DNA of 64,000 nt, from assembly GCF_028416635.1 (NCBI RefSeq), contig NZ_CP114013.1:5394001-5458000 (forward strand). Reading direction: 5' to 3'. The notes beneath the pieces were generated by a model. It did no database searches, was not told where the DNA came from, and worked only from the letters and a program-made list of their open reading frames with translations. The translations under genes and the position numbers were made by a program. Source of the DNA: Baekduia alba. GTDB lineage: Bacteria > Actinomycetota > Thermoleophilia > Solirubrobacterales > Solirubrobacteraceae. Positions within the stretch are counted from its first letter, which is position 1; each line of letters begins with the position of its first letter. Shown here in pieces: positions 1 to 64,000 of this stretch.

Positions 1-1157
1 GACGGCCGATCGCAGCGCGAGCCCGCGAGGCCGGTCAGGGTCAAGGTGTAGTGATGGTCGGCGCGCATGATCGCCACCGGCGCGCGGAAGCGGACGGTGA
101 ACCGGGCCGACGCGACCGTCCCGCGGCGCGTCACGGTCAGCGGGGCGCGGACGTCGGCCTTGTTGGTGGTGGTGGTCGAGGGCCGCGTCACGCCCGGCAG
201 CGGCCCACCGGTCCGGCCGTGGCCGGCCACGCGCAGCGTCGTGCCGCCGGCGAACGTCGCGTCGACGCCGTCCCGGATCCGGGGCACGCCGATCGTCATC
301 GCCGGCCGCGGCCCCGTGGCAAGCACGTCGCGCATCGCTCGGCGCAGCGCGGTGGGCCCCGTCACCCCCGCCTTGTGCAGCCGGCGCAGCTCGGCCGCCA
401 TCCGCGCCTGGTTGCCCCGCTCCCGGCGATCACGAGCCTCGTACGGCGCCGGGTCGCTGCGCAGCACGAAGAGGTAGGCGCCGCCGCCGGCGCCGTCGAT
501 CGCCGTCGTCGGCCCGCGGCGCCCGTCCGCGTCCACGTAGGTCGCGCTCCGCGCCGACGGGCCGAGCAACCCATAGCGGATGGTCCGCACCGCGGTCACC
601 GGGCACGCCGACGCGCCGCACTGGTGGGGGTCGCCCATCCCGCCCGTGACCTGCACCGTCCGCAGTCCGCGCAGGACCGGGTAGCCGTTGCGCGCGACGA
701 AGCCGCACAGGCTGTTCTGGCCCGGCACCGCGGCGATCGGGCGCAGGACCTCGCCCTGCATCCGCCCGAAGCGCCCGCGCACGACCTGGCCGACCTGCAC
801 GCACGAGCCGCCGCGCGTGGAGCCGAAGATGCGCAGCGCCCACGGCGGTCCGCCGAGCGGGTCGGGCACGCGCAGCGCCAGGATGCGCGCCTGGCCCTGC
901 GCGACGCCCGCGCCCGCGTCCGGCGAGGGCTTGGGCAGGTACTTGGTGTCGTCGGCCGGCGGCCCGACCTTCCAGACGTGCGTCGCGGCGACCGCTCCGC
1001 CCCCGGCGACCAGCAGCGCCGCGGCGGCCGCGAGCAGGCCGCCGCGCCGCGGCACGTGCCGCCAGGGCCGCGACCGCGGGCGCACCGGCGCCGTCGCGTG
1101 CGCGACGACCGCCCCGCGCAACTGCACCTCCAACCGATCGAACGCGTCGCCGCTCAC
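1..1157 (-). CDS. Membrane-anchored hypothetical protein downstream of ECF sigma factor (partial)
   Basis: The reading frame opens with GTG at 1157 and runs off the left edge without a stop, giving about 385 codons, so the C-terminus is missing. The N-terminal ~38 residues are polar and basic. They are followed by one hydrophobic segment (about residues 39-59, Ala/Leu/Val-rich) and a long extracytoplasmic part with several Cys. The start overlaps the sigma-factor stop in a GTGA arrangement, so the two are probably translationally coupled. Position and topology resemble anti-sigma or sigma-linked membrane proteins, but no zinc-binding anti-sigma motif (HxxxCxxC) is visible. A function as regulator of the neighbouring sigma factor is inference only. 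Confidence 0.6.
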   Translation of the reverse strand, partial: MSGDAFDRLEVQLRGAVVAHATAPVRPRSRPWRHVPRRGGLLAAAAALLVAGGGAVAATHVWKVGPPADDTKYLPKPSPDAGAGVAQGQARILALRVPDPLGGPPWALRIFGSTRGGSCVQVGQVVRGRFGRMQGEVLRPIAAVPGQNSLCGFVARNGYPVLRGLRTVQVTGGMGDPHQCGASACPVTAVRTIRYGLLGPSARSATYVDADGRRGPTTAIDGAGGGAYLFVLRSDPAPYEARDRRERGNQARMAAELRRLHKAGVTGPTALRRAMRDVLATGPRPAMTIGVPRIRDGVDATFAGGTTLRVAGHGRTGGPLPGVTRPSTTTTNKADVRAPLTVTRRGTVASARFTVRFRAPVAIMRADHHYTLTLTGLAGSRCDRP

Positions 1158-1705
1158 GCCTCGCCCTCCTCCTCGATCCGCGCCCGCAGCGCCGCGAGCC
1201 CCCGCGACACCCGCTGGCGCACGACCTGCTCCGAGCACGCCAGCTCCGCGGCGATCTCGCCGTACCCGCGCTCCTCGACCACGCGGCCGACGACCGCGCG
1301 GCGCGTCGGCTCCGGCAGCTCGGCCAGCCACGCGTCCAACCGCTCGGCGCCCGCGTCGGCCCGGACCTCGACCGCCAGCAGGTCCGCGTCCTCCAGCTCC
1401 AGCGGCTCGAGCCGCAGCCGCAGCCGCGCCGCGTCCTCGACGCGCCCGCGCCGAACCGACTCGCGCCACTTGTTGCGGGCGATCCCGTACAGCCACGCCA
1501 CCGGATCGCCCTCGCCGCGCCATGACGCCGCGCCGACGACCGCCGCCGCGAACGTCTCCGCCGTCAGGTCGAACGCGAGCTCCGGCTCGGCCACGCGCCG
1601 GCGCAGGTAGGCCACGACCTCGTCGAGGTGGCGCCGGTAGAAGACCGCGAACGCCTCGTCGTCGCCCGCGGCCGCCCGGCGCAGGAGCGCGGAGTCGTCC
1701 ATCAC
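1154..1705 (-). CDS. ECF-family RNA polymerase sigma factor
   Basis: 183 aa, the usual length for a minimal extracytoplasmic-function sigma factor. Region 2 occupies about residues 5-75, with the polymerase-binding and -10 recognition helices (DLTAETF, then WLYGIARNKW). Region 4 covers about residues 120-178 and ends in a helix-turn-helix (YGEIAAELACSEQVVRQRVSRGL). A short acidic linker joins them. It should direct RNA polymerase to a small stress or envelope regulon. The next gene is co-translated and encodes a membrane protein, the common layout for a sigma factor with its membrane partner. Two adjacent ATG codons (1705 and 1702) are possible starts. The ECF subgroup cannot be told from sequence reading alone. 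Confidence 0.9.
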   Translation of the reverse strand: MMDDSALLRRAAAGDDEAFAVFYRRHLDEVVAYLRRRVAEPELAFDLTAETFAAAVVGAASWRGEGDPVAWLYGIARNKWRESVRRGRVEDAARLRLRLEPLELEDADLLAVEVRADAGAERLDAWLAELPEPTRRAVVGRVVEERGYGEIAAELACSEQVVRQRVSRGLAALRARIEEEGEA

Positions 1706-1940
1706 CCGTCATGTTGCGCGAGCGCCGGCGGTTGTGACGACGAGGAGTGGACGGCGGGAGCGCTCTGACCCGCTCCCGCCGCCCGTGGCCTAGGTGGTGT
1801 CCCTCAGGCCATCTCGCGCCTCGCGGCGCAAGTCGTGACCCGGAAAGCGTTCGCGCCGAGCCTTCCCGGTCGTCCACTCCAACACACGCGATGCGTCGGC
1901 GGATCGCCACGACCCGCGATCAAATAGCCTTGCGCGCCGC

Positions 1941-3743
1941 ATGTTCTCCAAGGTCCTGGTTGCCAACCGGGGCGAGATCGCCATCCGCGTCATGCGCACG
2001 CTGGAAGAGATGGGGATCGCGTCCGTCGCCGTCTACTCGGAGCTCGATCGTGATGCGCTGCACGTCCAGCGCGCCGACGAGGCCTATCTGCTGGGCGGCC
2101 CGACGGCCGCCGAGAGCTACCTTAAGATCGAGAAGATCATCGAGGTCTGCAAGGAGTCCGGCGCCGAAGCCGTCCATCCGGGCTATGGCTTCCTCGCCGA
2201 GAACGCGGCGTTCGCGCGCGCCTGCGACGAGGCGGGCATCGTCTTCATCGGCCCGCCCGCGTCGGCGATCGACGCGATGGGCTCCAAGACGAAGGCCCGC
2301 GAGCTGATGCAGGCCGCCGGCGTCCCGATCGTCCCGGGCACGACCGAGCCGGTCGACACGCTCGAGGACGCGCTGCGGATCGCCAAGGACGAGATCGGCT
2401 TCCCGGTCGCGGTCAAGGCGGCGAGCGGCGGCGGCGGCAAGGGCTTCCGCGTCGCGCTGACCGAGGACAAGCTCAAGGACGCCTTCGAGGGCGCGTCGCG
2501 CGAGGGCGAGAAGTTCTTCTCCGACGGCACCGTCTACCTCGAGCGCTACCTGCCGGACCCGCGCCACGTCGAGGTCCAGGTCCTCGCCGACCGCCACGGC
2601 AACGTCATCCACCTCGGCGAGCGTGACTGCTCGGTCCAGCGCCGCCACCAGAAGCTGATCGAGGAGTCGCCGGCGCCGGCCGTCGACGCCGAGATGCGCG
2701 CCCGGATCGGCAAGATCGGCACCGACGCGGCGAAGGCCGTCGACTACGTCGGCGCCGGCACGATCGAGGGCATGCTCCAGGACGGGGAGTACTTCTTCCT
2801 GGAGATGAACACGCGCGTCCAGGTCGAGCACTGCGTCACGGAGATGACGACGGGCATCGACATCGTGCGCGAGGGCATCCTCGCCGCGGCGGGCGAGCCG
2901 TTGAGCGTCACCCAGGACGACGTCGAGCTGCGCGGCCACGCGATCGAGTGCCGCATCAACGCCGAGGACGCGTCGCGGAACTTCGCGCCCGCGCCGGGCA
3001 AGATCGGCGGCTACAAGGAGCCGAGCGGGCCGGGCGTGCGCGTCGACTCGGGCGTCGGCCCGGGCGGCGAGGTCACGCCGATGTACGACCCGATGGTCGC
3101 CAAGCTCATCGTCTGGGACACGGACCGCGAGAAGGCCACCCAGCGCATGCTGCGCGCGCTGGGCGAGTACGAGATCGAGGAGCTCAAGACGCTCATCCCG
3201 TTCCACCGGGCGCTGCTCGCGACGCGCCAGTGGAACGACGCCGAGACGTGCCGCGACCTCGTCGAGGACAAGGCGTGGTTGAAGGAGCTGGCGTTCCCGG
3301 CGCCGACGCGGGTGGGTGGGTCCGATTCCGACGAGGAAGAGACCGTCGAGCAGGGCTACGTCGTCGAGGTCGGCGGCCGGCGGTTCGACGTGAAGGTGAT
3401 CGGGCCGCCGCCGGTCGGCGGCGTCGTGGTCGGCGCGGGCGCGGCGAGCGCCGCGAACGGCGCGGGCCCGAAGAAGCGCGGCGAGCGCAAGTCGAGCGGC
3501 GGCGGCGGCGCCGACGAGCTCGTCTCCCCGCTGCAGGGCAACATGTGGAAGGTGCTCGTCAAGCAGGGCGACACGGTCGAGGAAGGCCAGCTGCTCTGCA
3601 TCATCGAGGCGATGAAGATGGAGAACGAGATCACCGCCCACAAGGCCGGCACGATCGAGACGCTCTCGATCACGGAGGGCGAGCCGATCCAGGCGGGCGC
3701 ACCGATCGCGGTCATCAAGTCGCCCGCGCCGGCGGCCGAGTAG
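1941..3743 (+). CDS. Acetyl/propionyl-CoA carboxylase alpha chain (biotin carboxylase-BCCP fusion)
   Basis: 600 aa. It carboxylates biotin with ATP and bicarbonate and carries the carboxyl group to an acyl-CoA carboxyltransferase subunit encoded elsewhere. The biotin carboxylase N-domain (VLVANRGEIAIRV) is followed by the ATP-grasp domain with its glycine-rich loop (SGGGGKGF), the EMNTRVQVEH active-site stretch and the C-domain to about residue 445. A Gly/Ala/Lys linker leads to a biotinyl domain at about 525-595, with EAMKME and the biotin-accepting Lys559. Length and order match actinobacterial AccA/BccA/PccA proteins. No beta subunit is adjacent, so substrate preference is undecided. The start is the ATG at MFSKVLVANRGEIA, the conserved N-terminus of the family. 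Confidence 0.93.
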   Translation: MFSKVLVANRGEIAIRVMRTLEEMGIASVAVYSELDRDALHVQRADEAYLLGGPTAAESYLKIEKIIEVCKESGAEAVHPGYGFLAENAAFARACDEAGIVFIGPPASAIDAMGSKTKARELMQAAGVPIVPGTTEPVDTLEDALRIAKDEIGFPVAVKAASGGGGKGFRVALTEDKLKDAFEGASREGEKFFSDGTVYLERYLPDPRHVEVQVLADRHGNVIHLGERDCSVQRRHQKLIEESPAPAVDAEMRARIGKIGTDAAKAVDYVGAGTIEGMLQDGEYFFLEMNTRVQVEHCVTEMTTGIDIVREGILAAAGEPLSVTQDDVELRGHAIECRINAEDASRNFAPAPGKIGGYKEPSGPGVRVDSGVGPGGEVTPMYDPMVAKLIVWDTDREKATQRMLRALGEYEIEELKTLIPFHRALLATRQWNDAETCRDLVEDKAWLKELAFPAPTRVGGSDSDEEETVEQGYVVEVGGRRFDVKVIGPPPVGGVVVGAGAASAANGAGPKKRGERKSSGGGGADELVSPLQGNMWKVLVKQGDTVEEGQLLCIIEAMKMENEITAHKAGTIETLSITEGEPIQAGAPIAVIKSPAPAAE

Positions 3744-3749
3744 GACCCC

Positions 3750-4520
3750 ATGTTGGCCGCCGCGACCATCCTCGGGAGCGGCGGCTTCGTGCCCACCGGC
3801 ACGCGCGAGACGTCGTCGGTGCTCCTGCTGCCGGCCGCCGACGACGACGCGGCGGTCGTGATCGACGCGGGCACGGGCCTGCGGCGGCTGATCACCGACC
3901 GCGACGCGCTGCTCGGCGGGCGCTCCCGGCTGGAGGTGCTGCTGACGCACTTCCACATCGACCACATCTGCGGGCTGGCCTACCTCACCGAGCTGACCGG
4001 GATCGCGATCACCGTCCGCGGTCCGGGCGCCGAGTTGTATGACATGCCGACGGCGACCGCGCTGCAGCGCCTGTTCGCGCCGCCGATCATGCCGGTCGAC
4101 CTCGAGCAGCTCGGCGTCGCCGTCGGCGAGCTGCCGGTCGGCGCGCTCGACGAGGACGACGGCCTGGCGGGCGCGCTCGGCATCTCCACCCGCCGCCAGG
4201 ACCGCCACACCAACCCCACGCTCGGGATCCGCGTCGGCGACGCGCTGACCTGGTGCACCGACACCGAGGACGACCCGCTGACCGTCGCCTTCGCCCGCGG
4301 CTCCCGCGTGCTCGCCCACGACGCCTGGGGCCCACCGGTGGCGCCCGGCCACGCCGAGCCGGCGGCCGCGGCGCAGGTCGCCGTCGACGCGGGCTGCGAG
4401 CAGCTGGTCCTGATCCACGTGCCGCCGATGGCCGACGAGACCGCGCTGCACGGCCGCGCGGCAGCCGTCCACGGGGCCGTGACGGTCGCGACCGACGGCC
4501 TGGACCTGCTGGCTCTGTAG
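3750..4520 (+). CDS. MBL-fold metal-dependent hydrolase
   Basis: 256 aa, starting 6 nt after the carboxylase stop. The metallo-beta-lactamase signature LTHFHIDHICGL (HxHxDH) lies near residue 70, preceded by the strand-forming segment VVIDAGTGLRRL. Later metal-ligand candidates are in the CTDTEDD, AHDAWG and LIHVPP segments. The layout (N-terminal ILGSGGFVPT, then HxHxDH) resembles the RNase Z/PhnP-like branch of MBL hydrolases, which cut phosphodiesters, but the substrate cannot be assigned. The tight spacing suggests transcription with the carboxylase and perhaps with the thioesterase downstream. Confidence 0.8.
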   Translation: MLAAATILGSGGFVPTGTRETSSVLLLPAADDDAAVVIDAGTGLRRLITDRDALLGGRSRLEVLLTHFHIDHICGLAYLTELTGIAITVRGPGAELYDMPTATALQRLFAPPIMPVDLEQLGVAVGELPVGALDEDDGLAGALGISTRRQDRHTNPTLGIRVGDALTWCTDTEDDPLTVAFARGSRVLAHDAWGPPVAPGHAEPAAAAQVAVDAGCEQLVLIHVPPMADETALHGRAAAVHGAVTVATDGLDLLAL

Positions 4521-4553
4521 GTCGCCCCCGCCGGTGTATTAGGCTCGGGGGTC

Positions 4554-5000
4554 ATGGACCTCGAGCCCCTCCGCGCCGGCATGGAGCAGGCCGTCCCGTT
4601 CAACGGGCATCTCGGCCTGGAGATCGTCGAGGTCGCGGTCGGACGTGGGGTCGCGCGGCTGCCCGACAACGAGGCGCTGCGCAACCACACCGGCTCGCAG
4701 CACGCCAGCGCGCTGTTCGCCGTGGGCCAGGCGGCGTCGGGCGCTTCGCTGGCCGCGGTCTTCGTCGAGCAGCTCCCGCGGCTGGAGCTGGCGCCCGAGG
4801 CCGCCGAGATCACCTACAAGAAGATCCCGCGCGGGCCGCTGACCGCGACCGCCGTCCTGGGCGCGAGCCCGGGCGAGCTCCTCGACGAGCTAGGCCGCGA
4901 AGGCCAGGTCACGTTCGGGATCGACGTCGCGATCGTCGACGGCGCCGGCGACGTCGTCGCCGACATGACCGTCCGTTGGAACGTCCGCAAGGAGTCGTAG
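4554..5000 (+). CDS. Hotdog-fold thioesterase (PaaI/DUF4442-like)
   Basis: 148 aa with the hotdog pattern: an N-terminal helix (PFNGHLGLEIVEV), the central helix (NHTGSQHASALFAVGQAASGA) and C-terminal strands (VTFGIDVAIVDGAGDVVADM). PaaI/DUF4442-type members hydrolyse acyl-CoA thioesters in the cytoplasm. The NHTGSQHASALF stretch corresponds to the helix that covers the active site. The stop shares one base with the start of the GNAT gene (TAGTG), so the two are translationally coupled. An acyl-CoA role fits the biotin-dependent carboxylase upstream, but no substrate is evident. Confidence 0.75.
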   Translation: MDLEPLRAGMEQAVPFNGHLGLEIVEVAVGRGVARLPDNEALRNHTGSQHASALFAVGQAASGASLAAVFVEQLPRLELAPEAAEITYKKIPRGPLTATAVLGASPGELLDELGREGQVTFGIDVAIVDGAGDVVADMTVRWNVRKES

Positions 5001-5476
5001 TGGGAGCGAGAGCTTGGAAGGCCGGCCCGAACGAGGCCGAGATCGTCGCGCGGTTGCTCATCGGGTTCCGCGATCACCTCGGCTACGCCTGGCCGTCGGA
5101 CAACGCGTTCCTGGCGGGCGTCGAGCGGCTGATGGACGACCGCGACACCGACTACATCCTGGCCGCGGCCGACGACGACTCCCCGCCCTCGGGCGTCGCC
5201 CAGCTCCGCTACCGCATGGGCATCTGGCGCGCCGGCGGCGACTGCCTGGTCGAGGACGTCTTCGTGACCGAGGCCGCCCGCGGCAACGGCGTGGCCCGCG
5301 CCCTCCTCGACTTCGCGACCCTCCGCGCCCGCGAGCGCGGCTGCCGCCGCATGGAGCTCGACGTCAACGAGGCCAACACACCCGCGATCGCGCTCTACGA
5401 GTCCTTCGGCTTCACCCTCGGCTCACCCCGCGACCTCTACATGCGCCGCCACCTCGACGCGGGCCCGGACGCGTAG
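5000..5476 (+). CDS. GNAT-family N-acetyltransferase
   Basis: 158 aa from the GTG at 5000. The frame opens exactly at the stop codon of the thioesterase gene, which decides this start. The acetyl-CoA pyrophosphate-binding loop is VTEAARGNGVARALL (Q/RxxGxG/A type), preceded by the strand CLVEDVFV. The C-terminal signature ELDVNEANTPAIALYESFGF is typical of motif B. The protein should acetylate an amine on a small molecule or protein. Nothing in the sequence shows which. Coupling to a thioesterase and a carboxylase suggests acyl-CoA-related metabolism as the context. Confidence 0.85.
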   Translation: MGARAWKAGPNEAEIVARLLIGFRDHLGYAWPSDNAFLAGVERLMDDRDTDYILAAADDDSPPSGVAQLRYRMGIWRAGGDCLVEDVFVTEAARGNGVARALLDFATLRARERGCRRMELDVNEANTPAIALYESFGFTLGSPRDLYMRRHLDAGPDA

Positions 5477-5490
5477 CCCGGCGACGGCAG

Positions 5491-5527
5491 CTATCGCTCT
5501 CTTCGCTTCGCCGTTAATAAGCGATAG
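5491..5527. terminator. 8-bp inverted repeat between GNAT and fic genes
   Basis: CTATCGCT at 5491-5498 is matched by its perfect complement AGCGATAG at 5520-5527 around a 21-nt loop, starting 15 nt after the GNAT stop. No U-run follows. It could act as a weak terminator for the upstream genes or as part of the control region of fic, whose own palindrome starts 9 nt later. Confidence 0.35.
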
Positions 5528-5535
5528 ACGGATAA

Positions 5536-5564
5536 CGCTTTCTTAGATACGTTCTAAGGAAGCG
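5536..5564. promoter_or_regulatory. 29-bp palindrome abutting the fic start codon (likely autoregulatory operator)
   Basis: Twelve-base arms at 5536-5547 and 5553-5564 are complementary at 11 of 12 positions around a 5-nt centre (core CTTAGA-tacgt-TCTAAG). The right arm ends on the base before the fic ATG and contains the apparent Shine-Dalgarno sequence (AAGGAAG). A protein bound here, or the hairpin in mRNA, would block translation initiation. Fic proteins of this architecture end in a winged helix, so autoregulation is a natural inference. Confidence 0.6.
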
Positions 5565-6764
5565 ATGTCGCCTTCTCTCTCATCCAGCGACCGCGCAGGC
5601 GTCTTCGTCGCCGCCGGCAGGCCCCCGGACGACTACGCCACCTTCCGGCCGCGTCCGCTGCCGCCCGATCCCCCGGTCGCGCTCGACCTCGCCGCCAACC
5701 GGCTCCTCGAACGCGCCAACCAGGCGCTCGGCCGGCTGGACGGCATCACGATGCTGCTGCCGGACCCCACGACGTTGTTGTACACCTACATCCGCAAGGA
5801 GGCGGTGCTCTCCTCGCAGATCGAGGGCACGCAGTCGTCGCTCTCCGACCTCCTGCTCTTCGAGGCCGACGTCGCGCCGGGCGTCCCGATCGAAGACGTC
5901 GAGGAGACGGCCAACTACATCGTCGCGCTCAACTACGCCGTCGAGGCGGTGACGAGCGGCCGGCTCCCGATCTCGTCGCGGCTGCTTCGCGAGGCACACC
6001 GCCGGCTGCTCACCGGCGGGCGCGGCGGCGACAAGGCCCCCGGCCGGTTCCGCCGCACGCAGGTGTGGCTCGGCGGCGCCACTCCGACCGAAGCCCGCTT
6101 CGTCCCGCTGCCGCCGCAGGAGGTGGCGGGCGCGATCGCCGACCTGGAGCGCTTCGTCCACGACGACGGCGACGGGCTGCCCGTGCTCGTCAAGGCCGCA
6201 CTCGCCCACGCGCAGTTCGAGACGATCCATCCGTTCCTCGACGGCAACGGCCGCGTGGGGCGCCTGCTCATCACGCTGATGCTGTGCGAGGAGGGCGTGC
6301 TCGATCGTCCCCTCCTCTACCTCAGCCTCTACTTCAAGCAGCACCGCGACGTGTACTACGACCGCCTACAGCGGATCCGGACCCACGGCGAGTGGGAGCA
6401 GTGGGTCGCGTTCTTCCTCCGTGGCGTGCTCGACGTCGCGACCTCGGCGATCCAGACGACCCGCGACATCGTGGAGCTGATCGAGCGGGACCGCGCGACG
6501 ATCGCCGGCCTCGGGGGACGCGGCGCCGCGACCAACGCGCGGGTCATGGAGCTCGCGATCCAGCGGGTCGTGCTCACGCCGCGCGGTGTGCAGGAGGCGC
6601 TGACGCTGACCGGACCACCGGTCTACGCGGCGCTGCAGCGTCTCGAGGAGGCGGGCATCCTGCGCGAGGCCACGGGGCGGCAGCGCAACCGGGTGTACGT
6701 GTACGACAAGTACCTGGCCCTGCTCAACGCGGGGACGGAGCGGAGCCAGGCGGCGACGCCATGA
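5565..6764 (+). CDS. Fic-domain AMP-transferase with N-terminal inhibitory helix and C-terminal winged helix
   Basis: 399 aa. Fic enzymes transfer AMP (sometimes other nucleotides) from ATP to hydroxyl groups of target proteins. The N-terminal Fic_N domain (about residues 20-95) carries SSQIEG, matching the (S/T)xxxE(G/N) self-inhibitory motif. The Fic core (about 125-260) has the complete catalytic motif HPFLDGNGRVGR with His222. The C-terminal ~100 residues include a winged-helix DNA-binding region (GVQEALTLTGPPVYAALQRL). The inhibitory motif in the same chain places it with self-inhibited Fic proteins rather than two-gene Fic toxin-antitoxin pairs. The upstream palindrome suggests self-repression. 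The target protein is unknown. Confidence 0.9.
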   Translation: MSPSLSSSDRAGVFVAAGRPPDDYATFRPRPLPPDPPVALDLAANRLLERANQALGRLDGITMLLPDPTTLLYTYIRKEAVLSSQIEGTQSSLSDLLLFEADVAPGVPIEDVEETANYIVALNYAVEAVTSGRLPISSRLLREAHRRLLTGGRGGDKAPGRFRRTQVWLGGATPTEARFVPLPPQEVAGAIADLERFVHDDGDGLPVLVKAALAHAQFETIHPFLDGNGRVGRLLITLMLCEEGVLDRPLLYLSLYFKQHRDVYYDRLQRIRTHGEWEQWVAFFLRGVLDVATSAIQTTRDIVELIERDRATIAGLGGRGAATNARVMELAIQRVVLTPRGVQEALTLTGPPVYAALQRLEEAGILREATGRQRNRVYVYDKYLALLNAGTERSQAATP

Positions 6765-7107
6765 GCTCCACGAGGTGGCCACCCGGCGTGTGGACGTACG
6801 CGCGGGCGGCGCCCCAGTGGGACGTGCGCGGCTCGGGCGTGAACCCCGCGGCGGTCAAGGCGGCGAAGGTCGCGTCGAACGGCGCAGGCGCCACGACCGC
6901 CACGTGCCCCGACCGCTCCGCGGCCTCCGACACGTACAACAAGTGGATCTGGGTGCCGTCGCCGGCCTGGACCCACGTCGCGCGCTCGGCCAGCGTGGCC
7001 GGCGGCGTGACGACGACGAAGCCCAGCAACGCCCAGAAGCGCACCTCGGCCTCCACGTCGCTGCGCAGCGTGGGCAGCGCGACGTGCTGGAGGCCGGTCG
7101 GCGTCAT
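6724..7107 (-). CDS. VOC/glyoxalase superfamily protein
   Basis: 127 aa from the ATG at 7107, which overlaps the stop of the MBL gene in an ATGA (7104-7107). It has one vicinal-oxygen-chelate domain: the first beta-alpha-beta module starts GLQHVALPT with RFWALLGF, and the second ends HTPGGHLVELM with the usual metal-ligand Glu. VOC proteins include glyoxalases, extradiol dioxygenases and drug-binding proteins, and the sequence does not separate these. It is read with the upstream MBL and HAD genes. Its 3' end overlaps the convergent fic gene by 41 bp. Confidence 0.8.
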   Translation of the reverse strand: MTPTGLQHVALPTLRSDVEAEVRFWALLGFVVVTPPATLAERATWVQAGDGTQIHLLYVSEAAERSGHVAVVAPAPFDATFAALTAAGFTPEPRTSHWGAARAYVHTPGGHLVELMASPPGSAPSPR

Positions 7108-7883
7108 AGGCGCGTCAGGTTCTCGGCGTGGATCTGCTTCTGGATCCGGTCGCGACGCGCCAGCGGCAGCGCCGCGGCGTCCGGCTTGGCCGCGTCCAGC
7201 GACTCCAGGTACTTGACGTCCTCGCGCAGGATCGCCAGCGCGCGCTGGCCGTCCAGGGGCGCGCCGTGGCCCGGGACGACCCAGTCGGCCTGCTCGACGT
7301 ACGGCGCCAGCCGCAGGAGCGTCGCCACGTAGGCGTTCAACGATCCGCCCTCCGAGATCATCGGGATCTCGACGGGCGACACGTAGTCGCCGCAGATCAG
7401 CACCCGCGCGAACGGCGCCCACACCGCCATCCCGTCGGCGGTGTGCCCGTCAGCGGGGATCAGCTCCAGCTCGGCGTCCTCGCCGAGGTCGACCTTCCCC
7501 GGCACCGGCAGCGCCTGCACGGACCCGAGCGACAGCGGCCGCTCCCGGGCGACGTAGTCGTCCTCGTCGGCCTCGCGCAGCCGCCGCTGCGCCACCCCCG
7601 GCTCTGCGCGCAGCCGCGCCGCGGTCGTCTCGGCCACACCCAGCGGCGCCTCCGGGAACGCCAGCCGCGCCAGCAGGTGATCCCAGTCGCCGTGGGTCGC
7701 CAGCAGCCCCGACAGCCCCCAGCCCGCCTGCCCGAGCACGCCCGGCAGCGCGTCCAGCTCGTCCGGGAACACGACCGAGTCGACGATGAACGTCTCGTCG
7801 CCCCGGTGCAGCAGCGTGCACGTCGTCTGCCACTTGACGCTGCGCGCGACGATCACGCCCGGATCCAGGGCGATGACCTGCAA
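7104..7883 (-). CDS. MBL-fold hydrolase
   Basis: 259 aa. The motif THGDWDHLLA (HxDxDH, a variant of HxHxDH in which the second His is Asp) lies near residue 60. Further metal-ligand candidates are ADGHTADGM and VPGHGAPL. Domain length and the VVPGHGAP motif are typical of small MBL hydrolases related to glyoxalase II and quinoprotein-relay enzymes. It is co-translated with the VOC gene and lies 3 nt downstream of the HAD gene, so the three form a minus-strand operon. The variant HxD signature makes the metal content uncertain; no substrate can be named. Confidence 0.8.
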   Translation of the reverse strand: MQVIALDPGVIVARSVKWQTTCTLLHRGDETFIVDSVVFPDELDALPGVLGQAGWGLSGLLATHGDWDHLLARLAFPEAPLGVAETTAARLRAEPGVAQRRLREADEDDYVARERPLSLGSVQALPVPGKVDLGEDAELELIPADGHTADGMAVWAPFARVLICGDYVSPVEIPMISEGGSLNAYVATLLRLAPYVEQADWVVPGHGAPLDGQRALAILREDVKYLESLDAAKPDAAALPLARRDRIQKQIHAENLTRL

Positions 7884-7886
7884 GGC

Positions 7887-8564
7887 CTACAACCCGAGGA
7901 GCTTCGCGGCCTCCAGGAGGTTCTTCACCTCGGCCGTCGGCTTCTTGCCCCCGGCCGGCACTTCCTCCTTGCGCCGGTTGACCCAGATCGTGGGCACCTT
8001 CAGCTTGGTCGCCGGCTCGATGTCGGTGTACAGCCCGCTGCCGACGTGGACCCAGCCCTTCTTGCCGCCGATCCGCCGCGCGAACTCGTTGAAGTGCGCG
8101 GGATCGGGCTTGTAGGACCGGACCTGCTGGGCGGTGACGACCAGGTCGACGTCGGCCGGGATGTGGCGCCGCGTCAGCCCCAGGAGCTTGTCGTCGATGT
8201 TCGAGATCAGGCCCGTCTGGTACTTGGTCAGGAACTTCTTGAGCTGCGGGTTGGCCTCCTTGAAGGCGCCCCAGCGCACGACGGAATCGGGCAGGAACCC
8301 GGACCGCGACGGCTCCAACGGCCACCCGATCTCCTTGGCGATCTTGACCGCCGCCTGACGCAGGACCTCGGCGTAGAGCTCGTAGGAGCCGCTCTGGATC
8401 TCCTTCGTCGCGTCGAGGAAGAGATCGACGACCTGCTGTCGATCGATCGTGAAGCCGTCCTTCTTCGCCTCCCGCTCGAACGCATCAGCGACGCCTGACT
8501 CCCAATCGATGAGAGTGCCGTAAACGTCGAAGGTGACCCACTGGATGTTCTTCGGGAGTGCCAT
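7887..8564 (-). CDS. HAD-superfamily hydrolase, haloacid dehalogenase type II-like
   Basis: 225 aa from the ATG at 8564 (a second ATG lies at 8576, without a clear ribosome binding site). Motif I is FDVYGTLIDWE with the nucleophile Asp. Motif II is LISNIDD, motif III the Lys in YKPDP, and motif IV the acidic residues in VHVGSGLYTDI. The FDVYGTLIDW form is characteristic of L-2-haloacid dehalogenase-like proteins, many of which act as phosphatases instead. It is the first gene of the minus-strand HAD-MBL-VOC unit and is divergent from sucC, with about 98 bp between starts for both promoters. Confidence 0.85.
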   Translation of the reverse strand: MALPKNIQWVTFDVYGTLIDWESGVADAFEREAKKDGFTIDRQQVVDLFLDATKEIQSGSYELYAEVLRQAAVKIAKEIGWPLEPSRSGFLPDSVVRWGAFKEANPQLKKFLTKYQTGLISNIDDKLLGLTRRHIPADVDLVVTAQQVRSYKPDPAHFNEFARRIGGKKGWVHVGSGLYTDIEPATKLKVPTIWVNRRKEEVPAGGKKPTAEVKNLLEAAKLLGL

Positions 8565-8662
8565 GCGGCCCGGCATTGTGCCATCTATGGGCCTTGCCGG
8601 GACGTCAGGTCGTTCGGGCAGGAAGCATCAGCGCAACCCGTTCAATAACGTCGCGGGCTCCT

Positions 8663-9814
8663 ATGGACCTGCTCGAATACCAGGGCAAGCAGCTTTTTGC
8701 CCGACATGGAATCCCCGTCCCTGACGGACGCCCGGCGCGAACGGTCGATGAGGCCGTCTCCGCCGCGAAGGAGGTCGGCTTCCCATGCGCCATCAAGGCG
8801 CAGGTGAAGATCGGCGGCCGCGGCAAGGCCGGCGGCATCAAGATCGCCCAGAACGAGGACGAGGCGCGCGAGTACTCCGACGCGATCCTCGGCATGGACA
8901 TCAAGGGCTTCACCGTCCACGAGGTGTGGATCGAGGGCGCCTCGCAGATCGAGAGCGAGTACTACGCCTCGATCGTCTTCGACCGCGGCGCCAAGGCGCC
9001 GCTGATCATGCTCTCCACGCAGGGCGGCATGGACATCGAGGAGGTCGCCGACAACAACCCGGACGCGATCGCGACGCTGCACGTCGACCCGCTGCTCGGC
9101 TTCCAGGACTTCCACGGCCGCCGCCTCGCGTTCGCCGCGGGCGTGGACGCCGACCTCGTCCGCCCCGTCGGCGCGTTCCTCCACCAGCTGTACGGGACGT
9201 TCGTCGCCGAGGAGGCGATGCTCGTCGAGGTCAACCCGCTGATCGTGACGCCGGAGCGCACGGTCGCCGCGCTGGACGCGAAGGTCACGCTCGACGACAA
9301 CGCGCTGTTCCGCCACCCCGACAACGCCGAGCTCCGCGACCCGTCCGACGAGGACCCGCAGGAGCAGATGGCCAAGGAGCGCGGGCTGACGTTCGTCAAG
9401 CTCGACGGCGACATCGGCATCCTCGGCAACGGCGCCGGCCTGGTCATGTCGACCCTGGACGTCGTCGCCCAGTACGGCGGCGCGCCCGCCAACTTCCTGG
9501 ACGCCGGCGGCGGGTCCAAGGCGGAGGCGATCACCAGCGCGGTCGAGGTCATCTTGTCCAACGACAAGGTCAACGCCGTCCTGTTCAACATCTTCGGCGG
9601 CATCACGCGCTGCGACGAGGTCGCCAACGGCCTCATCGAGGCGTTCAAGCAGCTGAACCCGAGCGTCCCGTTCGTCGTCCGCCTGGACGGCACGAACGAC
9701 GTCGAGGGCCGCAAGATCCTCGCCGAGGCGCAGCTTCCGAACGTGCACACCGCGGCCACGATGGACGAGGCCGCCGAGAAGGTCGTGGCTCTGGCCAAGG
9801 GAGAGGACGCCTGA
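8663..9814 (+). CDS. sucC: Succinate-CoA ligase, beta subunit
   Basis: 383 aa starting at ATG 8663 ([16 protein letters not shown], the conserved N-terminus). Together with SucD it makes succinate and ATP or GTP from succinyl-CoA in the TCA cycle. The ATP-grasp domain carries [15 protein letters not shown] and [10 protein letters not shown]. The C-terminal ligase domain contains [13 protein letters not shown] and [13 protein letters not shown]. Length matches the family. The TGA overlaps the sucD start codon by one base, so the subunits are translationally coupled. Confidence 0.96.
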
Positions 9815-10686
9815 TGGCCGTTCTGATCGACAAGGACACCAAGCTGGTCGTGTCCGGCATCACCGGCCGCGAGGGCACGTTCCACGCGACCAACAACAAG
9901 AACTACGGCACGAACGTCGTCGCCGGCGTGACCCCGGGCAAGGCCGGGCAGAACGTCGAGGGCATCCCGGTGTTCAACACGTTCAAGGACTCGGTCGACG
10001 AGACCGGCGCCAACGTCGCGATGGTCTTCGTGCCGCCGCGCTTCGCCGCCGACTCGATCCTCGAGGCCGCCGACGCCGGCATCCCGCTGGTCATCTGCAT
10101 CACCGAGGGCATCCCGGCCCACGACGAGCTGCGCGTCTACACGCACCTGCAGCGCACGGGCACGCGCCTGGTCGGTCCGAACTGCCCGGGCATCCTGTCC
10201 CCCGGCAAGGCGAACGTCGGCATCATCCCGGCGTCGTTCTTCAAGGAGGGCAACGTCGGCGTGGTCTCGCGCTCCGGCACGCTGACCTACCAGATCGGCA
10301 ACACGCTGGCCCAGGCCGGGTTCGGCAACTCGTCGATCGTCGGCATCGGCGGCGACCCGGTCCCGGGCACGTCGTTCATCGACGTGATCGAGCTGTTCGA
10401 GGCCGACGACCAGACCGAGCTGATCGTGCTGTCGGGCGAGATCGGCGGCGACGCCGAGGAGCGCGCGGCCGAGTACATCGCCGACCACGTCAAGAAGCCG
10501 GTCGTCGCCTACATCGCCGGGTTCACGGCGCCTCCGGGCAAGACCATGGGCCACGCCGGCGCGATCGTCTCCGGCTCCAAGGGCACGGCCGCGGCGAAGG
10601 CCGAGGCGCTCGAGGCCAAGGGCGTCCGGGTGGGCCGGACCCCGACGCAGGTGGCCGAGATCGCCGTCGACATCCTCGGCGGCTAG
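9814..10686 (+). CDS. sucD: Succinate-CoA ligase, alpha subunit
   Basis: 290 aa from the ATG at 9814, overlapping the sucC stop. The CoA-binding Rossmann domain begins [12 protein letters not shown]. The phosphohistidine loop lies in [12 protein letters not shown], with the active-site His in GHAGA, and [11 protein letters not shown] is also conserved. The last codons (AVDILGG-stop) lie within sequence that is repeated tandemly downstream: 21 bp at the gene's 3' end are identical to the end of each 56-bp repeat. The coding sequence itself looks intact and of normal length. Confidence 0.96.
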
Positions 10687-10963
10687 CACTGCGCGGCCGC
10701 ACCGGCATCGACGGTGCGGCCGTCGACATCCTCGGCGGCTAGCACTGCGCGGCCGCACCGGCATCGACGGTGCGGCCGTCGACATCCTCGGCGGCTAGCA
10801 CTGCGCGGCCGCACCGGCATCGACGGTGCGGCCGTCGACATCCTCGGCGGCTAGCACTGCGCGGCCGCACCGGCATCGACGGTGCGGCCGTCGACATCCT
10901 CGGCGGCTAGCACTGCGCGGCCGCACCGGCATCGACGGTGCGGCCGTCGACATCCTCGGCGGC
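10684..10963 (+). repeat. Five perfect 56-bp tandem repeats at the sucD 3' end, each with a terminator-like hairpin
   Basis: Five identical 56-bp units start at 10684, 10740, 10796, 10852 and 10908. Each begins with the TAG matching the sucD stop and ends with a copy of the last seven sucD codons; the same 21 bp precede the array inside sucD (10663-10683). Each unit holds a perfect 10-bp stem, CGGCCGCACC/GGTGCGGCCG, with a 9-nt loop (first copy 10694-10722). The simplest reading is recent tandem duplication of the gene end plus its terminator. No spacers of varied sequence are present, so it is not CRISPR. Confidence 0.95.
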
Positions 10964-11028
10964 TGGCCCTCGGGCGATCACGTTCGTCGTTTGGCGTCGC
11001 TCTCCGGTCCCGGGTACGCTCGCGGGCA

Positions 11029-11772
11029 GTGGAGAGCGACGTCAACGCAACCCTGAGCGAGCTCGAGCGCAAGCTCAAGGAGCTCGAGCGCGAGCTGGAG
11101 ACGGTCGGCCGCAGCGGCGAGCTGGACGCCGACCCCGCGCAGGGAGGCTGGACGCCGCCCGCCGACACCGACGCGCCCGCCGGACCGCCGCCCGGCGCGA
11201 CGCCGTTCACCGCGTCCTGGCACGGGACCGCGGGCGCGACGCCGCCGCCCCCGCCCGCCTCGCCGTTCAACGGCGCGCCGCCGATCCCGGTGACGCCGCC
11301 GCCCGCCGCGTGGCCGCCCCCGCCGCCTCCGGGCGCCGCGGCCTGGCCGGCGCCCGCGCCGCCCGTCCCGCCCGGCCTCCACGCCCAGCTCGACGAGCTC
11401 CTGGCCTTCCGCGACCGCCTCGTCCAGACCACCGACGACCTCGTCTCCGAGCTCTCGCGGGTCCTGACCGAGCTCGGCATCGACGCGCCCCCGCCACACG
11501 ACCCGGCCGACACGGTCCTGTCCGGCGCGGTCGTCGTCGAGGCCGCGCCGTTCGCCGACCTCACCACGCTCGCCGCGTTCGAGCAGGCGCTGATGCGCGT
11601 GCCGGGCGTCGCCGGCGTCCACGTCCGCGCGCTGGACAGCGGCCGGGCGACCATCGACGTCGCGCTCGCCGGGCCGGTCGCGCTCGGGGCCGGGCTGCGC
11701 GCGCACGCGCCGGTCGCGTTCGCCGTCACCCACGCCGGCGACGGCCGCCTCGCGCTCACCCTGACCGCCTGA
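11029..11772 (+). CDS. Hypothetical protein: N-terminal coiled coil, proline-rich middle, small C-terminal domain
   Basis: 247 aa from the GTG at 11029. Residues ~5-35 form a charged heptad-like helix (LSELERKLKELERELE). Residues ~40-120 are Pro/Ala/Gly-rich with polyproline runs. The C-terminal ~75 residues form a compact alpha/beta region (LAAFEQALMRVPGVAGVHVRAL, then TIDVALAG). The C-terminal pattern looks like a small ferredoxin-like module of unknown function. No signal peptide or membrane segment is visible. The next gene, 14 nt downstream, is also coiled-coil, suggesting a structural or scaffolding pair. I do not recognise a named family. Confidence 0.6.
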   Translation: MESDVNATLSELERKLKELERELETVGRSGELDADPAQGGWTPPADTDAPAGPPPGATPFTASWHGTAGATPPPPPASPFNGAPPIPVTPPPAAWPPPPPPGAAAWPAPAPPVPPGLHAQLDELLAFRDRLVQTTDDLVSELSRVLTELGIDAPPPHDPADTVLSGAVVVEAAPFADLTTLAAFEQALMRVPGVAGVHVRALDSGRATIDVALAGPVALGAGLRAHAPVAFAVTHAGDGRLALTLTA

Positions 11773-11786
11773 GCCGCAGGGGCGCC

Positions 11787-12476
11787 GTGGACCGCGACGA
11801 GCCGCCCATCCCCTCCGCCGACGACCTCGCCGCGTCGCTGGCCGGCCGCGTCGGCCAGGTGCTGGCGGCCGCCGAGGAGTCCGCCGCCGCGATCCGCGCG
11901 CGCGCCGACGCCGACGCCCAGGAGCGCGCGCTGGAGGTCCGCTGCGCCGCCGAGCAGGACGCCGAGCGCCTGCTGCGCCGCGCCGAGCGCGAGGCTGCCG
12001 ACTACCTCGAGGACGCCCGCCGCCGCGTCGACGCGTTCGCCGCCGGCCGCGCCCGCCGCATCAGCGCCGTCGCCGACCGCCTGCTCGCCCACGCCGAGGC
12101 GCTCGCGGACCGCGCCCAGCGCGCCGGGCGCCTGCACCGCGGGATCGAGGACGTCGTCGACGCCCTCGCCGCCGCGGCGGAGGCCATCGCCGCCGAGGCC
12201 GCCCGCGACGCGATCGCGCTCCCGCCCGCCGGCGACGAGCCCGGCGCGCACGTCACGCGCCTCGCGACCCGCCCTCACGCGGTCCCGGACCCCGAGCCGG
12301 AGCCGGAGGCGCCCGCGGTCGCGTCCGTGCCCGATCCCGACCCGCCGAGCGACGACGACGACGCGCGCACCCACGTCCGCGAGATCGCCAACACGCTCCC
12401 GCGCCGGCCCGGAACGCCGAAGCGCCCGCCGCCGGTCGTCGTCCCGCCGCCCGAGCCGCCGGACGTCGTGGCGTGA
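11787..12476 (+). CDS. Coiled-coil protein with acidic/proline-rich tail (DivIVA-like in appearance)
   Basis: 229 aa from the GTG at 11787. About residues 10-135 are a long Ala/Glu/Arg-rich amphipathic helix (for example RADADAQERALEVRCAAEQD) of the kind seen in DivIVA/GpsB-like and ATP-synthase b-like proteins. The C-terminal 90 residues are acidic and Pro-rich. The conserved N-terminal membrane-binding motif of DivIVA is not evident, so the resemblance is only general. It follows the proline-rich gene by 14 nt and converges on the GGDEF gene. No enzymatic motif is seen. Confidence 0.6.
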   Translation: MDRDEPPIPSADDLAASLAGRVGQVLAAAEESAAAIRARADADAQERALEVRCAAEQDAERLLRRAEREAADYLEDARRRVDAFAAGRARRISAVADRLLAHAEALADRAQRAGRLHRGIEDVVDALAAAAEAIAAEAARDAIALPPAGDEPGAHVTRLATRPHAVPDPEPEPEAPAVASVPDPDPPSDDDDARTHVREIANTLPRRPGTPKRPPPVVVPPPEPPDVVA

Positions 12477-12486
12477 CCTGGGGCTC

Positions 12487-14100
12487 CTAGGCCACGCGGA
12501 TCCCGCCGCGCCCGTCGTCCTTGGCCGCGTACAGCGCGGCGTCGGCCCTGGCGATCACGGCCTCCGCGCTCTCGCCCGCTGCCCAGCGGACCAGCCCCGC
12601 CGAGCAGCCGACGCCCTCCTCGGCGCCCGGCGTCACGGTCTGCAGCCGCGCCACGATGCCCTGCGCGCACACCAGGTCGCAGTCGGGCAGCAGGAGCGCG
12701 AACTCGTCGCCACCCAACCGCGACAACAAGTCCGAGCCGCGCAGGACGCCGCGCCAGGCGACGGTCGCGTCGCGCAGGAGCTGGTCGCCGGCCTGATGGC
12801 CGTAGGTGTCGTTGTAGGGCTTGAAGCGGTCGAGGTCGATCGCCGCCACGCACAGCGGGCGGTCGTAGCGCGCCGCCCGCGCCAGCTCGATCGCGAGCCG
12901 CTCGTCCCACAGGCGCCGGTTGGCCAGGCCCGTGAGCGGGTCGGTCCGCGCGAGGTCGCGCAGGCGCTCCAGCAGCCGGCGCCGCTCCAGCGCCGCGCCC
13001 AGCTCGGCCGCGAGCAGCTCGACCACCAGCAGCCGCTCCTCGCCGAGCGCCCCGCCGTCCGCCGCGGGCCACGTCACGCGCAGGACGCCGAGCGCCGCGT
13101 CCTCGCGCAGCACCGGTCGCTCGACGACGACGTCGTCGCCGGCGCGCCGCGCCGCCGCGTCGCCCTCCAGCAGCTCGACCTCGCGGGCGCGCAGGACGTC
13201 GCGCGCGCCGCCCAGCAGGACGTCGACCGGCTCCTCGGCGACCGACGCCGCGCGGGCCAGCGCCGCCAGCGCCAGGACGTCGGCCTGGACCCGCGCCAGC
13301 GTCTCGCGCGCCTCGCGCGCCGGGGTCACGTCGACCAGCGTCCCGAGCCACCCCGCCGGCCCACCCCACGGGTCGCGCAGCAGCACGCCCGTGACGTGCG
13401 CCCAGCGCACGATCCCCGACGGCGCGACGAAGCGCGCCTCCAGCGCGAACTCGCCGTCGGCGCCCGCGACCAGCGCGCCCCGCCACGCCGTCGTGAACGC
13501 CGCGAGGTCGCCCGGGTGCATCGTCGCGCGCCACCCGTCGCCGACGAGCTCGCCGGTGTCGCGGCCCGTCAGCTCGGCGACCCAGTCGTTGGCGAACACG
13601 CAGCGCCCGCCCTCGTCGATCTCCACGATCCCGACCGGCGCCAGGTGCGTCAGCGTCCGCCAGCGGTCCTCCTTGGCGCGCAGCAGGTCCTCGTTGCGCT
13701 CCTGCGCGCGGCGCCGCTCGATCGCGAACCGGATCGCCCGGATGAACCGCGCCGGCGGGCGCTCCTGGCCCTTGACGAGGTAGTCCTGCGCGCCGGCGCG
13801 GATCGCGTCGACGGCCAGCTGGTCGTCCTCGTGCCCGCTGAGCACGATCACCGGCACGCCGGACGCCACGTCCAACACCATGGTCAACGCCTCCAGGCCG
13901 TGCGCGTCGGGCAGCCCGAGGTCCAGCAGGACGCAGTCGGCGTCGCGCGCGGTCAGGTCGGCGACGGCCGCGCCGACCGTGTCGAAGTGGCGCGTCTCGA
14001 CGCCGCCGGGGACGGCGTCGGCCAGGATCAGCTCGATCAGCCGGGCGTACGGGACCGAGTCCTCCACCAGGACGACAGACGCAGAAGGCGCGGGGCTCAC
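12487..14100 (-). CDS. Response regulator-PAS-GGDEF diguanylate cyclase
   Basis: 537 aa. A receiver domain (residues ~8-125, phosphoacceptor Asp60 in LLDLGLPDA, conserved Lys in DYLVKGQ) is followed by a PAS domain (~150-270). Next comes a GAF-like stretch (~275-370) and a GGDEF domain (~380-535). The active site is intact (SRLGGDEFALLL) and an RxxD product-inhibition site (RGSD) sits five residues before it. It should make cyclic di-GMP on phosphorylation by a partner kinase. The chosen start is the GTG at 14100, right before the conserved REC strand; a GGGAG stretch directly abuts it, so the start is slightly uncertain. The gene is divergent from the aminotransferase gene. Confidence 0.85.
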   Translation of the reverse strand: MSPAPSASVVLVEDSVPYARLIELILADAVPGGVETRHFDTVGAAVADLTARDADCVLLDLGLPDAHGLEALTMVLDVASGVPVIVLSGHEDDQLAVDAIRAGAQDYLVKGQERPPARFIRAIRFAIERRRAQERNEDLLRAKEDRWRTLTHLAPVGIVEIDEGGRCVFANDWVAELTGRDTGELVGDGWRATMHPGDLAAFTTAWRGALVAGADGEFALEARFVAPSGIVRWAHVTGVLLRDPWGGPAGWLGTLVDVTPAREARETLARVQADVLALAALARAASVAEEPVDVLLGGARDVLRAREVELLEGDAAARRAGDDVVVERPVLREDAALGVLRVTWPAADGGALGEERLLVVELLAAELGAALERRRLLERLRDLARTDPLTGLANRRLWDERLAIELARAARYDRPLCVAAIDLDRFKPYNDTYGHQAGDQLLRDATVAWRGVLRGSDLLSRLGGDEFALLLPDCDLVCAQGIVARLQTVTPGAEEGVGCSAGLVRWAAGESAEAVIARADAALYAAKDDGRGGIRVA

Positions 14101-14157
14101 CTCCCCAGGATCCCGGCCGTCCCGGACGATCTTGCGGTCGCTAGCATCCGGACAACG

Positions 14158-15276
14158 ATGCCTGACGTGATCTCCTTCGCCCGCGGCGCACCCTCGCTGG
14201 ACATCGTCGACGTGGAGGGCCTGAAGGCCGCGGCGACGCGCGCCTTCGAGCGCGACCCCGCTGGGACGACCGCCTACGGCACCGCGGTCGGCTACGGCCC
14301 GCTGCGCGAGTGGATCGCCAACAAGCACGGCGTCGACACGTCGCAGGTCATCGTCACCAACGGCTCGATGCAGGCCGACGCGTTCCTGTTCGAGACGCTC
14401 GTCAAGCCGGGCGACGCCGTCGTGGTCGAGAAGCCGACCTACGACCGCACGCTGCTCAACCTCCGCGGCCGCGGCGCCGACGTGCGCATGGTGGAGCTGG
14501 AGACCGACGGGATCGCCGTCGACCAGCTCGAGACGCTGCTGCGGGGAGACGGCGCCCAGCCACCCGTGCGCCCGACGCTGGCGCACATCATCCCCAACTT
14601 CCAGAACCCGGCCGGGTACACGATCAGCCAGCCCAAGCGCGAGGCGCTGCTGCGCCTGGCCGCCGAGTTCGGCTTCGTGATCTTCGAGGACGACCCCTAC
14701 GTCGACATCCGCTTCAGCGGCGAGTCGCTGCCGACGATGCTGTCGCAGGACACGACGGGCTCGGTCGTCTACGCGTCGTCGTTCTCCAAGACCGTCTGCC
14801 CGGGCATCCGCGTCGGCTACCTCGTCGGCCCGGCCGAGCGGATCTCCGAGATCCAGCGGCTGGCAACCAACACCTACATCTCGCCCAACATGGTGGCCCA
14901 GTCGCTGGTCCACCAGTTCTGCGAGAGCGGCGACATCGACAAGTCGATCGCCACGGTGAAGGCCGCGCTCGCGGGGCGCGTCAAGCGCTTGACCGACGCG
15001 CTGTCCCGCGAGCTGCCGGAGGCCAGGTTCCAGGCCCCCGAAGGTGGCTACTTCATGTGGGTGGAGCTGCCGGAGGGCACGGAGATCGACCGCGTCTTCG
15101 AGGAGGCCAACGCCCGCGGCGTCGCGATCGTCAAGGGCACCGACTTCCTCCTGGAAGGCGGCGAGAACACCCTCCGCCTGGCCTACTCGGGCGTCACCGA
15201 GGACCAGATCGACGAGGGCGTCTCCCGCCTCGCCGAGGCGGTCAAGGCCGCCAGCGGCGCCCCCGCCACGGCCTAG
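14158..15276 (+). CDS. PLP-dependent aminotransferase (class I/II, LysN/MocR-like)
   Basis: 372 aa from the ATG at 14158. It has a fold type I aminotransferase domain: the cofactor-binding region includes VTNGSMQADAF, NFQNPAGYTIS, EDDPYVDIRF and the Schiff-base Lys211 in SSFSKTVCPGIRVGY. The C-terminal domain ends with the substrate-carboxylate Arg in TLRLAYSG. The GAPSLDI start and the NPAGYTIS motif place it near 2-aminoadipate and aromatic aminotransferases and the catalytic half of MocR regulators, but it has no N-terminal GntR helix. The amino donor is unknown. Its last 4 bp overlap the convergent SGNH gene. Confidence 0.85.
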   Translation: MPDVISFARGAPSLDIVDVEGLKAAATRAFERDPAGTTAYGTAVGYGPLREWIANKHGVDTSQVIVTNGSMQADAFLFETLVKPGDAVVVEKPTYDRTLLNLRGRGADVRMVELETDGIAVDQLETLLRGDGAQPPVRPTLAHIIPNFQNPAGYTISQPKREALLRLAAEFGFVIFEDDPYVDIRFSGESLPTMLSQDTTGSVVYASSFSKTVCPGIRVGYLVGPAERISEIQRLATNTYISPNMVAQSLVHQFCESGDIDKSIATVKAALAGRVKRLTDALSRELPEARFQAPEGGYFMWVELPEGTEIDRVFEEANARGVAIVKGTDFLLEGGENTLRLAYSGVTEDQIDEGVSRLAEAVKAASGAPATA

Positions 15277-16031
15277 GAGCCTGGGCCCTCCTCGACCGCG
15301 GGTCTCGCCCCCTGGGCGAACACCCGCAAGGGAACCTGGCCCCCTGGGCCAGCGTTCCCCAGCGTGCGCGCCAGGTCGGTCGCCACGATCCCGTGGCCGC
15401 GGGCGTTGAGGTGCAGCCCGTCGCTGCTGAAGCGGTCGCGTTCCTGGGCCGCCGCCCCGTCGCGCAGCCGCGAGTGCATCCCGCCGACCTCGGCGCTCAC
15501 CTCCCGGATGGCCTCGGTCAACGCCGTCAGGTGCGGGCCGAAGATCGGCGCGAAGCGCTCCGACGCGTACGGGTTGGACGTCCAGTCGTAGAGGTCGAAC
15601 GTGAGCACGTCGGCGCCCGCCTCGCGCAGCGGGGTCAGCAGCGCGCGCAGCTCGTCGGCGAACGCGTCGGGGTCGAAGCGTCGCCGCAGCGCGTCGTTGC
15701 CGCCCGCCGTGACGATCGCCAGGCCGGGGCGCAGCGAGAGCGCGCGCTCCAGCTGGGACTCCCGGATCTCGGCCGCCGTCAGGTCGCGACGGCCGAGGTT
15801 GAACAGGACCGCGCCGGGCCGCGCGAACGTGAACGCGGCGCTCAGCCGGTCGGCCCACGACAGGTCGCGGTAGCCGGGGACGGGCTCGCGCAGGCCCTCG
15901 GCGACCGAGTCGCCGAGGACGACCACGCGCTCCCACGGCGCCGGCGGATCCATCATCCGCGCCAGCTCGTGGTCGGCGGCGACGTGGGGGTCGGCCCACT
16001 CGCGCGCCAGGACGTCGATGTCACGGATCAT
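15273..16031 (-). CDS. SGNH/GDSL-family hydrolase
   Basis: 252 aa from the ATG at 16031, overlapping the MFS stop (ATGA). Block I is VVVLGDSVAEG with the nucleophile Ser, block III is the TAGGNDAL segment with Asn, and block V is DGLHLNARGH with the catalytic Asp and His. These enzymes are esterases or acyl hydrolases. No signal peptide is visible, so it is probably cytoplasmic. Co-translation with a drug-type exporter suggests it belongs to the same TetR-controlled unit, possibly acting on the exported compound (inference). Confidence 0.85.
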   Translation of the reverse strand: MIRDIDVLAREWADPHVAADHELARMMDPPAPWERVVVLGDSVAEGLREPVPGYRDLSWADRLSAAFTFARPGAVLFNLGRRDLTAAEIRESQLERALSLRPGLAIVTAGGNDALRRRFDPDAFADELRALLTPLREAGADVLTFDLYDWTSNPYASERFAPIFGPHLTALTEAIREVSAEVGGMHSRLRDGAAAQERDRFSSDGLHLNARGHGIVATDLARTLGNAGPGGQVPLRVFAQGARPAVEEGPGS

Positions 16032-17428
16032 CGTTCTGCTCCCTTCAGGCCCAGCGCGACGACGATGGCCGCGACGAGCAGGATGGTGCACATCTCATAG
16101 ACGCCCACGTAGGACGCGGCGGCGCTCGGATCGGTGCCCTGCAGGATGGTCGCGAGGGCCGCGACGCCGAGCGCGCCGCCGACCGCGCGGGCCGCCTGGT
16201 TGAGGCCGACGCCCGCCGCGAACTGGGCGGGCTGGACCGCGAGCGCGGCCGCGGCCGACAGCCCCGTCGTGATCGCCCCCATGCCGATCCCGAGCGGGAA
16301 GCTGATCGGCAGCCAGAGCGTCAGGAACGCGGGGGTGTCGTCGATCCCGAAGATCAGCCAGACCGCGATCGCCGCGGTGATGGCCAGCCCGCCGACGACC
16401 ACCGGCCGCGGCCCGTAGCGGGCGACCACCGGACCGGCGCGCAGCGCGACGACCGCGGCGACGATCGCGCCCGGCGAGACCGCCAGCCCGGCCTTCAGCG
16501 GCGAGTAGCCCCAGACCTGCGTCAGGAACAGGACGCCGCAGAGCAGCCAGCTGAATAGCACGGCGCCGTACATCAGCGAGGCGAGGTTGGCGAGCGCGAA
16601 CGTGCGCGAGCGCCACAGCCCGACTTCCACCGCGGGCGCGGAGTGCCGGCGCGACCGGGCGAGGACGATCGCGACGCCGGCCAGACCGCCGGCGATGGCG
16701 GCCAGCGTCCGGGCGTCGCCCCAGCCCCACACCGACGCGCGGCTCACGCCCAGCGCCAGGACGCCGATGCCGGCGGCCAGCAGCGCGATCCCGAGGTAGT
16801 CCGGCGTCTGCGGCCGGCCGCCGGCGCGGGCGCCGGCCATCGGCAGCACCTGCGTCCCGGCCAGGACCGCGAGGCCCGCCGGGATGGTGATGAAGAACAC
16901 CGAGCGCCAGCCGAAGACGTCGACGAGCACGCCGCCCAGCGAGGGTCCGGCCGCCGCGGCGAACGCGCCGGCGGCGCTCCATGCGCCGATCGCGGCGGCG
17001 CGCCGCTCGGGCGGCGTGTCGGCCAGGACCACGCCCAGCGACGCCGGGATCATCGCCGCCGCGCCGACGCCCTGCAGCCCGCGGGCGGCGAGGAGGAAGC
17101 CGAGCGACGGCGCGGCCGCGGCGCTGATCGACATGATGGTGAACAGCGCGGCGCCGAAGGTCAGCAGCGCGCGGCGGCCGACGAGGTCGGCGAAGCGCCC
17201 ACCGGGCGCGAGCAGCGCCGCGAACGTGATCGCGTAGATCGTGATGACCCACGAGAGGTCGGCGACCGCGACGTCGGGGAAGTCGGTGTGCAGGTCGGCG
17301 ACGGCGAGGTTGGCGACGGTGGCGTCGAGCATCGCCAGGAACGCCGCGCCCGAGGCGACGGCGAGCACCAGGCCCGACCGGGCATGGGTGCGTCGACCGA
17401 CGCTGGGGAGAGGGGCACTGCTGTCCAT
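16028..17428 (-). CDS. MFS exporter, DHA2 (14-TMS) type
   Basis: 466 aa from the ATG at 17428, chosen because GGAGG precedes it by 6 nt; an in-frame start 36 nt upstream lacks this. The protein is hydrophobic throughout with about 14 membrane segments. Motif A is GGRFADLVGRR and motif C is GPSLGGVLVDVFGWRSVFF, the antiporter signature. The first helix carries LAMLDATVANLA, typical of EmrB/QacA drug:H+ antiporters. The divergent TetR gene and its paired operator sites suggest export of a toxic compound that also induces the system. The SGNH hydrolase is translated after it. Confidence 0.88.
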   Translation of the reverse strand: MDSSAPLPSVGRRTHARSGLVLAVASGAAFLAMLDATVANLAVADLHTDFPDVAVADLSWVITIYAITFAALLAPGGRFADLVGRRALLTFGAALFTIMSISAAAAPSLGFLLAARGLQGVGAAAMIPASLGVVLADTPPERRAAAIGAWSAAGAFAAAAGPSLGGVLVDVFGWRSVFFITIPAGLAVLAGTQVLPMAGARAGGRPQTPDYLGIALLAAGIGVLALGVSRASVWGWGDARTLAAIAGGLAGVAIVLARSRRHSAPAVEVGLWRSRTFALANLASLMYGAVLFSWLLCGVLFLTQVWGYSPLKAGLAVSPGAIVAAVVALRAGPVVARYGPRPVVVGGLAITAAIAVWLIFGIDDTPAFLTLWLPISFPLGIGMGAITTGLSAAAALAVQPAQFAAGVGLNQAARAVGGALGVAALATILQGTDPSAAASYVGVYEMCTILLVAAIVVALGLKGAER

Positions 17429-17469
17429 CGGGGCCTCCGTAGGGGAGAGAGGGAGCCAAAGCAAAAGAA

Positions 17470-17510
17470 CGAACGGTCGTGCTTTTTAGCAGAGATCGAA
17501 CGGTCGTGCT
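17470..17510. promoter_or_regulatory. Paired TetR operator sites in MFS-tetR divergent promoter
   Basis: The 14-mer CGAACGGTCGTGCT occurs at 17470-17483 and again at 17497-17510, 27 bp apart (about 2.5 helical turns). Each copy contains a near-palindrome, GAACG-GT-CGTGC. Both lie between the divergent MFS and tetR starts, the expected place for a TetR repressor to control both genes. Confidence 0.65.
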
Positions 17511-17524
17511 ACTTTCTTTGCGAC

Positions 17525-18163
17525 GTGTCGACCACCACATCGGACACCGACGGACGCCGCGCCCGCGGCGCACGCACCCGCGCCCAGATCCTGGAGCGCG
17601 CGGCGAACCTCGCCTCGGTCGAAGGCCTCGAGGGCCTCACGATCGGCCGGCTCGCGACCGAGCTCGGGATGAGCAAGTCAGGGCTGTTCGCGCACTTCGG
17701 CTCCAAGGAGGAGCTGCAGCTGGCGACGATCGACGCGGCGCGCGAGATCTTCGCCCGCGAGGTCGTCGCGCCGGCACGCGCCGCCGACCGCGGCCTCCCG
17801 CGCCTGGAGGCCCTGCTCGAGGCCAAGCTGCGCTACGAGCGCGGCGAGATCTTCGACGGCGGATGCTTCTTCGAGACCGTGCGCGGCGAGTTCGACAGCC
17901 GCAGCGCCGGCCCGGTCCGCGACGCGATCGAGGCCGACCTCGAGGAGTGGGACGACCTGATGCGGCGCGTCATCCGGTCGGCGGTGAAGGCCGGCCACCT
18001 CAAGCCCGACACCGACGTCGAGCAGCTCCAGTACGAGATCGAAGCGCTCAGCATGACCGCCACGCTGCGCCACCAGATGACCGGCGACTCAGCCCTCTTC
18101 GCCCGCGCCGAGGCGGCGATCATGTCGCGACTGGCGGCGGCCAGGGCACAGCCGGGCCGCTGA
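17525..18163 (+). CDS. TetR-family transcriptional repressor
   Basis: 212 aa from the GTG at 17525. The N-terminal DNA-binding domain (about residues 18-65) has a helix-turn-helix, IGRLATELGMSKSGLFAHFGSKEEL. The C-terminal ligand domain contains DGGCFFETVRGEFDSRSAGPVRD, typical of one TetR C-terminal subfamily. It is transcribed away from the MFS gene and presumably represses it and itself through the two repeated sites just upstream. The last eight codons and the stop are part of a 101-bp tandem repeat array that continues past the gene. Confidence 0.88.
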   Translation: MSTTTSDTDGRRARGARTRAQILERAANLASVEGLEGLTIGRLATELGMSKSGLFAHFGSKEELQLATIDAAREIFAREVVAPARAADRGLPRLEALLEAKLRYERGEIFDGGCFFETVRGEFDSRSAGPVRDAIEADLEEWDDLMRRVIRSAVKAGHLKPDTDVEQLQYEIEALSMTATLRHQMTGDSALFARAEAAIMSRLAAARAQPGR

Positions 18164-18526
18164 TCTGCGGCCCGGATCGTCGTGGCTGAGCGCACCCGCG
18201 GAGCGCCGGTGGGCGCCAGCCCACCGGCGGTGGACCGGCGGCCAGGGCACAGCCCGGCCACTGATCTGCGGCCCGGATCGTCGTGGCTGAGCGCACCCGC
18301 GGAGCGCCGGTGGGCGCCAGCCCACCGGCGGTGGACCGGCGGCCAGGGCACAGCCCGGCCACTGATCTGCGGCCCGGATCGTCGTGGCTGAGCGCACCCG
18401 CGGAGCGCCGGTGGGCGCCAGCCCACCGGCGGTGGACCGGCGGCCAGGGCACAGCCCGGCCGCTGATCTGCGGCCCGGATCGTCGTGGCTGAGCGCGCCC
18501 GCGGAGCGCCGGTGGGCGCGAGCCCA
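18140..18526 (+). repeat. 101-bp tandem repeats (about 3.8 copies) at the tetR 3' end
   Basis: Units start at 18140, 18241, 18342 and 18443; the last is cut after about 84 bp. The first unit starts inside tetR and carries its last codons and stop. Copies differ at a few positions near the stop (CCGGGCCGC versus CCCGGCCAC). Each unit has a perfect 11-bp stem, CGCCGGTGGGC/GCCCACCGGCG, with a 4-nt loop, and in copy 1 GGGCCGC/GCGGCCC around the TGATCT that holds the stop. The array reads as duplicated gene end plus terminator. Short ORFs within it are repeat artefacts. Confidence 0.93.
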
Positions 18527-18572
18527 TCAAGCTCCCGCGGGTGGGCTCAGGCGCGGCGAGGCGGCCCGCAGA

Positions 18573-19289
18573 TCAGCGGCCGTAGCGCTGCTCGCCGAGG
18601 ACCAGCTGCGCCGGGAGCGCGACGCGCGGCGGCGGCGACGGGTCGGCCACGACCGACACGGTCTCGGCCACGCTGCGGGTGACGGTCAGGCGGTCGCCGT
18701 CCGTGGTCTCGACGACGACGTCCTCGTCGCCCGACTCGGCCAGCGTTCCCTTCAGGCCCGGGTCCAGGCCGGCGGCCTTGAGGTAGTGCAGGAGGTCTTC
18801 GGCCTCGTTCTCGAAGCGGATGATGGTCACGGCCGCGCCGAGCTGGACGTCGGCCAGCGGCACCGACGAGATGCGTGAGCCGACGTCGATCGGATGGCCG
18901 TGCGGGCACGTCTTGGCGTCCCCGATCGCGGCGAGCATCCGCTCCTCCAGGACCGGCGACATCGCGTGCTCCAGGCGCTCGGCCTCCTCGTGGACCTCGT
19001 CCCACGGGATCCCGAGGACGTCGGTGAGGAAGCGCTCGATCAGCCGGTGGCGGCGGACGATCGCCTCGGCGTGCTCGCGCCCGTTGTCGGTGAACTGGAT
19101 CACCTTGTCGGGGCCGCGGGTGATGTAGCCGTCGCGCTCCAGGCGCCCGACCATCTCGTGCACGGTCGGCGGCGACAGCTGCATCGCCCGCGCGATGTTG
19201 GCGCCGGTCATCGGCAACCCGGCCTCGTAGAGCCAGAAGAGGGTCTCGAGGTACTCCTGCTCGGCGACGGTGGCCTTGTCCGTGGACAT
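18573..19289 (-). CDS. DtxR/IdeR-type metal-dependent transcriptional repressor
   Basis: 238 aa from the ATG at 19289 (another ATG at 19298 is possible). A winged helix (residues ~5-65; MTGANIARAMQLSPPTVHEMVGRL) is followed by a dimerisation and metal-binding domain. Its ligand segments are EEAERLEHAMS and CPHGHPI, the conserved Cys-Pro-His-Gly pattern. A C-terminal SH3-like domain starts at about residue 150 (VPLADVQLGAAVTII). The family represses iron or manganese uptake genes when metal is bound. The LysR gene lies 25 nt upstream on the same strand. The gene's final 16 bp around its stop match, inverted, those of the convergent tetR. Confidence 0.9.
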   Translation of the reverse strand: MSTDKATVAEQEYLETLFWLYEAGLPMTGANIARAMQLSPPTVHEMVGRLERDGYITRGPDKVIQFTDNGREHAEAIVRRHRLIERFLTDVLGIPWDEVHEEAERLEHAMSPVLEERMLAAIGDAKTCPHGHPIDVGSRISSVPLADVQLGAAVTIIRFENEAEDLLHYLKAAGLDPGLKGTLAESGDEDVVVETTDGDRLTVTRSVAETVSVVADPSPPPRVALPAQLVLGEQRYGR

Positions 19290-19314
19290 CGGATCCATCG
19301 TACCCGGCCGGCGC

Positions 19315-20262
19315 TCAGCTGCCCGGACCATGGCGTCGCGGCGGCGTCGTCCGCAGCTCTTCGGCGACCGCGGTCATGCGCTCCTCGGCCAGGGACATGA
19401 ACTCCCGGGCGGCCGGTGAGAGGCGCGCACCGCGTCGGTTGATGAAGGCGAACGTGTCGTAGATCGGCTCCGCGAACGGGACCCAGCCGAGCTTCTTGGG
19501 CACGCGCCGGCCGAGGCTGAGCAGGATCCCGCGCGCGATCAGCACGTCGCCGAGGCCGCGTGCGGCGAGCTCGATCGCGGTCTCGACGTCTTCGACGTCG
19601 ATCTCGGGCTCGATCTTGACGCCCTCGCGCTGGGCGAGCTCGAAGAGCTGGCGGCGGGTCGGGTCCTCCAGGCCGTAGCTCGTGTCGGTGAGGATCAGCG
19701 GCGCGGCCGCGAGGTCGCGGATCGTCACGGGCTTCTTCACGCGCGCGGGCTCGGCCGAGACGTACAGGATCTCGTCCTGCATGATCGGCCGGACCTCCAG
19801 GCCGGTGTCGTCGATCGGCAGCGCGATCAGGCCGGCCTCGAGGTCGCCGTCGCGCACGGCCTCGGCGACCTCGGACGAGTTCTGGCCGATCAGCCGGACG
19901 CGGACCTTCGGGTGGCGCTTGCGGAACGCGGTGACGATCTGGGTGCCGGGGTACCAGCGGGCGGTCCCGAACGTGCCGAAGGTGGCGATGCCGCCCTGGA
20001 GCTCGCGCTGCTGGACGACGGCCTCGCGGCCCTCGGCGACGGCGGCGAGCGCGGCCTCGGCGTGTGGGCGCAGCGCGAGGCCGGCCTCGGTGGGCCGGAT
20101 GCCGCGGCCGACGCGGGTGAAGAGCGGGACGCCGAGCTCGGCCTCGAGGCGCCGGACCTGCTCGGAGAGCGACGGCTGGGCGAGCAGCAGGCGCTCGGCG
20201 GCGGCGCTGAACGAGCCCTCGTCCAGGGCCGCCAGGAAGTACTCCAGCTGCTGCAGCGTCAC
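19315..20262 (-). CDS. LysR-family transcriptional regulator
   Basis: 315 aa from the GTG at 20262 (MTLQQLEYFLAALDEGSFSAAAE). The N-terminal winged helix covers residues 1-60, with RLLLAQPSLSEQVRRLEAELGVPLF. The C-terminal ~220 residues form the periplasmic-binding-protein-like effector domain. It resembles OxyR/CynR-type regulators in length, but no OxyR-style Cys pair is visible in the effector domain. It is divergent from a 39-aa ORF and an EamA transporter, likely regulatory targets, and upstream of the DtxR-type gene. Confidence 0.88.
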   Translation of the reverse strand: MTLQQLEYFLAALDEGSFSAAAERLLLAQPSLSEQVRRLEAELGVPLFTRVGRGIRPTEAGLALRPHAEAALAAVAEGREAVVQQRELQGGIATFGTFGTARWYPGTQIVTAFRKRHPKVRVRLIGQNSSEVAEAVRDGDLEAGLIALPIDDTGLEVRPIMQDEILYVSAEPARVKKPVTIRDLAAAPLILTDTSYGLEDPTRRQLFELAQREGVKIEPEIDVEDVETAIELAARGLGDVLIARGILLSLGRRVPKKLGWVPFAEPIYDTFAFINRRGARLSPAAREFMSLAEERMTAVAEELRTTPPRRHGPGS

Positions 20263-20329
20263 GAGCTTGTCACCTCAAGGGGAAACCTATGGATCGTAGA
20301 GGCAACAAAGGCTAGAGGAAGGGGAACGT

Positions 20330-20449
20330 ATGGTCGATCATGAGGTCATGTTCTCTCTGTTCGCAGTCCTCGGGGTCTTCGGCGCCAACGCCGCGCTCTC
20401 TGCTCGCTTCGGTGCGGATTCGCGCCGTTCGAGCGATCGCAACTGGTAG
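20330..20449 (+). CDS. Small 39-aa protein with a hydrophobic N-terminal half
   Basis: A short frame begins at ATG 20330, preceded by a strong purine-rich site (AGGAAGGGG, about 6 nt spacing), and ends at TAG 20449. Residues 7-23 (MFSLFAVLGVFGANAAL) could form one membrane helix; the tail is basic and polar. It is divergent from the LysR gene, 67 bp away, and upstream of the EamA transporter. I recognise no family; the ribosome binding site and position are the evidence. Confidence 0.5.
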   Translation: MVDHEVMFSLFAVLGVFGANAALSARFGADSRRSSDRNW

Positions 20450-20510
20450 CCGACGCTCCCCGCCGGACCCCTCCCCACTCCCCGTCGAACCTCAACCGTC
20501 GTAGTTGTCC

Positions 20511-21464
20511 ATGGTGCTTCCGTCGTCCGCGCATCGCCGCGGGACCGTCCTGTGCGTGCTCTCGGCCGTCGGCTTCGGCGCCATGGCCATCTTCGCCAAG
20601 CAGGCGTATGCGGCCGGCGTGACCGTCGTCACGCTGCTGTCGCTGCGCTTCCTGCTCGCCGCCGTCCTGTTCTGGACGGTGGTCCTCGCGCGCGGCGCCC
20701 GGCTTCCGGGGCGCCGCGTCGTCGCCGGCGGGCTGCTCCTCGGAGCGGTCGGCTACGCCGCCCAGGGCGGCCTGTACTTCGGGGCGCTGACGCACCTCGA
20801 CGCGTCGATGACGTCCCTGTTGACCTACATCTACCCGATCCTCGTGTTCCTGGGCGCGCTCGCGCTGGGCCGCGAGCAGGCGACCGGCCGCCGGCTCGGC
20901 GCGCTGGGCCTGGCGACCGCCGGAACCATGTTGGTGCTGTTGGGCGGGAGCGTCGGGGTGGTCGACCCGGTCGGCGTCGCGATGGCGCTGGGCTGCGCGG
21001 TCGTCTACGGGTCCTACATCTTGATCAGCGACCGGATGGTCGCGGACCTCGACCCGTTCGTGCTCGCCGCGCTGGTGACGAGCGGCGCCGCGGTGTCGAC
21101 GTTCGGCGTCGGCTTCGGGACGGGCTCGCTCGACGTCCACTTCGCCGCCGCCGGGTGGGGCTGGATCGCGCTGCTCACGGGCGGCTCGACGGTCCTCGGC
21201 ATCAGCGCCTTCCTGGTCGGGCTGCGCGAGGTCGGGCCCGCGACGGCGTCGATCGTCTCGACCGTCGAGCCGGCCGTCACCGTCGCGCTGGCGACCACGA
21301 TCTACGGCGAGGCGCTGGGCCCGTCGCAGATGTTCGGCGCCGTGCTCGTCCTGGGCGCCGTCGTGATCCTGCAGATGCGGGAAGGTACGGTTGGCGACGA
21401 TGCCCCTGCCACTCTCCCCGCCGCTGTCACCTCAGCTCGCGCGCTCGCGCACGAGCCTGCCTGA
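20511..21464 (+). CDS. DMT-superfamily (EamA) transporter
   Basis: 317 aa from the ATG at 20511 (a TTG at 20505 is in frame). Ten hydrophobic segments are arranged as two EamA repeats: the first ends ALTHLDASMTSLLTYIYPI and the second ends REVGPATASIVSTVEPAVTV, the typical repeat signatures. EamA proteins export amino acids, nucleosides or other metabolites. The coding region overlaps the start of the ligase gene by 65 bp in another frame. Transport substrate is unknown; the divergent LysR regulator suggests ligand-induced export. Confidence 0.85.
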   Translation: MVLPSSAHRRGTVLCVLSAVGFGAMAIFAKQAYAAGVTVVTLLSLRFLLAAVLFWTVVLARGARLPGRRVVAGGLLLGAVGYAAQGGLYFGALTHLDASMTSLLTYIYPILVFLGALALGREQATGRRLGALGLATAGTMLVLLGGSVGVVDPVGVAMALGCAVVYGSYILISDRMVADLDPFVLAALVTSGAAVSTFGVGFGTGSLDVHFAAAGWGWIALLTGGSTVLGISAFLVGLREVGPATASIVSTVEPAVTVALATTIYGEALGPSQMFGAVLVLGAVVILQMREGTVGDDAPATLPAAVTSARALAHEPA

Positions 21465-22332
21465 GGGCGACGGCTGGGCCTACGAGCCCAAGTTCGACGG
21501 CTTCCGGGCGCTGGTGTTCGTCGACGGCGACGACGTCGTCATCAAGTCGCGCAACGGCAAGCCGCTGGACCGGTACTTCCCGGAGGTCACGGCGTCGCTG
21601 CCGTCCGGTCGGTACGTCCTCGACGGCGAGATCGTCGCCGAGACGTTCGACACGCTGGGGCAGCGGATCCATCCGGCCAAGTCCCGGATCGAGCGGTTGA
21701 GCGTGGAGACGCCGGCGCGGCTGATCGCGTTCGACGCGCTGGCGTTGGGAGACGACGTGCTCGTCGAGCTGCCCTACCGCGAGCGCCGGGCCGCGCTCGA
21801 GAAGGCCGCGCTGGCCGGCGTCGAGCTGGCGCCCGTGGTGTGGACCGCCGACGACGCCCGCGGCTGGCTCGACACCGAGGAGGGCGTGATCGCCAAGGAG
21901 GCCGACGCGCCGTACCGGCCGGGCGAGCGCGTGGGCATGATCAAGATCAAGCGCGTCCGGACCATCGACGCGGTCGTGCTCGGCTGGCGCCCGGGCAAGT
22001 TGGAGGGCACGCTCGGCGCGATCATCCTGGGGTTGTACGAGCCCGACGGCCGGCTGCGCGAGGTCGGCCACTCGAGCGGCTTCAGCGCCAAGGAGAAGCG
22101 CGAGCTGCCAGCACGGCTGGCCCCCTACGAGTCCGGTGAGCGCGGCTCCGGCGGCCCCTCTCGCTGGTCCGCCGGCAAGGACCTCGAATGGATCGGCCTC
22201 CGCCCCGAGCTCGTCGTCGAGGTCACCTTCGACCACGTCTCCGACAACCGCATCCGCCACGGCGCGAAGGTGCAGCGCTGGCGCGAGGACAAGCAGCCGT
22301 CGGAGTGCACGGTGGAGCAGCTGGAGCACTAG
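21400..22332 (+). CDS. ATP-dependent DNA ligase (short, LigC-like)
   Basis: 310 aa from the ATG at 21400, which has GGAAGG upstream. The nucleotidyltransferase domain has motif I EPKFDGFRAL with the AMP-accepting Lys31. Motif III lies in IAFDALALG, motif IV is EGVIAKE and motif V is MIKIKRVRTIDAVVLG. A C-terminal OB-fold domain ends with ELVVEVTFDHVSDNRIRHG. It seals nicks using ATP. The protein has only the two core domains, without polymerase or nuclease fusions, like mycobacterial LigC. No Ku gene is nearby, so a role in end joining is not shown. Confidence 0.9.
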   Translation: MPLPLSPPLSPQLARSRTSLPEGDGWAYEPKFDGFRALVFVDGDDVVIKSRNGKPLDRYFPEVTASLPSGRYVLDGEIVAETFDTLGQRIHPAKSRIERLSVETPARLIAFDALALGDDVLVELPYRERRAALEKAALAGVELAPVVWTADDARGWLDTEEGVIAKEADAPYRPGERVGMIKIKRVRTIDAVVLGWRPGKLEGTLGAIILGLYEPDGRLREVGHSSGFSAKEKRELPARLAPYESGERGSGGPSRWSAGKDLEWIGLRPELVVEVTFDHVSDNRIRHGAKVQRWREDKQPSECTVEQLEH

Positions 22333-22378
22333 GTCAACGGTGATCTGGTGTCTCATACAGACACCCAGGTCCGTTGAC
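22333..22378. terminator. Two-part inverted repeat between ligase and glycerate kinase genes
   Basis: Outer arms GTCAACGG (22333-22340) and CCGTTGAC (22371-22378) are perfect complements, as are inner arms GGTGTCT (22347-22353) and AGACACC (22359-22365) around CATAC. It directly follows the ligase stop and lies 15 nt before the glycerate kinase ATG. It may be a bidirectional terminator, an operator or a translational control hairpin; no U-tract follows. Confidence 0.45.
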
Positions 22379-22393
22379 GCGAAACTCTCCCCC

Positions 22394-23401
22394 ATGGCCG
22401 CAGAACCACCGCCCGTCCTCGTCGCCCCCGACTCGTTCAAGGGGACGATACGGGCGGTGGAGGTCGCGGCCAGCGTGGGCAGGGGGCTCGAGGCCGCGGG
22501 GCTCGCCCCGCCGGATCTGTGCCCGGTCGCCGATGGGGGTGAGGGGACGTTGGAGGTGCTGCTCGCCGCCATGGGCGGTGAGACGAGAGGGGCTCGGGCG
22601 GCGGATCCGCTCGGCCGCCCCGTCAACGCCGGGTTCGCCCTGATCGAGGATGGTGGGACCGCGATCGTGGAGGTCGCCGAGGCGTCGGGGCTGCACCGCG
22701 TCGCCGAAGACGAGCGCGACGCCTACAACGCCAGCACCACTGGCACCGGTGAGCTGATCGTCGCCGCGTGCGCGGCCGGTGCCGAGGTCGTGCTCGTCGC
22801 CGCCGGCGGGAGCGCGACGACCGACGGCGGCGCCGGCGCGATCGCGGCCATCGAGGAGGCCGGCGGGCTCCAGGGCGCGACGCTCGTCGTGCTGTGCGAC
22901 GTCCGGACGCCGTTCGAGCGCGCGCCCGCGACCTTCGGCCCCCAGAAGGGCGCCGATCCCAGGACCGTCGAACGCCTTGAGCAGCGACTCCTACAACAAG
23001 CCGCCAAGCTTCCCAAGGACCCGCGCGGCGTCGCGATGACCGGCGCCGCCGGCGGACTCGCCGGCGGCCTGTGGGCGACCTACGGCGCCAAGCTCGAGCC
23101 CGGCGCGCCGTTCATCCTCAGCGCCCTGGACTTCGACCGCCGCATGCGCGCCGCGCGCGCCGTGATCGTCGGCGAGGGCCGGATGGACGCCACGACGCTC
23201 GAGGGCAAGATCGCCGGGGAGATCGCCACGCGCGCACGCCAGGCCGGCGTGCCGTGCCACGCGATCGTCGGCACCAACGCCATCGACCGCTTCAGCGCGC
23301 GGATCCTCGACCTCCAGCTCATCTACGAGGCCGGAACGCCCCAAGCGCTCCAACAAGCCGCCGCGGACCTCGGCGCCAGGCTCGACGCCCGCGAGGCCTA
23401 G
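22394..23401 (+). CDS. Glycerate kinase (GarK/GlxK family)
   Basis: 335 aa from the ATG at 22394. It phosphorylates D-glycerate with ATP, feeding it into lower glycolysis or serine metabolism. Family features are the N-terminal APDSFKGT, the PVADGGEGT motif, STTGTGELI, the GGSATTDGGAGA loop and GPQKGADP; the VIVGEGRMDATTLEGK block is near the C-terminus. It lies after the dyad that separates it from the ligase gene. Whether the product is 2- or 3-phosphoglycerate cannot be told, though this family is mostly 2-kinase. Confidence 0.92.
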   Translation: MAAEPPPVLVAPDSFKGTIRAVEVAASVGRGLEAAGLAPPDLCPVADGGEGTLEVLLAAMGGETRGARAADPLGRPVNAGFALIEDGGTAIVEVAEASGLHRVAEDERDAYNASTTGTGELIVAACAAGAEVVLVAAGGSATTDGGAGAIAAIEEAGGLQGATLVVLCDVRTPFERAPATFGPQKGADPRTVERLEQRLLQQAAKLPKDPRGVAMTGAAGGLAGGLWATYGAKLEPGAPFILSALDFDRRMRAARAVIVGEGRMDATTLEGKIAGEIATRARQAGVPCHAIVGTNAIDRFSARILDLQLIYEAGTPQALQQAAADLGARLDAREA

Positions 23402-23410
23402 ATCGACCGA

Positions 23411-25753
23411 CTACTCGATCGGGATCGACGCCGGCATCGCGAACGTCCTGCCGCCGCTCGCCGGCTCCGCGATCAGCGCGGTCATCGCGTCCGGCGCCAT
23501 CGGCCGGGCGAAGTGGAAGCCCTGACCCAGCCCGCAGCCGAGCTCCTGCAGGACGTCGGCCTGGGCGCCGGCCTCGATGCCCTCGGCGATGCACGCGAGC
23601 TTCAGCGACGTCGCCAGCTCGACGATCGCCCGGGCCAGCGCGCGGCCCTCGTCGTCGCCCGGGTCGAGGCCGTCGACGAACGGCTTGGCCATCTTGAGGA
23701 TGTCGATCGGGAACCGCCGCAGGTAGCGCAGCGACGAGTAGCCCGTCCCGAAGTCGTCGACCGCCAGCCGGACGCCGAGCGCCTTCAGCGCGGTCAGCCG
23801 CGCGATCGTCGCCTCGGTGTCGTGCATCAACACGGTCTCGGTGATCTCGAGCACCAGCGCGCTCGCCGGCAGCCCGGTGTCGGCCAGCGCCGCGGCGACG
23901 TCGGCGACGATGTTGGGGTCCTCGAGCTGGCGCCCGCTCAGGTTCACCGACATGATCCGCGGCGACGCGGCCGAGGTCGGGAACTCGGTCTCCCAGCGCG
24001 CCGCCTGGCGACACGCGGTGCGCAGCACGTGGCGGCCGAGCGCGACGATCGAGCCGTTCTCCTCGGCCAGCGGGATGAACTGCGGCGGCGGGACCAGCCC
24101 GCGCACCGGATGGGTCCAGCGCGCCAGCGCCTCGAACCCGGCGAGCGTCTTGCCGTCCAGCGCGATCACGGGCTGGTAGTGCACGTCGATGTCGTCGCGC
24201 TCGATCGCGCGCAGCAGCTCGCTCTCGAGCTCGAGCCGCTCGACGACCTCGGCCTGCATGCTCTCCTCGTAGACGAGCGTGCGGCCCTTGCCCTCGGCCT
24301 TGGCGCGGTACATCGCGACGTCGGCCTGGCGCAGCAGCTCCGAAGCGACCGAGCGGCCGACGGCGATGCCGATCGACGCCTTCACGTACACCTCGCGCCC
24401 CTGGACCTCGATGGGCGCGGTCAGGGCGTCCGAGATCCGCTCGGCGACGAGGCCGGCCTCCTCGACCCCGCTCAAGTCCTCCAGCAACACGGCGAACTCG
24501 TCGCCGCCCAGCCGCGCCGCGGTGTCGGCGCTGCGCAGCGACTCGTCGATGCGGCGCGCGACCGCGACGAGCAGCTCGTCGCCGGCCGCGTGGCCCAGCG
24601 AGTCGTTGACGGTCTTGAAGCGGTCGAGGTCCAGGAAGATCACGCCGCACGCCGTCCCGCGCCGGCGCCCTTGGGTCAGCGCGTGCTGGATGCGGTCGGT
24701 GAACAGCGCGCGGTTGGGCAGGCCCGTCAGCGCGTCGTGCAGCGCCTGGTGCAGCATGGTGTCCACGCGCCGGGCGTCGGTCAGCGCCAGCGACGCGTGC
24801 TCGGCGAAGGACGACAACATGTCCTGCTCGGCCCTCGTGAAGACGCGGCCTTCGCGGAAGGACGACAACAACAGCGTCCCGATGACGCGACCGTCCTCGT
24901 GCACCGGCGCGGCCATCGCGGCCTGCAGCCCGTGGCGCAGCCACGGCCCGAGCGCCTCGGCGCCCGACTGGTAGTCCTCGACGACGATCAGCCGCGCCTC
25001 GGCGACCGCGCGGCCGGTGATGCCGATGCCGACGCGATGGCGGCCGTGGCATTCGTCGGCCGACAGCATGGCGTCGTAGCCGCGCTGGGCGGCGACGTCC
25101 AGCCAGCCCGGATCGTCCGGGTCGACCAGCAGCAGCGCGGGCGCGTCGTCGCCGAGCAGCTCGCCGGCCGCTCCGACGATCGTCTCCAGCACGCCCTGCA
25201 GCGGCTCGCGGCGGGAGATCGCGCGCTGGATCCGCGCCATCGCCTCGAGCACGCGCTGGCGCTTGCGCAGCGTCTCGAGCAGCCGGACGTTCTCGGCCGC
25301 GGCGCGGTCGGCGCGCGTGCGCAGGCCGCGCTCGGCGCCGATGGTCTCCAGCAGCCGCAGCGTCAGCGCCAGGCCGCCGGCCATGCCGCGCAGCAGCGTG
25401 CGCTCCTCGAAGGTGAACGGGTCGCCGGCGCGCGCCACCACCAGCACCGCGCCGTCGTCGCCGAGCGGAAGCCCGAGCGCGGCACAGGGCCCGGTGCCCG
25501 GGACCGCCACGACGCCCTCGCCCGCGCGGGCGACCACGCCGATCTGCCGCTCCGGGACGTCGAAGCGCGGCCAGCCGATCGACGCGACGACCGCGCCGGC
25601 GCCGTCGACCAGCGCGACGCACTCGGCCTCGACGGCCTCGGCCGCGCGCTCGACGCCCTCGCGGGCGGCCGCGGCCTCGTCGTGGCACTCGCTGACGGCG
25701 GCGAGGAACTCGGTGAGCTGCTGGGGCGCCCAGCTGGCGGCGGCGTCGGTCAT
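23411..25753 (-). CDS. GAF-GGDEF-EAL cyclic di-GMP enzyme
   Basis: 780 aa from the ATG at 25753, overlapping the FIST gene stop (ATGA). Two GAF-like domains occupy about residues 1-150 and 175-330. A GGDEF domain (~340-500) has an intact RLGGDEFAVLL and an RxxD inhibitory site (RSAD) five residues upstream. The EAL domain (~515-765) has FEALARW, VNLSGRQL, EITET, DDFGTGYSSL, KPFVDGL and EGIEA. All key phosphodiesterase residues look present, so the protein may both make and degrade c-di-GMP, with the GAF domains setting the balance. Co-translation with a FIST sensor suggests that protein is its input partner. Confidence 0.93.
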   Translation of the reverse strand: MTDAAASWAPQQLTEFLAAVSECHDEAAAAREGVERAAEAVEAECVALVDGAGAVVASIGWPRFDVPERQIGVVARAGEGVVAVPGTGPCAALGLPLGDDGAVLVVARAGDPFTFEERTLLRGMAGGLALTLRLLETIGAERGLRTRADRAAAENVRLLETLRKRQRVLEAMARIQRAISRREPLQGVLETIVGAAGELLGDDAPALLLVDPDDPGWLDVAAQRGYDAMLSADECHGRHRVGIGITGRAVAEARLIVVEDYQSGAEALGPWLRHGLQAAMAAPVHEDGRVIGTLLLSSFREGRVFTRAEQDMLSSFAEHASLALTDARRVDTMLHQALHDALTGLPNRALFTDRIQHALTQGRRRGTACGVIFLDLDRFKTVNDSLGHAAGDELLVAVARRIDESLRSADTAARLGGDEFAVLLEDLSGVEEAGLVAERISDALTAPIEVQGREVYVKASIGIAVGRSVASELLRQADVAMYRAKAEGKGRTLVYEESMQAEVVERLELESELLRAIERDDIDVHYQPVIALDGKTLAGFEALARWTHPVRGLVPPPQFIPLAEENGSIVALGRHVLRTACRQAARWETEFPTSAASPRIMSVNLSGRQLEDPNIVADVAAALADTGLPASALVLEITETVLMHDTEATIARLTALKALGVRLAVDDFGTGYSSLRYLRRFPIDILKMAKPFVDGLDPGDDEGRALARAIVELATSLKLACIAEGIEAGAQADVLQELGCGLGQGFHFARPMAPDAMTALIAEPASGGRTFAMPASIPIE

Positions 25754-26925
25754 GCGAGCGCGAGCACGACGAGGGTCTGCTGGTGGAAGCCGGCGCTGCC
25801 GCGCGTGCGCGCGATCTCGCCCCAGGTGTACAGCCCGCCGACGGTGGCGTCGCCGGCGTGGGCGACGATCTGCGCGACGTCGCGCTCGGCGTCGGCGCCG
25901 AGGGACTGCATGCGCGCGTCGCAGTCGAAGACGATCAGCGCCTGCGCGGGCTCGTCGCCCAGCGCGTCGAGCGCCTCGCGGCAGGCCGCGTCGGTCGCCG
26001 CGCGGACGTCGTCGCGGTCGGCCTCCATCACCCACACCATGCTGCCCGCGGGGATCGCGGCGTCCAGCGAGCCGTCGGGCGCGTCGTCGTCGACGACGAA
26101 CCGCACGTGCGCCTCGCCGCCGCGGCGCTCCAGCCCGAGCGGGTGCATCAGCGTGACCGCGTAGGGCTGGCGACCGCCGAGGCGCTCGCGGTAGACCTCG
26201 GCCGCCGGGCGGCCGTCGAGCTCGAGCAGGCGGTCGGGCAGCGCGCGGGTGATCAACATGGGGTCGCCGACGGGGCGCCAGCCGTGGCGCACGCCGACGC
26301 CGATCGGCGCGTCGGAGCCGATCGCCACGCCGACGACCGCGCCGGTCAGGATCGCGCCGCCGTAGATCAGCGCGGGCCGGCCGCCGGGCTCTGGGGTGCC
26401 GCCCAGGCCGCCGACGAGCGGGACGCCGGCGCCGGCGACCGAGTACGCGCCGCGGACGACGTCGGTCTGGGCCTCGGCCGGGCCGTCGGTCAGCAGCATC
26501 AGGACCCGGTGCTCGCGGTCGGCGACGTCGCCGACGCAGGCGGCCGCGCGGGCGCCCGCGTCGCGCGCGTCCTCAGCGGCGCTCACCGCGGTCGCGGAGA
26601 AGGAGAAGCCGTCGCCGCCCAAGGCGAGCACGACGACCGAGTCGCGGCCCGCGCCCGACGCGTCGATCTCGCCGGCCGACGAGCAGCCGACGACCGGGAT
26701 GCCGGCGGCGACGTCGCTGACCTCGGCGGCCAGCGGGCGCAGGTCGTAGCGGCCCGAGGCGAAGACGATGAGGAGGTGCGCGTCGGCGTTCTCGCCCAGC
26801 GCGGCGCGCGCCGCCTCACGGCCAGCGACGACTGCATCTGCATGAGCCGAGCGCCCGACGCCCGCCCAGCGGCAGCGGCGGGCCCGCTCGAGCCCTGCCC
26901 TGGCGCGCTCCATGTCCATGGTCAT
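25750..26925 (-). CDS. FIST-domain sensory protein
   Basis: 391 aa from the ATG at 26925 (in-frame ATGs at 26919 and 26913). The FIST_N part contains HLLIVFASG, IPVVGCSSAGEI and LLTDGPAEAQTDVVRGAYSVAG. The FIST_C part contains PYAVTLMHPLGLE, then VWVMEADRDD, CDARMQSLG and TVGGLYTWGEIA. FIST proteins bind small ligands, possibly amino acids, and sit upstream of signalling modules. Here the gene is directly coupled to the GGDEF-EAL gene, so ligand-controlled c-di-GMP turnover is likely. Gene starts diverge from gpsA, with 76 bp between. Confidence 0.88.
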   Translation of the reverse strand: MTMDMERARAGLERARRCRWAGVGRSAHADAVVAGREAARAALGENADAHLLIVFASGRYDLRPLAAEVSDVAAGIPVVGCSSAGEIDASGAGRDSVVVLALGGDGFSFSATAVSAAEDARDAGARAAACVGDVADREHRVLMLLTDGPAEAQTDVVRGAYSVAGAGVPLVGGLGGTPEPGGRPALIYGGAILTGAVVGVAIGSDAPIGVGVRHGWRPVGDPMLITRALPDRLLELDGRPAAEVYRERLGGRQPYAVTLMHPLGLERRGGEAHVRFVVDDDAPDGSLDAAIPAGSMVWVMEADRDDVRAATDAACREALDALGDEPAQALIVFDCDARMQSLGADAERDVAQIVAHAGDATVGGLYTWGEIARTRGSAGFHQQTLVVLALA

Positions 26926-27001
26926 CGGCCGGACGTCGCGCCCATTGAGCGGGGGTTCGGCCTGGCGCCGGGGTGCCGCGCCACCATCTAGGCTCGCGGG
27001 C

Positions 27002-28108
27002 GTGCCCGACCGCCCGCGGCCGTCTCTCTCGCTGCCCACGCCCGGCGCGCGCCGCGCCGTGGTCGTCGGCGCGGGCTCGTTCGGCACCGCGATCGCCGTC
27101 CTGCTGGCGCGCGGCGGGGTCCGGACCACGCTGCAGGCGCGCACGGCCACGCAGTGCGAACGGCTCAACGCCGACCGTGAGAACCAGGCCTACCTCCCCG
27201 GCGTCAAGCTCCCGCAGAACCTCAAGATCGAGGCGGTCGGCGCAGGGTTGGCGCGCGCGGACTACGTCCTGCTCGCCGTCCCGTCGCGCGGGTTGGACAC
27301 GGTCATCGCCGGCCTGCCGGCCGCGGGGCTGCCCAAGCGCGCCGCGATCGTGTCGCTCGCCAAGGGCCTCGTCCCGCCGATCGGGACGCCGCCGACCGTG
27401 CTGCTCGCGGCCGAGTTCGGCGCGCACCGCGTCGGCTGCGTCGGCGGCCCGGCGCACGCGAGCGAGATGGTCCACGAAGGCGCCGGCCTCGTCGCCGCCT
27501 CGGCCGACGAGGCGCTGGCGCTGGCGCTCGCGTCGTTCTTCCAGCGCGCCGGCGTCGTCTGCGAGGCGTCCAACGACCCGGTCGGCGTCGAGCTGGCGGG
27601 CGCCGCCAAGAACGCCGCCGCGCTGGCCGCCGGTGCGACCGAGCGCCAGGGCCTGAACGCCGCCGGCGCCGCGGCGGGCCACATCTTCGCCGAGGTCTGG
27701 CGCTTCGGCGAGGCGCTCGGCGCGCGGCCGGAGTCGTTCATCGGGCTGGCCGGGACCGGCGACCTCGTCGCCACCGCGCTGGCCCCGCAGTCGCGCAACC
27801 GCCGCGCCGGCGAGCTCCTGGCCGACGGCGTCTCGGCGAGCGAGATCCCGGCGCGCATCGGCCAAGCCGTCGAGTCGATGGAGGGCGTCCCGCTGCTCGC
27901 CCACGCCCTGGAGACGGCCGGCGTCGACGCGCCGGTCACGCGCGGCCTCAGCCTCCTGATCTCCGGCGAGCTGCCGCTCGACGACTGGGTCGCGCTCGTC
28001 CGCACGACGGTCCCGCCGCCCGCGCGCTGGCGCCCGCGCCGCCGCGAGCGGGAAGGCTTCTGGGCGCGTCTGCGGGCCCGGCTGCGGGGAGCCGATGCCG
28101 TCGCCTGA
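27002..28108 (+). CDS. gpsA: NAD(P)+-dependent glycerol-3-phosphate dehydrogenase
   Basis: 368 aa from the GTG at 27002. It reduces dihydroxyacetone phosphate to sn-glycerol 3-phosphate for phospholipid synthesis. The Rossmann loop is VVVGAGSFGTAIAVLLARGG, followed by YVLLAVPSRGL, the SLAKGL block, GGPAHASE and the C-terminal domain with VELAGAAKNAAALAAG (catalytic Lys) and GLAGTGDLVAT. A basic C-terminal extension (RWRPRRRERE) exceeds the usual family end. The last 14 bp overlap the start of the histidine kinase gene, so the kinase may be co-expressed with gpsA. Confidence 0.93.
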   Translation: MPDRPRPSLSLPTPGARRAVVVGAGSFGTAIAVLLARGGVRTTLQARTATQCERLNADRENQAYLPGVKLPQNLKIEAVGAGLARADYVLLAVPSRGLDTVIAGLPAAGLPKRAAIVSLAKGLVPPIGTPPTVLLAAEFGAHRVGCVGGPAHASEMVHEGAGLVAASADEALALALASFFQRAGVVCEASNDPVGVELAGAAKNAAALAAGATERQGLNAAGAAAGHIFAEVWRFGEALGARPESFIGLAGTGDLVATALAPQSRNRRAGELLADGVSASEIPARIGQAVESMEGVPLLAHALETAGVDAPVTRGLSLLISGELPLDDWVALVRTTVPPPARWRPRRREREGFWARLRARLRGADAVA

Positions 28109-29939
28109 GCCGACGCCGACGCCGTCGCCGTCGCCGCCCCCGCCGGACCCGATGGGGCGCAGCCCGCTGGCGCGCCTGGCGCCGGTGGTCCTGCTCGCGA
28201 CGCTGCTCGCGATGACCGCGATCGCCACCTACGTGGCCGCCGTCCGCCTCCACGACCGCGAGCGCGACCGGCTCACCGACGACGCGCACGCCACGGTCGC
28301 CGCGATCGACCGGCGCATGGAGGACTACGGGCAGGTGCTGCGCGGCGCGGCCGGCTTGTACACGGCCAGCGAGGACGTCAGCTACCAGGAGTTCCACGAC
28401 TACTTCGCCGACCAGGACATCACCCAGCGGTTCCCGGGCGTGCGGGTCATCGGGTTCGCCTCCTACGTTCCGCGCGACGGCATCCCGTCCTACATCCGGC
28501 GCACGCGCCGCGACATCGCCCGCAGCGGCCTGTCCTACGGCCCGTTCCGGCCCTATCCGAAGCTGAAGGCCGACGCGACCGAGGCGCTGATCATCGACCA
28601 CCTCGAGCCGCCGCCGGGCAACACGCGCGCGTTCGGCCTGAACTTCCTGTCGGAGACCAACCGGCGCCGCGCCGCGCTGCTGGCCCGGCGCACCGGGGAC
28701 CCGGCGGCGACCGCGCCGATCTCGCTGGTGCGGTCGGGCGGCGACTCGCTGGGCGTCGACCTGATGGTCCCGGTCTACGGCGCGCCGCCGTCGCTGACCG
28801 GCGCGCCGCGACAGTGGTCCGGCGTCGTCTACGCGGCGTTCCGCCTGGACGACCTGCTGCGCGGCATCCTCGGCGCGCTGCCCGGGGCGACGGTCGAGGT
28901 GTACGACCTGGGTCCCGCCGCGACGGTCGGGCCGAGCACCAGGATCGGGCCGCGCTCGGTCGCGTTCGACCTGCGCCCCGGCCGCGCGAAGGTGAGCACC
29001 GACCCGGACGACACGCGCGTCGAGACGCTCGCGGTCGCCGGCCGGCGCTGGGGCATCGTCTACACGCGTGACGGCTCGGCGCTGACGCCGGGCGAGCGCG
29101 CGGTGCCGTGGGTGATCGCGGTCGCCGGCATCCTCGTCAGCCTGCTCGCCGCCGCGCTGCTGCGCGCGCTGGCGACGGCGCGCCAGCGGGCGGTCGCGCT
29201 GGCCGAGGAGATGACGGTCGAGCTGCGCCAGCGCGAGGAGCAGCTGCGCCAGTCCAACGAGGAGCTCGAGCACTTCGCCTACCTCGCGTCGCACGACCTG
29301 CAGGAGCCGCTGCGGACGATCACGTCCTACGTCGGGCTGCTCGACAGCCGCGCGAGCGACAAGCTCGACGACCGCGCGAAGTCCTGGCTCGGGTTCGTCT
29401 CCGACGGCGCCGAGCGGATGTCGCATCTCATCGCCGACCTGCTCGAGTACTCGCGCACGGGCCGCGCCGGCGGCGACGCCGAGGCCGTCGCGCTCGGCGA
29501 CGCCTGGGACCTCGCGGTCGCCAACCTCCAGCACGCGATCGCCGACGCCGGCGCGACCGTGGAGCGCGGCGACCTGCCGACCGTTCGCGCGCGCCCGCGC
29601 GAGATGACCTCCATGTTGCAGAACCTGATCGCCAACGGGCTCAAGTACCAGCGCGACGGCGTGACGCCGGTCGTCCGCGCCACCGCCATGCGGTCGGGCA
29701 ACGGCTCGTGGGACATCGCGATCGCCGACAACGGCATCGGGATCGAGCCGCGCTTCCACGACCGCGTGTTCGGCCTGTTCCAACGGCTCCACACGTCCGA
29801 GGAGTACCCTGGAACCGGCATGGGCCTGGCCATCGTCAAGAAGATCGTGGAGTCCAACGGCGGCACCGTGCGGGTCGAGTCGACCCCCGGCTCCGGCGCC
29901 ACGTTCGTCGTCACGTTGCAGGGAGACACCGAGGCATGA
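28095..29939 (+). CDS. Membrane sensor histidine kinase with CHASE-like extracellular domain
   Basis: 614 aa. After a Pro-rich N-terminus, one membrane helix (about residues 26-46) leads to a ~290-residue extracytoplasmic domain of CHASE type. It contains SYQEFHDYFADQDITQRFPG, VRVIGFASYVPRD and later LGVDLMVPVYG. A second membrane helix lies at about 337-358. The cytoplasmic part has a HisKA helix with H400 in ASHDLQEPLRT and a HATPase domain with NLIANGLKYQ, ADNGIGIEP and GTGMGLAIV. The H-box and ATPase form resembles phytochrome-like kinases that pair with small single-domain regulators. The next gene, overlapping in ATGA, encodes such a regulator. Confidence 0.92.
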   Translation: MPSPEPTPTPSPSPPPPDPMGRSPLARLAPVVLLATLLAMTAIATYVAAVRLHDRERDRLTDDAHATVAAIDRRMEDYGQVLRGAAGLYTASEDVSYQEFHDYFADQDITQRFPGVRVIGFASYVPRDGIPSYIRRTRRDIARSGLSYGPFRPYPKLKADATEALIIDHLEPPPGNTRAFGLNFLSETNRRRAALLARRTGDPAATAPISLVRSGGDSLGVDLMVPVYGAPPSLTGAPRQWSGVVYAAFRLDDLLRGILGALPGATVEVYDLGPAATVGPSTRIGPRSVAFDLRPGRAKVSTDPDDTRVETLAVAGRRWGIVYTRDGSALTPGERAVPWVIAVAGILVSLLAAALLRALATARQRAVALAEEMTVELRQREEQLRQSNEELEHFAYLASHDLQEPLRTITSYVGLLDSRASDKLDDRAKSWLGFVSDGAERMSHLIADLLEYSRTGRAGGDAEAVALGDAWDLAVANLQHAIADAGATVERGDLPTVRARPREMTSMLQNLIANGLKYQRDGVTPVVRATAMRSGNGSWDIAIADNGIGIEPRFHDRVFGLFQRLHTSEEYPGTGMGLAIVKKIVESNGGTVRVESTPGSGATFVVTLQGDTEA

Positions 29940-30376
29940 CGCGACTGCACCGCCTGCTCGTCGTCGAGGACAGCGAGTCCGACATCGAGCTGCTGCGCGA
30001 GGCCCTTTCCGACTCCGAGCCGGCGCTCGAGCTCGACGTCGTCCGCCACGGCGAGGACGCGCTGTCGTTCCTGCGCCGCGAGGGCGAGTTCGAGAGCGCC
30101 GCGTGCCCGGACCTCGTCGTCCTGGACCTCAACCTCCCGCGCATGGGCGGCTTCGAGGTGCTGCGCGCGCTGCGCGAGGACGTCGACCCGCGCCTGCGCC
30201 GGCTGCCCGTCGTCGTCTTCACGACCTCGGCGACGGCCACGGACATCGACAAGGCCTATGACCTGCACGCCTCGAGCTTCGTGACGAAGCCGACGGCGTT
30301 CGAGCACTACCTGGACACCGTCCGCGCGTTCCGCGAGTTCTGGCTGCGCGTGGCGCGGCTGCCGGCGAACGCCTGA
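29936..30376 (+). CDS. Single-domain response regulator (Rcp1-like)
   Basis: 146 aa from the ATG at 29936, which overlaps the kinase stop. It is one receiver domain: acidic pocket VVEDSESD, phosphoacceptor Asp64 in VVLDLNLPRMGG, Thr in VFTTSAT and conserved Lys in FVTKPTAFEHY. There is no output domain. This form, with a long alpha4-beta5 region, is the Rcp1 type that works with phytochrome-like kinases and acts through protein contact. It is clearly the partner of the preceding kinase. Confidence 0.93.
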   Translation: MTRLHRLLVVEDSESDIELLREALSDSEPALELDVVRHGEDALSFLRREGEFESAACPDLVVLDLNLPRMGGFEVLRALREDVDPRLRRLPVVVFTTSATATDIDKAYDLHASSFVTKPTAFEHYLDTVRAFREFWLRVARLPANA

Positions 30377-30407
30377 TGGTCGATGCGGGATTCCCGCGGC
30401 CGTGCCC

Positions 30408-30431
30408 GTGCCCGCGCCCCGGCCCGGGCAC
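30408..30431 (+). terminator. GC-rich hairpin after the response regulator gene
   Basis: GTGCCCG (30408-30414) pairs perfectly with CGGGCAC (30425-30431) around a 10-nt GC loop, 32 nt after the stop. No U-tract follows. It probably ends the gpsA-kinase-regulator transcript before the helicase gene, whose GTG is 31 nt downstream. Confidence 0.4.
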
Positions 30432-30461
30432 GACCACGGTCGATCCCGCAGCGGCCATCTA

Positions 30462-32753
30462 GTGGGCGCGGTCGGCGCGTCGCAGGAGCCATGGGCGGCG
30501 CTCCTCGCGGAGGGGCGTGAGGACGAGCGGCTGGTCCGCCAGGCGTTCGAGGGCGCGCGGGCGCCGGACGTGGCGCCGCTGCCCGACGGCCTCAACGCGA
30601 CGCTCCTGCGCGGGCTGCACGGCGCCGGCATCGAGTCGCTGTACAGCCACCAGGCCGCCGCCGTCGAGGCCGCGCAGGACGGGCCGTTCGTCGTGACGAC
30701 CGGGACCGCGTCGGGCAAGTCGTTGTGCTTCAACCTGCCGGCGCTGCAGACGCTGTGCAGCGTCCCGACGGCGCGCGCGCTCTACCTCTACCCCACCAAG
30801 GCGCTCGCCCAGGACCAGCTGCGCGCGATCGCGTCGCTGCGGCTCGGGCGCAGCGTGCGGCCGGCGATCTACGACGGCGACACCAAGCGGGAGGAGCGCG
30901 CCGCGATTCGCAAGCGCGCCAACCTGATCCTCACCAACCCCGACATGTTGCACATGGGGATCCTCCCCAACCACAGTCGGAGCTGGGGCGACTTCTTCAA
31001 GAACCTGCAGGTCGTCGTCGTCGACGAGGCCCATGTGTACCGCGGGGTCTTCGGCTCGCACGTCGGCAACGTGCTGCGCCGGCTGCGCCGCGCCACGGTC
31101 GCCTACTCCGGCGAGGAGCCGCTGATCCTGCTGGCCAGCGCGACGATCGCCAACCCGGTCGAGCTCGCCGAAGGCCTGACGGGCATCGACGGCTTCGCGC
31201 ACATCGAGCGCGACGGCTCGCCGGGCGCGGCGCGCCAGATCGCGATGTGGAACCCGCCGGTCACCGACGAGGCGCTGCAGACGCGGCGCAGCGCGCTGGG
31301 CGAGGCGGCGGACATGGTCACCGAGCTGGTGGTCAAGGGCGCGCGGACGATCTGCTTCGTCAAGTCGCGCAAGGGCGTCGAGCTGGTGGCCAAGCTCGTC
31401 GCCGACCAGCTCGCCGACGCGCATCCGGCTTTGCGCGACCGCGTCGCGCCCTATCGCGCGGGCTACACGCCGCAGCAGCGCCGGGAGCTGGAGGCGCGGT
31501 TGGTGAGCGGCGACCTCCTGGCGGTCGTCACGACCGACGCGCTGGAGCTGGGCATCGACATCGGCGCGCTGGACGCGGCGGTCGTCGTCACCTTCCCGGG
31601 GACTGTCGCGTCGCTCAAGCAGATGTGGGGCCGGGCGGGCCGCCGAGGCCGCGGGCTGGCCGTGTACGTCGCCGGCGAGGACGCGCTGGACCAGTTCTTC
31701 TGCCGCCACCCCGACGAGTTCCTCGACCGGCCCGTCGAGTCGGCGATCGTCAACTACGAGAACGAGCAGATCCACGACCCGCATCTGCTCTGCGCCGCGC
31801 ACGAGTGGCCGATCGTCCCCGAGCGCGACGACCACTTCTTCGGCCCGCGCCTGCGCGCGCACTGCGAGCATCTTGTAGGCCTTGGCGAGATGGTCGAGCG
31901 CGCGAACGGCTTCTCGCTGCGCCGGCCCGAGGACTACCCGGCCGCGCGCGTGTCGCTGCGCTCCGGCTCCCCCGACGCGTTCGCCGTCGTGGACGTCCAG
32001 CAGGGTGAAGTCCTTGGGTCGGTCGACGCCGCGCGCGCGTTCTCGACGGTCCACGACGGTGCGGTCTACCTGCACATGGGGCGCTCGTACTCGGTCGGCG
32101 AGCTGGACCTCCAGGGTCGGCGCGCGCTGGTCGAGCCGTTCACGGGCAACTGGTACACCCAGCCCAAGAAGGAGACCGACACCTACATCGAGCGCCTGCT
32201 CGACCGGCGCGACACGATGGGCGTGACGCTGTCGTTCGGGATGGTCAGCGTGTCGGAGACCGTCATCGCCTACCAGCGCAAGCGGCTGCCCGACCACGAG
32301 CCGCTCGACCTCAACGTGCTCGACCTGCCCGAGACCACGTTCTCGACGCAGGCGCTCTGGTACGAGCTGGACCCGTCGCTGCTGGCCGAGGACTTCCCGC
32401 TGGAGCTGTTGTTGGGGACGTTGCACGCGGTCGAGCACGCCCAGATCGCCGTCCTGCCGCTGCTGGCGATGTGCGACCGCTGGGACATCGGCGGGTTGTC
32501 CACCAACCTGCACCCGCAGACGGGCGGCCCCACGATCTTCATCTACGACGGCCACCCCGGCGGCGTCGGCATCACCCAGCAGGGCTTCACCGGCTTCGAG
32601 CGCCTCGTCGCCGACGCCTACCGGCTGATCAGCGAGTGCAAGTGCCAGTCCGGCTGCCCGTCGTGCGTGCAGTCGCCCAAGTGCGGCAACCTCAACGACC
32701 CGCTGGCCAAGGACGGGGCGAAAGAGATGTTGCGGCGCATGCTGGATCGGTAG
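30462..32753 (+). CDS. DEAD/DEAH-box helicase with C-terminal DUF1998 (MrfA/YprA-like)
   Basis: 763 aa from the GTG at 30462. RecA1 carries motif I TGTASGKS, motif II VVDEAHVY (DEAH) and motif III ASATI. RecA2 carries VVTTDALELGIDIG and QMWGRAGRRGRG (motif VI). The C-terminal DUF1998 region has a four-Cys cluster, CKCQSGCPSCVQSPKCG. This matches the MrfA (YprA) family, 3'-5' helicases that in Bacillus act with the MrfB exonuclease in repair of mitomycin-type damage. No mrfB-like exonuclease gene is adjacent. The start lacks a strong ribosome site but fits the conserved N-terminus. Confidence 0.9.
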   Translation: MGAVGASQEPWAALLAEGREDERLVRQAFEGARAPDVAPLPDGLNATLLRGLHGAGIESLYSHQAAAVEAAQDGPFVVTTGTASGKSLCFNLPALQTLCSVPTARALYLYPTKALAQDQLRAIASLRLGRSVRPAIYDGDTKREERAAIRKRANLILTNPDMLHMGILPNHSRSWGDFFKNLQVVVVDEAHVYRGVFGSHVGNVLRRLRRATVAYSGEEPLILLASATIANPVELAEGLTGIDGFAHIERDGSPGAARQIAMWNPPVTDEALQTRRSALGEAADMVTELVVKGARTICFVKSRKGVELVAKLVADQLADAHPALRDRVAPYRAGYTPQQRRELEARLVSGDLLAVVTTDALELGIDIGALDAAVVVTFPGTVASLKQMWGRAGRRGRGLAVYVAGEDALDQFFCRHPDEFLDRPVESAIVNYENEQIHDPHLLCAAHEWPIVPERDDHFFGPRLRAHCEHLVGLGEMVERANGFSLRRPEDYPAARVSLRSGSPDAFAVVDVQQGEVLGSVDAARAFSTVHDGAVYLHMGRSYSVGELDLQGRRALVEPFTGNWYTQPKKETDTYIERLLDRRDTMGVTLSFGMVSVSETVIAYQRKRLPDHEPLDLNVLDLPETTFSTQALWYELDPSLLAEDFPLELLLGTLHAVEHAQIAVLPLLAMCDRWDIGGLSTNLHPQTGGPTIFIYDGHPGGVGITQQGFTGFERLVADAYRLISECKCQSGCPSCVQSPKCGNLNDPLAKDGAKEMLRRMLDR

Positions 32754-32837
32754 CGAAGCTGCGGCTGGGGCGCGCGAACCTGCGCAAGGGCGCTTGCGGG
32801 GCACAATCGCGGGTTGACCGGGTCGACCGTCTGTGGT

Positions 32838-33821
32838 GTGCGGGCCGTTCGTTCCCTCCTCCTGCCGGGCGCCGTCGCGCTCGGCGTCGCGCTGCCCGCG
32901 TTCGCCGCCGCTCCCGCCCATGCCTCCGTCGGCGCCGCGTCGACGCCGAGCGAGCCCCGCTCCGGCGGCGCCGAGTTCGGCCAGCCCAACGGGCGGCCGT
33001 CCGCCGCGCACCCGGTCGCGACGACGTTCCGGATCGGACGCCACACGATCGTGGCGGGCACCGCGCCGCGGTTCGCGGTCCGGATCGACCAGCGCGGCGT
33101 GAGGTCCGTCACCGCGCGCGTCGTCTTTCGGCCGGTCCACGGCAACGGGACGGTCGCGGTCGTCGAGCTGGGGCGCGTGCGCACCGCGCGGCTCCTGCAC
33201 CCGTCGTGGCCGTCGTCGGTCGCGCTCAAGCCCGGGCGCTACCTCGTCTCCCTGCACGCGTCCGGCCCGGCCGGCGGCCAGCTGCTGCGCCGCGCGTCGG
33301 CGTCCGGCAAGGCGCCCCTGACCGTCAAGCCCAAGCCCGCGCCGCCGGCGACGCCGCCCGTCGTCGCCCCGCCGGTCGTCGCGCCCGCCGACCCGGGCAT
33401 CACCAACGACGGCGTCTTCCCCGTCGCCGGCGCGCACACCTACGGCGACGGCTTCGGCGCCGGCCGCGCCGGCCACACCCACGAGGGCCAGGACGTCCTG
33501 GCCGCCGAGGGAACGCCGGTCGTCGCGCCGCTGGCCGGGACGATCGTCGCCCGCGACTACCAGGCCTCGGCCGCCGGCTTCTACCTCACGCTGGACGCCG
33601 CCGACGGCCGCTCGTTGTTCTTCGCCCACTGCCAGCAGGACACGATCGCGGTGACGGTCGGCCAGGCCGTGGCGGTCGGCCAGCAGCTCTGCCGCGTCGG
33701 CCACACCGGCGACGCGACCGGCCCGCACCTGCACTTCGAGATCTGGCTCGGCGGCTGGCGGCGCGACAAGGCGTCGACCCCGATCGACCCGCTCGCGCAG
33801 CTCCAGGCCTGGGACAAGTAG
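32838..33821 (+). CDS. Secreted M23 (LytM) family peptidase
   Basis: About 327 aa from the GTG at 32838; a TTG at 32814 is also possible. An N-terminal signal peptide (RAVRSLLLPGAVALGVALP, ending AHA-S) precedes a beta-rich region, a Pro/Val linker and a C-terminal LytM domain at about residues 205-320. Zinc ligands are in HTHEGQDVLA (HxxGxD) and HLHFEIW, with the catalytic His in FFAHC. M23 peptidases cut peptidoglycan cross-bridges or, if inactive, activate amidases. The metal site looks complete here, so activity is likely. It should act in the cell wall. Confidence 0.88.
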   Translation: MRAVRSLLLPGAVALGVALPAFAAAPAHASVGAASTPSEPRSGGAEFGQPNGRPSAAHPVATTFRIGRHTIVAGTAPRFAVRIDQRGVRSVTARVVFRPVHGNGTVAVVELGRVRTARLLHPSWPSSVALKPGRYLVSLHASGPAGGQLLRRASASGKAPLTVKPKPAPPATPPVVAPPVVAPADPGITNDGVFPVAGAHTYGDGFGAGRAGHTHEGQDVLAAEGTPVVAPLAGTIVARDYQASAAGFYLTLDAADGRSLFFAHCQQDTIAVTVGQAVAVGQQLCRVGHTGDATGPHLHFEIWLGGWRRDKASTPIDPLAQLQAWDK

Positions 33822-33842
33822 GCGCGCCGCACTCCGGGACCG

Positions 33843-33859
33843 TGCGCCGCAGCGGCGCA
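33843..33859 (+). terminator. Short GC hairpin after the M23 peptidase gene
   Basis: TGCGCCGC and GCGGCGCA are perfect complements flanking a single A, forming a stable hairpin 21 nt after the peptidase stop. There is no U-tract. It is probably the end of that transcript. Confidence 0.4.
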
Positions 33860-33870
33860 TGTGGCCCGAG

Positions 33871-33897
33871 TTGACAGGTTGTCAGCTACTGTCAGCG
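33871..33897 (+). promoter_or_regulatory. Promoter/operator-like element upstream of the acylase gene
   Basis: TTGACA at 33871-33876 matches the -35 consensus. It overlaps a perfect palindrome TGACA-GGT-TGTCA (33872-33884), followed by a further CTGTCAG at 33890-33896. The element lies about 45 bp before the GTG of the penicillin-acylase-type gene. A repressor or activator binding TGTCA half-sites over the promoter is plausible; no good -10 is obvious. Confidence 0.35.
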
Positions 33898-33928
33898 AGT
33901 CCCAAGATCCGGAGGAGGGTCCCCACAC

Positions 33929-36448
33929 GTGCTCCCCAGGCGCGCCATCCTGGCCACGGCGTTGTCCGCCGCGGCCTTCATCACCCCAGCGGCGTCGGCA
34001 GTGGCCGACACGACGCTGAACGTCGTCCCACACGGCAACGAGACCCCCGGCGTGCCGTGGGCCACCGCGCCCGGCATCCTGCCCGCCGACACGCAGGCCA
34101 AGATGTACGACCGGATCACGCCGCTGTTCCGCGACATCGACGAGAACGTGCTCAAGCCGAGCACCGACGGCACCGGCTACTACAAGTCGGCCGCGCTGCT
34201 GCCGCAGAACGACCCGTCGTTCGTGACGACCGAGAACGTCGGCGGGACGTCGCCGACGGCCGGCGCCGTCAGCGCGACGATCCAGCGCGACCGCTACGGC
34301 GTGCCGCACATCTACTCCGGCACCGACGCGGGCGCCGTCTTCGGCGCCGGCTGGGCGGTCGCCACCGACCAGGGGCTGCTGCTCACCCAGGCGCGCTACA
34401 ACGGCGTCGCGGGCCTGATCGACCTGCCGGGCGTCCCGGCCATCAACCTGGTCCTCGGGTTGTACAACTACACGCCGTCGGCCAAGGTCATCAAGCAGGC
34501 CACCGACCTGCAGACGAAGTCGATCCAGGCGCAGGGTGCGCAGGGCAAGCAGCTGCTCGACGACATCGACACGTACCTGGCGGGCATCAACGCCTACTAC
34601 GCCAAGACGTCGCCGACGACGCCGAAGTTCACCCGGACCGACATCTACGCGTTGAACGCGATCAAGTCGCAGTTCCTGGGCGAGGGTGGCGGCCAGGAGG
34701 TCGACAACGCGCTGTTCCTGGACTCGCTCCGCGGCAAGTTGGGGTCCAAGAAGGGCGACGGGGCGTTCGCGGACCTGCGGGCGCGCAACGATCCCGAGGC
34801 GAGCGTCACGACGACCAAGTCGTTCCCGAACCAGACGGACGTGAGCGTCGCGAAGCCGTCCGGCATGGTGCGGCTGAAGAGCGGGACGTTCAAGAACTCG
34901 TTCATCACGCTGCCGGGCGCGAAGGCGGCCAAGGCCTCCGCCGCATCGGTCGGCAAGCGCCAGCTGGCGTCGAACATCCTGATCGTCAGCGGGTCGAAGT
35001 CCGCGACCGGCAAGCCGCTGTTCGTCGGCGGCCCGCAGATCGGCTTCAACTACCCCGGCCTGACGATGGAGATGCAGCTCAAGTCGCCGTCGTTCAACGT
35101 CGAGGGCGTCACGTCCGCCCCGTTCCCGGGCTACATGCTGATCGGCCACGGCGCCGACTACGCGTGGTCGCTCACCTCGGCCGGCGCCGACATCATCGAC
35201 ACGTACGCCGAGAAGCTGTGCGGCGGGTCCAAGACCAAGTACGTGTGGAAGGGCAAGTGCAAGGTCATGGAGAAGGTCGACGCCGGGACGATCGCCAAGG
35301 GCGCGTCGAAGGTGAAGGCCGTCTTCTACCGCACGGTGCACGGGCCGGTCATCGGCTACGCCAAGGACGAGAAGACGGGCAAGACGGTGGCCCTGTCGCA
35401 GAAGCGCTCGTCCTACGGGCGTGAGACGGTCGACCAGCTGTTCAACCAGGACCTGACCTACGGTCGCGTGCACAGCGCGAAGGACTTCGTGAAGGCCGCG
35501 GCCAAGACGCCGCAGACCTTCAACTCGTTCTACGCGAGCGCGACGGAGTCGGCGTTCTACACGGCGGGCGCGCTGCCGCTGCGGCCCAAGGGCGTCAACG
35601 GCGACCTGCCGGTCGACGGCCAGGGCAAGTACGAGTGGAAGGGCGAGCTGGCCGCGTCCAAGCACCCGCAGGTCATCGACCCGGCCAGCGGCTACATCGT
35701 CAACTGGAACAACAAGCCGGCGGCGGACTTCCCGGCCGGCGACGACCGCTTCGGCAACGAGGGCGGGATCCAGCGCGTCGACATGCTCAAGAGCGAGTTG
35801 TCGCGGTACGGCAAGGCGACGCTGCCCAACGTGCTGGCCTCGGCCAACGCGGCGGCCACCGAGGACGTCCGCATCACGCAGCTCTGGCCGACGCTCAAGG
35901 CGATGCTCGCGCGCGGCAAGTCGCCGTCGGCGGGCGCCACCGTCGCGGTTGCGGAGCTGCAGAAGTGGTACGCCGCTGGCGGCTCGCGCGTCGACCGCAA
36001 CCTCGACGGCAACGTCGACCAGCCCGGCGCGGTCATCCTCGACACGGCGTGGAAGAAGATCACCGACGCTGGCCTGTGCGACCGCCTCGGCACCTCGTTG
36101 TGCAAGGGGCTGGAGGGCCGGATCTCCCGGTTCGACCTCCCGCCGGGCGGCCAGTACAGCGGCTGGCACCAGTACATGGGCAAGGACCTGCGCACCATGT
36201 TGGGGCAGAAGGTCAAGGGCAAGTACAACATCAGGTATTGCGGTGACGGCTCCGTCTCGCGGTGCTCGAAGGAGCTGTGGGCGGCGATCGACGGCGCGTC
36301 GAAGTCGATCACGGCCAAGCAGGGCAGCGACGTGAGCAAGTGGACCGAGAAGGCGGCGACGATCCAGTTCTCGCCGCTCCCGCTGTTCCAGATGCAGTAC
36401 ACCAACAAGCCCACGGGCATCCATCAGGTGATGGCCTTCGGGCAGTAG
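33929..36448 (+). CDS. Secreted penicillin-acylase-family Ntn hydrolase
   Basis: 839 aa from the GTG at 33929, with GGAGGAGGG upstream. A signal peptide (RRAILATALSAAAFITPAASA) is followed by the acylase alpha region (IQRDRYGVPHIYSGTDAGAVFGAGWAVATDQ). After an extended linker comes the beta region, starting at the likely nucleophile Ser348 in RQLASNILIVSGS. The GTP-like family motifs FVGGPQIGFNYPG, GHGADYAWSLTS and RTVHGPVIGY follow. Such enzymes self-cleave and hydrolyse amides such as acyl-homoserine lactones, penicillins or lipopeptides outside the membrane. The substrate is unknown. The palindrome upstream suggests specific control. Confidence 0.88.
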   Translation: MLPRRAILATALSAAAFITPAASAVADTTLNVVPHGNETPGVPWATAPGILPADTQAKMYDRITPLFRDIDENVLKPSTDGTGYYKSAALLPQNDPSFVTTENVGGTSPTAGAVSATIQRDRYGVPHIYSGTDAGAVFGAGWAVATDQGLLLTQARYNGVAGLIDLPGVPAINLVLGLYNYTPSAKVIKQATDLQTKSIQAQGAQGKQLLDDIDTYLAGINAYYAKTSPTTPKFTRTDIYALNAIKSQFLGEGGGQEVDNALFLDSLRGKLGSKKGDGAFADLRARNDPEASVTTTKSFPNQTDVSVAKPSGMVRLKSGTFKNSFITLPGAKAAKASAASVGKRQLASNILIVSGSKSATGKPLFVGGPQIGFNYPGLTMEMQLKSPSFNVEGVTSAPFPGYMLIGHGADYAWSLTSAGADIIDTYAEKLCGGSKTKYVWKGKCKVMEKVDAGTIAKGASKVKAVFYRTVHGPVIGYAKDEKTGKTVALSQKRSSYGRETVDQLFNQDLTYGRVHSAKDFVKAAAKTPQTFNSFYASATESAFYTAGALPLRPKGVNGDLPVDGQGKYEWKGELAASKHPQVIDPASGYIVNWNNKPAADFPAGDDRFGNEGGIQRVDMLKSELSRYGKATLPNVLASANAAATEDVRITQLWPTLKAMLARGKSPSAGATVAVAELQKWYAAGGSRVDRNLDGNVDQPGAVILDTAWKKITDAGLCDRLGTSLCKGLEGRISRFDLPPGGQYSGWHQYMGKDLRTMLGQKVKGKYNIRYCGDGSVSRCSKELWAAIDGASKSITAKQGSDVSKWTEKAATIQFSPLPLFQMQYTNKPTGIHQVMAFGQ

Positions 36449-36464
36449 TTGATGTATCGGCCTT

Positions 36465-36499
36465 ACGCCACGCTCACTCGTTCAGGGTGAGCGTGGCGT
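36465..36499. terminator. 13-bp stem bidirectional terminator between acylase and DUF3352-like genes
   Basis: ACGCCACGCTCAC (36465-36477) is perfectly complementary to GTGAGCGTGGCGT (36487-36499) with a 9-nt loop. It lies just after the acylase stop and overlaps the last codons and stop of the convergent gene, so it can end both transcripts. Confidence 0.7.
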
Positions 36500-38036
36500 C
36501 GAGGTCGGTGCCGGCGCGGCTCGCCTCAGCGGTCGCGTCGAGGTCCCCGAAGCCCCCGAGCACGAGGCGGGCGAGGCCGGGGAGGTCGAAGCGGCGGATG
36601 ACCTCGTCCTGGACGGCCTGGTCGTCGGCGTGGAGCTCGAGGGCGCCGCGCGCGGCGACCGTCGTCGGCCTGCGGTCGGCGATCGCCTGGAGGTCGGCCG
36701 TGAGGTCGTTGGTCACCACGAGGGTGTTGCCCAGGACGGCGGCCTTCAGGATGGCCTTGCCGTTGCTGGTGATGGCGTAGGCGTCGCCGTCGCGGTCGAC
36801 GTCGAGGTCGACGTTGGCGAGGTCCAACGCGAAGTCGGGAACGGCGGCGATGCGATCGAGGGCCGTGCGGAGCGGGCCGCCGTCCTCGAGCTCGGCGCGG
36901 AGGGCGAGGGTGTTCGGCCGGGGCTCGGGCGTGATCGTGGTCGTGCCGGTGAGCTGGTCGATCAGCGCGTCGTCGACGTCGATGCGGCCGAACGTCTTCA
37001 GCGGGCCCTTGACGGAGTCGAGCGTGTCGAGGGCGTTGGTGATGGACTTCAGGAACGGCAGCTTGAGGTCGTTGCGTGCCGCGTCGAGGACCTTGATGGT
37101 CTGCGCGAGGCCGCGAATGCCGGCGTGGATGGGGCGCGGGCCGGGCGCGGGGCGGGGCGGCTGCGGACCGGGCGCGAGCGGGAGGTCCTGGTCGGTCAGG
37201 TGCGCCGGGTCGGTGGCGAGGTGGACCTTGAGGTGGACGCCCGGCTTCTCGATCGCCAGCGTCAGCGCGCCGCCGCGCAGCGCGTCGACCCAGGGCACGC
37301 CGGCGGCGCTGCTCGCCACGATGGCGCGGGCGTTCGTCCAGGCCCGGACGAGCGCCGGCTCCTTGGCGAGCGGGCCGAGGCGCTGGTCGAAGGTCGCGCG
37401 AGTCAGGCCGCCCTTGTTGTCGTGGAGCCGGAAGGCGGCGGCGACGGTTTGGTGATTGGCGCCGAGCACCACGTCCGGACCCTTCACGCCGATCACGCCG
37501 GCGTTGGCTGGCAAGGTGTAGGTGTTGGAAGTCGTCTTCTTGAGCCGACCGTCGTCGGCGGCGCGTTCGAGCGTCGCCTCGACGTCGTCGGCGGAGCGGC
37601 CCACGACCGCTGCCGTCACGCCCGCCTTCAGCACCGGCGCGAGCTCGAGGCGCAGCGAGGAGATCGACGCGGCCAGGCTCGTGATCGCGTCCGGCGGGCC
37701 CCAGGCGACGAGCGGCCCGCCGAGCAGGTCCGGGAGGTCCTGGTCGGCGTCGAGGCCGAGCGTCCGGACCGACTCCCGGACACCGTCCGCCGCGAACCGC
37801 GCGGCCGGGAACGTGCGGGCGAGCTCCCGGAGCCTGCGACCCTGCGGCGAGGAGGACTGGACGTCGAACTGCGCGACCGCCGGCGCACTCGCCGGAGCGA
37901 AGCTCAACGCCTCCGCGAGCGGGTCGGCGACCGCGGCGCCCTTGTCCTCGCCACCGCCTCCGAGGAGCACGACGGCGACAACCACCACCACGGCGACGAT
38001 CCCCCCACCAACGACCACCCACCGCCACGACGACAC
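36474..38036 (-). CDS. DUF3352-like membrane-anchored protein
   Basis: 520 aa if started at the GTG at 38036, followed by SSWRWVVVGGG. A GTG at 38075 is also in frame, but it would abut the tRNA-Phe 5' end and leave no room for a tRNA promoter. A single N-terminal membrane helix (VVVGGGIVAVVVVVAVVLL) is followed by a large extracytoplasmic region with repeated segments such as GPLVAWGPPDA and VDALRGGALTLAIEKPG, and a Pro-rich middle. Length and pattern fit DUF3352 proteins, whose function is unknown. The N-terminal helix suggests a membrane-bound outward-facing protein. Confidence 0.75.
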   Translation of the reverse strand: MSSWRWVVVGGGIVAVVVVVAVVLLGGGGEDKGAAVADPLAEALSFAPASAPAVAQFDVQSSSPQGRRLRELARTFPAARFAADGVRESVRTLGLDADQDLPDLLGGPLVAWGPPDAITSLAASISSLRLELAPVLKAGVTAAVVGRSADDVEATLERAADDGRLKKTTSNTYTLPANAGVIGVKGPDVVLGANHQTVAAAFRLHDNKGGLTRATFDQRLGPLAKEPALVRAWTNARAIVASSAAGVPWVDALRGGALTLAIEKPGVHLKVHLATDPAHLTDQDLPLAPGPQPPRPAPGPRPIHAGIRGLAQTIKVLDAARNDLKLPFLKSITNALDTLDSVKGPLKTFGRIDVDDALIDQLTGTTTITPEPRPNTLALRAELEDGGPLRTALDRIAAVPDFALDLANVDLDVDRDGDAYAITSNGKAILKAAVLGNTLVVTNDLTADLQAIADRRPTTVAARGALELHADDQAVQDEVIRRFDLPGLARLVLGGFGDLDATAEASRAGTDLDATLTLNE

Positions 38037-38075
38037 GGCAACGACCCTACCCCTCGCGCTACCCTTCCGCGCCAC

Positions 38076-38148
38076 GGCGAGTTAGCTCAGTTGGTAGAGC
38101 ACACGACTGAAAATCGTGGTGTCCCCGGTTCGAGTCCGGGACTCGCCA
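38076..38148 (+). tRNA. tRNA-Phe (anticodon GAA)
   Basis: A full cloverleaf can be read: acceptor GGCGAGT pairs with ACTCGCC (38141-38147) with discriminator A. The D-arm is GCTC-AGTTGGTA-GAGC, the anticodon stem CACGA/TCGTG encloses CTGAAAA (anticodon GAA), and the T-arm CCCGG-TTCGAGT-CCGGG is standard. CCA is not encoded. A Rho-independent terminator follows 9 nt later. The gene's 3' flank is a possible integration boundary. Confidence 0.97.
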
Positions 38149-38156
38149 TGCCCGAA

Positions 38157-38185
38157 AGGCGCCGCAAATCGGCGCCTTTTTCTTT
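38157..38185 (+). terminator. Rho-independent terminator of tRNA-Phe
   Basis: AGGCGCCG (38157-38164) and CGGCGCCT (38170-38177) form a perfect 8-bp stem with loop CAAAT, followed by TTTTTCTTT. It is one of few classical U-tract terminators in the window. Its 3' part recurs at 50063-50077. Confidence 0.9.
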
Positions 38186-38304
38186 GCCGCGACGGCGCCG
38201 AAACTGAGCGCCTACGCGCTACTTCCGGATTCCATGGCCTGATCATGGCCTAATGGGCGCCGTGAAACGCTCTCAGCGAGGCGCGCGCGCAGCTCCGCGA
38301 TCGG

Positions 38305-38652
38305 TCAATGGGCGCGCTGGACCATGCGGTGGCAGCTGGGGCAGAGCAGGGCTAGGTCCGACAGGTTCGTGACGCGCTCCGACCGCTGGCCGGGTGGGAC
38401 GGTGTGGTGGCATTCGATGAAGCCTTCGCCGAGCTCGCCGTAGCGCTCGGCGAAGTCCAGGTCGCAGGCCTCGCAGGCGAGCCGGCCGGTGGCCTTGAGG
38501 ACCGCGTCCTCCTTGGCCCGCGCGACGCGCGGGTCGCGCTCGCGGGCTCGATGCTCGCGGAACACGATGCGCCCCTTTACTGCGGACGCCTCGCCCTCCT
38601 CGGGCGGCAGCACCACCGTCAGTCCATCGGCGCTGGCCGTGATGCGCTCCAC
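38305..38652 (-). CDS. HNH-family nuclease, probably N-terminally truncated
   Basis: 115 aa from a GTG at 38652. The HNH core is CEACDLDFAERYGELGEG, then FIECHHTVPPG and LALLCPSCHRMVQR, with zinc-type Cys pairs and the catalytic HH. Related McrA/HNH proteins carry a longer N-terminal region before KGRIVFREHRARERDP. Here the frame stays open upstream only about 20 codons (to an in-frame TGA near 38,715) without a better start. I read it as the C-terminal part of a longer gene whose 5' end was lost, just inside the region beginning at tRNA-Phe. It may be non-functional. Confidence 0.7.
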   Translation of the reverse strand: MERITASADGLTVVLPPEEGEASAVKGRIVFREHRARERDPRVARAKEDAVLKATGRLACEACDLDFAERYGELGEGFIECHHTVPPGQRSERVTNLSDLALLCPSCHRMVQRAH

Positions 38653-38961
38653 CGCGGCGGCCAGCGCGTCGGGGTCGTCAGCGAACCACGCTGTCGATCG
38701 ACGCCCGCATCGCCGTCACGACACCGACCAAATCCCAGAGGCCGGGGAACAGGGGCGGCGATCCGTCGCCACCCCTGTCGTTCGCGGTGTAACGGCACCC
38801 ATCTCTGACCACTCCCGGCATGGACTTGCGGTTCCCGTTACAGGAGCGGCCGTAGCCGTCGCGATGCGGAAGTCGCTCGACCCACAGCACCGAACCGAAT
38901 TGCGCGCGACGGCGAACGGCTCCAGTATGCACTCGACCAAGCCACAGGAGTTGGAGGATTG
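38653..38961. other. Non-coding stretch with an inverted TGTAACGG pair
   Basis: I see no convincing gene here; a possible 108-codon minus-strand frame (38678-39004) has no recognisable features. TGTAACGG at 38788-38795 and CCGTTACA at 38835-38842 form an 8-bp inverted pair 39 bp apart. This is likely the control region of the four-gene plus-strand unit beginning at 38962, whose start is preceded by GGAGG. Confidence 0.45.
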
Positions 38962-39588
38962 ATGAGTAGTACGTATCAGTTTGACGACGGTTCCATTGCC
39001 GCACGCGCTGGCCTCCACGGCGGAGATGTGACCCGACGCGGGATCCTGTCGGCCGGCTTGGCCGGCCTGGCGACCGTGCCGGTAATCGCCTCGCTTCACG
39101 GGCTCGCCGACCTCGGCGGCGGCGGAGCCGGCCTCGGTCAACCGGCGGCGGCCGCGGCCGCCACGGAGAAGATCACCCGGGGCGCCGTGCGGCGCTTCAA
39201 CGCGCCCTGGCTGACGCCCGGCGCTCGGCTCAAGCTGCCCAGCGGCATCCAGGCGGTCGCGGTCGAGGGCTGGTTCGAGAACCGCACACGGGTTGCGCCG
39301 AAGCCGCTCGCCTGGCCGCATCTGCCGGCGGCCGACGGCACCAGGGTCGACGCGTCGGTCGTGCCCAAGCCCGGCGCGCCGTCGTTGATGGCGGTCCTGA
39401 CCGGGTTCGATCGAGGCCGCTACGAGCTCGTCCACGCCAACGGCAAGGTCGATCGCGTCAAGTGGGACGCCGAGCGCTTCCCCTACCTCTGGTACTGGGC
39501 GGAGTGGGGCGCCGCGAAGCACTTCCCGTTCATGGGGAGCTTCTACCACCTCTCACTCCAGCCGCTCTCACACAACCCGGTCAGCTGA
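38962..39588 (+). CDS. Tat-exported protein resembling the C-terminal part of aldose 1-epimerases
   Basis: 208 aa from the ATG at 38962, with GGAGG 5 nt upstream. A twin-arginine signal (TRRGILSAGLAGLATVPVIA) follows a ~23-residue polar N-terminus. The mature part contains WDAERFPYLWYWAEWG and FPFMGSFYHLSLQPLSHNP, recalling the last strands of aldose-1-epimerase/DUF4432-like proteins, where the motif normally reads EPW. Here Glu is replaced by Gln and the protein ends right after it. It is short for an epimerase, so catalysis is doubtful. It is the first gene of a unit with a DUF4331-like protein, TatA and a Ni/Co permease. Confidence 0.6.
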   Translation: MSSTYQFDDGSIAARAGLHGGDVTRRGILSAGLAGLATVPVIASLHGLADLGGGGAGLGQPAAAAAATEKITRGAVRRFNAPWLTPGARLKLPSGIQAVAVEGWFENRTRVAPKPLAWPHLPAADGTRVDASVVPKPGAPSLMAVLTGFDRGRYELVHANGKVDRVKWDAERFPYLWYWAEWGAAKHFPFMGSFYHLSLQPLSHNPVS

Positions 39589-39599
39589 GGAGCCCGGAC

Positions 39600-40649
39600 A
39601 TGTCGCACCATCTTGACTACAGCGATCCGACGCTGGACATCACCGACGTCTTCTGCTTCGGCGGCACCAAGAGCACGGTGATGGTCCTCAACGTCGCTCC
39701 GAATCAGACCACCGGCTTCAACCCGGCCGGGATGTACGAGCTCAAGCTCGACACCAGCACGCCCCTCGATTACGTCGAGGACATCACGTTCCGCGTGACG
39801 GTGCCCGACCCACAGCACTTCAGGCTCGAGATGCTGACGGGCAACCAGGCGCGTGACCGCTACGCCGTGGGCACGCTCCTGGCCACCGGCAGCGTCGGCA
39901 CGACCGTCGTCTGCTCCAACGGGGTCAAGGTCTTCGTCGGCGAGCGCGGCGAGCCGTTCTACATCGACCCACGCTGGCTCGTGGCGATCAAGGGAGCGCT
40001 GAGCACGGGCACCGCCGCGGACGTCGACTCACTCGATCCCAACACGTCCCAGAACGCCTTCGGCCAGAGCAACGTTAGCTCGATCGTCGTCGAGGTGCCA
40101 ACCGCCATCACGGGCGGCCACAAGCTGGGCTTCTGGGGGAACTCGTCGCTCAAGGACGAGAGCGGCGTCTGGCATCAGGCCCAGCACGCCGCAAACCCGC
40201 TCATCGGCGTCTTGTACGACTTCGCCCACGGCTCGGCCGCGACCTCCTACAACGGGACCACGCCCAAGGAGCAGCTGGATGCCAAGAACAACAAGACCGG
40301 GGTCTGGGAGCAGGTGCGCGACGAGACGACCGCCGTCGTGGCGGCCATGGGCACCTACAGCCAGGGGGCCTATGGCAAGCCGACCGCGGCGGCGTACGGC
40401 AGGTACGTGGCCAACACGGTCTTCCCGGATGTTCTGACGTACAACCCCGGCACGACCGCCGGCTACGGCCCGCTCGTGCCAGCCGGCCCGCGCGATCAGA
40501 ACGGCAGAGGCCTGACCGAGCAGTCCATCGAAGCCATCTTCGAGGTCGTGCTCAACCGGCACGTCGAGATGGGCCTGGACGCAAGCGACGCGACCGGCCA
40601 GCTGCTCACGGCGTTCCCCTACCTGAGCGATCCGATCGCCGGCGGCTGA
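39600..40649 (+). CDS. DUF4331-like protein
   Basis: 349 aa from the ATG at 39600, with GAGGAG upstream and 11 nt after the preceding stop. The N-terminus SHHLDYSDPTLDITDVFCF matches the SHxxxP...DxxDxYxF opening of DUF4331 proteins. The rest is beta-rich, with VEDITFRVTVPDP, EPFYIDPRWL and NVSSIVVEVP. No signal peptide is visible, unlike many DUF4331 members. The family's function is not established. Co-transcription with a Tat substrate, TatA and a nickel/cobalt permease hints at a metal-related or exported system. Confidence 0.7.
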   Translation: MSHHLDYSDPTLDITDVFCFGGTKSTVMVLNVAPNQTTGFNPAGMYELKLDTSTPLDYVEDITFRVTVPDPQHFRLEMLTGNQARDRYAVGTLLATGSVGTTVVCSNGVKVFVGERGEPFYIDPRWLVAIKGALSTGTAADVDSLDPNTSQNAFGQSNVSSIVVEVPTAITGGHKLGFWGNSSLKDESGVWHQAQHAANPLIGVLYDFAHGSAATSYNGTTPKEQLDAKNNKTGVWEQVRDETTAVVAAMGTYSQGAYGKPTAAAYGRYVANTVFPDVLTYNPGTTAGYGPLVPAGPRDQNGRGLTEQSIEAIFEVVLNRHVEMGLDASDATGQLLTAFPYLSDPIAGG

Positions 40650-40664
40650 CCCAAAGGAGACACG

Positions 40665-40964
40665 ATGCCGAGCATCGGACCTATGGAGCTCGTGATCGTC
40701 CTCGTGATCGCGTTGCTCGTCCTCGGCCCCAAGCGGTTGCCGGAAGCCGGACGCGGCATCGGCCGCGGCATGCGCGAGTTCAAAGAGGGACTCCGCGGAC
40801 ACGAGGACGCGGAGCCGCGCGCGGTCCGCGATCCCGCAGGCACAGACGTTCCCGGGGTTGCGCGCGCCGCAACCGCCGCGTCGCCCGCCGACGGACGCCA
40901 CCCCCAGGCGGCCTCGGCGGGCGACGAGCCCGAACGCCCGCCGCAGGCTGCCGCGTCGGCCTGA
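40665..40964 (+). CDS. tatA: TatA/TatE-type twin-arginine translocase subunit
   Basis: 99 aa from the ATG at 40665, with AAAGGAGA upstream. A short N-terminal membrane helix (MELVIVLVIALLVLGP) is followed by the hinge and amphipathic helix KRLPEAGRGIGRGMREFKEGL, the TatA signature. The rest is a disordered Ala/Pro/charged tail. TatA forms the variable pore that moves folded proteins across the membrane. An isolated tatA, away from tatC and next to a Tat-signal gene, suggests a dedicated extra copy. Its stop overlaps the permease start by one base. Confidence 0.92.
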   Translation: MPSIGPMELVIVLVIALLVLGPKRLPEAGRGIGRGMREFKEGLRGHEDAEPRAVRDPAGTDVPGVARAATAASPADGRHPQAASAGDEPERPPQAAASA

Positions 40965-42085
40965 TGGCGACCTCGTCCGCTCACCGCGCAACGGTCTCGC
41001 GCTGGGACCGAGCGCGGTCGGTGTTGACCCCGGCAGAGTGGCGCCGGGCCATGAGCCTGGCGCTGGTCGTCATCGGCCTGCACGCCGTTGGCTTCTTCGT
41101 CCTGCTCGTCCTGGTGATCCCACAGAACCTGAGCCTCGGCAACGGCAACGTCTTCGGGCTGGGCCTGGGCATGACCGCCTACACGCTCGGGCTGCGTCAC
41201 GCTTTCGACGCCGACCACATCGGGGCCATCGACAACACCACGCGCAAGTTGATGGCCAACGGCCAGCGCCCCTTGAGCGTCGGCTTCTTCTTCGCGCTCG
41301 GCCACTCGACCATCGTGTTCCTGCTCGCGCTCGCGTTCTCGGTCGGGGCTCGCGGGCTCAGCGGCTCGGTGCAGAACGACGACTCAACTCTGCACGCCGT
41401 GACCAGCCTGATCGGCCCCAGCGTGTCCGGAGCGTTCCTGCTGCTGATCGGCGTGCTCAACCTGCTGCTCTTGATCAACGTCGTCAAGCTGTTCCGGCGG
41501 ATGCGCTCGGGCCACGTCGAGGAGCGACAGCTGGAGGCCCAGCTCAACGGCCGCGGGCTGCTCAACCGCCTCTACGGACGCTCGACGCGCGCCATCGCGA
41601 AGCCGTGGCACATGTACCCGCTGGGGATGCTGTTCGGCCTCGGCTTCGATACGGCGACGGAGGTCGTGCTGCTGTTCCTGGCCGCCGGAGCGGCCACCGC
41701 CGGCCTGCCGTTCTACGCGATCCTGTGCCTCCCGATCCTCTTCGCCGCCGGCATGACGCTGTTGGACACGATCGACGGGGCGTTCATGAACTTCGCCTAC
41801 GGCTGGGCGTTCTCCACGCCGGTGCGAAAGATCTACTACAACATCGCCATCACCGGGTTGTCGGTGGGTGTCGCGCTGATCGTCGGCAGCGTCGAGCTGC
41901 TGTCGGTGCTGGCCGAGCGCTTCAGGCTCCGCGGCGGCGTCTGGGACCTGGCCGCCGGCGTCGATCTCAACGTCGTCGGCTACTTCATCGTCGCGCTGTT
42001 CGTCCTGACCTGGGCCGTCGCGCTCGCCGTCTGGCGGCTCGGGCGCATCGAAGAACGCTGGTCGGCGCACCTCGAGACGCCATGA
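40964..42085 (+). CDS. HoxN/HupN/NixA-family nickel/cobalt permease
   Basis: 373 aa from the ATG at 40964, coupled to tatA. It has about eight membrane segments. The signature RHAFDADHIGAIDN (HX4DH) in the second helix binds the metal, and LGFDTATEV and GMTLLDTIDGAFM are the other two conserved NiCoT motifs. It takes up Ni2+ or Co2+ at high affinity; the preference cannot be read reliably. No nickel enzyme is encoded nearby. Grouping with a Tat-exported protein and TatA raises the idea of a metal-loaded secreted protein (inference). Confidence 0.92.
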   Translation: MATSSAHRATVSRWDRARSVLTPAEWRRAMSLALVVIGLHAVGFFVLLVLVIPQNLSLGNGNVFGLGLGMTAYTLGLRHAFDADHIGAIDNTTRKLMANGQRPLSVGFFFALGHSTIVFLLALAFSVGARGLSGSVQNDDSTLHAVTSLIGPSVSGAFLLLIGVLNLLLLINVVKLFRRMRSGHVEERQLEAQLNGRGLLNRLYGRSTRAIAKPWHMYPLGMLFGLGFDTATEVVLLFLAAGAATAGLPFYAILCLPILFAAGMTLLDTIDGAFMNFAYGWAFSTPVRKIYYNIAITGLSVGVALIVGSVELLSVLAERFRLRGGVWDLAAGVDLNVVGYFIVALFVLTWAVALAVWRLGRIEERWSAHLETP

Positions 42086-42276
42086 GCCTCGACGCGGGCG
42101 CCGAGAACCACCACTGAGGTCCACCCCATCCCCGAGCTCCTGCGATCGCCGGGCCGATGACGGATCCCGGTCAGCGCGATGACCAGAGCCGATCGGGACG
42201 TGGGTCGGACCCCGCCGCGGCCACGACGCGACTGGAGTGGCGAGCTAGTCTCCAGGACGCCGTGGGGGGAGCGACC

Positions 42277-45204
42277 GTGTGGGAGTACCGGCTGGTCGGA
42301 CGAGAGGTCGAGCTCGCTGCGATCGACGACGTGCTCGATGAGGTGGTCGCCGGGGCCAGCGCGGTGGTGTCGATCTCAGGCGAGCCCGGCATCGGGAAGT
42401 CGCGGCTCGTGCACGCCGCTCTCGGCCGCACCGCTGCCATGGGCTGGACCGTGCTGCGCGGGCGCGGCGTGGAATACGAGCGCGACGTGCCGTTCGGGCT
42501 GCTCATCGACATGCTCGATCCGTTCTTCGCCGCCATCGACGACGTTCGGCTCGCGACGATCCCAGCCGGTGTCCTGTCGCGCCTGGCGCTCGTGATCCCG
42601 TCGCTCGGCGCGCGCCTCGACGTATCGGGCCCGGTGCATGGCGCCGGCTCGTCGGGGCTGCGGCACGCCGTGCGCAGCCTGCTCGATGTCCTGTCGGCCG
42701 AGAGGCCGGTGGCGCTCGTCGTGGACGATCTTCACGCCGCCGACGACGAGTCGGTCGCCATCGTGCGCCACGTGCTCCGTCGTGCGCCGGAAGGGCCGCA
42801 GCTCGTGGTCCTGGCGTACCGGCCGGGGTCAGCGACGCCAGAGATGCAGGCGGCGATCGCCATGGCCGACGGCGGCTACCGCCGTGTCCCCATCGAGCTG
42901 GGGCCCCTCGCCGACGCGGCCGTCGACGAGTTGCTCCAAGCGGGAGCCGGCTCCGCGGCATCCCTCGTCCCACGCCTGCGCGAGCTCTGCGGGGGCAACC
43001 CGTTCTACCTGCTGGAGCTGGCGCACGTCGCCCATGAGACCGTGCCCGAGGCCCGAACATCAGGCGACGGTGCGCAGCTCGGTGCGCTCACGATCCCCGC
43101 CGCGGTGCGCTTCGCGATCGCCGACGAGCTCGACGCCCTTCCGCCCGCCGCTCGGCGCTTGGCCCAGGGCGCCGCCGTGGCGTGGGAGCCGTTCGATCTC
43201 GACCTCGCCGCGCGCGTCGCCGAGCTCGGCGCCGCCGAGAGCGCTGCCGCCCTGGACGCGCTGCGAGAGCTCCACCTGGTGCGGTCGGCGCCGACCCCCA
43301 CCGCGCTCGGCGGCTTCACCGTCGGCGAGCGGTTCGTGTTCCGCCACCCGATCGTGCGCCACGCCGTGTACGAGTGGTCCAGCGAGGCGTGGCGCGTCGC
43401 GGCGCACGCTCGCGCGGCCGAGGCGTTCCTCGACCGCGGCGTGCCGGTCGCGCTCATCGCCCACCATGTCGAGCGGGCGGCGCGCCCAGGGGATCGCCAG
43501 GCCGCCTCCATCCTGGGCCGCGCCGGCCGCGAGCTGGCCTCCAGCGCTCCGACCGCCGCCGCGCGCTGGCTCCTCTCGGCGCTGCGGCTCACCCACCGCG
43601 ACGACGTCGAGCAGCGCATCGACCTGCTGGCGCTCCTGGTCGATGCGCTCGGCAAGGCCGGGCGCATCAGCGAGTGCCGTACCGCGGTCGACGAGCTTCT
43701 CGGGCTGCTCACGCCCGAGAGCGCAGCTCGGCGTCCCGACGTGGTGCAGGCGATCGCGGGCTGGGAGCACATCGCGGGCGACCGTTCGACGGTCACCGAC
43801 TTGCTGCGTGCCGCGCTGCAGCTCGAGGCCGTCGGCGACGGCGCCGAGCTGCTGCGGTTGGAGCTGGCCTTCCATCACTGGCTCGTCGACGAGCCGGAGC
43901 CGATGCTGGAGCTGCTGCAGACCACCGGCCCGCACCAGAAGGGCGTCGAGTCGGCGCTGGTCGACGCGATGCTCGGGCTCTACGAGCTCGAGCACGGCGA
44001 CGGACCGAGCGCCGCCGAGCGGCATGCCGAGGTCGCGACGGGCATCGTCGTGGCGACACCGGCGTCGGAGCTGGCCGACCGCGACACCGTGCTGCTCCTC
44101 CTCGGCCGGCTCGAGCTGGGGCTCGGCCGTCCGCGTGTGGCGATCCGCCACGTCGAGCGGGGTGAGGCGCTCGCGCGCTCGCGCCGCCATGAGCTGCACC
44201 TGCTGTTCTTCGGAGCGATGCGCAGTCGCATCTACGCCGCGTTGGGTCGTCTGGACGAGGCCGCGCGTGCCGCGGACGACACCGAGCGCCTGGCCGACCT
44301 GATCGGCGGGGCCCGGCCGCGGGTGCTCGCGGCGGCGGCACGGTGCGTGGTGGCCCTGCGCAAGGGCGACTGCGAGGCTGCGGTCCGGACGGCGGACGAG
44401 GCGTTGCGCGCGTACGCCGAGACGCCGACGGCGCGCTGGGACGACGTGGTCGCGATCTGGCTGGCCGAGGCGCTGCTGAGCCTGGGCGAGCCGGCGGCGG
44501 CGAGGGAGCGCCTGCTCGCCGCATCCCGCGTCGAGCGCATCGGCGCGCACCTGCGGCCGGCGGGGTACGCCCTGCTGGTCGACGCCGAGATCGCGCTCGG
44601 GGAGCCAGGGCGGGCCGCGGCGTGGCTCGTGGAGGCGCAGCGCTCGGCGGTCGTCCGCTCCGTGCCGCAGGCCACCGCCGCGGTGCGCCGCGCCGAGGCC
44701 GCGGTCCTCCTGTCCCGGTCGACCGCGGACGCGGCTGCGGTCGCGGCAAGCCAGGCGGCGTCGCTCTACCGTGATGCCGGGTTCGTCCTCCAGGGGGCCC
44801 GCGCCGAGCTCATGGCCGGCCGGGCGCTGGTCGCCGCAGGCCAGCCCGACGGCGCGATCACGCTGCTGGAGACCGCGCACGGCACACTCGCACGGTGCGG
44901 TGCCGATCGCGATCGCGACCGCGTCGCGCGCGAGCTGCGCGCTCTCGGACGGCGTGTCAGCCGCGGCGCCGGGCGCTTCACGCGGGGAATGGCCGGCGCG
45001 GCGTCACTCAGCGCCCGCGAGCGGGACGTCGCGCGGCTCGTGTTGCTTGGGCTCAGCAACCGCGACATCGCCGCCGAGCTGTTCCTGAGCACGAAGACCG
45101 TTGAGACCCACCTGCGCAACACGTTTGGGAAGCTCGGCGTCTCGTCGCGTGTCGGCGTCGCCCGCATCATGGCGCTCGAAGGCCCGTTGGCCGACGCCGG
45201 CTGA
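42277..45204 (+). CDS. Large ATP-binding LuxR-family regulator (LAL type)
   Basis: 975 aa if started at the GTG at 42277, which has GGGGGA upstream and begins next to the conserved LVGREVELAAIDDVL. An ATG at 42157 would add 40 low-complexity residues. An AAA/STAND ATPase domain carries Walker A SGEPGIGKS and Walker B ALVVDDLHAADD, followed by a long helical, TPR-like region (to about residue 890). The C-terminal LuxR helix-turn-helix is SARERDVARLVLLGLSNRDIAAELFLSTKTVETHLRNTF in two blocks. LAL proteins act as ATP-dependent activators of catabolic or secondary-metabolite operons. The target is unknown. Confidence 0.88.
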   Translation: MWEYRLVGREVELAAIDDVLDEVVAGASAVVSISGEPGIGKSRLVHAALGRTAAMGWTVLRGRGVEYERDVPFGLLIDMLDPFFAAIDDVRLATIPAGVLSRLALVIPSLGARLDVSGPVHGAGSSGLRHAVRSLLDVLSAERPVALVVDDLHAADDESVAIVRHVLRRAPEGPQLVVLAYRPGSATPEMQAAIAMADGGYRRVPIELGPLADAAVDELLQAGAGSAASLVPRLRELCGGNPFYLLELAHVAHETVPEARTSGDGAQLGALTIPAAVRFAIADELDALPPAARRLAQGAAVAWEPFDLDLAARVAELGAAESAAALDALRELHLVRSAPTPTALGGFTVGERFVFRHPIVRHAVYEWSSEAWRVAAHARAAEAFLDRGVPVALIAHHVERAARPGDRQAASILGRAGRELASSAPTAAARWLLSALRLTHRDDVEQRIDLLALLVDALGKAGRISECRTAVDELLGLLTPESAARRPDVVQAIAGWEHIAGDRSTVTDLLRAALQLEAVGDGAELLRLELAFHHWLVDEPEPMLELLQTTGPHQKGVESALVDAMLGLYELEHGDGPSAAERHAEVATGIVVATPASELADRDTVLLLLGRLELGLGRPRVAIRHVERGEALARSRRHELHLLFFGAMRSRIYAALGRLDEAARAADDTERLADLIGGARPRVLAAAARCVVALRKGDCEAAVRTADEALRAYAETPTARWDDVVAIWLAEALLSLGEPAAARERLLAASRVERIGAHLRPAGYALLVDAEIALGEPGRAAAWLVEAQRSAVVRSVPQATAAVRRAEAAVLLSRSTADAAAVAASQAASLYRDAGFVLQGARAELMAGRALVAAGQPDGAITLLETAHGTLARCGADRDRDRVARELRALGRRVSRGAGRFTRGMAGAASLSARERDVARLVLLGLSNRDIAAELFLSTKTVETHLRNTFGKLGVSSRVGVARIMALEGPLADAG

Positions 45205-45281
45205 GGCAGCCGGGAACCCCATCGCAGACTCAGGGTTTCTCCTGATGGTGCCGCCCGGGCGCACGTGGAAGCATCGCGGCC

Positions 45282-46262
45282 ATGCTCCATGGCTTGATCG
45301 GGGTCGAGCCGCGCCACCTTGCCGCGCTCACCGCAGTCGCCGAGGAGGGATCGTTCAAGCGCGCGGCGGATCGTCGAGGCTGCGTGCAGTCGGCGGTCCG
45401 CCAGCAGATCGCCCAGCTGGAGCGCGTCGTCGGCACGCCGCTCATCGACCGCAGCCGCGGGGGAACCGCCACCACCGTGCAGCTCACTTCCACCGGCGCT
45501 GCGCTGGTCCCGCACGCGATCGCCATCGTGGCCCATCTCGACGCGGTGGCCGCGGATCTGCGTGCGCGTGAACGGCCTGGCGCGGCGTTGCGAATCGGCG
45601 TCGCGGACCGCGCGGCGAGCGCCCTACTGCTGCCCGCGCTGGGCAGGCTCGCCAGGACGGTGCCTGGGATCACCGTGGAGGTGTGTGACGACGGTGACGA
45701 CCGGGAGCACCGCGACGCCGTCCTCCACGGGACGCTGGACGTCGCGCTGGGCGACATGCCCGCGGACCCGGGCCTGTTCGCCGCACGCTGCGTGCTCGAG
45801 GATCCCGTCGTCCTCCTCGCGCGGGCCGATTCGATGCTGGCGCGCCGGCCGGAGCCTCCCACGTTGGAGGATCTCTCACGCGTATCGCTCATCGCGGACC
45901 GCGGATGGCCGACCCTCGCGCTGATCGAGGCCCGCATGCGGGCGACGGGCCTCGTGCCGCCGGCGGTCCTGCACGCCGAGATGACCGCCGGAGTGCAGGC
46001 GCTCGTGGCCGCCAACATCGGCGCGGCGCTCCTGCCGCGCATGGCGGTGGACGACGGGGACCACCGCGTCGTGGTGATCGACCTCGGCCATCTCGTCCCG
46101 CCCCGCCGAGTCGGGCTGTACTGGCACGCCGACCGCCGGCTGATCGCCGGGGTCGAGGCGCTGGTGACCGCGGTGGTCGCGGTGGTCGCGGCCGGCGCGG
46201 CGCGGCGGCCCGAGCGCCGGTTCGGAAACCCACCGGAGCCCGCCGTGGCGGTGACCGCATGA
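45282..46262 (+). CDS. LysR-family regulator (first of a tandem pair)
   Basis: 326 aa. The N-terminal winged helix includes EPRHLAALTAVAEEGSFKRA and GCVQSAVRQQIAQLERVVG. The effector domain runs from about residue 98, and an Ala/Val/Arg-rich C-terminal extension ends the protein. It overlaps the next LysR gene in an ATGA. The first 55 residues of the two proteins are closely similar, so they probably arose by tandem duplication. No divergent target gene is adjacent; the LAL regulator lies upstream on the same strand. Confidence 0.87.
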   Translation: MLHGLIGVEPRHLAALTAVAEEGSFKRAADRRGCVQSAVRQQIAQLERVVGTPLIDRSRGGTATTVQLTSTGAALVPHAIAIVAHLDAVAADLRARERPGAALRIGVADRAASALLLPALGRLARTVPGITVEVCDDGDDREHRDAVLHGTLDVALGDMPADPGLFAARCVLEDPVVLLARADSMLARRPEPPTLEDLSRVSLIADRGWPTLALIEARMRATGLVPPAVLHAEMTAGVQALVAANIGAALLPRMAVDDGDHRVVVIDLGHLVPPRRVGLYWHADRRLIAGVEALVTAVVAVVAAGAARRPERRFGNPPEPAVAVTA

Positions 46263-47251
46263 GTCTCCGTACGGGTGACGGCAACGTCCGCGACCGTTGG
46301 ATGAGCGTCGAGATCCGCCACCTCGAGGCGCTCGCCGCGATCGCTCGCGAGGGCTCGTTCCGCGGCGCGGCGGACGCGCTGGGCTACGTGCAGTCGGCGG
46401 TCAGCCAGCAGCTGGCCTCACTCGAGCGGCTCGTGGGCACGCGGCTGATCGACCGGCGGCGCGGGAACGGCCCACTGGCGTTGACGGACGCCGGGAGCCT
46501 GCTGCTCGCCCATACCGAGGAGATCCTCGCGCGCTACGAGCAAACGAGCGTCGAGCTCTCCCTATTGGCCGCGGGCCGGATCGGGACGCTGCGCGTCGGG
46601 CTGCTGCAGAGCGTCGCGACCCACGTCCTGCCCCAGGTGCTGGCGACGTTCGCCCAGCGCTCGACCGGAGTCTCGGTTGCCCCCACCGAGCACATGGCGG
46701 ACACCGCGCTGCTCGCGATGCTGCAGGAGGGCACGTTGGACCTCACGTTCTGCGAGCTGCCCTTGCCCGACGGCCCGTTCGAAGCCATGTCGCTGATCGA
46801 CGACCCGATCGTCCTCGTCGTCGCCGCCGGGTCGCCGCTGTCCACGCTCGAGCGTCCCGCGACGCCCGCGGACATCGCCGAGCAGCCGCTGATCGCGTTC
46901 AGCGGTTGGCGCGCGCAGAGCCTCGTACAGCGCTGGTTAGCCAACCAGAGCGTTGAGCACACCGTTGCGTTCACCAGCGGCCACAACGCGACCGTTCAGG
47001 GTCTCGTCGCCCACGGCATGGGCGTCGCGCTCGCCCCATACCTGGCCGTCGACGCATCGCATCCGGACACCGTCGTCGTGCCGCTGGCCGACGGGCCGCC
47101 ACCACGGACGATCGCGCTCGCATGGTGCCGCGATCGGGAGCCGTCGCCGGCCGCGGACGCGTTCGCGGCCGCCGCGCGGCCGATCTGCGAGCAGCAGGCG
47201 GCGGGCATCGCGTGGGAGCTCGAGCGATCGCGCGCCGGGCTCCCGGCGTAG
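46259..47251 (+). CDS. LysR-family regulator (second of a tandem pair)
   Basis: 330 aa from the ATG at 46259, overlapping the previous stop; an ATG at 46301 directly before the conserved VEIRHLEALAAIAREGSF is an alternative. The helix-turn-helix is YVQSAVSQQLASLERLVG. The effector domain includes LRVGLLQSVATHVLP and ends near residue 300. It shares the unusual YVQSAV/CVQSAV wording with its upstream neighbour. It may form mixed dimers with that protein or control related targets (inference). Confidence 0.87.
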   Translation: MSLRTGDGNVRDRWMSVEIRHLEALAAIAREGSFRGAADALGYVQSAVSQQLASLERLVGTRLIDRRRGNGPLALTDAGSLLLAHTEEILARYEQTSVELSLLAAGRIGTLRVGLLQSVATHVLPQVLATFAQRSTGVSVAPTEHMADTALLAMLQEGTLDLTFCELPLPDGPFEAMSLIDDPIVLVVAAGSPLSTLERPATPADIAEQPLIAFSGWRAQSLVQRWLANQSVEHTVAFTSGHNATVQGLVAHGMGVALAPYLAVDASHPDTVVVPLADGPPPRTIALAWCRDREPSPAADAFAAAARPICEQQAAGIAWELERSRAGLPA

Positions 47252-47314
47252 TTCATGCTGTACGACCTGGCGGACCGGTCGACGCACAGCGCGGGCGGGT
47301 CACCTCGTGCCGGC

Positions 47315-47722
47315 TCAGGGCCTCGGCGTCCGGACGTAATGCCACGTCGTGCAGTTCACCATCAGGCCGGTCGGCTGCGCCATGCAGAGATGGAAGCGGT
47401 AGAGCTTGCCCGGGGAGTAGCGCAGCTGGAGCCGGTTGCAGCCGTTGTTGGCGCCCGTGTCGACCTGCGGGTCGTGCATCTGCTTGCCCTTCGCCGTCTC
47501 GATCCACAGCGCGGCCTCGAAGTCGTCGGCGGCGGTGTCGCAGACCGTCGTCACGCCCGTCTTGCTGTTGAACTTGACGCTCGCGCCCCGCTTGCCGTTC
47601 TGGCCCTTCTCCGTGTACCACTTGTAGGTCTTGGCCATCGCGGGCGTGGCGATCATCGTCACGGCGGCGACGGCGCACGCCGTCGCCGCGACCAAGTACT
47701 TCATCTTCCGGGTCCGGTGCAT
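47315..47722 (-). CDS. Small secreted cysteine-containing protein
   Basis: 135 aa from the ATG at 47722. The signal peptide is MKYLVAATACAVAAVTMIAT, ending AMA before KTYKWY. The mature part, about 105 residues, is polar with Cys in VTTVCDTAA, NNGCNRLQL, FHLCMAQ and MVNCTTW, consistent with two disulfides outside the membrane. No domain is recognised. It lies in a stretch of minus-strand small genes and converges on the LysR pair. Confidence 0.65.
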   Translation of the reverse strand: MHRTRKMKYLVAATACAVAAVTMIATPAMAKTYKWYTEKGQNGKRGASVKFNSKTGVTTVCDTAADDFEAALWIETAKGKQMHDPQVDTGANNGCNRLQLRYSPGKLYRFHLCMAQPTGLMVNCTTWHYVRTPRP

Positions 47723-47870
47723 GACGGCAAACGCTAGGTCCGGCCCTCGCCCGCCACAATGCGAACCTCTGCCCACGCTGACCGGCGCGCGCGATCAATC
47801 CACGTGCGGCGGCAACGAACCGAACCCCGCGAAACGACGGAGGCCCGCAAACGCGAGGCTTCGTCTGAGA

Positions 47871-47908
47871 GGTGGGCGACGGGACCTGAACCCGCGACTG
47901 CCTGGACC
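47871..47908 (-). pseudogene. Degenerate tRNA 3'-end-like fragment
   Basis: Read on the minus strand, GCGGGTTCAGGTCCCGT resembles a tRNA T-arm (GCGGG/CCCGT around TTCAGGT), followed by CGCCCACC like a 3' acceptor strand. The T-loop departs from TTCRANY at one key base, and no matching 5' acceptor, D-arm or good anticodon loop is found. It may be a remnant left by integration at a tRNA 3' end, or chance. Confidence 0.3.
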
Positions 47909-47921
47909 TGGCCGGAAGGCA

Positions 47922-48359
47922 TCAGGCCCGCGGGAGCTGGCCGTCCGCTCGCTTCACGTATCCCAGGTACTTGTCTGGCAACTGATGTGTGGGGTCGTGC
48001 ATATAGACGTTGATGCGGACGCGATGACCTTCCGCGATTTCGAAGTTGCCATCCGGACCCCACACCCCTGCAGTGCTGCTGACGGCCTCGCCCTCATAGG
48101 CGCCCGTCGTCGCGTCGTAGACGGTGGCGTAGATCGAGTCGTAGTCCCGCAGCTCGTCCTTGACGTAGACGTGTTCGCCATAGTCCTCGAATCGCACGGC
48201 CGCGCGGAGGTAGGCGGTGTTGGCTCCGCAGTAGCAGTAGAAGTCGGTGGCTGTGCGGTCGCCCGCCATCGCGACGTCACTGCCGACGGTTGACAGCATC
48301 ACCAGGGGAAGGGCTAGAAGGCCGGTCATCTTCACGGCGGTGGAGAGCGCTAGCTTCAT
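47922..48359 (-). CDS. Small secreted protein with CxC motif
   Basis: 145 aa from the ATG at 48359. An N-terminal signal sequence (KMTGLLALPLVMLSTVGSDVAMA) precedes a mature domain of ~113 residues with YCYCGAN near its start. It continues with strand-rich segments such as YLRAAVRFEDYGEHVYVKDE and HRVRINVYMHDPTH. It is probably extracellular. I recognise no family. The 3' end lies close to the tRNA-like fragment, and the acyltransferase gene begins on its upstream side with a 3-nt gap, so the two may be co-transcribed. Confidence 0.65.
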   Translation of the reverse strand: MKLALSTAVKMTGLLALPLVMLSTVGSDVAMAGDRTATDFYCYCGANTAYLRAAVRFEDYGEHVYVKDELRDYDSIYATVYDATTGAYEGEAVSSTAGVWGPDGNFEIAEGHRVRINVYMHDPTHQLPDKYLGYVKRADGQLPRA

Positions 48360-48362
48360 GTC

Positions 48363-49532
48363 TCAGGTCCATGGGTTGGAGGACGGGATGGGGATCGCTG
48401 TCGACGGTAAGTGCGTCTCGGCCGTGCGCCAACGCCAACCCGTGCTCGCGGCGATCAAGCGAACGCATATACGCCCGGCTTCCGCGGTTCGTGAGCCAGC
48501 CGCCGCGGAAATGCGACCGGTGGCCAGCGACTGGCCGGCGTCGTCGTCCGGCAGGGTCACACCGAGCTGGTAGACGGACCGGAAGCTGGTCGCGAACACG
48601 TCCTTGTACGACAGGGGCGTGATCCCCCAGTCGAAGTCCTCAACGCCCATCTCGGCGAGGGCGGGCAAGAGCCGCCGGTACATGATCTGCCCGGGGGAGT
48701 AGTCGGCCAGCTGGGGGTCGAAGCCCGTGCGCCAGCCGAAGAACGACTTGCCGACGCGAAGGCCACAGTAGGAGCAGATGACCCTCTCGCCCGTGCACAG
48801 CTCCGCCATCACCAGATGTCCCCGAGCGCCCATGACCATCGCGAGATCGCGATGGAAGTCCGCCATGCCGGGGCGATCCAGGACCCCGGCGGTGCCCGCG
48901 CGCCAGGCCCACTCCTGCGCATGGAGCTCGAGCAATCTCTCCATGGCGGCGGTGATGCGCGCGGGATTCTGCTCGACGCGGAGCTTCAACGGTCCGAGCC
49001 GCTCGAGCCGCCGTGCCTTGCGCGCGTATTCCTTGCTCGCGAGCAGCGAGTCCAGACGCGCCGCGTCGTCGAGCGCGGTGATCACGCAACCACCGGCCTC
49101 CTCGATGCTCCACGTCCCTTGTGCGTGACCGACGTCGAGCAGCGGCGACCACGGCGCAGTGCGCAGATCCACGCGGTCCCACGCGTGACCGAGCCCCGCT
49201 CTCAGGAAGTTCAGCACCGCCACCGACATCGCCCATGGGTCGTACTCTGGATCACAGAGGACATCTCCGTACTCGGAGTCTGGCCAGCCGAGCCAGTGCA
49301 CGACGCGTTCCAACGCCGGCGTCTCGGTCACCATCAGCGGAGCCACGCCGTAGATCCTCGTCGAATCGCCGACTTCCAAGACCATCGGCAGCGCCCCAGC
49401 CGAGTCGGCCACGCGGGCCGTCCAAGTCCTGCACCAGTCATACGACTGAAACGGCAGGGTGCCGGGCCGGGCCGAGAGGGACTTCCACGCGCGGCTGGCC
49501 AACCCCGCAACGACCGTCACTTCGAGGCCCAT
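48363..49532 (-). CDS. BcsL/CelD-like acyltransferase (GNAT fold, Acetyltransf_6)
   Basis: 389 aa. It has the double-GNAT layout of CelD/BcsL-like proteins: the N-terminal part contains LPFQSYDWCRTW, DSTRIYGVAPLMV and DSEYGDVLCDP. The C-terminal acetyltransferase half has YARKARRLERLG, FHRDLAMVMGARGHLVMAEL and YSPGQIMYRRLLPALAE, ending FDWGITPLSYKDVF. These proteins acylate polysaccharides or attach amino acids to envelope components. The last ~45 residues are low complexity and look non-conserved. The acceptor is unknown; adjacent genes encode small secreted proteins. Confidence 0.75.
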   Translation of the reverse strand: MGLEVTVVAGLASRAWKSLSARPGTLPFQSYDWCRTWTARVADSAGALPMVLEVGDSTRIYGVAPLMVTETPALERVVHWLGWPDSEYGDVLCDPEYDPWAMSVAVLNFLRAGLGHAWDRVDLRTAPWSPLLDVGHAQGTWSIEEAGGCVITALDDAARLDSLLASKEYARKARRLERLGPLKLRVEQNPARITAAMERLLELHAQEWAWRAGTAGVLDRPGMADFHRDLAMVMGARGHLVMAELCTGERVICSYCGLRVGKSFFGWRTGFDPQLADYSPGQIMYRRLLPALAEMGVEDFDWGITPLSYKDVFATSFRSVYQLGVTLPDDDAGQSLATGRISAAAGSRTAEAGRICVRLIAASTGWRWRTAETHLPSTAIPIPSSNPWT

Positions 49533-49762
49533 CGCTCAGACGACGCCATCTCGCGGACGATGGTCATACCGCCTCCCACAGCCGATGCGGGGCGCACGCG
49601 GCTCGCGGTCAGACGGTGTGCCAGCGGGCATGTGGCAGGTTCCGCCGGTCAGCGCCGAAGTTGATCATGAAAGGCTGACGGCGCGTGCGGCTCATAGGCT
49701 TCCGATCCTCGAGAGTGCCGAGTGGCGAGATCGCGCACCGTAGTACGCGCGTCGCCGGGCGA

Positions 49763-50010
49763 TCATGCAGATCGTTGCTCCGCCACGCCCCCGCCAGGCA
49801 TCATCGACGCGGCGACACACGTCGGCCCGGCCTCCAGGGCGGGCACGGACACCCCGAGGTGCGTCCTGCAGAGGAGATGTCCCAGCCCGGCGTTCTCCTC
49901 CTGCGGGCTCACGCGCAACCCATAGGTCTTGCCGATCACGTAGAACAACGCGTAGGACACCACGAACGCATTTGCCTCCGATTCGCCGGGTTTCAGGCGC
50001 GGTAGCCCAT
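49763..50010 (-). pseudogene. Ammonium-transporter C-terminal remnant
   Basis: The minus-strand frame ending at TGA 49763 reads ALFYVIGKTYGLRVSPQEEN followed by AGL. This matches the end of AmtB-type transporters, where the last membrane helix leads to GLRVSxEEExxGLD. No membrane helices precede it beyond about 20 codons, and the sequence after AGL lacks the usual DxSEHG. It appears to be a gene fragment. An intact divergent Amt-family gene is present at 52904-54280, but this piece is not an obvious copy of it. Confidence 0.4.
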
Positions 50011-50062
50011 TAGCCGGTGACGTTCGTACAGCGGTCGGGATAGCCTTGCTATTGCCCGCAAA

Positions 50063-50077
50063 GCGCCTTTTTCTTTG
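50063..50077 (+). repeat. 15-bp copy of the tRNA-Phe terminator core
   Basis: GCGCCTTTTTCTTTG here is identical to 38172-38186 just after tRNA-Phe, and CCGCAAA precedes both (with a 3-nt gap in this copy). T-rich runs are rare in this GC-rich window, so the match is notable. It may be an att-type direct repeat of an element inserted downstream of tRNA-Phe. Confidence 0.5.
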
Positions 50078-50255
50078 GCCTGAACCCGCAGGAATCCGCC
50101 CGAAACCACGGGGTATCGGACCGACGGTCCGCTCCGCGAAGCTGCATCAGGCACAGCGCTTCCTACGGTGAACTTGGCCCGTGGCGGATCGCTGCCGTTG
50201 GAGCAGTCGGCCAACGGGGCGGCCCTGTGCGGTTGGTCTCTGCCGACTCAGGGAA

Positions 50256-50687
50256 CTAGCCCGCCGCCAGCGCGGCGCGCAGCTTGGTGGTCGAGCGGTG
50301 GAGCTGGTCGAGCGCGCGGTCCGAGAGGACTCCGCCGATGCGCGTCTCCAGCACGGCGGCGATCAGCCGTTGCGCGTTGGCGTGGGTCGTGGCGCCTGTG
50401 CGCGTCAGGGCGATCACCGACGAGCGGCGGTCGTTCGGGTGCGGCCGGCGGGTGACGAGGCCGTGGCGCTCGAGGCGGTCGACCGTCTTGCTCGCGCCGC
50501 CGACGGTGATCGACAGCTCGCGCACGATGTCGAAGACACGGCAGCCCTCCACCGCGGCGACCACGGCGAGTGTCTGCGCGGTGCCCAGCCCGACGCCCAG
50601 CTCCGCGCGCAGCCGCCCCTCGATGGCGTCCCACAGCTCGATCTCCAGGCGCACGAGGTCAGCGAAGAGAACGGACAGGTCGGTCAC
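50256..50687 (-). CDS. MarR-family transcriptional regulator
   Basis: 143 aa from the GTG at 50687. The winged helix spans about residues 30-100: VFDIVRELSITVGGASKTVDRLERHGLVTRRPHPNDRR in continuous blocks, the last being the MarR wing with its DxR motif. N- and C-terminal helices form the dimer interface. It is divergent from an alcohol-dehydrogenase-type gene across an 81-bp region with dyads, so it most likely represses that gene and itself, with release by a phenolic, electrophilic or oxidative ligand. Confidence 0.9.
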   Translation of the reverse strand: MTDLSVLFADLVRLEIELWDAIEGRLRAELGVGLGTAQTLAVVAAVEGCRVFDIVRELSITVGGASKTVDRLERHGLVTRRPHPNDRRSSVIALTRTGATTHANAQRLIAAVLETRIGGVLSDRALDQLHRSTTKLRAALAAG

Positions 50688-50709
50688 ACAGCGGACGCTA
50701 GCGCATCGC

Positions 50710-50745
50710 GCGGAAGCTGGTTCCGCAGAACTTGCTTCCGTGGAA
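50710..50745. promoter_or_regulatory. MarR-type operator dyads between marR and oxidoreductase genes
   Basis: GCGGAA-gctgg-TTCCGC (50710-50726) is a perfect dyad and TTCCGTGGAA (50736-50745) a second palindrome; both use TTCC/GGAA half-sites. They occupy the middle of the divergent intergenic region and are good candidates for repressor binding. Confidence 0.5.
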
Positions 50746-50768
50746 TGTATATGCGCTACGCTCGACGC

Positions 50769-51770
50769 ATGCCCCCTCTCCCCTCCTTCATGCGGGCCGT
50801 CGTCCTCGACGCGGCGCCCGCGCCGCCCGAGGCGCTCGTCGTCCGCGAGCACCCCGTTCCCCGGCCCGATCCCGGCTGGGTCCTCATCGAGGTCAAGGCC
50901 TTCGGGCTGAACCGCTCGGAGCTGAAGACGCGGCTCGGGCTCGCCGACCCCGAAGTCACGTTCCCGCGCGTGCTGGGGATCGAGGCGACCGGCGTGGTCG
51001 CGGCCTGCCCCGGCGGCGAGCTGACAGTCGGCCAGCAGGTCGTCGCGATGATGGGCGGGATGGGCCGCCGGTTCGACGGCGGCTACGCGGAGTTCACGTG
51101 CGTGCCGGTCACGCAAGCGATCCCGTTCCGCAGCGAGCTGCCGTGGACGACGCTGGGCGCCGTGCCGGAGACGCTGCAGACCGCCTACGGCGCGCTGACC
51201 GTCGGGCTCGACGCGCAAGCCGGCCAGACGCTCCTGATCCGCGGCGGAACGTCGTCGGTCGGCCTGACCGCCGCGATCCTCGCCAAGCGGGGCGGCCTGA
51301 CCGTCCTGGCCACGACGCGGTCCGAGGCCAAGGCCGGCGCGCTGCGCGAGGCTGGCGTCGACCACGTCTTGCGCGACGAAGGCGTGATCGCCTCACGTGT
51401 GCGCGAGCTCGCGGCCGATGGGGTGGACGCGACGCTCGAGCTCGTCGGCGCGCCGACGCTGCGCGACAGCCTGGAGGCCACGCGCCTGCACGGCGTGGTC
51501 TGCAGCGCCGGCTACCTCTCCAACGAGTGGACCGTGCCGGACTTCTACCCAGCCGGCTACCTGCCCAACGGCGTGCACCTCACCGGCTACTCCGGCGACG
51601 CGTCCGACCTACCGCCGGCCGTCCTGCAGGACTTCCTGGACGGGGTCGCCACCGGCGAGGCGACGGTGCCGATCGCCAAGACCTACACCATGGACGAGAT
51701 CGCAACAGCCCACGACGACATGCAGCACGACCGCGTCGCCGGCAAGCTGGTGGTGTCGACGGGGCGCTAG
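50769..51770 (+). CDS. Medium-chain alcohol dehydrogenase/quinone oxidoreductase-like protein
   Basis: 333 aa from the ATG at 50769 (an ATG at 50745 is in frame). The GroES-like N-domain has VLIEVKAFGLNRSELKTRLG and FPRVLGIEATGVV. The Rossmann domain has LLIRGGTSSVGLTAAILAK and ATTRSEAK. The zinc-ligand Cys and the structural four-Cys loop of true alcohol dehydrogenases are absent, so it belongs to the zinc-independent NADPH:quinone reductase/enoyl reductase branch. Control by the divergent MarR regulator suggests a role in detoxifying quinones or electrophiles. Confidence 0.88.
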   Translation: MPPLPSFMRAVVLDAAPAPPEALVVREHPVPRPDPGWVLIEVKAFGLNRSELKTRLGLADPEVTFPRVLGIEATGVVAACPGGELTVGQQVVAMMGGMGRRFDGGYAEFTCVPVTQAIPFRSELPWTTLGAVPETLQTAYGALTVGLDAQAGQTLLIRGGTSSVGLTAAILAKRGGLTVLATTRSEAKAGALREAGVDHVLRDEGVIASRVRELAADGVDATLELVGAPTLRDSLEATRLHGVVCSAGYLSNEWTVPDFYPAGYLPNGVHLTGYSGDASDLPPAVLQDFLDGVATGEATVPIAKTYTMDEIATAHDDMQHDRVAGKLVVSTGR

Positions 51771-51899
51771 ATCGCCCAGGACGTCACCGACGATGAAGCG
51801 CTGCCCGACCGCCGCCAACCGCCCGCTGACCGGCTCTACCGCGTGACGGAGGCGGCCTAGTCGGCGGCGTCGACTCGGGCGAAGTGGGTGCTCGTGGTC

Positions 51900-52742
51900 T
51901 CACCGGCAGAGCGAGGACGCCAACACGGGGTTGCGCAGAATGCCGATGCCGGCGACCTCGGCCTCCACGACGTCGCCCGGCGCCAAGAAGCGCGGAGGCG
52001 ACATGAAGCCGCCGCAGCCCCACGGCGTGCCGGTGAGCAGCAGATCGCCCGGCTCGAGCGTGAACGAGCGTGAGCAGAAGGCGATCAGCTCGGCCACTCC
52101 GAACAGCATCTCCGCGGTACTGGAGTCCTGCACCGTGTCGTCGTTGACGCGCGTCCTCAGCGCCAGCGACTGCGGGTCGCCGAGCTCATCGCCAGTCACC
52201 ACGACCGGACCGATCGGGCCGAAGGTGTCGAGGCTCTTGCCTCGGATCCACTGACCGTCGGAGAACTGCAGGTCACGCGCAGAGATGTCGTTGGCGACCG
52301 TGTAGCCGAAGACGGCGTCGAGCGCTTCGTCGACGCTCACGTCGCGCGAGCGGCGACCGATGACGGCCGCGAGCTCGACCTCCCAGTCGACTTGCCGAGT
52401 CAGGGCAGGGTCGATGCGAATCGGCTCATCGGGCCCGATGATCGATGAGCGCAGCTTTGCGAACACCAGCGGTCGCTCAGGCCGCTCGAGGCCGGTCTCA
52501 CGGATGTGGTCGAGGTAGTTGAGCCCGATCGCCACGACGCTGCCAGGCCGCAGCGGCGCGCGCAGCACGGCGGAGTCGGGCGCGAGCGCCCCGGGCGCGA
52601 GCGCTGCCGCGCGCTCAGCGGGGTCGAGCGCGATCGCGTCGGCAAGCGTGAGACCCACGCCTCCCTGAACGAGCGCCCAGGAATCGCCTTGACCGACCGC
52701 GACGTGCGATGTGCCGTCGATCTCCAACGTTGCATACCGCAT
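51900..52742 (-). CDS. Fumarylacetoacetate hydrolase (FAH)-family protein
   Basis: 280 aa from the ATG at 52742. A small N-terminal domain is followed by the FAH fold: VVAIGLNYLDHIRETG, then VDWEVELAAVIGRRSRDVS with the two metal-binding Glu. NDISARDLQFSDGQWIRGKSLDTFGPIGP in blocks supplies the third acidic ligand, and DLLLTGTPWGCG ends the active site. The family includes acylpyruvate hydrolases, HpaG-type decarboxylases and isomerases of aromatic breakdown. It is the last gene of the molybdenum-hydroxylase cluster but has its own promoter region with a copy of the cluster operator just before the start. A late catabolic step is inferred. Confidence 0.9.
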   Translation of the reverse strand: MRYATLEIDGTSHVAVGQGDSWALVQGGVGLTLADAIALDPAERAAALAPGALAPDSAVLRAPLRPGSVVAIGLNYLDHIRETGLERPERPLVFAKLRSSIIGPDEPIRIDPALTRQVDWEVELAAVIGRRSRDVSVDEALDAVFGYTVANDISARDLQFSDGQWIRGKSLDTFGPIGPVVVTGDELGDPQSLALRTRVNDDTVQDSSTAEMLFGVAELIAFCSRSFTLEPGDLLLTGTPWGCGGFMSPPRFLAPGDVVEAEVAGIGILRNPVLASSLCR

Positions 52743-52746
52743 AGAT

Positions 52747-52761
52747 CACATACTACATGTA
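52747..52761 (-). promoter_or_regulatory. Cluster operator copy O3, upstream of the FAH-family gene
   Basis: On the minus strand TACATGTAGTATGTG lies 4 nt before the ATG at 52742. It matches the 15-bp core TACATGCAGTATGTA found twice at 62166-62180 and 62212-62226 at 13 of 15 positions, and the adjoining ATT is shared with O2. It would place this gene under the same regulator as the molybdenum hydroxylase operon. Confidence 0.6.
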
Positions 52762-52792
52762 ATGCTCGGGAGGGCGGTGCGGTGGGACCATC

Positions 52793-52836
52793 GGATCTCT
52801 GGACAACCGACGGGATCGCCGGTTGTCCAAAGATCC
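52793..52836. terminator. Long inverted repeat downstream of the Amt-like gene
   Basis: GGATCT (52793-52798) pairs with AGATCC (52831-52836), and GGACAACCG (52801-52809) with CGGTTGTCC (52820-52828), interrupted by one 2-nt bubble, around a 10-nt loop. It lies 68 bp beyond the Amt-like stop on the minus strand and before the FAH promoter, consistent with a terminator between these genes. Confidence 0.5.
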
Positions 52837-52903
52837 TCGATGGCGAGGGTTTGCGCTCGGACCAAATGTCGCGGCCAAGCCGGTCAGCGCTACAGCCGAC
52901 CGG

Positions 52904-54280
52904 TCAGTCCGCGAGACCGCTCAGGACGAGCTCCCGTTCGTCGAGGACGGCAATCGCCTCGTCGTCGGAGTTCGACTCGCCCCAGTACGCGCGGTCGAAT
53001 CCCTCGATCTCCGTCGCCTCGGAGACGCGCAGGCCGCCGACCTTCTCGAAGAACAGCGCCATCAGGAGCGAGGAGACGCCGGCAAGCGCGACGATCGCCA
53101 GCACACCGATGGCCTGCCAACCCGGATTGATCTCCGCGTGGCGCAGCGCATAGTCGCCGGTCGCGCCGAAGTACCCCCCGGTCTTCGTGCCCCACTCGAT
53201 GAAGCCGCAGGCGATCGCGCCGACGACGCCGCAGCCGAGCCCGAGCGGCACCACCTTGGCGTCGTCGATGCCGAAGCGAAACGCGACCCGCCGCGTGAGG
53301 AGCGCGACCGGAGGGCCGAACAGGGCAACGATCATGATCACCCACGGATGAGCGATGTCGATCATCGTGCCGCTGATGACGATGCCGGCGATCGGTCCGA
53401 GCGCGACCCAGACCCACTCGCGCGTCCGGTAGGCGACGATCGTCCCCGAGAGCGCGCCGGCGGCGTAGGCGACGACCACGTTGATGAACGCGATGCCCCA
53501 GCCGCTGGAGGTCAGCGAGATGCCGAGGTAGCCCTGGCCGGGAACGTAGTAGCCGGAGCCGAGCACGAGCAGCGGCACCGCGAACAGGATCAACATGACG
53601 CCCGCGACCGCGAGCGCCTTGTTCGACGGCGCGGGGCCGATGCCGCGCGGGTCGGGTCGCAGCGAGCCGAGCCGCGGCTTGAGCCGCCAGTTGAGCACGA
53701 GCGCGAAGGTCCCGGCGAAGATGTAGAGCGGGAAGACGCCCTCGAGGTCGTGCACGCCGCGGTTGGTCAGCCAGGACGCGGAGCCCCAGCACAGGTAGCC
53801 GGCGAACGGCGACAGCACGAGGCCGACGACGAGCGCCATCGAGTACAGCGGCAGCGGCTTGATGCGTTCGAAGACGCTCGAGTGGATCAACGCCATCGTG
53901 GCCATCGAGAACGTCGCGAAGAAGACGACGAAGATCTGCTGCACGTCGGCGGACGGGATCGCGGCCGGATCGATGTGCCCGGCGAAGCTCGTCATGCCGC
54001 GGCCGCCGATCCAGAAGTCCCTGAGCGAGTCGCCGAGCGTCAGGCCGAACGCCTGGTAGAACTGCCACGCCCAGATGGCGTAGCCGACGACGAACGTCGC
54101 GAGACCGGCGATCAACGACGCGGCCAGCTTCTGCACGGCTGTGTCGAGCGAGTTCTTGCGCCGCGCGAGTCCCACGTCGACGAGCGTGAGCCCGAGCACG
54201 ATGAGGATGACCGACGCCGCGGCGACCGAGTACAGGATGTCCTCGGCAAAGAGCTGCGTCGTCGTCTGAAACTTGAACAT
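52904..54280 (-). CDS. Ammonium-transporter-family membrane protein lacking the twin histidines
   Basis: 458 aa from the ATG at 54280, with GGAGGAGG upstream. It has about eleven hydrophobic helices and Amt-like stretches: FERIKPLPLYSMALVVG, the CWGSASWL segment, and a C-terminus GLRVSEATEIEGFD typical of Amt cytoplasmic tails. The signature DFAGGTVVH of AmtB reads DLEGVFPLY here, so the first pore His is Tyr. The second His region (FGVHGVCG in AmtB) reads PLGLGCG, with no His. These residues carry NH3/H+ in Amt. The protein may therefore move a different substrate, such as an organic amine or the cluster's own substrate (inference). It lies 67 bp after the alpha/beta-hydrolase gene. Confidence 0.8.
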   Translation of the reverse strand: MFKFQTTTQLFAEDILYSVAAASVILIVLGLTLVDVGLARRKNSLDTAVQKLAASLIAGLATFVVGYAIWAWQFYQAFGLTLGDSLRDFWIGGRGMTSFAGHIDPAAIPSADVQQIFVVFFATFSMATMALIHSSVFERIKPLPLYSMALVVGLVLSPFAGYLCWGSASWLTNRGVHDLEGVFPLYIFAGTFALVLNWRLKPRLGSLRPDPRGIGPAPSNKALAVAGVMLILFAVPLLVLGSGYYVPGQGYLGISLTSSGWGIAFINVVVAYAAGALSGTIVAYRTREWVWVALGPIAGIVISGTMIDIAHPWVIMIVALFGPPVALLTRRVAFRFGIDDAKVVPLGLGCGVVGAIACGFIEWGTKTGGYFGATGDYALRHAEINPGWQAIGVLAIVALAGVSSLLMALFFEKVGGLRVSEATEIEGFDRAYWGESNSDDEAIAVLDERELVLSGLAD

Positions 54281-54347
54281 ATCCCTCTCCTCCTCCTTTG
54301 ACCTGTCACACTTCCCTGCACTCACCGACCGACCGGCCGGGCCCAAC

Positions 54348-55277
54348 TCACGCAGCCGTCGTGGTGTTCCTCGCTTCCCCTCGCGAGGCTGTTCGGGATC
54401 CACCTCCGGTCGTCGACGGATCCGGCAGGAAGTCGAGAACGGCGGCGTTGAAGGCGTCGGGCTGCTCGAACTGCGGCCAGTGCCCGGCGTCCTCGACGAT
54501 CGCCAGCCGTCCGCGCGGCAGCGCCGCGACCGCGCGCTCGGCGGCGTCGAGGCCGTGGACCGGATTGGCACGCGTCCACAGCACGAGCACCGGGGCCTCG
54601 ATGCGCGCGAGCGCCGCCTCGTCGATCTGCTGGGGCACGTAGCGCTCGGGCGTCAGCAGCGTGACGACGCGCCCGGCGATGCGCTGCCACCCCGGCTGAT
54701 CCCACAGGCGGCGGCGCAGCTCGACCAGCTCGTCGGTGACGGTCGTCGCGTCCGCGACGACCCATTCGAGCCGGCGCCGGATCAGCGCGCGGTCCAACGA
54801 CTCGACCGCCTGGGCGCTGCGCGCGACGAGCCCGGCGAAGGCCTCCCAGCCGTCGGCGCCGGCGACCGGCAGCCCGGCCATCGTGTTGAGCACCAGCGCG
54901 CCCACGCGGTCGGGCGCCTCGAGCGCCAGCCAGCACGCGATCCAGCCACCCAGGGACTGCCCGACGAGATCGGCGCGCTCGATGCCGAGGGCGTCCATCA
55001 GCGCGAGCACGTGACGCCCGTAGTCGGCGATGTCGTAGCCGCCGTCGGGCTTGTCGGTCAGCCCATGGCCCAGCAGGTCCGGCGCCACGACGCGCCGCCG
55101 GGTCCCGAGTGCCGCCAGGTTGCGAACGTGGTTCTCGGCGGACGCCTCGATGCCGTGCATCACGATCGCCGGCGGACCGTCGCCCGCCTCGAGGCAGCGC
55201 GTCCGGATGCCGCTGACATCACGGAAGCGCACCTCGAGTCCGAGCGCGTCGAGCCACAGCGACGGACCTGCGGTCAT
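54348..55277 (-). CDS. Alpha/beta-fold hydrolase, MhpC-like
   Basis: 309 aa from the ATG at 55277, 2 nt after the DUF59 stop. It has an oxyanion loop VMHGIEAS, the strand DLLGHGLTDKPDGGYDIADY, the nucleophile elbow VGQSLGGW and the catalytic His in EDAGHWPQFEQP. The form resembles C-C bond hydrolases of meta-cleavage pathways and the deformylase NicD. The usual acidic residue after the sixth strand (WGRxD) reads WTRAN, so the catalytic Asp is apparently Asn. Activity may be altered or use another acid. Its place in the cluster suggests ring-opening product hydrolysis. Confidence 0.85.
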   Translation of the reverse strand: MTAGPSLWLDALGLEVRFRDVSGIRTRCLEAGDGPPAIVMHGIEASAENHVRNLAALGTRRRVVAPDLLGHGLTDKPDGGYDIADYGRHVLALMDALGIERADLVGQSLGGWIACWLALEAPDRVGALVLNTMAGLPVAGADGWEAFAGLVARSAQAVESLDRALIRRRLEWVVADATTVTDELVELRRRLWDQPGWQRIAGRVVTLLTPERYVPQQIDEAALARIEAPVLVLWTRANPVHGLDAAERAVAALPRGRLAIVEDAGHWPQFEQPDAFNAAVLDFLPDPSTTGGGSRTASRGEARNTTTAA

Positions 55278-55279
55278 GC

Positions 55280-55696
55280 TCAGCGCTCCTTAGCGGCACG
55301 CGCGCTGCGGGCGAGGACCGCGGGCATCAGCGAGATGAGCTGACTGTGCGCCGGCTGACCGGCGCACGGCTGCCGGAAGCGCGGCGGCATCAGCCCGACC
55401 GTCTCGAGGTTGGCGCGCGCCTCGTCGGTCATGAGGTCCGGCGACCACGGGCGTCCCCGGTCGAAGTGCACGACCACGTCCTCCACGCCCTCGACCGTGC
55501 GTACCGCCGCGGTCACCTGCTCCGAGAACAGCTCCCAGAAGGGACAGCTCATCGACGTCAGGCTCAGACTGACCTCGACGCGCCCGCCTTCGATCTCGAC
55601 GCCCTGAAGCATGCCGAGATCGACGATGTTGATGCCGAGCTCGGGGTCGATGACCTCGCCCAGGATCTGTCTGACCTGCTCGGTGTCCACGCGCAT
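55280..55696 (-). CDS. DUF59/MIP18-family protein (PaaD/SufT-like)
   Basis: 138 aa. The domain opens VRQILGEVIDPELGINIVDLGML, the hallmark DPE(L/I)xxxxVxLG of this family, and continues VSLSLTSMSCPFWELFSEQV with the conserved Cys. A ~45-residue C-terminal extension contains further Cys (RQPCAGQ). Members assist Fe-S cluster assembly or delivery (SufT, PaaD). In this operon the obvious client is the 2Fe-2S subunit of the molybdenum hydroxylase, though that link is inference. It sits between the amidohydrolase and alpha/beta-hydrolase genes. Confidence 0.88.
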   Translation of the reverse strand: MRVDTEQVRQILGEVIDPELGINIVDLGMLQGVEIEGGRVEVSLSLTSMSCPFWELFSEQVTAAVRTVEGVEDVVVHFDRGRPWSPDLMTDEARANLETVGLMPPRFRQPCAGQPAHSQLISLMPAVLARSARAAKER

Positions 55697-55720
55697 CGCT
55701 GGTACCTCCTTGGTTGAACG

Positions 55721-57094
55721 TCACTCGGCGATCGGGTTGGCGCGGGTGCGCACGATCGGCATCGCCGGAGGCTCGCCGGCGCCCGCCGCGCTCACGACGT
55801 CGCGCGTCAGGTAGCCGTGCGTGTAGGTCATCGAGGACTCGTTCGACCACGACTCCAGGTCGCGGTCGACATCGACCACCTCGCCGTCGAGGATGATCGT
55901 CTCGATCCGCGCCGGGTCCTGGAGGACCGCGATGTCCTGCGACGGATCGCCGTCGACGACGAGCAGGTCGGCGAGCATGCCCGGCGCGACCCCGCCGATC
56001 TCGTTCTCCAGGTTGAGCGTGACGCCGGCGTTGTAGGTGGCGGCGGTGATCGCCTCGAGCTCCGTCAGGCCGCCGTACTTCATGAGCAGCTCCAGCTCCT
56101 TGGCGTGCCACTCGCCGTAGGGCGTCATCGCGAAGCCGGTGTCGGTCCCGACGACGAGCTTGACGCCTGCCGCGCGGCACATGTGGAGGCTCTCCGCGGT
56201 GCGCTCGAGCATCCGCTTCGAGGCCTCGACGATGAACGGCGGCGAGCCGATCAGGTCGCCGTACTCGGCCCACACCTCGAGCAGCAGGAGCGTGGGCACG
56301 AGCGGCGTCTGGCGCTCGGCGAGCAGCTCGACGGTGGACTCGGTCAGCAGGTTGCCGTGCATGATCCAGTCGAAGCCGGCCAGCACGGCGGCGCGCGTCT
56401 CGGCGTTCCCGCGCGCGTGGATGGTGCAGCGCTTGTTGAGCTGGTGCGCGAGGTCCGCGATCGTCACCAGCTCCTCATCGCGGAAGGACTGGTAGTCGCC
56501 GAAGGGGCTGTCGGCGAGCTTGATGAAGTCGACGCCGTTCTTCACCTGTCGCCGAACCTCGGCGATCATCGCGTCGAGGGTGTTGCAGCGGATGCCGATG
56601 CCGCCCTCGATCACGCCGGCGTCGTCGGGGTACCAGTCGGTCAGCCCGTTGCTGGTGGTGATGTAACGGCCGGCGGAGGTCATCCGCGGGCCCTTGATCC
56701 GACGCTCGGCGATGCCGTCGCGGATCGCGACGCCGATGAAGTAGCTGCCGCCCGGCTGCGAGATGCCGGTGACGCCGGCCGCGAGGACCTTCTGCACGTT
56801 CCACGCCGCTCGCAGCGTGCGGCCCTCGACGCTGGTGAAGATGTCCTGCTCCTCCTGCGTCATCGACTCGCCGTAGGTCATGTGGCAGTGGGCGTCGATC
56901 AGGCCGGGCATCAGCGTCTTGCCGCTTGCGTCGATGTGCACGGCGTCGGCCGGTCCCGGTTGCGCCGCGCCGTCCGTCGCCGCCGCCTCGACCGACTGGA
57001 TGCGGCTGCCCTCGATCACGACGTCGACTCCGCGCCGCGGCGCGTTGCCCATCCCGTCGATGACGTCGCAGTTGTGGATCACGATGGTGGTCAC
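55721..57094 (-). CDS. Amidohydrolase-superfamily enzyme
   Basis: 457 aa from the GTG at 57094, 16 nt after the GntR stop. Metal ligands are DAHCHM (HxH) after PGLI, Lys in DFIKLADSP, His in TIHARGNAET and IMHGNLL, and Asp in GTDTGFAMTP, followed by LTELEAITAATYNAGVTL and the terminal beta-sandwich (GVAPGMLADLLVVDGDP). This is the imidazolonepropionase/prolidase-like branch. It should hydrolyse a C-N bond in a cyclic or linear amide. In a cluster with a ring hydroxylase it is a strong candidate for ring opening of an N-heterocycle, but the substrate is not identifiable from sequence. Confidence 0.9.
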   Translation of the reverse strand: MTTIVIHNCDVIDGMGNAPRRGVDVVIEGSRIQSVEAAATDGAAQPGPADAVHIDASGKTLMPGLIDAHCHMTYGESMTQEEQDIFTSVEGRTLRAAWNVQKVLAAGVTGISQPGGSYFIGVAIRDGIAERRIKGPRMTSAGRYITTSNGLTDWYPDDAGVIEGGIGIRCNTLDAMIAEVRRQVKNGVDFIKLADSPFGDYQSFRDEELVTIADLAHQLNKRCTIHARGNAETRAAVLAGFDWIMHGNLLTESTVELLAERQTPLVPTLLLLEVWAEYGDLIGSPPFIVEASKRMLERTAESLHMCRAAGVKLVVGTDTGFAMTPYGEWHAKELELLMKYGGLTELEAITAATYNAGVTLNLENEIGGVAPGMLADLLVVDGDPSQDIAVLQDPARIETIILDGEVVDVDRDLESWSNESSMTYTHGYLTRDVVSAAGAGEPPAMPIVRTRANPIAE

Positions 57095-57110
57095 GCGTTC
57101 TGCACCCCTC

Positions 57111-57776
57111 TCATTCCGGCCCGTCGCCGTCGATGACATCGAGCATCCCGTTGACCACCCCTTGCAGGTGGTCGACGATCGCCGACTGCAGCTCAGCGTC
57201 GTCGCGTCGACGCAGGGAGTCGAGGATCCGGCGGTGGCCGCGCTGCGTCTCCTCGAGGTCGTGCGTCTTGAAGTAGATGCGGATGTACGGGTCAGACCGC
57301 CGGATGAGACCGTCGATGGTCTCCAGCAGGAACGGCCGGTCCGCCGCCTGGTACAGCCCCTCGTGGAACTCACGGTTCAGGGCGAAGAAGTTCGGGCTGC
57401 CGACCTGATCCATCGCGGACACGAGCGCCTCGAGGTGATCCAGGGCCTCGTCCGCCAGGTTCGGGAGCGCGAAGCTCGCCGCCAGCGGCTCGAGGACCGT
57501 GCGCATCTCGTAGCACTCGAGCACCTCTGAGCGAGACGGCGTGAAGACGGTCGGCGGATAGTTCGTGCGGCGCACGACGACGCCCTGGGCCTCGAGCGCC
57601 GAGATCGCTTCGCGGACCGGCGTGCGCGACACCCCGAGCTCGCGCGCGAGCTCGTCGATCCGCAGAACCGCACCGGGCTCGAGCTCGCCGTTGTCAATGC
57701 GATCGCGCAGCGTGCCGACGACCTGGTCGACGAGCGAGACGTTCTGCAGCGGGTGTACCGGGCTGCGTCGCGTCAT
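57111..57776 (-). CDS. GntR-family regulator, FadR/FCD subfamily
   Basis: 221 aa from the ATG at 57776, overlapping the stop of the small hydroxylase subunit (ATGA). The N-terminal winged helix has LRIDELARELGVSRTPVREAISALEAQGVV. The all-helical FCD domain (about residues 85-215) contains NREFHEGLYQAADRPFL and HRRILDSLRRRDD, with the His/Asp residues that bind metal or a carboxylate ligand. It lies inside the catabolic operon and is the only regulator in the cluster. It is the best candidate to bind the three repeated palindromes at 52.75 and 62.2 kb. Confidence 0.9.
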   Translation of the reverse strand: MTRRSPVHPLQNVSLVDQVVGTLRDRIDNGELEPGAVLRIDELARELGVSRTPVREAISALEAQGVVVRRTNYPPTVFTPSRSEVLECYEMRTVLEPLAASFALPNLADEALDHLEALVSAMDQVGSPNFFALNREFHEGLYQAADRPFLLETIDGLIRRSDPYIRIYFKTHDLEETQRGHRRILDSLRRRDDAELQSAIVDHLQGVVNGMLDVIDGDGPE

Positions 57777-58324
57777 GAGCCGCTCGCCACCGAGCGGGCC
57801 GCCCGCAGGCGCTGAGCGGCGTCGAGCGCCGCCTCGACGATCTTCTGATAGCCGGTGCAGCGACACAGGTTGCCGCGGATCGCCTCGCGGACCTCCTCAT
57901 CGGTGGGATCCGGGTTGCGGTCGAGCAGGTCGACCAGCACCAACAGCATGCCCGGCGTGCAGAAGCCGCACTGCACGGCGCCGTGGTCGCGGAACGCGGC
58001 CTGCAGCGGGTGCAGGGACCCGACGTCGACGCCGCGCGCCTCGACCGGCACACCGGCGCCGTCACCGAACGGCAGCAGCTCCTCGCGCGCCAGGCCCTCG
58101 ACGGTGGTGATGTGCGCTCCGTCGACCTGGAGGGCGAGGACGTTGCAGGACTTCACCGAGCCGCCGTCGACCAGCACGGCGCAGCAGCCGCAGCGCGCCT
58201 CCCAGCAGCCGGCATGCGTTCCGGTGAGCCCGGCCTCGTCGCGAATCAGGTCGATCAGCAGCGTGCGCTCGTCGACCTCCGCCTCGAACGGACGCTCGTT
58301 GATGGTTACCGACACGTGCTCCAC
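57773..58324 (-). CDS. Molybdenum hydroxylase small (2Fe-2S) subunit
   Basis: 183 aa from the GTG at 58324, 2 nt after the FAD-subunit stop. The plant-ferredoxin-type domain has GCWEARCGCCAVLVDGGSVKSC and the C-terminal helical domain CGFCTPGMLL and GNLCRCTGY, giving all eight Cys for two 2Fe-2S clusters. It passes electrons from the molybdenum centre to FAD. It is co-translated with the GntR gene. The CoxS/XdhC-type length is normal. Confidence 0.93.
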   Translation of the reverse strand: MEHVSVTINERPFEAEVDERTLLIDLIRDEAGLTGTHAGCWEARCGCCAVLVDGGSVKSCNVLALQVDGAHITTVEGLAREELLPFGDGAGVPVEARGVDVGSLHPLQAAFRDHGAVQCGFCTPGMLLVLVDLLDRNPDPTDEEVREAIRGNLCRCTGYQKIVEAALDAAQRLRAARSVASGS

Positions 58325-58326
58325 GC

Positions 58327-59193
58327 TCAGTCCCTCCCGTTGGTGGCGGCGGCAACGACGCGATACACGAGCACGGGCAGGACGTCGCGCTTGTAGCCGG
58401 CCATGATCATCGGATTTGCCAGCTCGTCGGGCAGCCCGTCGGACGCCCGGCTTCGAGCCATGGCCGCCAGATCCTCCTCGACGCCGCGGCCGACGAGCGC
58501 CTCTTCGACCGCCGTCAGGCGCGTGGGCACCGGACACACCGCCCCGCACGCGACGTTGGCCGCGACCACACGACCGGCGGCGTCGACATCGATCAGACAT
58601 CCCGCCGACGCGATCGCCGAGTCGAAGCGCCGCAGGCGGTGCTTGACGAAGCCCGACCGCACCGTGGGCGCGCTGGCGGGGAAGTGGATGCGCGCGAGCA
58701 CCTCGTCGGGCGCGAGGTCGGTCTTACGCGGCCCGTGCAGGAAGTCGGCGGCCGCCAACCGGCGCGTGCCGCGGCTGGAGGCGAGCTCGAGCTCCGCGTC
58801 GCCGAGCACCGCGGCGAGGGGAAAGTCGAAGGCCGGCTCGGCCTGGCACAGCGCGCCCCCGACGGTGCCCATGCGCCTGACCGGGACGTCGGCGATGTCG
58901 CCCGCGATCTCGGGCAGGATCGCATGCGCCCCCTTGGGCAGGTCATGCGTGTGGAGCGTCCAGTACGTCGTGGCGGCGCCGAGCGTCAGCGTGCCGTCGT
59001 CCGCGTAGCAGATGCCGCGCGTCTCGGGCACGTCCTGCAGCGACACGAGGACGCTCGGCCGCTCGCGGCGGTCCTTCATGCCCAGCAGCAGGCTCTGCCC
59101 GCCGGCGATCACGCACGCGTCGCCGGCGTTCCCGGCCAGGACCGCGGTCGCCTCCTCCAACGAGCCGGGACGGACATAGCGGAACGGCTTCAT
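58327..59193 (-). CDS. Molybdenum hydroxylase medium (FAD) subunit
   Basis: 288 aa from the ATG at 59193, with GGGAGG upstream and overlapping the large-subunit stop (ATGA). The FAD-binding domain has VIAGGQSLLLGMKDR and RRMGTVGGALCQAEPAFDFP, the two phosphate-binding signatures of the family. The C-terminal domain follows from about residue 175 (RSGFVKHRLRRFDSAIASAG). It takes electrons from the small subunit and passes them to NAD, quinone or oxygen. The acceptor cannot be told from sequence. Confidence 0.93.
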   Translation of the reverse strand: MKPFRYVRPGSLEEATAVLAGNAGDACVIAGGQSLLLGMKDRRERPSVLVSLQDVPETRGICYADDGTLTLGAATTYWTLHTHDLPKGAHAILPEIAGDIADVPVRRMGTVGGALCQAEPAFDFPLAAVLGDAELELASSRGTRRLAAADFLHGPRKTDLAPDEVLARIHFPASAPTVRSGFVKHRLRRFDSAIASAGCLIDVDAAGRVVAANVACGAVCPVPTRLTAVEEALVGRGVEEDLAAMARSRASDGLPDELANPMIMAGYKRDVLPVLVYRVVAAATNGRD

Positions 59194-61649
59194 CTGCTCG
59201 CCTCCCCGTGGCCCACGCCGCGCCACTCGTGCGGCCCGGGGGCGTCGGCGACGTCGTAGGGGTACGTGAGGTGGTCGACCCCGCGTCGCTCCTTCTCGCG
59301 CAATGCGGCGAGCACGTGGTCGGGCGTGATCGGCAGGATCGTGAAGCGGATGCCGATCGCGTCCTCGATCGCGTTGGCGACCACCGCCGGCGGCTGCGCG
59401 GTCGCCGACTCGCCGGCGCCCTTGCGTCCGCCGGGCACGACCCGAGACGGGGCCGGGATCTCATGCAGGTTGGAGAGGTCCGGCAGGTCCGGCGCGTACG
59501 GCGCGGCGTACGTGGCGAAGCTCGGGTTGAGCATGTGGCCCTCGTCGTCGTAGCGGAGGCCCTCGCCGAAGACCATGCCGAAGCCGTGCAGGAACCCGCC
59601 GTGGTGCTGGCCGTCGACGATCAGCGGGTTCACGACCACGCCCGTGTCGTGCACCATCGCGTAGTCGACGATCTTCCAGATCCCGGTCTCGACGTCGACG
59701 TGGACCCGCCCCGCGTGCGCTCCGCCCGAGTAGGTGACGCTGATGTTGCCGTAGCTCTCGTCGGTCAGCAGATCGGTCGGCGAGTCGTACGTGGCCGTGG
59801 CCTCGAGCGAGCCGGGCTCGAAGCCCTCCGGCAGCGAGTGCGTCGCGTAGCCCGCCACGCCGGCCACCTCGGCGATCGACATGCCGGAGTTGGGCGAGCC
59901 CTTGACGAAGACGCGGTCGCCCCCGACCTCGAGGTCGTCCGGGTTGACCTCCAGCAGGTGCCCGGCCAGCTGCAGCATCCTCTCCCGCACCCGCTCGGAG
60001 GCGGCCTGGACGGCGGCACCGAGGATCGCGGCGCCGCGGCTGCCCCAGGTGCCGAGCCCGAAGACCGTGGTCTCGGTGTCGGAGCTGCGGACCCGGATCT
60101 TGTCGAAGTCGACGCCAAGGATGTCGCCGACGATCTGCGAGACCATCGTCTCGTGGCCCTGGCCGTGCGGCACGTCGCTCGAGTGGAGGGTGACCGTGCC
60201 GTCGGTCTCGATCTTCATCCGCACCGACGAGACGTCGGTGTCGACCGACGGGTGCCGGCAGCTCGTGTGCTTGAGCGCGATCGCCATGCCCAGGCCCTCG
60301 CCGGGGCGCCGGTTGGCGCGGTGCTCGTCCCAGCCGATCGCCTCGGTCACCTTCTGGATGCAGGCGTGGATGCTGGTGCTGTCGATGTAGTGGCCCATCG
60401 GGCTCGTCCGCGGGCACTCCTCGGCCCGCGGCACGTTCTTCATCCGCAGCTCGGCCGAATGCATCCCGAGCTCCTTCGCGGCCATCTCGACCAGCGACTC
60501 CATCGGGAAGATCTGCTGCGGCACCCCGAACGCGCGCAGCGCCCCGCCCGACGTCGTGTTCGTGTGGACCGCGTAGCCGTCGATGTAGACGTTGGGGATC
60601 GGGTAGGCGGCCAGCCCGATGTGGGTGCCGAGCGGCAGGATCTGGTTGCCCCACATCGAGACGGCGCCGGCGTTGTGGACGATGCGGTCGCGGTAGCCGA
60701 GGATCATCCCGTCCGCGGCGACGAACAGCTCGGCGTAGCGGACCTGGTTGCAGCGCGCGGTGGTGGCGCGGAACACGTCGGCGCGCGACAGCACGAGCTG
60801 CACCGGGCGGCCCAGCATCATCGCGAGGACCGAGGCGATCACCTCGTGCTGGAACAGGTCGGCCTTGGAGCCGAAGCCGGCGCCGATGTCGTAGGCCATC
60901 ACGCGGATGCGGTTGGCCGGGACGTGCAACGACTCGGCGAGCAGGTCGCGCAGCAGGTACACCGACTGGGTCGAGCTGTAGACCGTCAGGTGTCCCTCGC
61001 GGGTGTCGTAGTCGGCGATGCACCCGTGCACCTCGAGCGCTGCGCCATGCGGGCGGTTCGTGACGAACGTGCCGCGGACGTGGACCGCGGCCTCGCGCTC
61101 GGCTTCCGCGATGTCGCCGATGCGGGCCTTGTAGAGGTCGAAGACGTTGCCCTCGCCGCGCGGGTAGTCGATGTGCTCGATCACCTGCGGGGCGCCGGGC
61201 TCCATCGCCGCCTCGACGTCGACGACGGCGGGCAGGATCTCGTAGTCGACCTCGATCGCCTCCAGCGCGTCGGCCGCCAGGTGCTTGCTGTCGGCCACCA
61301 CGGCGGCGATCTCCTGGCCCTCGTAGTAGACCTTGTCCAACGCGAACGGCAGCCGCTCACCGACGGGAAGCGCCTGTGTCTGATGGCCCCAGGCGACGAC
61401 CTTGCCGTCCAGGTCACGGCCGGTGAGCACGGCGTGCACGCCGGGCATCGAGCGGGCCCGCTCGACGTCGATCCCGCGGATCCGGGCGTGCGCGTGCGGG
61501 CTGCGAAGCACGCTCGCGAAGAGCGTCCCCGGCAGCTTGATGTCCTCGAGGAACCGCGCGCGGCCGGTCAGCAGCCGCATGTCCTCCTTGCGCCGCATCG
61601 GGCGTCCGATCAGCGGGCCTGAGTGCGTTTCGGTCTCGACCGTGGCCAT
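59190..61649 (-). CDS. Molybdenum hydroxylase large (Moco) subunit
   Basis: 819 aa. The N-terminal hammerhead domain starts GRARFLEDIKLPGTLFASVL. Moco-binding segments include GAGFGSKADLFQHE, HTNTTSGGALRAFGVPQQ, SSDVPHGQGHETMVSQIV and GTWGSRGAA. The catalytic Glu lies in GGRKGAGESATAQPP. The active loop reads ALRAFGVPQ, not the AYRCSFR of true CO dehydrogenase, so this hydroxylates a carbon, often next to nitrogen in a heteroaromatic ring, using water. Transcription starts upstream at the RidA-like gene 11 nt before it. Substrate is unknown. Confidence 0.94.
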   Translation of the reverse strand: MATVETETHSGPLIGRPMRRKEDMRLLTGRARFLEDIKLPGTLFASVLRSPHAHARIRGIDVERARSMPGVHAVLTGRDLDGKVVAWGHQTQALPVGERLPFALDKVYYEGQEIAAVVADSKHLAADALEAIEVDYEILPAVVDVEAAMEPGAPQVIEHIDYPRGEGNVFDLYKARIGDIAEAEREAAVHVRGTFVTNRPHGAALEVHGCIADYDTREGHLTVYSSTQSVYLLRDLLAESLHVPANRIRVMAYDIGAGFGSKADLFQHEVIASVLAMMLGRPVQLVLSRADVFRATTARCNQVRYAELFVAADGMILGYRDRIVHNAGAVSMWGNQILPLGTHIGLAAYPIPNVYIDGYAVHTNTTSGGALRAFGVPQQIFPMESLVEMAAKELGMHSAELRMKNVPRAEECPRTSPMGHYIDSTSIHACIQKVTEAIGWDEHRANRRPGEGLGMAIALKHTSCRHPSVDTDVSSVRMKIETDGTVTLHSSDVPHGQGHETMVSQIVGDILGVDFDKIRVRSSDTETTVFGLGTWGSRGAAILGAAVQAASERVRERMLQLAGHLLEVNPDDLEVGGDRVFVKGSPNSGMSIAEVAGVAGYATHSLPEGFEPGSLEATATYDSPTDLLTDESYGNISVTYSGGAHAGRVHVDVETGIWKIVDYAMVHDTGVVVNPLIVDGQHHGGFLHGFGMVFGEGLRYDDEGHMLNPSFATYAAPYAPDLPDLSNLHEIPAPSRVVPGGRKGAGESATAQPPAVVANAIEDAIGIRFTILPITPDHVLAALREKERRGVDHLTYPYDVADAPGPHEWRGVGHGEASR

Positions 61650-61660
61650 GCGCCTAGCTC

Positions 61661-62071
61661 CTAGCTCCTGTCGGCGACCCAGGCGCCGTCGCGCAGCGCC
61701 ACCGCGTTGATCTCGATCTTGCAGCCGGGCACCACCAGCCCGGAGACCTCGACCGCCGTGGACGCCGGCGGATGCTCGCCGAACAGCTCCCGCCGCAGGT
61801 TCGCGATGCGCGGGATGTCGCCGATGTCGAGCAGGAAGACGTTCACCTGAACCACGTCGCGCAGCGTCGCCTCGGCCTCCGCGAGCACGCGCTCGATGTT
61901 GCGGAACACGCGGCGGGCCTGCGCCTCGACGTCGTCGCCACCCTCGACGGCGCCGCGCTCGTCGAGCGGCAGCTGCCCGGAGACGAAGACCAGCGGACCA
62001 GCGAGGAAGCCGGGGGAGAAGTGACTGTCGAAGACCGGCTCGCGCGGGTCGGTGAACAACGCGCGCCTCAT
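61661..62071 (-). CDS. RidA-family protein without the conserved arginine
   Basis: 136 aa from the ATG at 62071. RidA/YjgF fold landmarks are FLAGPLVFVSGQLPLD, ERVLAEAEATLRDVVQVNVFL and CKIEINAVAL. In RidA proper the motif PARSxVxV carries the Arg that supports enamine/imine deamination; here the segment reads HPPASTAVEV, without that Arg. This is typical of other Rid subfamilies whose reactions are less well known. As the first gene of the operon it may process an unstable enamine intermediate of the pathway. Confidence 0.88.
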   Translation of the reverse strand: MRRALFTDPREPVFDSHFSPGFLAGPLVFVSGQLPLDERGAVEGGDDVEAQARRVFRNIERVLAEAEATLRDVVQVNVFLLDIGDIPRIANLRRELFGEHPPASTAVEVSGLVVPGCKIEINAVALRDGAWVADRS

Positions 62072-62163
62072 GCGGAGTGCGCGCCCGCCGCGCGGTGCGC
62101 GGGTGCCGGAGAGGTGGTGGGAGAGGTGGTGGGAGAGGGTTGTGCTTGCGTCATGTCGGGAGG

Positions 62164-62182
62164 ACTACATGCAGTATGTAGT
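62164..62182. promoter_or_regulatory. Cluster operator copy O1 in the ridA-sod divergent region
   Basis: ACTACATGCAGTATGTAGT is a dyad with perfect 7-bp arms (ACTACAT/ATGTAGT) about a GCAGT centre. Its core TACATGCAGTATGTA recurs exactly 46 bp downstream at O2. It is placed 93 bp before the RidA-like ATG and 96 bp before the superoxide dismutase ATG. Confidence 0.7.
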
Positions 62183-62209
62183 TGCAGAGGGCACTTGCAT
62201 CATGGGTAC

Positions 62210-62227
62210 ATTACATGCAGTATGTAC
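62210..62227. promoter_or_regulatory. Cluster operator copy O2 in the ridA-sod divergent region
   Basis: ATTACATGCAGTATGTAC contains the same 15-bp core as O1 (62212-62226). The preceding GGTACATT extends symmetry with ATGTAC. Two identical sites 46 bp apart in a divergent promoter suggest cooperative binding or looping by a dimeric regulator. Confidence 0.7.
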
Positions 62228-62277
62228 TTTGTCAAGTGCCGATTCCGGGGCCCCGCCCCCGCGCAAAGGAGCAGTCA

Positions 62278-62895
62278 ATGCCCTTCGAAGTTCCGCCCCT
62301 CCCCTACGCCTACGACGCGCTCGAGCCCCACGTCGACGACCAGACGATGCGCCTGCACCACGACAAGCACCACCAGGCCTACGTCGACAAGGTCACTGCA
62401 GCGCTGGCGGGAACCGAGCACGCCGAGCGGCCGATCGCCGAGCTGATCGCCGACCTTGGCTCGGTCCCCGAGGAGAAGCGGGCAGCGGTCCGCAACAACG
62501 GCGGCGGCCACCTCAACCACACGCTGTTCTGGGAGTCGATGAGCCCGACGGGCGGCGGTGAGCCGAATGACGCGCTGGCCGCTGCGATCGACGCGGCCTT
62601 CGGCTCGTTCGCGGCGTTCAAGGAGCAGTTCGAGGCGGCCGGCATCGCCCGCTTCGGCTCCGGCTGGGTCTGGCTGGTCGCCGACGGCGACTCGCTCGCG
62701 ATCGTCACCACCGCCAACCAGGACAACCCCGTCTCCGACGGCCGGCAGCCGCTGCTCGGCAACGACGTCTGGGAGCACGCCTACTATCTCAGCTACCAGA
62801 ACCGCCGGCCCGAGTACCTGAAGGCCTGGTGGAATGTCGTCGACTGGGCGAAGGTCGGAGCGCGCTACGAGGAAGCGACGGCTTCGCGGAACTAA
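62278..62895 (+). CDS. Superoxide dismutase, Fe/Mn family
   Basis: 205 aa from the ATG at 62278, with AAAGGAG upstream. The N-domain opens [31 protein letters not shown], carrying the first metal His in separate conserved blocks. The second His is in [11 protein letters not shown], and the C-domain has GSGWVWLV, then [20 protein letters not shown] with the Asp and His ligands. It converts superoxide to H2O2 and O2. Its place divergent from a flavin- and molybdenum-containing oxidoreductase operon, sharing two operator sites, suggests protection against superoxide from that enzyme. Confidence 0.94.
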
Positions 62896-62901
62896 CCGCA
62901 C

Positions 62902-63897
62902 ATGGTGCGCGAGCAGCTCAGAGACGGCCACGGCCGGGACATCGGCGACGTCCGCGTCTCCGTGACCGACCGCTGCAACTTCCGCTGCCAGTACTGCATG
63001 CCGGCGGACGGCCTGCCCTGGCTGGAGCGGGAGGAGATCCTGAGCTTCGAGGAGATCGGCCGGCTCGTCGGCCTGTTGGCCTCGATGGGTGTCGGCAGCG
63101 TGCGACTGACCGGCGGCGAGCCGCTGGTTCGCCGCGACCTGCCGCGCCTGGCCAAGCTGCTGCGCTCGACGCCGGGCGTCGAGGAGCTGGCGCTGACCAC
63201 CAACGGCTACCTGCTCGAACGCCACGCTGCGGCGCTGGTCGGCGCCGGGGTCGACCGCTTCAACGTCTCGATCGACTCGCTGCAGCGCGACCGCTTCTAC
63301 GCGTTGACCCGGCGCGACGCGTTGCCGCAGGTCCTGCGCGGGCTGGCGGCGCTGGCCGCGCTCCCGCAGGCGCACCCGGTCAAGGTCAACGCGGTCGGCA
63401 TCCGCGGCTTCACGGAGACCGAGGCGATTCCCTTCGCCCGCTTCGCCCGTGAGCACGACTACGAGGTCCGCTTCATCGAGTTCATGCCGCTCGACGCCGA
63501 CCGCAGCTGGGACGCCGGCCAGGTGCTCACTGGTGAGGAAATCCGGGCCGCGATCGAAGCCGAGCACCCGCTCGTCCCCTGCCCGCGTGAGCGCCACTCG
63601 ACCGCCCGCGTCTACCGCTTCGCCGACGGGCGCGGCCGGATCGGCTTCGTCAACCCCGTCTCCGAACCGTTCTGCGCGGACTGCAACCGGATTCGTCTCA
63701 CCGCCGACGGCCGGCTCCGAACCTGCCTCTTCTCGCTCGGCGAGACCGATCTGCGCGGACCGCTGCGGGAGGGAGCCGACGACGACGAGCTGGAGCGGAT
63801 CGTGCGCGCGGCGGTCTGGCGCAAGGAGCTCAAGCACCGGGTCAACGAGCCCGGGTTCGTGCAGCCGGAGCGAACGATGTCGGCGATCGGCGGATGA
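62902..63897 (+). CDS. moaA: GTP 3',8-cyclase (molybdenum cofactor biosynthesis)
   Basis: 331 aa, starting 6 nt after the sod stop. The radical-SAM cluster Cys25, Cys29 and Cys32 are in TDRCNFRCQYCMPADG. The SAM-binding GGEP is in RLTGGEPLVRRDL. The C-terminal second 4Fe-4S site is FCADCNRIRLTADGRLRTC, and the chain ends in the conserved GG. It makes the first intermediate of molybdopterin. Position in the cluster supports cofactor supply for the neighbouring hydroxylase. The stop overlaps the next start in ATGA. Confidence 0.95.
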   Translation: MVREQLRDGHGRDIGDVRVSVTDRCNFRCQYCMPADGLPWLEREEILSFEEIGRLVGLLASMGVGSVRLTGGEPLVRRDLPRLAKLLRSTPGVEELALTTNGYLLERHAAALVGAGVDRFNVSIDSLQRDRFYALTRRDALPQVLRGLAALAALPQAHPVKVNAVGIRGFTETEAIPFARFAREHDYEVRFIEFMPLDADRSWDAGQVLTGEEIRAAIEAEHPLVPCPRERHSTARVYRFADGRGRIGFVNPVSEPFCADCNRIRLTADGRLRTCLFSLGETDLRGPLREGADDDELERIVRAAVWRKELKHRVNEPGFVQPERTMSAIGG

Positions 63898-64000
63898 ACA
63901 CCACGCAGCGCACCACCGAGGTCGGAGCTAGCTGGCTCGAGCAGGGCAAGCGCGTCGTCTGCGCGCTGCTGATCGAGGTCGAGGGCTCGGCGCCACTCGA
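63894..64000 (+). CDS. XdhC/CoxI-family Moco maturation factor (N-terminal part)
   Basis: Only the first 35 codons are in the window, from the ATG at 63894 overlapping the moaA stop. The readable segment VVCALLIEVEGSAPL matches the start of XdhC/CoxI proteins (VxGSAPR). These bind molybdenum cofactor, promote its sulfuration and insert it into hydroxylases of the xanthine dehydrogenase family. The context beside moaA and the hydroxylase operon supports this strongly, though the family call rests on a short stretch. Confidence 0.7.
   Translation, partial: MNTTQRTTEVGASWLEQGKRVVCALLIEVEGSAPL

Follow-up and report, generated by a model that had tools for sequence, protein, structure and literature searches.

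The window analysed in this study, a stretch of 64,000 nucleotides from the genome of Baekduia alba, contains a gene whose product resembles the ammonium transporters of the Amt family and lacks both pore histidines. In the available passages of two studies on E. coli AmtB, these residues (His168 and His318) are thought to pass on the proton after deprotonation of NH4+ (PMC7447429, PMC3647058). The locus raises two questions: whether a single odd gene is at hand or a branch of the family, and what such a protein carries. The gene and the sites referred to below are located in the window as follows.

52904..54280, minus strand: Amt-fold membrane protein of 458 amino acids without the twin-His residues (open reading frame, Pfam, alignments, model)
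54281..54300, minus strand: ribosome-binding region with an AGGAGG-type Shine-Dalgarno sequence (sequence)
53882..53884, minus strand: codon of His133, conserved in 91 of 94 His-less rows
53750..53752, minus strand: codon of His177, conserved in 94 of 94 His-less rows, beside Asp178, the equivalent of AmtB Asp160
53723..53725, minus strand: codon of Tyr186 (TAC), at the AmtB His168 position (MAFFT and hhalign)
53237..53242, minus strand: codons of Gly347/Leu348, at the AmtB His318 position, register uncertain by one residue (MAFFT, hhalign)

The open reading frame was found exactly where the sequence-only reading had placed it, on the minus strand, with an ATG at 54280, the stop codon at 52904, 458 codons and no internal stop. 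The Pfam family Ammonium_transp spans residues 18-436 of the product (E 1.7e-34; 119.7 bits versus a cut-off of 23.2) and is the only domain above cut-off; no fused signalling domain was detected by Pfam in the 458 amino acids, and BCCT was absent among the three families matched at E<=1. The cut-off of the NCBIfam model TIGR00836 amt was not reached (126.4 versus 343.3 bits), and other His-less Amts score in the same range against it (Ruegeria 119.6, Mycolicibacterium 145.6, L105 140). A second, ordinary Amt is encoded in the same genome (C1:4691358-4692584; 353.6 bits) and passes TIGR00836 with 386.1 bits.

That the Amt fold is kept, as had been proposed from the sequence, agrees with the Pfam match and with an AlphaFold2 model of the window protein (mean pLDDT 93.4, pTM 0.91), which superimposes on E. 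coli AmtB (2ns1) with a VIA Z of 45.6 and an rmsd of 2.4 Å over 386 residues. Other top solved matches of the model were Sd-Amt1 (Z 46.9) and A. fulgidus Amt-1 (Z 45.2). All 50 matches listed by Foldseek were Amt, Mep or Rh entries, and the profile-profile comparison of the window protein with AmtB by hhalign gave an E value of 6e-47. The model of a His-less Amt from Ruegeria reached a pLDDT of 89.5. Urea transporters lay far below the Amt rows in the structure comparison (Z about 13). As modelled, the window protein has an Amt fold with altered pore residues.

AmtB His168 corresponds to Tyr186 in both the MAFFT and the hhalign alignment, as the sequence-only reading had suggested. AmtB His318 aligns to Gly347 (MAFFT) or Leu348 (hhalign), and in neither register does the surrounding segment, DAKVVPLGLGCGVVG, contain a histidine, which again agrees with the earlier proposal. 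Neither the sequence nor the profile alignment revealed a pore histidine elsewhere in the chain. In addition, AmtB W212 and F215 are replaced by Val235 and Leu238, with loss of the S2 site and the inner Phe-gate. The window protein keeps F107 (Phe124), W148 (Trp165), S219 (Ser242) and D160 (Asp178), which we take to be the full residue list of the outer site S1, and F103 is kept as well. The terms S1, S2 and Phe-gate as well as the S2 residues are used here as in the passages available from PMC10433425. According to the alignments, the outer recruitment site is retained, while both histidines are replaced together with the inner site and the inner half of the Phe-gate.

The same pattern was found in many other proteins. 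Among 182 aligned Amt rows, 81 have histidine at both sites, 94 carry Tyr168, three Glu168 and two Asp168; the remaining two (L019 and L068) are fragments or misread frames. His318 is retained in all Glu168 and Asp168 rows and in none of the 94 Tyr168 rows, which correspond to 92 distinct proteins or 77 groups at 90% identity. The residue at 318 in the latter is Phe (44), Ala (33), Thr (9), Gly (6), Val (1) or Leu (1). Trp212 is present in 69 of 81 canonical rows versus 0 of 94 His-less rows, in which it is mostly Leu, Ile, Ala or Val, and Phe215 in 81 of 81 versus 3 of 94. Phe103 (92/94), Trp148 (92/94) and Asp160 (94/94) are kept in the His-less rows; position 107 is Phe in 70, Tyr in 20, Trp in three and Ala in one of them, and position 219 is Cys in 70, Ser in 22 and Asn in two. 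Besides His133 and His177, Asp35 is conserved in the branch (90/94). The loss of Trp212 and Phe215, the conserved His133 and His177, and the second, ordinary Amt in the genome had escaped the sequence-only reading.

A tree was computed from 142 rows, and the 85 with Tyr168 all fell on one side of one branch (SH-aLRT 100). The tree was built by a quick search and midpoint-rooted for drawing only; since long branches meet at this root, we claim one His-less group and not its exact sister. The combination of Tyr168 with no His318 is a property of the whole branch and not of a single odd gene, and it is not due to chance, because 94 of the 182 rows carry Tyr168 and are set apart from the others by a single branch. 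The window protein lies inside a subclade of 20 rows (A; SH-aLRT 100) with sequences from Actinobacteria, Salinicola, Phytohalomonas and Acetobacter. Among the named members of the branch are Geodermatophilus, Planosporangium, Pseudonocardia, Frankia, Mycolicibacterium, Ruegeria, Leisingera, Roseovarius, Paracoccus, Methylophaga and Methylophilaceae. His-less Amts were detected in 17 of 232 genomes of the window's order and in 23 of 399 genomes sampled from its class (both at 1e-30), and in four of 396 genomes sampled from the phylum (1e-25). An ordinary Amt of at least 333 bits was present alongside the His-less member in all 16 genomes tested.

Relatives were searched in genome contigs. A single-sequence query gave 55 pattern matches and no relative; an alignment query gave 135, of which 80 were kept. 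Alignments A3 and A4 contained 57 and 39 of 82 frames, respectively, with the window protein added to each; we excluded frames interrupted by a stop (L072, L073, L117, L131) as well as many near-copies. Ordinary Amt rows in the tree were a selected set plus 22 taken at random from the remainder. The His-less rows dropped from the tree were L019 and L068 (one split gene, misread over site 168), L002 (a copy of the window protein), L209 (a partial copy of L149), L135, L144, L146, L141, L151, L131 and L061. Subclade letters were assigned from the tree by hand, and the following loci outside the tree were assigned by identity or a shared record: L072, L073, L075, L076, L079, L082, L084, L085, L089, L091, L097-L099, L101, L105, L114, L131, L135, L139, L141, L143, L144, L146, L151, L242-L248 and the window locus.

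We compared 24 marker proteins across 91 His-less loci, some on short records (down to 4.4 kb) with a lower chance of any marker match, and 29 ordinary Amt loci, which include two Glu168-type loci and one long-branch Amt. This proximity comparison is partly circular, since recurrence beside His-less Amts was the reason for choosing the markers and the seven loci from which markers were taken match themselves. Genes at 17 loci and in the window were called with a GC3-based caller; the marker proteins from outside the window and the cluster names stem from an earlier caller, with the strand misread in several high-GC loci. GlnK was encoded in the fetched flank of one of 91 His-less loci versus 19 of 29 ordinary loci (Fisher 6e-14, a value that kinship makes too small). 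An ordinary Amt is present as well at the lone GlnK-bearing His-less locus (L131), and no GlnK/PII match was found in the flank of the window gene. Besides GlnK, the ordinary loci gave only a molybdenum hydroxylase match (L224) and a meta-cleavage-hydrolase match (L213); methylamine and pyridine markers were found at none of the 29.

The common thread of the His-less loci is the catabolism of organic nitrogen compounds, which follows the subclade. In subclade D, whose members have Phe at 318 with one Leu, methylamine markers, i.e. trimethylamine monooxygenase (Tmm), TMAO demethylase, GmaS, MgsC, DmmA or a TMADH-like protein, were found at 27 of 44 loci, and 17 of 44 had none in the flank. In subclade A, which includes the window, NicX-like, isochorismatase-like, PEP-utilising or HpaB-type markers occur at 18 of 20 loci, the two others being Acetobacter (7.5-kb record) and the window itself. 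Neighbours in this subclade comprise molybdenum hydroxylase subunits, CoxG, a PEP-utilising protein, an isochorismatase-like hydrolase and a NicX-like dioxygenase; the marker for the latter, a NicX-like 2,5-dihydroxypyridine dioxygenase, matches 7cn3 with 323.5 bits. Diaminopentanoate-dehydrogenase-like genes are present at all five subclade C loci. Subclade B showed NAMPT or ribose-phosphate diphosphokinase at three, pyridine markers at three and a methylamine marker at one of 14 loci, and eight further, unplaced loci (E) pyridine markers at three and NAMPT or the diphosphokinase at two. The sequence-only reading had raised the idea that a His-less clade might track molybdenum-hydroxylase clusters. 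This applies to subclade A, with subunits at 12 of 20 loci (B, 4/14; E, 2/8), and fails for D (0/44) and C (0/5), so that organic nitrogen catabolism is the broader link. Both the residue at 318 and the type of neighbour go with the tree, so that their match is not independent evidence.

The methylamine assignments are illustrated by a Ruegeria neighbour above the curated cut-off for trimethylamine monooxygenase (828.9 versus 675) and a Roseovarius neighbour above that for TMAO demethylase (1181.7 versus 1100). On a plasmid of Paracoccus sp. MA, the order is regulator, binding protein, Tmm, Tdm, dimethylamine monooxygenase genes, "ammonium transporter", MgsC and a GmaS-like protein, with Tmm at 82% to the Ruegeria marker and Tdm at 63%. 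The Amt in each of three plasmid records has the His-less pore signature. At an Antrihabitans locus (L138), a RidA-family protein precedes the Amt and a RutA-like monooxygenase follows it (342.7 bits, below the cut-off of 498.3). Two points count against an import role: neutral trimethylamine may also diffuse into cells, and other transporters can lie nearby. By eye, an ABC-transporter set lies downstream at the Salinicola locus (L083), and the Ruegeria TMAO ABC transporter genes tmoXWV (SPO1548-1550) are numbered next to tmm in the passages available.

Whole-genome co-occurrence is less circular than marker proximity. Among 149 genomes around Ruegeria, five encode a subclade-D Amt and 34 encode Tmm, and all five fall within the 34 (p 4.9e-4, or 2.1e-3 without the query genome; kinship makes both values too small). 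In three of the five genomes, the Amt and Tmm genes are within 3 kb of each other. Since 29 of the 34 Tmm genomes have no subclade-D Amt, this Amt is not required for trimethylamine use. In the 232 genomes of the window's order, a NicX-like gene was found in 11, ten of which also hold a His-less Amt (p 2e-12, again too small because several genomes share a genus).

In the window, the Amt gene is part of a block of ten genes on the minus strand, the nine others being the following.

61661..62071, minus strand: RidA-family protein, first gene of the block (PF01042, 6.8e-28)
59190..61649, minus strand: molybdenum hydroxylase, large molybdopterin subunit (PF20256, PF02738)
58327..59193, minus strand: molybdenum hydroxylase, FAD subunit (PF00941, 1.5e-39; scanned as 58327-59226)
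57773..58324, minus strand: molybdenum hydroxylase, 2Fe-2S subunit (PF01799, 1.7e-30; scanned as 57773-58600)
57111..57776, minus strand: GntR/FCD regulator (PF07729, PF00392; scanned as 57111-57866)
55721..57139, minus strand: amidohydrolase, start codon uncertain (PF01979, 1.4e-26; scanned as 55721-57373)
55280..55696, minus strand: FeS_assembly_P (PaaD-like) protein (PF01883, 5.3e-23)
54348..55277, minus strand: alpha/beta hydrolase (PF00561), best solved match the meta-cleavage product hydrolase 1iun (4.8e-29)
51900..52742, minus strand: fumarylacetoacetate-hydrolase (FAA hydrolase) family enzyme, last gene of the block (PF01557, 6.8e-75)

At seven of the nine junctions the genes overlap or lie no more than 24 bases apart, and the widest gaps flank the Amt gene (67 bases before and 161 after it). 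The Amt is likely co-transcribed with the block, as far as gene order can tell. None of the nine other genes matched a transporter family in Pfam. The window amidohydrolase matched only its own genome among 146 genomes of the family. No NicX-like or PEP-utilising protein was matched near the window Amt and no NicX-like gene in the window genome at 1e-60; a 2,5-dihydroxypyridine or 3-hydroxypyridine route was rejected for the window pathway, given the missing NicX and PEP-utilising neighbour. In Geodermatophilus sabuli (L080), an HpaB-type monooxygenase, a fused alpha/beta-hydrolase-RidA protein and an FAA hydrolase precede the His-less Amt, so that RidA, alpha/beta hydrolase, FAA hydrolase and Amt are common to both loci. 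Enamines and imines are the substrates of RidA-type proteins, and this suggests a ring fragment containing nitrogen in the window pathway. Our guess at the substrate is an N-heteroaromatic or lactam-type compound.

We favour, with a probability of roughly 0.6, the reading that the window protein belongs to the His-less Amt branch and takes up not ammonium but a small organic nitrogen compound, the substrate probably being an N-heteroaromatic or lactam that is degraded by the enzymes of the block. The wider claim, to which we give slightly better than even odds, is that of a widespread, unrecognised Amt branch in Actinobacteria and Proteobacteria, whose ammonium-deprotonation machinery (twin His, W212 and F215) has been replaced as a whole and whose substrates are organic amines and N-heterocycles. 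Trimethylamine and pyridinol permeases and nicotinamide-linked members would belong to it, as would the N-heterocycle permease of the window. Amines or N-heterocycles would still be attracted by the retained outer cage (F107/W148). They might then pass whole through an inner pore altered by Tyr186 and by a residue at 318 that is small or aromatic, with no proton being stripped from ammonium. Transport would be directed inward, and cytosolic enzymes would consume the imported compound. The kept outer aromatic site and the changed inner pore would fit a larger organic amine or heterocycle. The sequence-only reading had suggested a substrate-switched branch tied to a catabolic cluster. This is partly supported: the His-less branch and its catabolic linkage are well supported, and a switch of substrate would be the best explanation.

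It is conceivable, if unlikely, that ammonium or ammonia is still the substrate of the branch, perhaps through a channel-like leak by which the ammonium from breakdown is released or kept in balance. Catabolism of such nitrogen compounds frees ammonia, and the outer ammonium site is retained. Moreover, single His-to-Ala variants of AmtB are described as channel-like in the available text of PMC7447429, with hydrated ammonium and K+ passing through. However, excerpts of the same study state that AmtB without both histidines binds ammonium and does not transport it (PMC7447429), and double-His mutants lose methylamine and ammonia transport in vivo according to passages of PMC3647058. A natural branch without both residues is therefore unlikely to act as an ordinary ammonium transporter. 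The near absence of GlnK from the His-less loci also argues against this explanation, and ammonium release alone would leave the subclade-specific neighbours unexplained.

Less probable still is a role as a sensor (receptor) of organic amines like Ks-Amt5 and Sd-Amt1. Both are among the closest solved structures to the window model, and a GntR/FCD-type regulator is encoded in the window block; each of the three plasmid records has one as well, adjacent or close to the Amt. GntR/FCD regulators are cytosolic, however, and a 458-residue protein with no domain besides Amt has no fused signalling part; the block would moreover be left with no other transporter. We consider it a little less plausible again that the protein works as an exporter, ridding the cell of a toxic pathway intermediate or product, and does not import the substrate. 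The position of the gene inside a catabolic block would suit this role as well, and the direction of transport cannot be read from the sequence, but bacterial Amts are known for uptake, and we know of no export drive in the Amt family, which speaks indirectly against export. That the window protein is a decayed, functionless Amt, as the loss of residues said to be essential might suggest, is highly improbable in view of the intact frame, the strong ribosome site, the 24 invariant columns and mean column identity of 47% over 58 proteins, and the wide spread over Actinobacteria and Proteobacteria.

The import reading can be set against known systems. Towards AmtB, Sd-Amt1, A. fulgidus Amt-1 and other Amt/Mep/Rh proteins, the likeness of the window protein covers the fold over nearly the full chain (Z about 45-47), F103, F107, W148, D160 and S219, and a GLRVS motif near the C-terminus, whose presence had been claimed correctly; the differences are the pore histidines, W212, F215, the missing GlnK neighbour and the catabolic context. 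Glu168 variants of Amt/Mep proteins likewise have the first pore histidine naturally changed, but our three Glu168 rows keep His318, W212 and F215, all of which are changed in the His-less branch. The tmm-linked Amt of Ruegeria pomeroyi (L136; 33-35% identity to the window protein) belongs to the same branch and differs from the window protein in Phe at 318 and its methylamine neighbours. The second Ruegeria Amt (L236), located between dmm and mgs/gma genes, has the twin histidines. Methylamine cluster maps label an Amt gene as "ammonia transporter" (PMC5520151), "ammonium transporter" (PMC7574528) or "unspecified ammonium transporter" (PMC4744692) in the parts of these papers available, and these labels may refer to either of the two Ruegeria Amts, His-less or twin-His.

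The neighbours in subclade A resemble the 3-hydroxypyridine degradation (3hpd) cluster of Ensifer adhaerens HP1, as judged from a title and a citing sentence. A role of CoxG in anchoring has reportedly been proposed for that cluster, which is also said to include a PEP-utilising component. Unlike it, the window block has no PEP-utilising protein and no NicX, which indicates that its pathway is a different one. TmaT, a characterised trimethylamine transporter, is a sodium symporter of the BCCT family with 12 helices and aromatic boxes (passages of PMC11708041). It does the job proposed here for the methylamine subclade but belongs to a different family, for which reason it was rejected as the same protein. 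In the passages seen, the transporter assigned in Ruegeria is one for TMAO, and TmaT is the only one for trimethylamine whose function has been shown; the text available from a transporter mutant screen of R. pomeroyi contains "trimethylamine" only as "trimethylamine N-oxide". The portion of the open-access literature that was searched gave no report of a His-less Amt branch or of an Amt-type trimethylamine or pyridine transporter.

Overall, the 92 distinct proteins without both histidines contradict the view that Amt transporters need them, and the branch offers natural proteins for asking what role the histidines play in selectivity. Our results suggest that some genes annotated as "ammonium transporter" beside methylamine genes, for example in the three plasmid records, are mislabelled. 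Methylated amines are ubiquitous in the sea, marine bacteria use them as sources of carbon and nitrogen, and they contribute to aerosol formation, according to passages of PMC5520151 and PMC7574528. If our reading is true, a trimethylamine permease of marine methylamine users would currently be annotated as an ammonium transporter.

Replacement of the first pore histidine by an acidic residue, with the second histidine retained, was found in actinobacterial Amts of the alignment: glutamate occupies the site in three rows (L169, L198, and L199) and aspartate in two (L022 and L029). These proteins are natural bacterial variants of the twin-His pore and represent a kind distinct from the His-less branch.

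The gene surroundings of the His-less Amts vary. Upstream of the molybdenum hydroxylase block of the window lie two divergent genes:

62278-62895, divergent, superoxide dismutase family gene
62902-63897, divergent, MoaA (360 bits, passing the cut-off of 284)

MoaA makes the cofactor that the molybdenum hydroxylase of the block requires. At the Ruegeria tmm locus, a periplasmic-binding-type protein lies beside the His-less Amt, between the regulator and Tmm:

L136:12231-13565, Peripla_BP_6 protein

By eye, the ABC genes across Tmm from this protein resemble those of the TMAO transporter. In L105 (6879-16208), L094, and L101, the His-less Amt adjoins NAMPT and ribose-phosphate diphosphokinase genes, and ribokinase-like and LacI-like genes were recognized nearby by eye; these neighbours suggest a link to nicotinamide salvage. 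Near the Amts of subclade C of the branch, we observed two diaminopentanoate-dehydrogenase-like genes (L102, L103, L104, L108, and L109), accompanied in L103 by Fe-S and FAD-oxidase genes. This neighbourhood is a candidate for a novel amine pathway. In genome G450, the His-less Amt gene is divided between two overlapping frames (L068/L070); the gene is broken, or the split is an error of sequencing.

Another atypical group of Amts retains both histidines but carries Ala103, Phe212, and Cys219 (AmtB numbering) in those rows that were checked; L236 was assigned to it by similarity only. Its members are:

L253:22861-24234, Amt
L236:9213-10574, Amt
L149:11575-12939, Amt
L120:19946-21310, Amt
L012-L018, Amts

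In Ponticoccus and Ruegeria, dimethylamine monooxygenase and N-methylglutamate genes adjoin the Amt of this group, whose twin-His members may be methylamine-type transporters.
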